Source: a virus. From it: DNA of 22,490 nt. Location: positions 1-22,490 of the IMG/VR virus record IMGVR_UViG_3300046517_001238, one strand, 5' to 3'. Positions within the stretch are counted from its first letter, which is position 1, and each line of letters begins with the position of its first letter. The notes beneath the pieces were generated by a model. It did not search any database. It saw nothing but the letters and a program-made list of their open reading frames with translations, and was not told where the DNA came from. Made by a program: the position numbers and the translations under genes. Shown here piece by piece: positions 1-22,490 of the stretch.

Positions 1-718
1 CGATGGGATACAGTGTCGCGCCGCTCTTCGTGACGCGGAGCTGGTAGTGATAGTCGTCCCCAGCGCCGTCCGATGGTGACGCGCCGGCAGTATTGGCGGC
101 GTGGATCTCGACGAGTGCCGTCTGGCTCTCGGTGCCTCCGTTGACGATCGAGCCGGTGATGGGACCGACTGAGTCGTCGCCTCGAGCCCCGGCCAATTCG
201 ACCGTCGCCGCGGTGAGATCTCCGAATGTGCTGGCCGGCAGAGTGAACGGGATCGCGAGGCCATTGGCGGCCAGATAGTCGCCCCCCTGTACGATCCGGA
301 TTGTCCCGCCCTGGGTGACAGGGCTCGTGACGTTGACCGAGGCGGCCCCGATCTTCTGCAGCGCGCCACCGGCCGTGTTGGAGGCATAATCTCCAAGCGG
401 GTTCTGGAGTGGATCCGAACCGCCGCCGCCGCTCGATGGACTGATCAGCGAATCGGTCTCATACGTTCCCGTCGCCAGCAGCAGACCTGTCAGCGTGTCG
501 AAGGCCACCGACGTGCCGCTGCCGTCCGTGAGCTCCACGATGTAATTCCCTGCCGCCAGGTCGGTGAACGTGCAGCGATAAACGCATTTCCGATTCGTCG
601 CCGCCACGACGGCGCTGGCCGTCTGCGAAATGGTGTCGCTGGGCTGATGGTATGCCTTGGCCGTCAAGCCGGTTAGGCCCGACGATGCCGGGATCTCGAT
701 GGTTTGCGTTGCAGGCAT
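1..718 (-). CDS. Tail-tip/baseplate-type structural protein, C terminus cut by window edge
   Basis: This frame is open from an ATG at 718 to the left edge, giving 239 codons with no stop, so the C terminus is missing. It begins MPATQTIEIPASS. Residues 1-90 look like a small beta-rich domain with the sequence AAGNYIVELTDGSG. A Gly/Ser linker (SSGGGGS) follows near residue 95. Residues 130-239 contain TIRIVQGGDYLAANG, which resembles the N-terminal barrel found in phage baseplate upper proteins (BppU-like: a VxQGxDY motif and then a DLTAATVEL strand). The ATG lies 3 bases after the stop of the 86-aa gene, with GGGAG about 10 bases upstream. Its place after the tail fibre suggests a virion tip component or fibre accessory. 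The family assignment is by motif memory only. Confidence 0.7.
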   Translation of the reverse strand, partial: MPATQTIEIPASSGLTGLTAKAYHQPSDTISQTASAVVAATNRKCVYRCTFTDLAAGNYIVELTDGSGTSVAFDTLTGLLLATGTYETDSLISPSSGGGGSDPLQNPLGDYASNTAGGALQKIGAASVNVTSPVTQGGTIRIVQGGDYLAANGLAIPFTLPASTFGDLTAATVELAGARGDDSVGPITGSIVNGGTESQTALVEIHAANTAGASPSDGAGDDYHYQLRVTKSGATLYPI

Positions 719-721
719 GCT

Positions 722-982
722 CTAGGCTCCCGGTTTTTTGCCGCGTTCGGATTTGATCAAGTCGCCGTGAACGACCGTCAGTCTCGTTCGCAGTTCGGTG
801 TTTTGATGCTCGAGCGAAAGGATCCGGCAGTTCAGCGTTTCGATTTCGTCGTTCTTGGCCGCGAGCTGCTGGCTGAGCGCGGCCGTTGCCTGGCGGTGCA
901 GTTCCTTCAACACCTCGACCGCGTTGTCCTCCATCGGTTTCTCAGCCTGCTCTGGTTCCGCGAGCGTAGGTTCCACTGCCAT
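722..982 (-). CDS. Small coiled-coil protein in tail-fibre module
   Basis: This is an 86-aa acidic protein starting MAVEPTLAEPEQ. Residues 18-75 form one long amphipathic helix with regularly spaced Leu/Val/Ile (VEVLKELHRQ, AAKNDEIETLNCRILSLEHQ), typical of a dimeric or trimeric coiled coil. The frame stays open upstream to 1132, but that part reads as an Arg/Ser-rich shadow inside the fibre gene. The ATG at 982 sits 4 bases after the fibre stop and is preferred, although its Shine-Dalgarno is weak and translational coupling is likely. The job is unknown. Its position directly after the fibre gene would fit a fibre chaperone, trimerisation aid or small tip subunit, but nothing in the sequence proves this. 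Confidence 0.72.
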   Translation of the reverse strand: MAVEPTLAEPEQAEKPMEDNAVEVLKELHRQATAALSQQLAAKNDEIETLNCRILSLEHQNTELRTRLTVVHGDLIKSERGKKPGA

Positions 983-986
983 CGTG

Positions 987-2726
987 CTATCCGATCTGAA
1001 TAATCGAAGCCGAAATGTTGTAAACGACACTGGTGAACGTGCCCGTGGTGCCGATCGTAATTGCCGATCCGGATTTCGTGCGAATGTTGAGCGGGATTCC
1101 CATGTACGGCACGGCCCCGCCGGCGTTCGCAATGGTCGGCGAGATCGTCCCCGCCAGATTCGAAAAGTTGATCGTCCCCGTTCGCGCGTTGTTGCCCTCG
1201 TCCGTATAGGCGAAGATCACGGTGAAGCTGTGGGTTGTGGCCGTCGTGACCCTGACCTCGGCCGTGACGAGATAGTCCCCATCCGCGGCCGGCGTCGTGA
1301 AGGTGGCGACCGAGCCGACAGACGCTACCTGCCCGGTGAGTTGCGCGTTGGCCCGGGTGACCAGAACTCCGGTCGCGCCGGCCGTGTTGACATTGACGAC
1401 CTTCGCGACTTTCGTTTGCAGGGTGACATCGCCGCTGAACGTCGTCGCGTTGAGCGTCGCCGGAATGTCCCCCGCGCCAAGCGCCGCCCAGGCCGGGGCC
1501 GCGCTGCTGGACTGCGTGAGGAATTTATTTGTGGCCGTCGAATTGACCGCGAGCGCCTGAACTGCCGACGCGGCGTTGCCGTATAAGACTCCGTTCGACG
1601 CGAGCGTCGCGACGCCGGTGCCGCCCTGGCCCACAGTGACCGCGGCGTTATCGGTCAAGATCGTTGCCGATGCGTTCGGGAGCGTGAACGTCTTTTCTGC
1701 CGTGGCCGGGCCGCTGAATTTCGTGAAACCGTTGCCCGTTCCGCCGAACGTCGACGCGATGATCTGCGCGAGCGCTGCCGACCCGTCGAAATTGTTGCCG
1801 TAGATCGATCGGGGCGTCGTCAACGTCGCCGCCGAGCCCGTGGTGTTTTGATTGAGCGTCGGAACGTCGCCGGCGGCGATCGTGCCGACAGTGACCGCTC
1901 CCCCGACCGTCGCCTGCTTCAGGTATTGACCGGCCCCGCCAGTGGCCGACAGGTCGGCATTCGTGCCGCCGCGAGATAACCCGAGCTGGCCAGACCAGCC
2001 GAGCGTCAGTGAGGCGGACACCAGCAACGCAGACGCTGGGGTTCCGCCAAGAGTCAGCGTGACGTTCGTATCGTTGACTCGCGTCAGTGCCGCGCCGTTG
2101 CCGATGTCGGCGGCCGTCAGAGTGACCGCGCCGGTTCTGCTGGCGACTGAAGTCACTGGCGCTGTCGGGTAGCTTAATTGCGTCCAGCTCGCCAGCTGCG
2201 TCGGGTCGGCTCCGGTAATGACCCAGGTCGTGCTGAGGTCGGTTCGGATCGCCCAGTCGCCCTGCTGGCCCGTCAGTGCGAGCATTGCGGCCTGGCTGGC
2301 GACCGATCCCAGGTATGACACGATCGCGATGTCGGGAATTTGCGAGGCCGTCAGTTTTCCGGAGCCGTCGAGCGTTGCAGCCCCGCTCGCGCCACCGGCC
2401 GCGAGCAACGCCGCGGATCCGAGGCCGAGGTTCGTCCTGGCGGTCGCTGGGTTTGCCAGGTCGCTGAGGTTGCTTGCCACGGCAGCGAATTCTCCGGCCG
2501 CGTGCGTCGCGACAGATCCCAGGCCGGAAATGTCGCCCGTCGCCAGCGTGACAGCGCCCGTCCTGCCGGAGACCGAAATCATCGCCGCCGTCAGTGCGCC
2601 GGCCGCGAGAGAGAGGCCGGATCCGACGTCGAGCGCTTCGAGCGCCCCGGCGCTCGCGGTGGAGCGGCCGGCGAGCTTCCCGGTGGGGAAGTTGAGCACG
2701 CTTTTATAATTCAGCGCGGTGAGCAT
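987..2726 (-). CDS. Phage tail fibre protein (receptor-binding candidate)
   Basis: This 579-aa Ala/Gly/Thr/Ser-rich protein has motifs seen repeatedly in phage side and tail fibres. SGRTGAVTL near residue 52 recurs as ASRTGAVTLTAADIG near 195. NLSDLANPATARTNLGLGSAA lies at about 85-105, GGTGVATLASNGVLYGN near 370, and TQSSSAAPAWAALGAGDIP near 400. The last 130 residues change character to a beta-rich domain (VATFTTPAADGDYLVTAEVRV to the end), probably a jelly-roll-like tip domain. It should form the trimeric fibre that contacts the host surface. The ATG at 2726 has AGAGGAA about 10 bases upstream. No separate tail-fibre assembly chaperone of the lambda Tfa type is seen downstream. The 86-aa coiled-coil gene occupies that place. 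Confidence 0.85.
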   Translation of the reverse strand: MLTALNYKSVLNFPTGKLAGRSTASAGALEALDVGSGLSLAAGALTAAMISVSGRTGAVTLATGDISGLGSVATHAAGEFAAVASNLSDLANPATARTNLGLGSAALLAAGGASGAATLDGSGKLTASQIPDIAIVSYLGSVASQAAMLALTGQQGDWAIRTDLSTTWVITGADPTQLASWTQLSYPTAPVTSVASRTGAVTLTAADIGNGAALTRVNDTNVTLTLGGTPASALLVSASLTLGWSGQLGLSRGGTNADLSATGGAGQYLKQATVGGAVTVGTIAAGDVPTLNQNTTGSAATLTTPRSIYGNNFDGSAALAQIIASTFGGTGNGFTKFSGPATAEKTFTLPNASATILTDNAAVTVGQGGTGVATLASNGVLYGNAASAVQALAVNSTATNKFLTQSSSAAPAWAALGAGDIPATLNATTFSGDVTLQTKVAKVVNVNTAGATGVLVTRANAQLTGQVASVGSVATFTTPAADGDYLVTAEVRVTTATTHSFTVIFAYTDEGNNARTGTINFSNLAGTISPTIANAGGAVPYMGIPLNIRTKSGSAITIGTTGTFTSVVYNISASIIQIG

Positions 2727-2761
2727 GGAGGCGTTCCTCTTTCGGTCACTTCACACGCGGA

Positions 2762-3478
2762 TCAATAAACCGAGTCATACGGGGTGTGGAATTCGCGACA
2801 CTCGAGGGATCCGACCGTATAACCTTCGCCCTCGATCCAGTGCAGGAGCGCCACAGCACCGGCACGCATCGGCGTGGGGTGGCCCACGGGAACTCCCGCG
2901 TTGGCCGTTTCGATCGTGCCGGAATCGGCGTACTGCGTCGTGGCGATGATCAGGACGGCCATGCCGGTGACGAGCGATTGCCCGGTCAGGAGTGGGACCG
3001 CAGTTTCCGCCTCGGCGAATTTCCCGACGAACTCGACCAGCCAGACTGCCGGGAATGTTCCGATCGCCCCGGCCTCTCCCGGCTGGTCGCCGATCGAGAC
3101 AGAGACGTTGCCAGCCCCGATCGTTTCCAGCTTCTCCAGGATGGCCTGCAGCTCGGCCGCCGTCGCGTCCCATTTGATCTTGTCGCTGACTTGCCCTTTG
3201 AACCCCAAAGTGAACGTGCCGCCGACGGCGTCGCCGGCGATGTAGATTTTCTGGATGGTCGGATCGTCGACGCGGATCAGGATCGAACAGTCGGCGTGCC
3301 CCTCGTTGACCAGATCCTCGAGCAGAATCGCGCGAATGCAGGGACGGCCGACCTGTTGCGGCGGCGAGGTCAGATCGCGGGCTGGCACGCCCGGGCGTTT
3401 CTCCCAGTCGAGCACCACCTTCTCGGTGCGCTCGGCCGAGCTCTTCGAAATCATTACGCCCGGATCAGTTGTGGCCAT
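2762..3478 (-). CDS. Tail-tip protein with one copy of the GGTFTL repeat domain
   Basis: This is a 238-aa protein. Residues about 75-185 (GGTFTLGFKG, KIKWDATAAELQAILEKL, IGAGNVSVSIGD, WLVEFVGKFA) match, element by element, the roughly 105-aa repeat present five times in the upstream 955-aa protein. The order is a strand pair, a Trp-x-Ala-Thr-Ala-Ala helix, a GAGNV turn and a Trp-bearing strand. Residues 1-70 are polar and may attach to the tail. The last 50 residues (HWIEGEGYTVGSLECREFHT) are a different short domain. The ATG at 3478 has GAGG six bases upstream, overlapping the TAA of the upstream gene. It is most likely a structural tail-tip or fibre-base component. I do not recognise a named family. 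Confidence 0.72.
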   Translation of the reverse strand: MATTDPGVMISKSSAERTEKVVLDWEKRPGVPARDLTSPPQQVGRPCIRAILLEDLVNEGHADCSILIRVDDPTIQKIYIAGDAVGGTFTLGFKGQVSDKIKWDATAAELQAILEKLETIGAGNVSVSIGDQPGEAGAIGTFPAVWLVEFVGKFAEAETAVPLLTGQSLVTGMAVLIIATTQYADSGTIETANAGVPVGHPTPMRAGAVALLHWIEGEGYTVGSLECREFHTPYDSVY

Positions 3479-3481
3479 GGG

Positions 3482-6349
3482 TTACCTCAACACCACCTGG
3501 CCGTTGATTGTCGCCCCGTCGCTGATCAGCTTGCCGCCGGTCTGGTCGATCGGGCCTGTGACCGTGGTGCCGGTCCCGAGTTCCGCCTGGCCCTGCCGGA
3601 GAATCAGTGGCTTCGCCCCGCCCAGGTTGGCGACCTCGCCGGCCCACAGGGCGCAGCCGAAGTTGCCGTTGATGATCTCCCAGACGTTCGACGCGTGGGA
3701 TCCTTTCCAGACCACGGCCGGGATCCCCGACTCAGACCCGGAGCCGGTGTCGACCAGCCGGCCGGCGACCTGATCGGGTCCCGTGTCGAACTGGATCTTT
3801 CCGGAACCGGTCCCGTCGCCCGTGCCTATTTGGATCTGCTGAGTTCCGGCGGCTCGCAGACCGATTCGCAGGAAGCGCGGGCGGTATTCGTGGTAGCCGC
3901 CGGGGTTCTGCCGCGGCAGTCCGACATCGCCGGTGAACCGAGAGTTCATTTCGGCATAGTCGAGACGCACGCCCATTGTGTGCGTGCCGGTGCCGGCGGT
4001 CGTGATGTCGATCGGAGAGCCGCCGCTGGAAGCGCTGATCTGGCAGGTGGCGGCGTTGCGATCGACGTTGATCAGGTAATAGTTGGTGGCCGCCGAGATG
4101 CCGGCGGGGAGACCCCCGCCGGCATTGCTGAACTGCACGATCTGGTCGTTGACGAATGAGCCGCCGGTGTCGCCGGAGGCTTTTCCGAACGTGATGACGT
4201 CGGTGCCGGCGTTGGCCGTGATCGTGCAGAGCTGGGCAATGCCGTATAGGCAGCCGCTGTCCCCGTCCTCGCAATAGAGCGAGTCGCCGGTGTCAGGGAC
4301 CCGGCCGCGAGACCAGTTGGCGGCAGTGTCGTAATGGTTGGGGCCGGCGCTGAACGTCGTCGTCGAGACGGTGACTGCCTGCGTGCCGAATGTGCCGGTC
4401 AGGTTGGCACCGTCGCCGATCAGCAGCGGCTGCAGGGCGTTGGCTTGGGCACCCGACCAGGTGACAGTCCAGGGACCGCCGGCCGAGCCGCTGACAGAAA
4501 CGGTGTTGACGGTGGGCAGCGCCCGCAGATCGGTCTGCACGGTGGCAGCTGCGGCGTTCCAGGCGATCGGCGTGCATTCCGCCGAGCCGTTGAATGACAG
4601 CGCGAACGTGCCGCCGCTGACTCCGGCCTCGAGCGTCACGAGCTGCACTTCGCTCGCGCCGGCGCTGCCGGCAGTGAGTTCGGCGATTGTCCCGCCGCCG
4701 CCGGTCAAGCTGGCCGCGTTGGCGGTGAGCTCGGCAATGTTGGTGTTGGCCGGGGCGGTGACCGTGACACTGTAGGGGCTGGCGACCGTTCCCGCTCCGG
4801 AGGTCGTGGTGGTGGTGATGGTGGCCGACAGGTCGGCTTCAATGCGGGTCTTGAGCGTCGCGGCAGAGGCGTTGAAGGCGATCGCCGACGTGGTCTGGGC
4901 TCCCTCGGTGAGGGTGAACGTTCCCCCGGTCGCAAAGACGGTGATTGTCTGGATTTCGTTCTGGTTGGCATGGCCGGCGGAAACCCGCGTGACTGTCGTT
5001 CCGGCGCCTCCGCTGAGTCCTGCGGATCCGACCGACAGCAGATTTGCCGCGGTGTTGGCCAGCGCTCCGTTGAAATGCACTAACAGGACCGTAGGCCCGA
5101 AACCGATCGCGGTCTGAAAACTGCACGTGGTCACTGTGACGTTTCCGGCCCCGATGTTACTGAGCGCGGCCAGCGCGTTTTGCACGCGCGTTGACATAAC
5201 GGGCGATGCACTGTTAGCGGCGATCGGCGCGGTAGTTTTGTTGCCGTATGTCAGGGTGAAAGTTCCGGTGACCGCGGATCCGTTGAAACCCAGATCGACA
5301 ATTTGGAAATCATCGCTGGTCGATTGGCCCCCCTGCTGCAACGTCGAGACGGTTCCCCCATCAGCCACAGTCGTGGCGTCGAGCACGAGCTGCGACACGT
5401 TGGCATTGGCCAGCACGCCGGTGAAATGCACATAGAAGTAACCGCAGTTGCTCCCTTCGGATCCGGCCTGAAACCCATACACGAGCGCATTGCCGGATCC
5501 GACCGTCGAGAGCCCCTGAATCGCCGTCTGGATCGTGGCCGGCGTCGAGCCACTCGACAGCGTGGCGGTCGTCTGACCGTTGAACGTGAGCGTGAAATTC
5601 CAAGCGCCGTTGATGTTCGACAGGTCAATCAACTGGATCTCGTCGGACGTGCCGTTCCCGTCCTGCGTCGTCGTGATCGAGACGCCGCCGTTGCCGGTGA
5701 GATTCGTGCCGTTAATCGTCCCCGCGGCGATCGATTGGGAACCGAGCGTTCCGGTCCACGTCACAAACCAGGGCGAGTTCGGACCTGGGCCGCCGGTCAC
5801 CAGCACATTCCCCGCCCCCACTCCGGTCAACGCCACGAGCGCCGCCTGCACAGTGGCCGCGGTGGCGTTCCAGGCAATGTTGCCGGTCGTCACGTTCCCC
5901 GCGCCGACGTTGTAAGTCAGCGTGAATGTTCCCCCCGAATAGCTCCCCACCAGATTGATCTGGTGCACCTCGTTGATGCCCCCATGCCCGGGCGTGCTCT
6001 CAGTGACAATCACCGTCCCGGCCGTCGAGCTCGTCGCCGATGCCGTCACATCGAAGGGGATGCCCGCCGTCGCGGCCACTAGGGCGACGTAATCCATCAG
6101 GCCGTCGCCGTTGCTGTCGACCGGGCTCGCCAGGAACTCGGCGAATTCCGGGATCGATGTAGAGGCCAGGGCCGCAGCCAGCCCCCGGCAAACGTCGTCC
6201 ACCGTCGACGCGGCCGCCGTGTAGCCCACCGACTTGCCGTTGCAGCTCAGCGTGAAGCCGTCGCCGATGACTACGTTGAGCGGAGTGACCCGCGTGATTT
6301 GAGCGATGGGAAGTGCGTCGCCGCGCCACGAATTGATAACGGCAGTCAT
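3482..6349 (-). CDS. Large tail protein with five tandem beta-rich repeats
   Basis: This is a 955-aa protein. Residues 1-125 form an N-terminal domain (VVIGDGFTLSCNGKSVGYTA, AGIPFDVTAS) that contains DSNGDGLMD at 78-86, a possible calcium-binding loop of the DxNxDGxxD type. Residues about 126-668 hold five copies of a 100-115-aa module starting near 127, 237, 347, 465 and 567. Each has an E(I/V)Q(L/T)I strand, (G)GTFTL, a helix such as NATAATVQAALVAL, GAGNV and a Trp- or His-bearing strand. From 668 to the end the protein changes to HYDTAANWSRGRVPDTGDS and then Gly/Thr-rich strands, suggestive of a beta-helix. The modules resemble repeats in minor tail proteins of actinobacteriophages. A tail-tip adhesion or fibre-shaft role is inferred. 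The ATG at 6349 has GAGG six bases upstream. Confidence 0.82.
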   Translation of the reverse strand: MTAVINSWRGDALPIAQITRVTPLNVVIGDGFTLSCNGKSVGYTAAASTVDDVCRGLAAALASTSIPEFAEFLASPVDSNGDGLMDYVALVAATAGIPFDVTASATSSTAGTVIVTESTPGHGGINEVHQINLVGSYSGGTFTLTYNVGAGNVTTGNIAWNATAATVQAALVALTGVGAGNVLVTGGPGPNSPWFVTWTGTLGSQSIAAGTINGTNLTGNGGVSITTTQDGNGTSDEIQLIDLSNINGAWNFTLTFNGQTTATLSSGSTPATIQTAIQGLSTVGSGNALVYGFQAGSEGSNCGYFYVHFTGVLANANVSQLVLDATTVADGGTVSTLQQGGQSTSDDFQIVDLGFNGSAVTGTFTLTYGNKTTAPIAANSASPVMSTRVQNALAALSNIGAGNVTVTTCSFQTAIGFGPTVLLVHFNGALANTAANLLSVGSAGLSGGAGTTVTRVSAGHANQNEIQTITVFATGGTFTLTEGAQTTSAIAFNASAATLKTRIEADLSATITTTTTSGAGTVASPYSVTVTAPANTNIAELTANAASLTGGGGTIAELTAGSAGASEVQLVTLEAGVSGGTFALSFNGSAECTPIAWNAAAATVQTDLRALPTVNTVSVSGSAGGPWTVTWSGAQANALQPLLIGDGANLTGTFGTQAVTVSTTTFSAGPNHYDTAANWSRGRVPDTGDSLYCEDGDSGCLYGIAQLCTITANAGTDVITFGKASGDTGGSFVNDQIVQFSNAGGGLPAGISAATNYYLINVDRNAATCQISASSGGSPIDITTAGTGTHTMGVRLDYAEMNSRFTGDVGLPRQNPGGYHEYRPRFLRIGLRAAGTQQIQIGTGDGTGSGKIQFDTGPDQVAGRLVDTGSGSESGIPAVVWKGSHASNVWEIINGNFGCALWAGEVANLGGAKPLILRQGQAELGTGTTVTGPIDQTGGKLISDGATINGQVVLR
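4346..5974 (-). repeat. Five tandem protein-level repeats in the 955-aa tail gene
   Basis: This stretch encodes residues about 126-668 of the 955-aa protein. The copies share a skeleton but not nucleotide identity: a strand with E-(I/V)-Q, then G-T-F-(T/A)-L-(T/S), then an N-A-(T/S)-A-A-T helix, then G-A-G-N-V, then a (F/W)-x-V-x-(F/W)-x-G strand. Copies 1, 4 and 5 keep the Trp or Phe before the Asn-Ala helix (IAWNATAATV, IAFNASAATL, IAWNAAAATV). Copies 2 and 3 have lost it. Boundaries are approximate because they were set by eye. Confidence 0.75.
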
Positions 6350-6356
6350 TGAGACC

Positions 6357-7298
6357 TCACTTCAAAGGCAATTGTGAGAAGGGAAGTGCATCCTGGAAAT
6401 CGAACGGCAGGAGCACGATGTTCTTCAGTGTCGGATTGGCGATGTGCGCCCCTTGCTTGTCGAGAAACTGCGGCTCCTTCGGTTTATCGGGCGGGATCCC
6501 GCACAGGATCTCTTCCCGGATGTATTTGGTTTTCAGGTCGGACGGCTTGATGCCGGACGAACGGAGCAGCTTTTGCAGCTGCCGCTTCGAGAGCGTGTTC
6601 TCGTTTGAAATCACCCATCGGATCGGCACGAGTTGAAACCAGCCGCGGTTGGGAATGTAGCGCGTCCAGCCCGACTTGCGGCGGTGCAGCTCGAACGTCA
6701 TCGGCGCGAAGTCCTTGCCAGCCTGGTTGTCGTCGACGCCGATATTGAAGTGCATCGCCTGCAGCGTGCCGACGTCGCAGTTGATTCCCTTGATTCTCTG
6801 GGCGTCGGAATTGATCGCGTTGACGTAGTCCTCGAGGTAGGCGGGATATTTGGTCGAGACGTTGACCTGCACCTTGAACACCAGATCGCTGACCACAACC
6901 TCTTGCGCATCGAGCAGGTCTCCGGCCGCATTGACGACGGGGCGGTTTTTGGCGTCGACGAACCGCACCTCCGAACGTTCCACCGTTTCGACGCTGATCT
7001 GCGGCGGCCCCTGGAATGGGTTCTCGGCCTTCTGCCCTGATGTCGAGTAGGTCACTCGCAGGTTCCAGACGCAGCTCTGCTCGGCGCGGGTCGGCTCGAA
7101 CTGCGTGACGATGGCGCGCGGCTGATCGGGATGCTGTGCGCCCCTGGCAATCGACGGCAGCGCCTTCTCGATGGCCAGCGAGCCTTCACTCCACTTGCTC
7201 ATTTGCAGATCGAAGAAGCGAACGTACTCTTCCCGTTCCAGCTCGAGCCGGGATTCTTCCTGCCGCGTTTCCTCGATCCACAACAGCGACATGATCAC
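6357..7298 (-). CDS. Conserved-type tail protein after tape measure, function unknown
   Basis: This is a 313-aa mixed alpha/beta protein. It starts with GTG at 7298, which overlaps the tape-measure stop by four bases (GTGA). An ATG two codons later at 7292 is an alternative. Visible segments are RFFDLQMSKWSEGSLAIEKALPSIARG near 27-53, a central part with YSTSG, NPFQGPPQISVETV and DAKNRPVVNAAGDLLDAQ (about residues 85-130), and YPAYLEDYVNAINSD near 152. A Trp-rich strand GWTRYIPNRGWFQLVPIRW follows near 208. I recall proteins with the same layout next to tape-measure genes in other phages, without an assigned function. Its position is that of distal-tail or hub proteins, so a tail-tip structural role is likely. 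I see no enzymatic motif. Confidence 0.78.
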   Translation of the reverse strand: MIMSLLWIEETRQEESRLELEREEYVRFFDLQMSKWSEGSLAIEKALPSIARGAQHPDQPRAIVTQFEPTRAEQSCVWNLRVTYSTSGQKAENPFQGPPQISVETVERSEVRFVDAKNRPVVNAAGDLLDAQEVVVSDLVFKVQVNVSTKYPAYLEDYVNAINSDAQRIKGINCDVGTLQAMHFNIGVDDNQAGKDFAPMTFELHRRKSGWTRYIPNRGWFQLVPIRWVISNENTLSKRQLQKLLRSSGIKPSDLKTKYIREEILCGIPPDKPKEPQFLDKQGAHIANPTLKNIVLLPFDFQDALPFSQLPLK

Positions 7299-9178
7299 CC
7301 GAATGAGAACACGGTGATATTTTCCAAGGCCTCCCGCGACTTGCGGAGGTCCACGGCCTCGCGCGTTTGCACGCCGGCCATTTGCTCGAGCGTCCTGGCC
7401 GCGCGCTCCGGGGCGTCGTCGTGCGACGCGCGAAGCGACGCGAGCAGTTGATCCGCCCCCTCCTTCGTTCGAACGTCGGCCGATCCGATCCCCTTCGTCT
7501 GGGCGTGCGTCGCCAGGTCCGACAGGTGATCGGTGAAAGGGACGTTCGTGCCGGGCATGTTCATCCCCTTGCCTCTCTCGTCGGCGGCCTTCTTGGTCAG
7601 AGCGTCGAGCTGCTTTTTCGCATCGTCGATTTCACCGGCTCCGGCCAGCCCTGCTGCCAGCATTTCCCGCCGGCCGTTTGTGCCGAGTTGACCTTTGAGG
7701 ATTCCGGCCGCGATCCCCACGCCGGCGGCTTTGTTGGTGATCGCCGGCCCCGCTGTCGCCATCCGCACGCCGACGCCGATCCCGAACTTCTCGTCGTCGG
7801 TAAGCTGCATCCGGCCCTGCTTGATGCGCTCGGTCGTCTCGAGGGCCGCGATCAGCATCTGCGTTTGCGTCTCTTGCCAGAGCTGCTGGACTTTCATAAA
7901 GCCCGACGCCAGCGCCTCGACGATGCCGGCCGCCAGATCAATCGCGACCTCGATCGCTGAGAATTTGAAACCGATCCAGGCTGTTCGCAGGCTGAGCATT
8001 AACCTGGCCCATTCGAGCGAGCCCTGCGCCGTCGCGATCTGGAACGCCAGGCCGAAGTTGCCGGAAGCGATTGCGTCGGAGATGCCCTGCCAGGCCTGCC
8101 CAAAATGCTCCTTGAGCTCAGTGAACTTGGCAGAGATCCAGTCGACCGCGCCGCCGGCAGCACTCCTGAGAGGAATGAAGTTTGCGGCCAGAGCGGCGAC
8201 GGCCAGCGCCGCCAGGCCAACCGGACTGAGCAGAGCCCCCACGGCCACGCCGGCAATTGTTCCCGCAGTCGCCAGCCCGGTCCCCATCGCGGCCGCGGCC
8301 GAACCGATGCCGATCAGCGACGCGCCGACGGCAAAGGCGGCCGCGGCGACCAGAGTGGCGGTCGTCACGAGCTCCTTATTCTTGCGGATCCAATCGGCGA
8401 TCGCCGTCGCGATTGGCTGAATGACGTCGGCCACGTCTTTGACGGCCGGGGCCAGCGACGAGACCATCGCCCCTGTGATGCGTCCCACGGACCCGTATAG
8501 GCGGTCTAGTGCCAGATCGAAGGCGTGGGCCGCCTCGGCCTGTTCGGTCGTCTTGCGGCCGTTGTCGATCGCCTCCTGCCGCATGCGGGCCATCCACTCC
8601 GTGCCGCGGGCGAACAGGGGGATCAGGTCGGCCCCCCCCTTGCCGAGCAGCTGCATGGCGGCCGCTGTCCGAACCGCGGGATCCTTAATGGCCGCGATCC
8701 GCTGGCCGATCAGTTCGAACTGTTTGTCGGGCGAGAGGCGGGCCAGATCTGAGACGCTGAGGCCCACGAGCGCCAGAGCCCCGCGGGCTTCCTTCGAACC
8801 GCTGGCCGCCTCGAAGAGCAGCTTCTGCATTCGGCCCAGGCCGGTGGTCATCGAATCGACGTCGACGCCGGCGGACTTGGCCGCGTGCTGTAGCTCGCCG
8901 ATCGCCTCGACGCTGGCACCCGTCTGCTGGCTGACCTTAAGGAGGGCGACCGCTGGCTCGTTGAACCCTTTGAGCTTCTCGAGCAGCGCGGCGATCCCCT
9001 CGACGCCGAGCGCGGCCCCGCCCCCCTTGGCCAGCGGCTCGCCGAGCCGGCTGAGTTTTTCGCCGAACTTCTTCAGGAGCCCTTCGCCATATTTGAGTCC
9101 CCGCTCGAGGGGCGAGAGCTCGGCGTAAACTTCCTCATACGCCTGGCCCATCCGAATGGCTTTAGAGTTTCCGGCCAC
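7295..9178 (-). CDS. Tail tape measure protein
   Basis: This 627-aa protein is mostly helical. Residues 75-200 carry the TP901-type tape-measure signature (SQQTGASVEAIGELQHAA, SAGVDVDSMTTGLGRMQKLL, ALALVGLSVSDLARLSPDKQ, MQLLGKGGADLIPLFARG). A long hydrophobic Ala/Gly/Val segment at about 270-335 probably acts in membrane penetration. A helical linker and a charged C terminus (DDAPERAARTLEQMAGVQTRE) follow. The protein sets tail length and is ejected ahead of the DNA. By the usual rule of about 1.5 angstrom per residue, the tail would be about 90-95 nm if the protein is not trimmed. The start is GTG at 9178 with AAAGGA upstream. An ATG ten codons in is a weaker alternative. It follows the chaperone pair, the normal arrangement. 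Confidence 0.93.
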   Translation of the reverse strand: MAGNSKAIRMGQAYEEVYAELSPLERGLKYGEGLLKKFGEKLSRLGEPLAKGGGAALGVEGIAALLEKLKGFNEPAVALLKVSQQTGASVEAIGELQHAAKSAGVDVDSMTTGLGRMQKLLFEAASGSKEARGALALVGLSVSDLARLSPDKQFELIGQRIAAIKDPAVRTAAAMQLLGKGGADLIPLFARGTEWMARMRQEAIDNGRKTTEQAEAAHAFDLALDRLYGSVGRITGAMVSSLAPAVKDVADVIQPIATAIADWIRKNKELVTTATLVAAAAFAVGASLIGIGSAAAAMGTGLATAGTIAGVAVGALLSPVGLAALAVAALAANFIPLRSAAGGAVDWISAKFTELKEHFGQAWQGISDAIASGNFGLAFQIATAQGSLEWARLMLSLRTAWIGFKFSAIEVAIDLAAGIVEALASGFMKVQQLWQETQTQMLIAALETTERIKQGRMQLTDDEKFGIGVGVRMATAGPAITNKAAGVGIAAGILKGQLGTNGRREMLAAGLAGAGEIDDAKKQLDALTKKAADERGKGMNMPGTNVPFTDHLSDLATHAQTKGIGSADVRTKEGADQLLASLRASHDDAPERAARTLEQMAGVQTREAVDLRKSREALENITVFSFG

Positions 9179-9189
9179 GCCTCATCCTT

Positions 9190-9399
9190 TCATCCGGAAC
9201 GCAGTACTTTTGTCCCCGCCTCCCTGGCGACCTCGACCGGATCGAGCGGCCGCGCTTTCTTCGGCCGTGCCAGAAACGGATTGAGCTCCCTCGCCCTGAC
9301 CGTCCTCGAGCCCCGTCTGCGATTGGCCCGCGTGTTGATGAGCGTCGCCAGGATCTGCGACGTTTGGTTCCAGTCCTCCATGAGCCGGCCTGCCGACAT
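9190..9399 (-). CDS. Second tail-assembly chaperone frame (gpT-like), probably made by -1 frameshift
   Basis: The coordinates given run from the first in-frame ATG (9399) and encode 69 aa starting MSAGRLMEDWNQTSQIL. Protein-like sequence continues upstream of this ATG in the same frame (QYVWELAGIAGVDP, TLRQLDLM), where it overlaps the end of the 168-aa gene in the -1 frame. There is no ATG, GTG or TTG in the overlap. The whole unit resembles the small protein commonly found just before tape-measure genes: a Leu-Arg-x-Leu helix, an Arg-rich hinge and then NPF. The simplest reading is a frameshift fusion made from the upstream gene, as with lambda G/GT. Independent initiation at 9399 has only a weak Shine-Dalgarno. 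It ends 11 bases before the tape-measure start. Confidence 0.65.
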   Translation of the reverse strand: MSAGRLMEDWNQTSQILATLINTRANRRRGSRTVRARELNPFLARPKKARPLDPVEVAREAGTKVLRSG

Positions 9400-9413
9400 C
9401 AGGTCGAGTTGCC

Positions 9414-9500
9414 TTAAGGTTCTCCGAGTGGGATCGACGCCGGCGATTCCGGCGAGCTCCCAGACGTACTGGCGAAGATCTCGTCGATTGCGCCGGCGAC
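9414..9500 (-). other. Candidate -1 programmed frameshift window in chaperone pair
   Basis: Both frames are open here. The 0 frame ends at TAA 9416-9414. The -1 frame runs on to 9190 and already reads as a plausible folded protein from about 9475 (QYVWELAGIAGVD). The -1 direction agrees with the usual G/GT mechanism. I checked the 0-frame codons between about 9525 and 9414 for an X XXY YYZ heptamer and found none that is canonical, so either a non-standard slip site is used or the second frame is initiated separately. Confidence 0.5.
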
Positions 9501-9920
9501 GTCGAGCCCGGCGACGGCGCTTGTTAACCGCACCTGTGCCGCGGCGAGCAGCTCTCTCGACTTCCCGACCAGTTCCGCGGTCGTCGGCTCGCCGCAAAGG
9601 AGGAAAAAATCGCACCACGCTTTCAGGAATGCTTCCAGCGCGTCGGGAAAGGCCTGGCCGCCCAGGCGTTGCCGCAGGAATTCTTTCGGCTCGAGCGGCG
9701 GCTGCAGCGCGGCCGCCTGGTCGGCCACGAGCACCCACAGCACCTGCAGGAAGAGTCGCTTATCTGCCTGCAGCAGCAGATTCAGAGGGACGCCGCCATG
9801 ATCCTGCTGCGGGTTGTACAGGTCGTATTTCTTATCGAATTCGTCGTCGATCTCGTCGATCGATCCGACGTCGATATTGACCTGCCATTCCTGCCCGGTG
9901 CTGTCGGTGAACTTTGCCAT
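9414..9920 (-). CDS. Tail-assembly chaperone (gpG-like)
   Basis: This is a 168-aa acidic protein, MAKFTDSTGQEWQVNIDVGSID at the N terminus. A mostly helical body follows (LLLQADKRLFLQVLWVLVADQ, PDALEAFLKAWCDFFLL, GKSRELLAAAQVRL). It ends in a Ser/Pro-rich tail (STSGSSPESPASIPLGEP) that looks unlike structured protein. It lies between the tail tube and the tape measure, where lambda-type phages encode the chaperone that coats the tape measure during tail assembly. Its last roughly 80 bases overlap, in the -1 frame, sequence that encodes the second chaperone. Fold and function are inferred mainly from position and frame architecture. The ATG at 9920 has only a weak Shine-Dalgarno. Confidence 0.75.
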   Translation of the reverse strand: MAKFTDSTGQEWQVNIDVGSIDEIDDEFDKKYDLYNPQQDHGGVPLNLLLQADKRLFLQVLWVLVADQAAALQPPLEPKEFLRQRLGGQAFPDALEAFLKAWCDFFLLCGEPTTAELVGKSRELLAAAQVRLTSAVAGLDVAGAIDEIFASTSGSSPESPASIPLGEP

Positions 9921-9956
9921 GCTAGAGAATCCAAAGTCTGAGACCTGAAACCGTGA

Positions 9957-10217
9957 TCAGCTGCCGCTTGCCGCCGAGCCACTGTCGCCGGCCGGGGCCA
10001 GCGCCCGCTCCGCGAACCGCTGCAGCTCGATCGTCTTGACCGAAATGTGCATGTTGTCAGCGACGCCGCCGGCCGCGATGACAGCGAGCAGCTGCTCGAG
10101 GTCGACGGTATGCCAGACCTCCTGCTTGTCGTCGTCGCTGATGATCGGGGCCAGTTCGGCGATCGCGGCCTTGAGAAAACTGGTGGCGATCGCGGTGGCG
10201 TTCTTGTCCTTTGCCAT
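9957..10217 (-). CDS. Small tail-region protein, unknown function
   Basis: This is an 86-aa protein, MAKDKNATAIATSFLKAAIAE. It appears helical, with an acidic turn (SDDDKQEVWH) near 28 and a short Ala/Gly segment (LLAVIAAGGVADN) near 43. The C terminus is Ser/Gly/Ala-rich and probably disordered. The ATG at 10217 has AAAGAGGA about 10 bases upstream, so it should be well translated. It sits between the tail tube and the first chaperone. A tail-completion or chaperone accessory role would fit that place, but no family is recognised. Confidence 0.7.
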   Translation of the reverse strand: MAKDKNATAIATSFLKAAIAELAPIISDDDKQEVWHTVDLEQLLAVIAAGGVADNMHISVKTIELQRFAERALAPAGDSGSAASGS

Positions 10218-10289
10218 GATGGGAATCCTCTTTCAAAAATGACCGTTGATGGTGACTGTGAAATCCGAATTGCGAACTTCCTCGGTCGA

Positions 10290-10739
10290 TCAGACCGTGG
10301 TGCGGCTGGAGGCCCCGCCGCCTTTGGCCGGCTTGACGGTGACCGAGGCGCCAACGCCGTCCTCGAGCGGCTCGTCTTCGTCGAAGCCGGTCACAATGGT
10401 GGAGACGCGCGTGTAAACCGTGCCGGCCGTCGCGATGAGGCCATTCGCGAACGCGAACTCAATGATCGTGCTCCCCGCTTCGTGAGCCGCGCGGATCGCC
10501 ACATAATCGGTGTCGGTTTCGTCGGTGACCATGCCCCACGAGTATTCGCGGGAGCGCAGCCCCGGGCCGAAGAGCTCCTCGTCGGCCGCCCGCGTTTTGA
10601 AGGTCGCCTCGTTGCGCTTCGACGCTTTCTTGACGTCGGTCACGTTGGGGATCAGGCCCCAGACTGGAGAACCGAACGAGCCCGTGTTGCGATAGAGCTT
10701 CTGGTCTTTGCCGACATAGCTGAGTTGCGTCGCAGGCAT
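10290..10739 (-). CDS. Major tail tube protein
   Basis: This is a 149-aa beta-rich protein. The N terminus is MPATQLSYVGKDQKLYRNTGS. The central part reads NEATFKTRAADEELFGPGL and AIRAAHEAGSTIIEFAFANG. The C-terminal motif TGFDEDEPLEDGVGASVTVKPAK is characteristic of siphophage tail tube subunits (gpV/TP901-1 tube fold), in which a G-F-x-x-D-x-P-L-x-D segment precedes the last strands. Subunits stack as hexameric rings around the tape measure. The length is normal for a tube subunit without extra Ig-like domains. The ATG at 10739 has a full AAGGAG nine bases upstream, one of the strongest ribosome sites in the window, as expected for an abundant virion protein. A GC hairpin lies just upstream in the gap. 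Confidence 0.87.
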   Translation of the reverse strand: MPATQLSYVGKDQKLYRNTGSFGSPVWGLIPNVTDVKKASKRNEATFKTRAADEELFGPGLRSREYSWGMVTDETDTDYVAIRAAHEAGSTIIEFAFANGLIATAGTVYTRVSTIVTGFDEDEPLEDGVGASVTVKPAKGGGASSRTTV

Positions 10740-10760
10740 GAAAGTGGCTCCTTACGATTC

Positions 10761-10776
10761 GCCCGCTCAGGCGGGC
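10761..10776 (-). promoter_or_regulatory. GC hairpin ahead of the tail tube gene
   Basis: GCCCGC, the four-base loop CTGA (minus strand) and GCGGGC form a perfect six-pair stem. It lies between the stop of the gp10-like gene and the AAGGAG of the tail tube gene. No T-run follows, so it is not a convincing terminator. It could protect or delimit the tail tube mRNA. Confidence 0.4.
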
Positions 10777-10788
10777 TGGCGGGTAATT

Positions 10789-11358
10789 TCAGGCGGCCCG
10801 GGTCACGATGCCGGCGGCCGCATTGTGGAACATGTGCGGAAGGTTCCGCTGCTCGATTTCGAACGCGACGCTCATGTATGGACGTGGTGCGATCTTGACC
10901 GTCCGCATCCGGGTTTTCTTTTCCGCCAGGCGGCGGCGGGATCGCAGATCGGCCCTGTACCATTTGCCGGCGAAATTATTGAACGCCTCGAGGATGCGGA
11001 CTGATCCGCCGTGCTCGAGGACGCTGGGCACGGTGCCAGTGACCGGCAGGCCGTCGCCGTCGAAGAACACCTGGTTCGTTTTCGCCGGCCCGATCACGAC
11101 CGATCGGCTGCGCGTGTCCCAGTCGAAGTAAATGAACCGCTCGAGGATCCCGGTGTGGGAGTGGGGCGGCTTGCCGGGCTTCGACGGGCCCTTGGCCTTG
11201 TAGATGATCTGCTTCGCCCGCCGGCGGACGAACGCGCCGAACCGACCGAGAACCGAAGCGACCGCCGCGCTCACGTGATCGAACACCAGACGCCGCTGGA
11301 AGGAGAATTTGCCCGGCCGGAATTTGGCGTGCGGAACGCCCCAGGATTTGTGCGCCAT
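10789..11358 (-). CDS. HK97 gp10-like neck/tail-completion protein
   Basis: This is a 189-aa basic protein. Residues about 25-60 form a long helix (DHVSAAVASVLGRFGAFVRRRAKQII). SKPGKPPHSHTGILERFIYFDWD then leads into strands ending in VVIGPAKT near residue 92. This pattern (Arg/Lys-rich helix, PGxPP-x-x-x-TG-x-L, then V-x-(I/V)-GP) is typical of the HK97 gp10/virion-morphogenesis group, which acts at the neck or tail completion step. The C-terminal part includes LEHGGSVRI and RPYMSVAFEI (the Arg-Pro-(Y/F)-Met motif common in this group). The ATG at 11358 overlaps the upstream stop as TAATG, so the two genes are translationally coupled. Confidence 0.75.
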   Translation of the reverse strand: MAHKSWGVPHAKFRPGKFSFQRRLVFDHVSAAVASVLGRFGAFVRRRAKQIIYKAKGPSKPGKPPHSHTGILERFIYFDWDTRSRSVVIGPAKTNQVFFDGDGLPVTGTVPSVLEHGGSVRILEAFNNFAGKWYRADLRSRRRLAEKKTRMRTVKIAPRPYMSVAFEIEQRNLPHMFHNAAAGIVTRAA

Positions 11359-11843
11359 TATCGCGGCCTCCGCATGCGGTGCTTGACCAGACAGGCCTTC
11401 GAGAACACCGCCTGGTTCTTCAGAGCGACGTCGCCGAACAGCGCTCCCCGTTCAGTTCCCATCCAGGCGGCCTGCAGGGCCGGGATCCCCTGGCGGACGG
11501 CGTTGCGGAGCTCCTGGAAGAAACCGAGCAGGCCGGGGATCTCGCTTTCGTCGACCTCGAGGCCATCGTTTGTTTCGCGAGCCGAGACTTTCTTCATGAT
11601 GCCGACCAGAACGCTGGTGTTGACCCAGATGAAGCCCCGGCCGGCGTCGGTCTCGTCGGAGTCGCCGGCGATGAGCGACACCTTGACGTCGGCAAGCTCC
11701 TTAAGGTCCATTTTTGGAACCGAGATCACCCGGGCGTCAAAGCTCTGGCTGAAGGCCCCTGCCGCTGACAGCGTATTGAGCTGCGCCGCCAGCGCCTCGG
11801 CGACTTCGACCTCTTCGGCAGTGATGGGAGCGGCAAGGGGCAT
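11358..11843 (-). CDS. Head-tail connector or tail terminator candidate
   Basis: This is a 161-aa protein. After an N-terminal helix (TAEEVEVAEALAAQLNTL), strands contain ARVISVPKMDLKELADVKVSLIAG and a Gly/Trp segment (GRGFIWVNTSVLVGIMKKV). The rest is helical. The combination of an N-terminal helix, a DVKVSLIAG strand and a later xxVxVGIxKK strand is reminiscent of tail terminator or minor tail proteins located between connector and tube genes. The assignment rests mostly on position. The ATG at 11843 follows the upstream stop by three bases without a clear Shine-Dalgarno, so coupling is probable. The TAA overlaps the next ATG. Confidence 0.68.
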   Translation of the reverse strand: MPLAAPITAEEVEVAEALAAQLNTLSAAGAFSQSFDARVISVPKMDLKELADVKVSLIAGDSDETDAGRGFIWVNTSVLVGIMKKVSARETNDGLEVDESEIPGLLGFFQELRNAVRQGIPALQAAWMGTERGALFGDVALKNQAVFSKACLVKHRMRRPR

Positions 11844-11846
11844 GGT

Positions 11847-12248
11847 TCAGACAACCGCGGCGTTGATTTCCTGGGCGTGCGCCTCGATCCGGGTTTTCTC
11901 CGGGTCGAGATAAGCGAAACACTGGGCTCCCAGCGGAGACACGATTTCAAAGCGCTGCGTTCGGGCCGCTCCCGAGACGCTGATCTCGATCAGCACCAGA
12001 TCGCCCGGTTCCGGTTCGACGCGCCGACCGCCGATCACCAGTGACTCGGCGTCGAAACCGATCGAAGTGCCAGTCCAATCGACCGTCTGGCCGGTTCCCT
12101 CCTCGGAACGAAACTGAAGATCATCGAGAGTGACGTCGAGCGGGCAGTCCCCGGGCACCGTCGGCCGGCGATAAATTGCCGGCCGGCTGGCGTTGCCATT
12201 GAGTGCCGCGTTGAAATACGGCATCGCGCTCGCAAAGACGTCGGGCAC
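11847..12248 (-). CDS. Head-tail joining/adaptor-like protein
   Basis: This is a 133-aa, mostly beta protein. Its short N-terminal helix (MPYFNAALNG) leads to AIYRRPT, LDVTLDDLQFRSE, TGTSIGFDAESLVIGGRRVEPEPGD and LVLIEIS. Small phage head-tail joining proteins found directly after capsid genes have the same arrangement: helix, a Tyr-Arg-Arg strand, a strand pair, then (V/I)-x-G-x-x-V-x-P-x-x-GD. The start is GTG at 12248. An ATG eight codons later (12224) is an alternative, and neither has a strong ribosome site. It lies downstream of the terminator that follows the capsid gene, so it is probably expressed at a lower level than the capsid protein. Confidence 0.72.
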   Translation of the reverse strand: MPDVFASAMPYFNAALNGNASRPAIYRRPTVPGDCPLDVTLDDLQFRSEEGTGQTVDWTGTSIGFDAESLVIGGRRVEPEPGDLVLIEISVSGAARTQRFEIVSPLGAQCFAYLDPEKTRIEAHAQEINAAVV

Positions 12249-12264
12249 GGGAACTCGCTATGAG

Positions 12265-12303
12265 AAGAAAAGCCCCGCGCGGCGCTGGCCTCACCGCGCG
12301 AGG
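12265..12303 (-). terminator. Intrinsic terminator after the major capsid gene
   Basis: On the minus strand CCTCGCGCGG and CCGCGCGGGG form a ten-pair stem with one T-G wobble (plus coordinates 12294-12303 and 12273-12282) around an 11-base loop. CTTTTCTTC follows directly. It lies 14 bases after the capsid stop codon and before the GTG of the joining protein. It probably reduces, rather than blocks, transcription of the tail genes. Confidence 0.75.
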
Positions 12304-12316
12304 GTCGAAGGGCAGA

Positions 12317-13291
12317 TCAAATGCCGGTGAGCAGGTGGCCCATCTGGGTATAAAGCACCTGCTCCTGCACGTCGTGGCGAACGCGGACGATGTCCGACCG
12401 CTTGGTTTCATCGCGGTAAGTCTCGACCGTGCCGCCGACCTGAGAACCGTCCTTGGCCCAGTGGAAAATGCGGCCCAGGCAGGGCTCCCGGATGTCGTCG
12501 GTTTCGGCGACGCGACAGACCATCGCCTTCGTCGAATCCCAGAGCTGGTCGGGCGTGGCGGTCTGGCCTTCCGTCGCCGTGTTCTTGCTCGAGCCGGCGA
12601 CCAGAATATGGTCCAGATCGAACACTGCCTTGAGCATGTCGATCGTGATGTCGCGGGCCTTGGTCGGCGTGCCGGCCCCGGTGGACGCGATCACGGTCTT
12701 GATCTGAGACGACAATCGCAGGTCGCGGAACTTCTTCTTGGTGATCACGAGCGCATTCGGCCAGACGCCGCTGTTCGTGTACACCTTCCGGACGGCGTTC
12801 TCGACGTCGGTGATCGGCGTCCCGTTGGTCGCGTCGCTCCAGGCGGTGCCGATGGCCGTGGTGAGCGTCGCTCCGGTCCAGGTCGTCGTGTTGAAGATCT
12901 GGGCCGCGACGCGGACTTCCTGTGCCCGCAGCACGGCGTCGAAGGCACGCAGGGTGGAGATGACCTCGGCGTCGAAGTAGCGGGCGTACATCTCGGCCTC
13001 GCGATCGTCGACGGGCTCCTCCGTGCCGCGCTCCGTGCAGGAGTAGGTCTTCGGATCGAAGGTGAAGTTGCCGCGGCTGTATCCGCCGCCCGGAGCCCGG
13101 TCGACGTTCCGATTCTGCAGCAGCTGATCGAGCGGGATCTGGCCGAAATTTCCGGCCTGGCTTTCCGCCTCGAACACGGGCAGCAGCGACTGCGAAATGA
13201 ACCCGCGGCGGTCCATTTCCAAGTCGAACTGCATGAAGCAGGCGGCCAGATCGGGCCGCAGCGTGGCGAGAGTACTTGTGGGGGCTGGCAT
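12317..13291 (-). CDS. Major capsid protein (HK97 fold, gpE-type)
   Basis: This is a 324-aa protein of the lambda gpE-like major capsid group. Visible elements are an N-terminal arm with DRRGFISQSLLPVFEAESQAG (about 28-48), an E-loop-like region with YSRGNFTFDPKTYSCTERG, and a long spine helix at about 93-133 (DDREAEMYARYFDAEVIST). The P-domain follows with WPNALVITKKKFRDLR near 187, then late strands GRIFHWAKDGSQVGG and YRDETKRSDIVRVRH. It forms the hexamers and pentamers of the icosahedral head. There is no N-terminal delta domain fused, which agrees with the separate scaffold seen upstream. The ATG at 13291 has AAGGAAGGAAA upstream, a strong site. It lies between the decoration gene and an intrinsic terminator. 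Confidence 0.9.
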   Translation of the reverse strand: MPAPTSTLATLRPDLAACFMQFDLEMDRRGFISQSLLPVFEAESQAGNFGQIPLDQLLQNRNVDRAPGGGYSRGNFTFDPKTYSCTERGTEEPVDDREAEMYARYFDAEVISTLRAFDAVLRAQEVRVAAQIFNTTTWTGATLTTAIGTAWSDATNGTPITDVENAVRKVYTNSGVWPNALVITKKKFRDLRLSSQIKTVIASTGAGTPTKARDITIDMLKAVFDLDHILVAGSSKNTATEGQTATPDQLWDSTKAMVCRVAETDDIREPCLGRIFHWAKDGSQVGGTVETYRDETKRSDIVRVRHDVQEQVLYTQMGHLLTGI

Positions 13292-13343
13292 CGTCTATTT
13301 CCTTCCTTGAAAATCGAGTGTCCGTGGAGAGTGTGAACGCGTC

Positions 13344-13370
13344 GAATTCGGCGCGCCTGCGCGCGCCGAA
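13344..13370 (-). repeat. GC hairpin repeat, copy 1 (ahead of capsid gene)
   Basis: TTCGGCGCGC (13347-13356) and GCGCGCCGAA (13361-13370) form a perfect ten-pair inverted repeat around a four-base loop. The first 23 bases, 13344-13366, match 18394-18416 with one difference. It lies in the gap between the decoration gene stop and the capsid start, 53 bases upstream of the ATG. No T-run follows, so it is not a classic terminator. Confidence 0.65.
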
Positions 13371-13383
13371 GTGTGCCGGCCGC

Positions 13384-14019
13384 TCAGGTCCCGATGGCAA
13401 TCCAGTTGACCTTCTTCGTGAACGTCGTCGCGGCCAGCGGCGTGGGGTCGGTTCCGCCGGTGTTCTTCCAGGTCTTGATGATGATCGAGCCGGCGGCCGG
13501 CGAGCCGGCCTGGTCGCCGATCTGTGCCGAGACCAGCATCGGATCGTCGCCGGGGTCCGCTTCGAGAACGGCGACGACCGAGACGACCGTGTTCAGTCCC
13601 GTGACGACGGTGTCTGCGGCGCTCACGGTGCTGAACTGCCCGCAGGCGACCTTCTGGTTGCTGTGGCCCAGGGGCATGACCTCGATTACGTCGTTATTCG
13701 AGGCGGCGGCCTCCATCGCGATTCCCTCGGGGAAGCCGTTGGGCGTCGCCGAGATCTTGCCGCTGGCGGCCGCATAGACCGGCGCGAAGATCGTGATCGC
13801 GCCGCTGGCAACCATTTTCCGGGTTCCCGGTGCCGAGCGGAGCCTGACGGCACGCATGTCGCCGCTGGCAAAGGCGGCTTCGTCGATCGTGCCGATCGCC
13901 GAGTCGGCGACGCCGGCCACGTCGATCTTGCCGCCCGCAATTCCCTTGACGCGCAGATACTTCGCGATCGCGCCATTGGCCGGAAAGCTCTTGAAGGGTG
14001 TATCGGTATACTGACTCAT
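13384..14019 (-). CDS. Head decoration protein (DUF2190-like) with C-terminal extension
   Basis: This is a 211-aa protein. Residues about 10-120 match the DUF2190/decoration-type fold: a glyc-rich opening (AIAKYLRVKGIAGGKIDVAG), AVRLRSAPGTRKMVASGAI, IFAPVYAAASGKIS, and NDVIEVMPLG at the end of the domain. Residues about 132-211 are a separate beta domain (TVVTGLNTVVSVVAVLEAD, AGSIIIKTWKNTGGTDPTP, VNWIAIGT) that resembles surface-exposed appendage domains, so the capsid may carry protruding knobs. The protein would trimerise on the outside of the head and stabilise it. The ATG at 14019 has GGAG eight bases upstream. It precedes the major capsid gene, as in lambda (D before E). Confidence 0.8.
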   Translation of the reverse strand: MSQYTDTPFKSFPANGAIAKYLRVKGIAGGKIDVAGVADSAIGTIDEAAFASGDMRAVRLRSAPGTRKMVASGAITIFAPVYAAASGKISATPNGFPEGIAMEAAASNNDVIEVMPLGHSNQKVACGQFSTVSAADTVVTGLNTVVSVVAVLEADPGDDPMLVSAQIGDQAGSPAAGSIIIKTWKNTGGTDPTPLAATTFTKKVNWIAIGT

Positions 14020-14079
14020 GGTTTCACTCCGAATGGGATTGATGGTGCTGGGTGGATGCGCCTCGGTTCCGCCTGGGGC

Positions 14080-14598
14080 TTACTCCCGCTGTTCGGACAT
14101 CGCCTTGATCTGTTCGATCATCTTGGCGGCGATCCCTTCGAACAGACCCGGAATGCGGGCCTCGAATTCGTTGGCCTGCCGCATCAGGTGATCGGCCTCG
14201 TCATTGGCCCGCACACGATCGGCGTCGGACGGCAGTGCATGCAGCCCCACAAGAATGTCGAGCCGTTGGTGCCGCAGATGAACTGCTTGACGCTGACAAT
14301 CGAGCGCCTCGCAGAACCGGTCCTCGAGCTCGGCATCGATGGCCGCGAGTTGCGGATTGCGAGCAGGCGCCTGGCCGGAGGTCGCCTCGGTCGCCGACAG
14401 TGACGCAGTTTCCGTGGCCGGCAGTTCGCCGGCGGCTGGACTGGCCGCCCCCGGATTGGCCGTCTCTGCGTTGGCCGTCTCTGCGTTGGCCGGCGGCCCA
14501 GACTGCGCCGCGGGCACGGAGCCCGGGTCGCTCGCATCTGCGGCCGGTGGCGGCGGATCGCCGGCAGGCGGGCCACTGGTCGCTGTGTTCTCGGACAT
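14080..14598 (-). CDS. Pro/Ala-rich helical protein of the head module, unknown
   Basis: This is a 172-aa protein. Residues 1-85 are low complexity (Pro, Ala, Thr, Ser, Gly), including NAETANAETAN, which is encoded by a 15-bp direct repeat. Residues 88-172 are helical and charged (AAIDAELEDRFCEALDCQRQ, HQRLDILVGLHALPSD, DEADHLMRQANEFEARIPGL, AAKMIEQIKAMSEQ). The frame is open from a TTG at 14616, but the ATG at 14598 has GGAG six bases upstream and is preferred. It sits between protease/scaffold and decoration genes. A scaffold-assisting or head-internal role would suit a disordered-plus-helical protein, but no family is recognised. Confidence 0.72.
   Translation of the reverse strand: MSENTATSGPPAGDPPPPAADASDPGSVPAAQSGPPANAETANAETANPGAASPAAGELPATETASLSATEATSGQAPARNPQLAAIDAELEDRFCEALDCQRQAVHLRHQRLDILVGLHALPSDADRVRANDEADHLMRQANEFEARIPGLFEGIAAKMIEQIKAMSEQRE
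14456..14491. repeat. 15-bp tandem duplication inside the Pro/Ala-rich gene
   Basis: TTGGCCGTCTCTGCG occurs twice in direct succession (14456-14470 and 14471-14485) and is followed by six bases of a third copy. It keeps the reading frame and encodes two NAETA units. It is likely a slippage product in a disordered linker. Confidence 0.8.
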
Positions 14599-14657
14599 GA
14601 TTGACTCCGTTACCAAAGTGAATGACCGCGAGTGGGCAATGACGCGAGAGCGTGAAC

Positions 14658-15104
14658 TCAGGAGGCCTTGCGGTTGGCGTTGGCCTCGGTGACAACGGCG
14701 GCGTGGAGTTGCGGGTGCTCGCGAGACACTGCGCTGACGGCCTTCGGCCGGCGCATCCCGAGCTTGACCTTCGCCTCGACGAATTCGTTAAACTTCTCGA
14801 GCGAGCTGCCGCCCCCCTCCTCGCTGCCGCCTTCCGACTTCCCGTCCTTCAACGGTCGGACGCCGGTCTCGGCGAGACGGGCCTTGTCCTCGGCCGCCTT
14901 GATCTTTTCGGCCGCTTCTTTCTGGGCCAGTGCGACCTTGGCATCGGCGTCCTTCTTCGCCTGCTCGATCTGGGCCTGCTGGTGCCCCATCCAGCCCTTG
15001 ACGGCGGCATCGGCCGTCGCGCCGGCCTTCAGCTGATCGCAGATGAAATCGGGAGTCGCGCCCGGGCAGGCCGCCACAATGTCCTGATAACTTGCCGCTG
15101 CCAT
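14658..15104 (-). CDS. Nested in-frame scaffold protein (Nu3-like)
   Basis: An internal ATG at 15104, codon 304 of the protease gene, is preceded by AAGGGG at seven bases and would give a 148-aa protein starting MAAASYQDIVAACPGATPDF. The product contains a small N-terminal segment and then a long Ala/Lys/Glu coiled helix (AKKDADAKVALAQKEAAEKI). It ends in a basic helical segment (VKLGMRRPKAVSAVS) suited to capsid binding. Expressing the protease C-terminal domain alone as scaffold is the lambda C/Nu3 strategy. There is no separate scaffold gene of the usual kind elsewhere in the module. The ribosome site and the context are seen directly. The expression itself is inferred. Confidence 0.6.
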   Translation of the reverse strand: MAAASYQDIVAACPGATPDFICDQLKAGATADAAVKGWMGHQQAQIEQAKKDADAKVALAQKEAAEKIKAAEDKARLAETGVRPLKDGKSEGGSEEGGGSSLEKFNEFVEAKVKLGMRRPKAVSAVSREHPQLHAAVVTEANANRKAS

Positions 15105-16013
15105 TTTTTTCCCCTTGTTCAAGGTCTTCATTGAAGCGGCGCGGGCCACGCCCAGCGCCTGGTCAAAACTTCCGACACCGTCCGCCAGACCGCAGTCAAC
15201 CGCTTCCTGGCCGACCCAGACCTGGCCGGTCGCCAGCTTGCGAATGTCGTCGATCGACATCTCGCGGCCGCGTGCGACGCCCGCCAGGAACTGCTCGTTG
15301 AGCGCGTTGATCTCACGCTGGTAATCGGCCAGCTGGTCGGCTGTGACTTCCGTCCCCGGCACGCCGGCCCCTTTGAACTGCCCGGCGCGCACGACATGCA
15401 CCTTATAGCCTTCCTTCGACGCCGCCATACTTTCGTCGACGACGACCCCGTATGTGCCGATGGAGCCCCCGAGACACGTTTTCTGGAGGATGAGCTGAGA
15501 ACACTGCGCCCCCACCCAAAAGGCCGCCGAGGCGACCATGTCCTCGCCCAGGCCGATCACCGGTTTCTGGAGCGCCGCGGCCGCCACGTCGTCGGCCAGT
15601 TCCGACGTGCCGGCCACCGTCCCCCCTGGGGAGTCGATCACGAGCAGGATGGCCCCGACTTCCGGATCCGCCGCCGCCGCCCGGATGGCCCGCCGAGTTT
15701 CGACCGTGCTGGCCGATTGGCCCAGACTGGCCCGCTGTTTCTGCATGCGGCCCCGGAGTTCGATCGTCGCCACGCCCCCCGCGTCGCGAGTGTAGGCGAC
15801 CGCTGGCGAGTCGCCGCGGCCGGCGGCGACTTCCGGGGCCTTGGACGACAGGTGCAGCGCCACGTCGACGCCACGGATCGTGCGGGCCAGCGACTGGAAC
15901 TCATTCTCCCGCATGGCCCAGGCCCCCAGCCATTCCTCGAGGTACGGCACCTGCGACATGCCGGGCAGGGGGCTGAATTCAGCAGCGGTGACTTCCATGA
16001 CAGGCTCGGTCAC
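14658..16013 (-). CDS. S49-family capsid maturation protease with fused scaffold domain
   Basis: This is a 451-aa protein starting with GTG at 16013, which overlaps the portal stop as GTGA and has GGGAGGA at ideal spacing. The in-frame ATG at 15998 is a weaker choice. Residues about 80-290 form an SppA/S49 peptidase domain with ATIELRG, VIDSPGGTVAG, DMVASAAFWVGAQ (Ser162 as nucleophile), GGSIGTYGV and AGQFKGAG (Lys214 as general base). The Ser-Lys spacing of 52 equals that of Bacillus SppA. Residues about 304-451 are a charged helical tail with IEQAKKDADAKVALAQKEAA, typical of a scaffold. As in lambda C/Nu3, the protease domain would be incorporated into the procapsid through this tail and then cleave the scaffold. 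An internal start at 15104 supports this. Confidence 0.9.
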   Translation of the reverse strand: MTEPVMEVTAAEFSPLPGMSQVPYLEEWLGAWAMRENEFQSLARTIRGVDVALHLSSKAPEVAAGRGDSPAVAYTRDAGGVATIELRGRMQKQRASLGQSASTVETRRAIRAAAADPEVGAILLVIDSPGGTVAGTSELADDVAAAALQKPVIGLGEDMVASAAFWVGAQCSQLILQKTCLGGSIGTYGVVVDESMAASKEGYKVHVVRAGQFKGAGVPGTEVTADQLADYQREINALNEQFLAGVARGREMSIDDIRKLATGQVWVGQEAVDCGLADGVGSFDQALGVARAASMKTLNKGKKMAAASYQDIVAACPGATPDFICDQLKAGATADAAVKGWMGHQQAQIEQAKKDADAKVALAQKEAAEKIKAAEDKARLAETGVRPLKDGKSEGGSEEGGGSSLEKFNEFVEAKVKLGMRRPKAVSAVSREHPQLHAAVVTEANANRKAS

Positions 16014-17587
16014 GATTTTCCTCCCGGGTTGCCTGACGGTGCGGCGGCCTCGTTGGCCTGGGCCTGGGTGGCGAGCTGGATGGCGGCCGTCGCCTTGTCG
16101 ACCATTGGAATCGAGACGACCTCGCGCCAGTCGACGCGGGCCTCTTTGAATTCGTTGTTGAGCGCCTCGGCCGCGACGATCGCCCGCCGAATCAAGCCGG
16201 CGTTGTCCTCGATGATCTCGTCGTGAACCTCGGTCAGGTCCCGCCCATGGGCCGCCTGGATGCGACGCCGGCTGTTCAGACAGCGGCTGGCCTCCATGTC
16301 GTCCGCCGTGATGTCGGTGAGCGGCTCGACGTAGGCGAACTGCGGCGGGTTCCAACGGTGATCGAAAATGCGCGGGCCGAGTTTCTCCGCGGCCGCCTGC
16401 AGAGCGGAGTCCCGCGCGATCAGCCGGCGCAGCCACCATTGATAAACGGGCCGGTGGAACTTCGAGACCATCCAGGCCTGGATCTGACGGAAGCGAATCC
16501 GGGCCTGGTCGATCGCCCCGCGCCATCCGCTGAAATTTGTCCGACTCGGGTCTAGCAACAGCACGTGAACCGGCAGATCCAGATTGATCGCGATGAACGT
16601 GAGCAGCAGCATCGTGTGGGGGAAGAATTCGGGCGACGGGATGCTGGGCGAGAAGGCCTCGAGCTTCTCATCGACCTCCGAAAAGAACTCCAGCCCGGCA
16701 GAATAGCCGGCGATCGATCGACTGCCGGTGGGACTGTCCTCGACGACGATGCCGTTGGTGTCGACCTTCTTCGTCGGCTCCCAGTGCTCGCCGCGGTTGT
16801 GCATGATCGCCACGAGCGCCGCGGCCTGCGCCTTGACCAGCGTCGCGAACTGCACGTCGTCGTGTTGGCCGACCGTATCCGAGCAGGGAGCCAGAAACGT
16901 GATGCCGCGACGCTGGCTGAAACGCGTGGGCATGTACAGGTGCAGCACCTGGCGGCGGCCCTCCGAGTCGCGGGCGTCGATCGGTTCGATGTCGCCGACC
17001 CTGCTGACCGCCTGCATGGGGCTCAGGTTCTCTTTCGTGAACCAGTACTGCTTGCGCTTCGCGTTGTCGTCGAGCAGCACGCCATTAACGACGTTGCGGG
17101 TCGTCCTGGACGGAGTGCGGCAACGGTGGGCCTCGCGCCATTGCAGCCGGTTCGTGTTGAGCGGCAGGCAGAACGTGTCACCGTCCGTGACCACCGACGA
17201 GAGGGCCAGCCCTTCCATTTCGGCGAACGTCAATTCCCCCTCGTGATCGCATTCGTCGGGCTCCGTCGACCAGCCGCGCCAGTTGTCGCGGATCCGGGCG
17301 TCGACCTCTTTGTCGCCAGTCTGCGGGTCATGGCGGAAGCCGTCCTGCACGATGTTCGCGACTAGCCGGCGGATCCCCTGGCCGACAACCTGGTCGTTCC
17401 GCTGGTAGTGCCGAGCCCGCTCGAGCATGTGGAGCCAGCGCGCCTCGAAGCGATAGTGATAATCGGCACCCGAGCCCATCGGCTGCACGCCGGTGAGCCG
17501 GGGCACGAATCGCGACTCGTGCGCCATCCGGAAATCGGCCCGCAGTTGGTCGTATACCTCGGCCAGTGATGGTCGCGTTCGCGGCAT
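16010..17587 (-). CDS. Portal protein (lambda gpB family)
   Basis: This 525-aa protein has the size and layout of lambda-type portals. The N-terminal helix region contains WLHMLERARHYQRNDQVVGQGIRRLVANIV (about 51-80), matching the usual ARDLxRNxxxxxxxxxxxxxxVVG region. SSVVTDGDTFC lies near 130-140. The stem/helix segment DPSRTNFSGWRGAIDQARIRF is at 346-366, followed by PVYQWWLRRLI (380-390). It forms the dodecameric ring at the head vertex through which DNA is packaged by the terminase. The ATG at 17587 overlaps the upstream stop (TAATG), and its own ribosome site is weak, so it is coupled. The 3' end overlaps the protease start. Confidence 0.9.
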   Translation of the reverse strand: MPRTRPSLAEVYDQLRADFRMAHESRFVPRLTGVQPMGSGADYHYRFEARWLHMLERARHYQRNDQVVGQGIRRLVANIVQDGFRHDPQTGDKEVDARIRDNWRGWSTEPDECDHEGELTFAEMEGLALSSVVTDGDTFCLPLNTNRLQWREAHRCRTPSRTTRNVVNGVLLDDNAKRKQYWFTKENLSPMQAVSRVGDIEPIDARDSEGRRQVLHLYMPTRFSQRRGITFLAPCSDTVGQHDDVQFATLVKAQAAALVAIMHNRGEHWEPTKKVDTNGIVVEDSPTGSRSIAGYSAGLEFFSEVDEKLEAFSPSIPSPEFFPHTMLLLTFIAINLDLPVHVLLLDPSRTNFSGWRGAIDQARIRFRQIQAWMVSKFHRPVYQWWLRRLIARDSALQAAAEKLGPRIFDHRWNPPQFAYVEPLTDITADDMEASRCLNSRRRIQAAHGRDLTEVHDEIIEDNAGLIRRAIVAAEALNNEFKEARVDWREVVSIPMVDKATAAIQLATQAQANEAAAPSGNPGGKS

Positions 17588-17874
17588 TAGCAGCGGATAT
17601 CCGAGACGTCGATGTAACGGTCCACCTGGCCGCCGCCGTTCGCGGCCAGCCAGCGGCTCGCCCGGAGCCGCTCTTCGCGGATCGACATCGCGTCGAATGC
17701 GATCGACCGTCCGCCCGCCTGCGTCATTTGGGTGGGGCGACGGCGAAGGAGGATCCGGCAGGCGGTGATGAACGCGGCCGCCTTGGCCGCGTTGCCATCT
17801 TCCTCATACGACGAGTTGTCGTCGTATGCCTGCCAGACCTGGGCGTCAGTGCTCGCGGCGTTCAGTGTGGACAT
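17587..17874 (-). CDS. Head-completion-like protein (gpW position)
   Basis: This is a 95-aa protein starting MSTLNAASTDAQVWQAYDDNSSYEEDG. It has a helix with KAAAFITACRILLRRRPTQ near 30-50 and then SIREERLRASRWLAANGG near 67-85. It lies between terminase and portal genes, where lambda has W, and its size is close to that of W-type head-completion proteins. Similar short proteins, with a Tyr-Glu-Glu-Asp-Gly motif and a helical pair, occur at this place in other phages. The same frame is open upstream and has an ATG at 18021 that overlaps the previous stop as ATGA. The extra 49 residues are poor in GC3 and contain a YQR repeat, so the shorter form is preferred although it has no clear Shine-Dalgarno. 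Confidence 0.7.
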   Translation of the reverse strand: MSTLNAASTDAQVWQAYDDNSSYEEDGNAAKAAAFITACRILLRRRPTQMTQAGGRSIAFDAMSIREERLRASRWLAANGGGQVDRYIDVSDIRC

Positions 17875-17923
17875 GCGGCCGGATAATCTCACAGGTTCGG
17901 TCGACTGCAAGAAATTTCCGAGT

Positions 17924-17959
17924 TGGTACGCGTGGTATCTTTGGTATCGTTGGTATATT
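17924..17959. repeat. Four tandem 9-bp TGGTA-led repeats
   Basis: TGGTACGCG, TGGTATCTT, TGGTATCGT and TGGTATATT follow one another without gaps at 17924, 17933, 17942 and 17951. The block is AT-richer than its surroundings and lies between the RHH-like gene and the head-completion gene, next to two palindromes. It looks like an iteron-type binding array, but no function is shown. Confidence 0.7.
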
Positions 17960-17990
17960 TCGCGCCGGCACACCGAATGCTTCTGCAGGT

Positions 17991-18029
17991 GACTGGTCAT
18001 GACCAGTCGCTGATCGGTCATGACTGATC
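17991..18029. promoter_or_regulatory. Twin palindromes, candidate operator
   Basis: GACTGGTCATGACCAGTC (17991-18008) is a perfect 18-bp palindrome. GATCGGTCATGACTGATC (18012-18029) is an 18-bp palindrome with one mismatched pair. Both share the core GGTCATGAC, and their centres are 21 bp apart, two helical turns, so proteins bound to them would face the same side. They straddle the stop codon of the RHH-like gene. No T-run follows in either direction, which argues against a terminator. Confidence 0.6.
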
Positions 18030-18380
18030 GACCGCCGCGGCCGCGGCCTCGATGGCGTCGGCCATCGACTCGAGCAGGTATCGCAGCGCGTCGGCATTCG
18101 ACCAGACTTGCCGTCCGTCTGGCCGCTTCGCCTCGGAAGCCCTGAGCGCGTTCCGATAGCGGGCGAACACGGCGGCTCCCCGCGGGCCGACCTGGACGTT
18201 CAGGTGAGCGCCGGTGTCCCCGTCGAGAGTCATTTCGCCGCCGGCGATGAGCTCGGTCTGGAAGCCGGGGCGCTCGGGTGCCCCCAGCGTCAGTGAAAGT
18301 GTGATCTCGGCCGGCGCTGTCGCCGCCTGGGGGGCCGCCTTGCCATTTCCGGTTTTTCCGGCGTTCTTCGTGCCTGCCAT
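18018..18380 (-). CDS. Ribbon-helix-helix-like DNA-binding protein
   Basis: This is a 120-aa protein. Residues 1-25 are a Lys/Ala-rich tail. Residues about 25-60 hold strands (EITLSLTLGAPE, GGEMTLDGD). Residues 59-113 fit a ribbon-helix-helix unit: a strand (HLNVQVG), helix A (GAAVFARYRNALRASEA), a turn with RPDGRQ, and helix B (SNADALRYLLESMADAIEA). RHH proteins bind DNA as dimers through the strand. The gene lies between the large terminase and the head-completion gene, a place where lambda has no regulator. Its 3' end overlaps a pair of palindromes, a possible operator. The ATG at 18380 has AGGAG upstream, and a GC hairpin repeat precedes it. The fold is proposed by eye. A small structural protein is the alternative. 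Confidence 0.6.
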   Translation of the reverse strand: MAGTKNAGKTGNGKAAPQAATAPAEITLSLTLGAPERPGFQTELIAGGEMTLDGDTGAHLNVQVGPRGAAVFARYRNALRASEAKRPDGRQVWSNADALRYLLESMADAIEAAAAAVDQS

Positions 18381-18393
18381 GTTTCCTGCTCCT

Positions 18394-18416
18394 GAATTTG
18401 GCGCGCCTGCGCGCGC
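18394..18416 (-). repeat. GC hairpin repeat, copy 2 (ahead of RHH-like gene)
   Basis: This stretch matches 13344-13366 at 22 of 23 positions and includes the identical core GGCGCGCCTGCGCGCGC. Here only the inner six base pairs (GCGCGC on both arms) are perfect, since the outer arm has changed to AGAA. It lies between the large terminase stop and the Shine-Dalgarno of the RHH-like gene, 14 bases before the ATG at 18380. Confidence 0.65.
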
Positions 18417-18425
18417 AGAAAGTGG

Positions 18426-20741
18426 TTAACGATCCGTGACAAAGAATGAGCCGTGCCCAGGGGGCGGAACGAGATTGACCGCGGGCCTCTGCACCGAGAG
18501 CGGCCGCGGAGCCCGATCGGGGATCCCCAGGATATTCGCTCCGCACATCGACGCCGCCACGCCATTGCCGACGATGCAGTCCCACCAGTGGTTATCAGGC
18601 TGCTGGGGCCGCGGTGGCGTCCACTCCCGCACCGAGCGGCCGCCGAAGGGAATGTCGTTGAATTTCTCGCTCGTCCAGTGCAACGCCAGCAGGGAGTGCC
18701 GCTGAGGGTCGTCGCCGAACAGCGACAGGCCGCTCCCGGATCCGGGCGCTACCAGCAGTCGCGAGAGGATGGTGGATTTCCAGAAATTCGCATCGAACAC
18801 GACGTGCCTGACCTCGCCGCGGCGTTCGACCGCCGGCATTCGCCAGTTCGTGCCGATCAGATCGCGCTCTTTCTTTCCTCGAGCGACGAACGGCGTGCTT
18901 TTGGCCCCGACATACATCCCGTGGCTGGGGGCCAGTATCTGTTTGAAGGCCGACTGCCCGATGAAGCGATACACTGTGTCGCGCGACAGGCCCCAATTCG
19001 CGTCGATCAAACAACGGTCGATCCGGAGCGGGGCCCCGTCCTGGCGGATCCAGTCGCGAACGAGCAGCTGGGCCGTCAGATTTTGAAGGGCCAGAAATAG
19101 CATTTCCTCGAGCCCCAGGCCCTCGAAGCCCGGCTCCTGCCGGAGTGGCCGCGGCAGATCGCCATAGAAAAACAGCGAACGCTCCTGGTCGGGGAAGGTG
19201 CCGTAGTCGAGCACCCAGCCCGTGAACCGCTGATCCCAGCCGCAGACCAGCCAATAAAACGCGTCAATCTGGAGGTCGATGAAGCAGGTGACGTATTGAG
19301 CGCTCGCGGGCGCGAGGCCGCGATCGAAGCCGTTGATCCGCTCGATGACCTGCGTCTCCTCGAGCTGCGATTGGCTCCCCAGTTCGGGCCGCGGATCGTT
19401 CTGGTATTCGGCAAAGAAACTCTCCGGGTTGTCGATCCATTTGTTCATCGCATTCTGAATCGCGGAGACGCATCCCTCGAGGCGGTGCTTCCAGCTGACC
19501 TCGGCCCCTTCGTCGAGCTCTGCCTGGTGCGCGCGATAATAGGCGTCGCCGGCGGCCCCCCGATCGCCGGCCTGCATGCCCGCGTGCCTGACCTCTCGAT
19601 ACTCCTTCCATCCCTTTTTATTGGTCGGCCAGGACTTGAGCATTTTGGTTCGGATGCCGTCCCACTCCGGTTTTTTGGAATGGTCGAGAAACTGATCGGC
19701 GAGGTCGCTGGGATAGATCACCGTGCAGGGCATGACGCATGCCATCCGGCGATCGGGGCCAGCCAGACCGAGGACGTCGCCCTCGATCAGTTTGACGCGC
19801 TCTTTCGTCGTGTTCGGATTCTTCGCCGACTCCCGCGTTTGCGGGTCGTCGGGAATCGCGAAGTCGGGGCGGCGTGTGATGATTCGCCGGCGGCCGTTCG
19901 GTTCGACAACGGTCACGTCGAACTTCTGCCCGCGGATCTGCCCGGTGATTCCGCAGGTGCTGACAATGCCGCCGGCCGATTCGGCTCCGGGAATATTCGG
20001 CAGCACGAGTGTGCCGCCCTCCCATCGAAGAAATATTCGCTTCCCCTCGTAGAGCAGTCGCCGCTGAGCGATTCCCTCGAGGCGGCGGACAGGGTAGCAC
20101 ATCTCCGGGAAGGCCCTGAACAGCCGATCGTTGTCCTCAATCTGCCGCTTGATCGTCGCGAGACGCTGAATGGCGTGGTCATCGTCGGGGCCGACAATGC
20201 ACACGAAGCCCCGGTGACCGTAGGCGAGCGCCCAGATTGCAGCGCATTCGGCGATCGTCGTTTTGCCGTAGCCCCGCGGCATGCCGACCGCGACGCAACC
20301 GCCATTGAGGATCACGTGCTGCAGCACGTCGAGCAGAACCAAGTGCTCATTAGACCACGGAAGCGGGAACTGGTCCGGAAAAAATGCCTTCAGGAACAAT
20401 CGCAGATTGTGCCGGCAGCGCTCCCGCAGGCGCGGCAACCGGCAGGCCGGGATAGTGCCGATCTCCCGAACGCTCTGCGCCTTCTCACGCTGGACGGCCC
20501 CCGATCGATCGCGGTGTGCCTCGTAGCCGTCGCCGGATCCGGCCGGCGCGTGCCGCCGGTCGAACAGCCACGCCACATAGCGGAAGAAATCGACCGTGCG
20601 ACCGTCGCCGATCCGCCAGCCGGCGCTCTGCCGATGGCGATGGAGAGTCCGCGGCACGATCACCGGGCCGATGTCTGTCGAATTGAGCAACGCCACCACG
20701 TCGGACGGCCTCAGCTTTCGCGGATCGATTGACGCCTTCAT
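18426..20741 (-). CDS. Large terminase subunit (TerL) with N-terminal TerS-like domain
   Basis: This 771-aa protein packages DNA into the prohead and cuts it. Residues 8-64 are a small domain (LRPSDVVALLNS, DFFRYVAWLF) that also occurs in the preceding 106-aa protein. The ATPase has a Walker A GMPRGYGKT at 153-161 (Lys160) and a Walker B region DFAIPDDPQT at 293-302, with Pro297 where a hydrophobic residue is more usual. The segment TRESAKNPNTTKERVKLIEGD follows. The nuclease domain starts near 480 with CFIDLQ (Asp489), continues with LIDANWG (Asp580) and ends with DNHWWDC (Asp721), giving three candidate metal-binding acids. The ATG at 20741 is chosen because the frame upstream reads as a shadow. 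Its ribosome site is weak. It lies 55 bases after the 106-aa gene. Confidence 0.9.
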   Translation of the reverse strand: MKASIDPRKLRPSDVVALLNSTDIGPVIVPRTLHRHRQSAGWRIGDGRTVDFFRYVAWLFDRRHAPAGSGDGYEAHRDRSGAVQREKAQSVREIGTIPACRLPRLRERCRHNLRLFLKAFFPDQFPLPWSNEHLVLLDVLQHVILNGGCVAVGMPRGYGKTTIAECAAIWALAYGHRGFVCIVGPDDDHAIQRLATIKRQIEDNDRLFRAFPEMCYPVRRLEGIAQRRLLYEGKRIFLRWEGGTLVLPNIPGAESAGGIVSTCGITGQIRGQKFDVTVVEPNGRRRIITRRPDFAIPDDPQTRESAKNPNTTKERVKLIEGDVLGLAGPDRRMACVMPCTVIYPSDLADQFLDHSKKPEWDGIRTKMLKSWPTNKKGWKEYREVRHAGMQAGDRGAAGDAYYRAHQAELDEGAEVSWKHRLEGCVSAIQNAMNKWIDNPESFFAEYQNDPRPELGSQSQLEETQVIERINGFDRGLAPASAQYVTCFIDLQIDAFYWLVCGWDQRFTGWVLDYGTFPDQERSLFFYGDLPRPLRQEPGFEGLGLEEMLFLALQNLTAQLLVRDWIRQDGAPLRIDRCLIDANWGLSRDTVYRFIGQSAFKQILAPSHGMYVGAKSTPFVARGKKERDLIGTNWRMPAVERRGEVRHVVFDANFWKSTILSRLLVAPGSGSGLSLFGDDPQRHSLLALHWTSEKFNDIPFGGRSVREWTPPRPQQPDNHWWDCIVGNGVAASMCGANILGIPDRAPRPLSVQRPAVNLVPPPGHGSFFVTDR

Positions 20742-20796
20742 GCCCGAGTCCCGGTCGCCAGCAGCGACCGCTTGTGGAGCGTGCCGCCGCCTGGAA

Positions 20797-21117
20797 CTAT
20801 TCCTTCCCCTCTCGCACCAGCCACGCCGCAAAGACGAACAGGTCGATGCGTCCCCTGGCGGCGACTGGCGCGCCCTGGGCTAGATCGGCCGCGATTGCAT
20901 CCTCGGTGATGTGTTTCCCGCCCGCCTGAACCAGTAGCCTCGACAGGTCCGCCACGGTGAGCGAACGGAGCGAGGGCTGGCTCGGCTGCTTTGGGGCGCT
21001 GGCCGCGTCCCGGACATTTTTGTTTTTCGGCGCGGCCCCGGTGGGCTTGGCCGACCGCCGTTTCAGAGACGACCGCTCTTGTCGAGTTCCGCCTTTTTGC
21101 CCGACAGGTTTTCCCAC
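20797..21117 (-). CDS. Putative small terminase / packaging DNA-binding protein
   Basis: This is a 106-aa basic protein. Residues 1-48 are Lys/Arg/Gln-rich and probably disordered. Residues 50-104 form a compact domain (LTVADLSRLLVQAGGKHITE, RIDLFVFAAWLVREG) that aligns with residues 8-64 of the following large terminase. The position directly upstream of TerL and the likely DNA-binding character suggest the small terminase role of recognising the packaging site. The start is GTG at 21117, inside the end of the methyltransferase gene (55-base overlap), with no good ribosome site. A CTG overlapping the methyltransferase stop is a possible alternative. The length is shorter than usual for TerS, so the role is tentative. 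Confidence 0.65.
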   Translation of the reverse strand: MGKPVGQKGGTRQERSSLKRRSAKPTGAAPKNKNVRDAASAPKQPSQPSLRSLTVADLSRLLVQAGGKHITEDAIAADLAQGAPVAARGRIDLFVFAAWLVREGKE

Positions 21118-22490
21118 CTTGCGACGATTACGTCGCAGTATGGCGGGTCGAGTTCCATCAGCAGTGCGCGCCGGTCGCTTTGCTCGGCGGCGGCCATTGT
21201 GCTGCCGGATCCCCCGAACAGATCGAGCACGTTTTCCCCTGGCCGGCTGCTGAACCGCATCGCCCTGGCCGCGAGCTCGACTGGCTTCTCCGTCAAGTGC
21301 ACCATCTTCTGGCTGCTGACCTTCTTGACCGACCAGACGTCTGACGCCTCGTTTTCGCCGAATAGCTGCACCCCGCTTTCAGAGACTCGCACCGTGGGCA
21401 GCTCGGAGTTCCCAGGGGGCGTCACGTCGATTCGCGATCCATCTTTCGACTCGAGCCGAAGGCCGCGGCCGATCGCCGCGCTCTGAGCGCCGCTGCGGGC
21501 CGGGCAGAACTGCCACACGTCGGGCAGATTGCGAGCGCCGAAGAATCTGTGTGCCGCGCCCTCCTTCCATCCGTAAAAACACCACTCGTGGTTTCCCATA
21601 AAATCCTTGCGGGTCATCACGGGGTGCTCTTTGATCCAGATAATCCCCTGGGCGAAAAACAACTCGGCATCTTTGAGCGCCGCCGGATAGTTCGCGATGT
21701 TGGCGTATCCGCCCCAGATGTAGAAACTGCCGCCCGGCATTAGCACGCGCGACGCGTTGCAGAACCAGGCCCGCAACATCGCCTCGAATTCCGCCGGCGG
21801 CAGGAAATCATTCGCGAGCGGCCGATCTTTCGCTCGCATTTGCTTTGATGTCGCCTTCTTCTCGGGATGCCGCGCCAGATCAAGCGACTGATGGTGCGTT
21901 TTCTTCCCGGCCGCCCTTAGCGCGTTGTTCGACCGCGGCTCGACGCAGACGTTGTATGGCGGGTCCATGTTCACCAAGTGCACCGGGCCGCGGCCAACGA
22001 GCCGCTTGACGTGCGCCTCGTCTGCGCTGCTGCCGCAGAGAAGCCGGTGCCGGCCGAGTTTCCAGAGGTCGCCCAGCCGGGTCGTCGCCTTCGCCGGCGG
22101 CGACGGAACGTCATCCTCGAGTAATTGGCTCCTGGCAACATCCAGAATGCCAGCAAGCTCACGCGTGCCGAATCCCAGCAACGCGAGATCCAGCCCGCTC
22201 TCCTGCATCTGCCCCAGTTCGACGGAGAGGGTCGGCAGGTCCCACTCGGCGATCTCCCCCAGGCGATTGTCCGCGACGCGATAGGCGCGGACGCGGGCCG
22301 GCGATAGGTCCCCTGCAAAATGCACCGGGACTTTCTCGAAGCCCAGCGACTTCGCAGCCAGCCAGCAGACGCGGCCGGCGATGATAATTCCCTTCGCATC
22401 GACGACGATCGGTTTGCGGAAACCGAACTCGCGAAGCGACGCCGCCACTGGCTCAATTGCCCTGTCGGAGACGCGCAGGTTCGCCTTGTA
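21063..22490 (-). CDS. ParB-domain/DNA adenine methyltransferase fusion, N terminus cut by window edge
   Basis: The frame is open to the right edge and gives 475 residues. The apparent GTG start at 22448 encodes Val in a continuous ParB-like domain (NLRVSDRAIEPVAASLREFG, then PIVVDAKGIIIAG, then YRVADNRLGEIAEWD). Counted from that Val, a beta-class methyltransferase follows: motif IV DPPY at 162-165, HLTEKPVEL before motif I, and DLFGGSGST at 409-417. The order IV then I and the DPPY motif indicate an N6-adenine enzyme. A long insert at about 315-370 could be the target recognition domain. Such fusions are frequent beside terminase genes. They may protect phage DNA from host restriction or mark packaging sites. 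The ParB motif usually reading GHxR is GRVC here. Confidence 0.88.
   Translation of the reverse strand, partial: YKANLRVSDRAIEPVAASLREFGFRKPIVVDAKGIIIAGRVCWLAAKSLGFEKVPVHFAGDLSPARVRAYRVADNRLGEIAEWDLPTLSVELGQMQESGLDLALLGFGTRELAGILDVARSQLLEDDVPSPPAKATTRLGDLWKLGRHRLLCGSSADEAHVKRLVGRGPVHLVNMDPPYNVCVEPRSNNALRAAGKKTHHQSLDLARHPEKKATSKQMRAKDRPLANDFLPPAEFEAMLRAWFCNASRVLMPGGSFYIWGGYANIANYPAALKDAELFFAQGIIWIKEHPVMTRKDFMGNHEWCFYGWKEGAAHRFFGARNLPDVWQFCPARSGAQSAAIGRGLRLESKDGSRIDVTPPGNSELPTVRVSESGVQLFGENEASDVWSVKKVSSQKMVHLTEKPVELAARAMRFSSRPGENVLDLFGGSGSTMAAAEQSDRRALLMELDPPYCDVIVARWENLSGKKAELDKSGRL

Follow-up and report, generated by a model that had tools for sequence, protein, structure and literature searches.

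The window, that is, the whole stretch of DNA analysed, is an entire virus record of 22,490 bases. Its head genes lie on the minus strand in a lambda-like order: methyltransferase, a 106-aa gene, the terminase large subunit (TerL), a 120-aa gene, a 95-aa gene, portal, S49 protease and major capsid. The earlier note had placed the 120-aa gene in the late operon, between the terminase and portal genes, with a perfect and a near-perfect 18-bp palindrome at its 3' end and 21 bp between their centres, and this arrangement was confirmed. The 95-aa gene, for which no Pfam match was found, is called gpW here by position only. The features of the locus are as follows.

18426-20807, minus strand: TerL (PF20454, phrog_38).
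18018-18380, minus strand, stop codon included: ribbon-helix-helix (RHH) family gene, a 120-aa open reading frame with a good Shine-Dalgarno sequence at 18389-18393 and a TGA at 18018-18020.
18027-18212, minus strand: predicted ribbon-helix-helix domain, residues 57-118 (AF2 and VIA-align).
18012-18029, unstranded: 18-bp palindrome with one mismatch, GATCGGTCATGACTGATC, overlapping the stop codon of the 120-aa gene; not conserved.
17991-18008, unstranded: perfect 18-bp palindrome, GACTGGTCATGACCAGTC; not conserved in relatives.
17924-17956, minus strand: array with a 9-bp period, ATACCAACG ATACCAAAG ATACCACGC GTACCA, in the same register as the arrays of relatives.
17905-17910, minus strand: possible -35 element TTGCAG, weak (3 of 6 positions to consensus, 16-bp spacer) and below the promoter-scan threshold.
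17883-17888, minus strand: possible -10 element GATTAT, separated from the start codon by 8 nt; relatives have TANNNT at the matching place.
17587-17874, minus strand: gpW-position gene, 95 aa, no Shine-Dalgarno sequence, predicted leaderless or near-leaderless start.
16010-17587, minus strand: lambda-type portal (PF05136, phrog_21), the first candidate target-operon gene after gpW.

Most relatives of the terminase and portal come from genomes of Planctomycetota or from viral contigs of uncultivated origin, and a planctomycete host is therefore likely, judging from these sequence relationships. The 106-aa gene upstream of TerL (20797-21117) has a C-terminal half that looks, by eye, like the N-terminal segment of TerL in the window, and it is possibly the small terminase subunit. 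The contig end (21063-22448) encodes an N6/N4 DNA methyltransferase, the N-terminus of which weakly resembles ParB. The product of 3482-6349 (955 aa) has many internal repeats and is likely to belong to the tail or the virion surface.

No Pfam, PHROG or PDB-sequence match was found for the 120-aa protein, and all sequence searches with it as a single query were empty. Syntenic homologues of the gene did turn up in phages with a related portal or capsid, and among the portal relatives approximately 60 distinct ones were collected. An iterated profile search gave 72 matches, recovering the window's protein at E 3e-16, with the family consensus xxPxxxxxGYxxxHxxVxLxxxQxxxLxRLxxGLxxxxxxLxxGRxVxxxADAxRWLLEQ. 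When 56 family members were compared with Pfam and PHROGs, no convincing match was obtained, and none of them matched a Pfam RHH entry. Profiles of the short RHH domain frequently overlook distant members. We tested 20 contigs without the gene near the portal and found it elsewhere on 7 of these, all at least 14.5 kb long; the others comprise one 15.6-kb contig without a family gene and shorter fragments. Another sample of portal relatives, the second set, provided 24 distinct new loci, of which 22 carried the family gene. A tblastn search of annotated phage genomes with one family member found nothing.

The earlier note had read the gene as an RHH-like regulator, and fold prediction supports the RHH part of this reading. 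AF2 supplied with the 56-sequence alignment yielded pLDDT values of 93-95 over residues 61-110; run on the single sequence, without the alignment, the prediction was poor (mean pLDDT 52). The model contains a strand H59-L-N61-V-Q63-V (extended over residues 59-64) followed by helices at 66-81 and 95-118, giving the beta-alpha-alpha topology that RHH domains form within about 45-60 residues, here with an inter-helix loop longer than that of Arc. The top VIA-align match was the RHH domain of PrpA (7ycv), with a modest Z of 4.7 and an rmsd of 2.6 over 53 residues; no sequence similarity of PrpA to the 120-aa protein is shown. PrpA is an antitoxin. Foldseek gave no significant match for the model, the TraM DNA-binding domain being among the non-significant ones, and nothing significant among viral models. 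Within the family, the strand follows a polar H-x-D/E/N/Q-x-Q/R pattern in which polar and hydrophobic residues alternate. In RHH proteins such as Arc and omega, a strand alternating in this manner enters the major groove. On the strength of the model, the 120-aa protein is likely to have the RHH fold, and it would be expected to dimerise.

Many of the relatives' intergenic regions contain direct repeats with a 9-bp period directly upstream of the gpW start. Significant lag-9 repeats occurred in 16 of 32 intergenic regions, compared with 3 of 32 for each of two coding controls, gpW and the portal. Across 74 loci, lag-9 arrays at -120 to -60 from the gpW start were present in 20, with counts of 0-4 for other lags or neighbouring bins; the idea of an array arose on part of these data, the relatives' intergenic regions, and was tested afterwards. 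The array is also present where the RHH gene lies far from gpW. A total of 31 forward arrays place the core TCCG in one register to the gpW start, typically at -80/-71/-62/-53 and within 1-2 bases (Rayleigh p about 8e-7). In the window, four TACC cores start at -81/-72/-63/-54 from the gpW start codon (17874). The register follows the gpW start codon, which is what transcription beginning at that point would lead one to expect. Most contigs contain a strict three-core pattern about once per phage, and its reversed control had no match in virus records. A regulon with many such arrays was rejected, the array occurring essentially once in full contigs under this strict three-core search; additional short two-core sites are possible. 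In the second locus set the arrays replicated only partly, in about 5 of 24 loci. Six relatives (L170, L202, L204, L208, L218 and L240) have forward TCCG repeats followed by two inverted CGGA cores near -54/-45, a composite layout not seen in the window.

The gpW-position protein has a conserved start in relatives, MSxLxSASTDxxVWxAYDDNASY. A longer version of 142 aa, the ATG of which overlaps the stop codon, was discarded, since the shorter start is the one used by relatives. Upstream of this start, a Shine-Dalgarno-like motif was found in only 2 of the 74 loci, A occupies -11 in 53 percent and T occupies -7 in 50 percent. TANNNT at -16 to -12 occurred in 28 of the 74, compared with a mean of approximately 0.8 loci per other offset, and this signal replicated well in the second set (at -12 in 8 of 24). 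A TANNNT roughly 12 nt upstream is a mark of leaderless genes in many bacteria (PMC3160421). The window's own -35 and -10 elements are weak. Phages related by terminase, which have other genes in the slot of the 120-aa gene, were first sampled for homologues and later used as a negative control. In 93 distinct family-free loci from this group, the region upstream of their own, different gpW-like gene contained 1 lag-9 array, 4 instances of spaced cores, TANNNT at -12 in 2 cases and a Shine-Dalgarno-like motif in 55. Both the array and the TANNNT start lacking a Shine-Dalgarno sequence are thus absent as features from family-free terminase relatives.

A further observation connects the protein family to the repeats. 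The central strand residue is D or E at 32 of 32 loci with TCCG cores, and N, N and H at the loci with TACC cores (0 of 3 acidic; Fisher p 1.5e-4, with only 3 loci of the TACC type). When all 136 tetramer classes were compared, so that cores were not preselected, TCCG and ACCA best separated acidic from N/Q loci (p 5.5e-5 and 4e-4, respectively). Pairing of D/E with C, and of N/Q with A, is chemically sensible. On the portal tree the central residue changed at least 6 times; independent contrasts, few in number at 6 pairs, went mostly in the same direction and were not significant (sign test median p 0.125-0.25).

The explanation we consider best, and on balance probable, is that an RHH protein sits on the phased array and activates a separate leaderless promoter for the head genes. 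The 120-aa gene would encode a ribbon-helix-helix DNA-binding protein, the dimers of which would lie side by side on the tandem 9-bp repeats, in constant phase immediately before the -35 region. The transcript would start at, or a few bases from, the gpW start codon, and the bound protein would most likely help RNA polymerase to start transcription of gpW, portal, protease and capsid, so that the head module could be switched separately from the terminase. Binding of the 9-bp array by the 120-aa protein is suggested by the residue-core correlation and by the shared distribution of family and array. The proposal in the earlier note that the head module is controlled separately from packaging gains support from the phased repeats and the leaderless-type promoter at the gpW start. 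A more far-reaching version, to which we would give slightly less than an even chance, is that these proteins form a widespread phage family of RHH activators not described before, the recognition code of which can be read. Depending on whether it is D/E or N/Q, a single strand residue would select TCCG or ACCA as the core of the 9-bp repeats, and these would sit at a constant distance from a leaderless promoter serving only the head operon, with packaging and head building timed apart.

Most characterised RHH proteins are repressors, and the same protein might occupy the same array as a repressor that silences the head genes during lysogeny or before the late phase of infection. Centromere-binding RHH proteins that sit on tandem repeats double as repressors (PMC5016525). 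However, the array stops near -40 to -50 without covering the -10 region, a typical activator position; we lean towards activation, and consider repression rather unlikely. Alternatively, array and promoter could both be real, with a host or other phage protein binding the repeats and the 120-aa protein doing something else. This would accommodate the fact that about half of the loci with the RHH-family gene have no recognisable array, but the core letters follow the strand residue of the 120-aa family, and phages without the family are also without arrays, making a different binder improbable. The array could instead be a cis-acting site for the initiation of packaging or for partition, with the RHH protein acting as an adaptor in packaging or at a centromere, like ParR or omega. 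The site does adjoin the terminase and has almost no counterpart elsewhere in the genome, and partition sites are known in which RHH proteins occupy short tandem repeats (PMC5016525). Against this, the register stays locked to the gpW start codon even with the RHH gene elsewhere, the array co-occurs with a promoter-like start, and the 106-aa gene upstream of TerL is by position the better small-terminase candidate; we regard a packaging or partition role as quite improbable.

The last alternative takes the paired palindromes as the operator of the 120-aa protein, as proposed in the earlier note; the 9-bp repeats, which that note does not mention, would then be incidental. Shuffled windows contained 0.24 perfect 18-bp palindromes each on average, and a pair (at most one mismatch, 18-30 bp apart) arose in 4 of 200 shuffles, making the pair unusual though not extreme, at a level of about 2 percent. 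While relatives keep the gene, the palindrome core GGTCATGACC is at the matching place in none of them, and by the earlier note's own standard the palindrome reading fails because of this absence. An exact search for the palindrome in viral contigs likewise gave no match. Despite the rarity of the pair in shuffles and the ACCA/TGGT letters of the array within it, an operator at the palindromes is very improbable, as no relative keeps the pair, and it is missing even from L162, the closest of those that share the strand motif. The operator site previously named is probably wrong, and the likely site is approximately 50 bp further on, at 17924-17956. A secondary, phage-specific role for the palindromes is possible, since the ACCA/TGGT letters are common to both elements. 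The palindromes were also considered as an intrinsic terminator and rejected: no T-run follows, and a terminator scan found none there.

Several known systems resemble parts of the favoured activator model. Arc and Mnt of phage P22 are phage RHH regulators, and the Q-x-N-x-R strand of Arc resembles H-x-N-x-Q of the 120-aa protein. However, Arc and Mnt repress genes of the lysogeny region from pseudo-symmetric operators, and do not lie in a late operon as here. The sites of ParG are short boxes. Omega of pSM19035 and ParG, both type Ib partition proteins, share the RHH fold, bind short direct and inverted repeats and also have a repressor role (PMC5016525), with no sequence match to the 120-aa protein. 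Omega uses 7-bp heptads, and both serve plasmid partition with a ParA-type partner, whereas the window phage has a 9-bp period before head genes. In the case of ParR/parC (type II partition), an RHH protein on 10-bp tandem repeats beside a promoter resembles the proposed layout (PMC5016525), although ParR has an extra C-terminal domain for an actin-like partner and a role in partition, unlike the proposed head-gene regulator. In omega, ParG and ParR alike, tandem short repeats are bound next to a promoter; in the window the repeats are phased and constitute a candidate site only. With respect to role, P2 Ogr, P4 delta and Mu C are late activators bound upstream of a late promoter, like the proposed protein. 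They are, however, zinc-finger or HTH proteins with other sites and several late promoters, in contrast to the one promoter proposed here, and the 120-aa protein has no cysteines, unlike the zinc-finger proteins Ogr and delta. The literature searched contained no description of late-gene control in phages of Planctomycetota and related hosts.

The proposed switch is concrete and testable, comprising a family without Pfam or PHROGs match, a likely binding site, a promoter and a proposed residue-to-base rule. If correct, head genes arranged in this lambda-like order would be transcribed from a promoter of their own, whereas lambda makes a single late transcript, and planctomycete genetics could gain a simple regulatory part in the array together with the RHH protein.

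In terminase-related phages, the slot between terminase and portal often holds a small NrdR-type zinc-ribbon protein (PF22811, E 5e-8; loci L004-L083, for example L004:2328-2531), possibly another DNA-binding regulator in the same position. L005-L010 and L016 have a 363-aa gene resembling C5 cytosine methyltransferases (MRYGSVCSGIEAA...PCQSFS) between terminase and portal (for example L005:7426-8514). The viral contig IMGVR_UViG_3300047319_001451 (L137) encodes a capsid protein 100 percent identical to that of the window, and may represent almost the same phage recorded twice.
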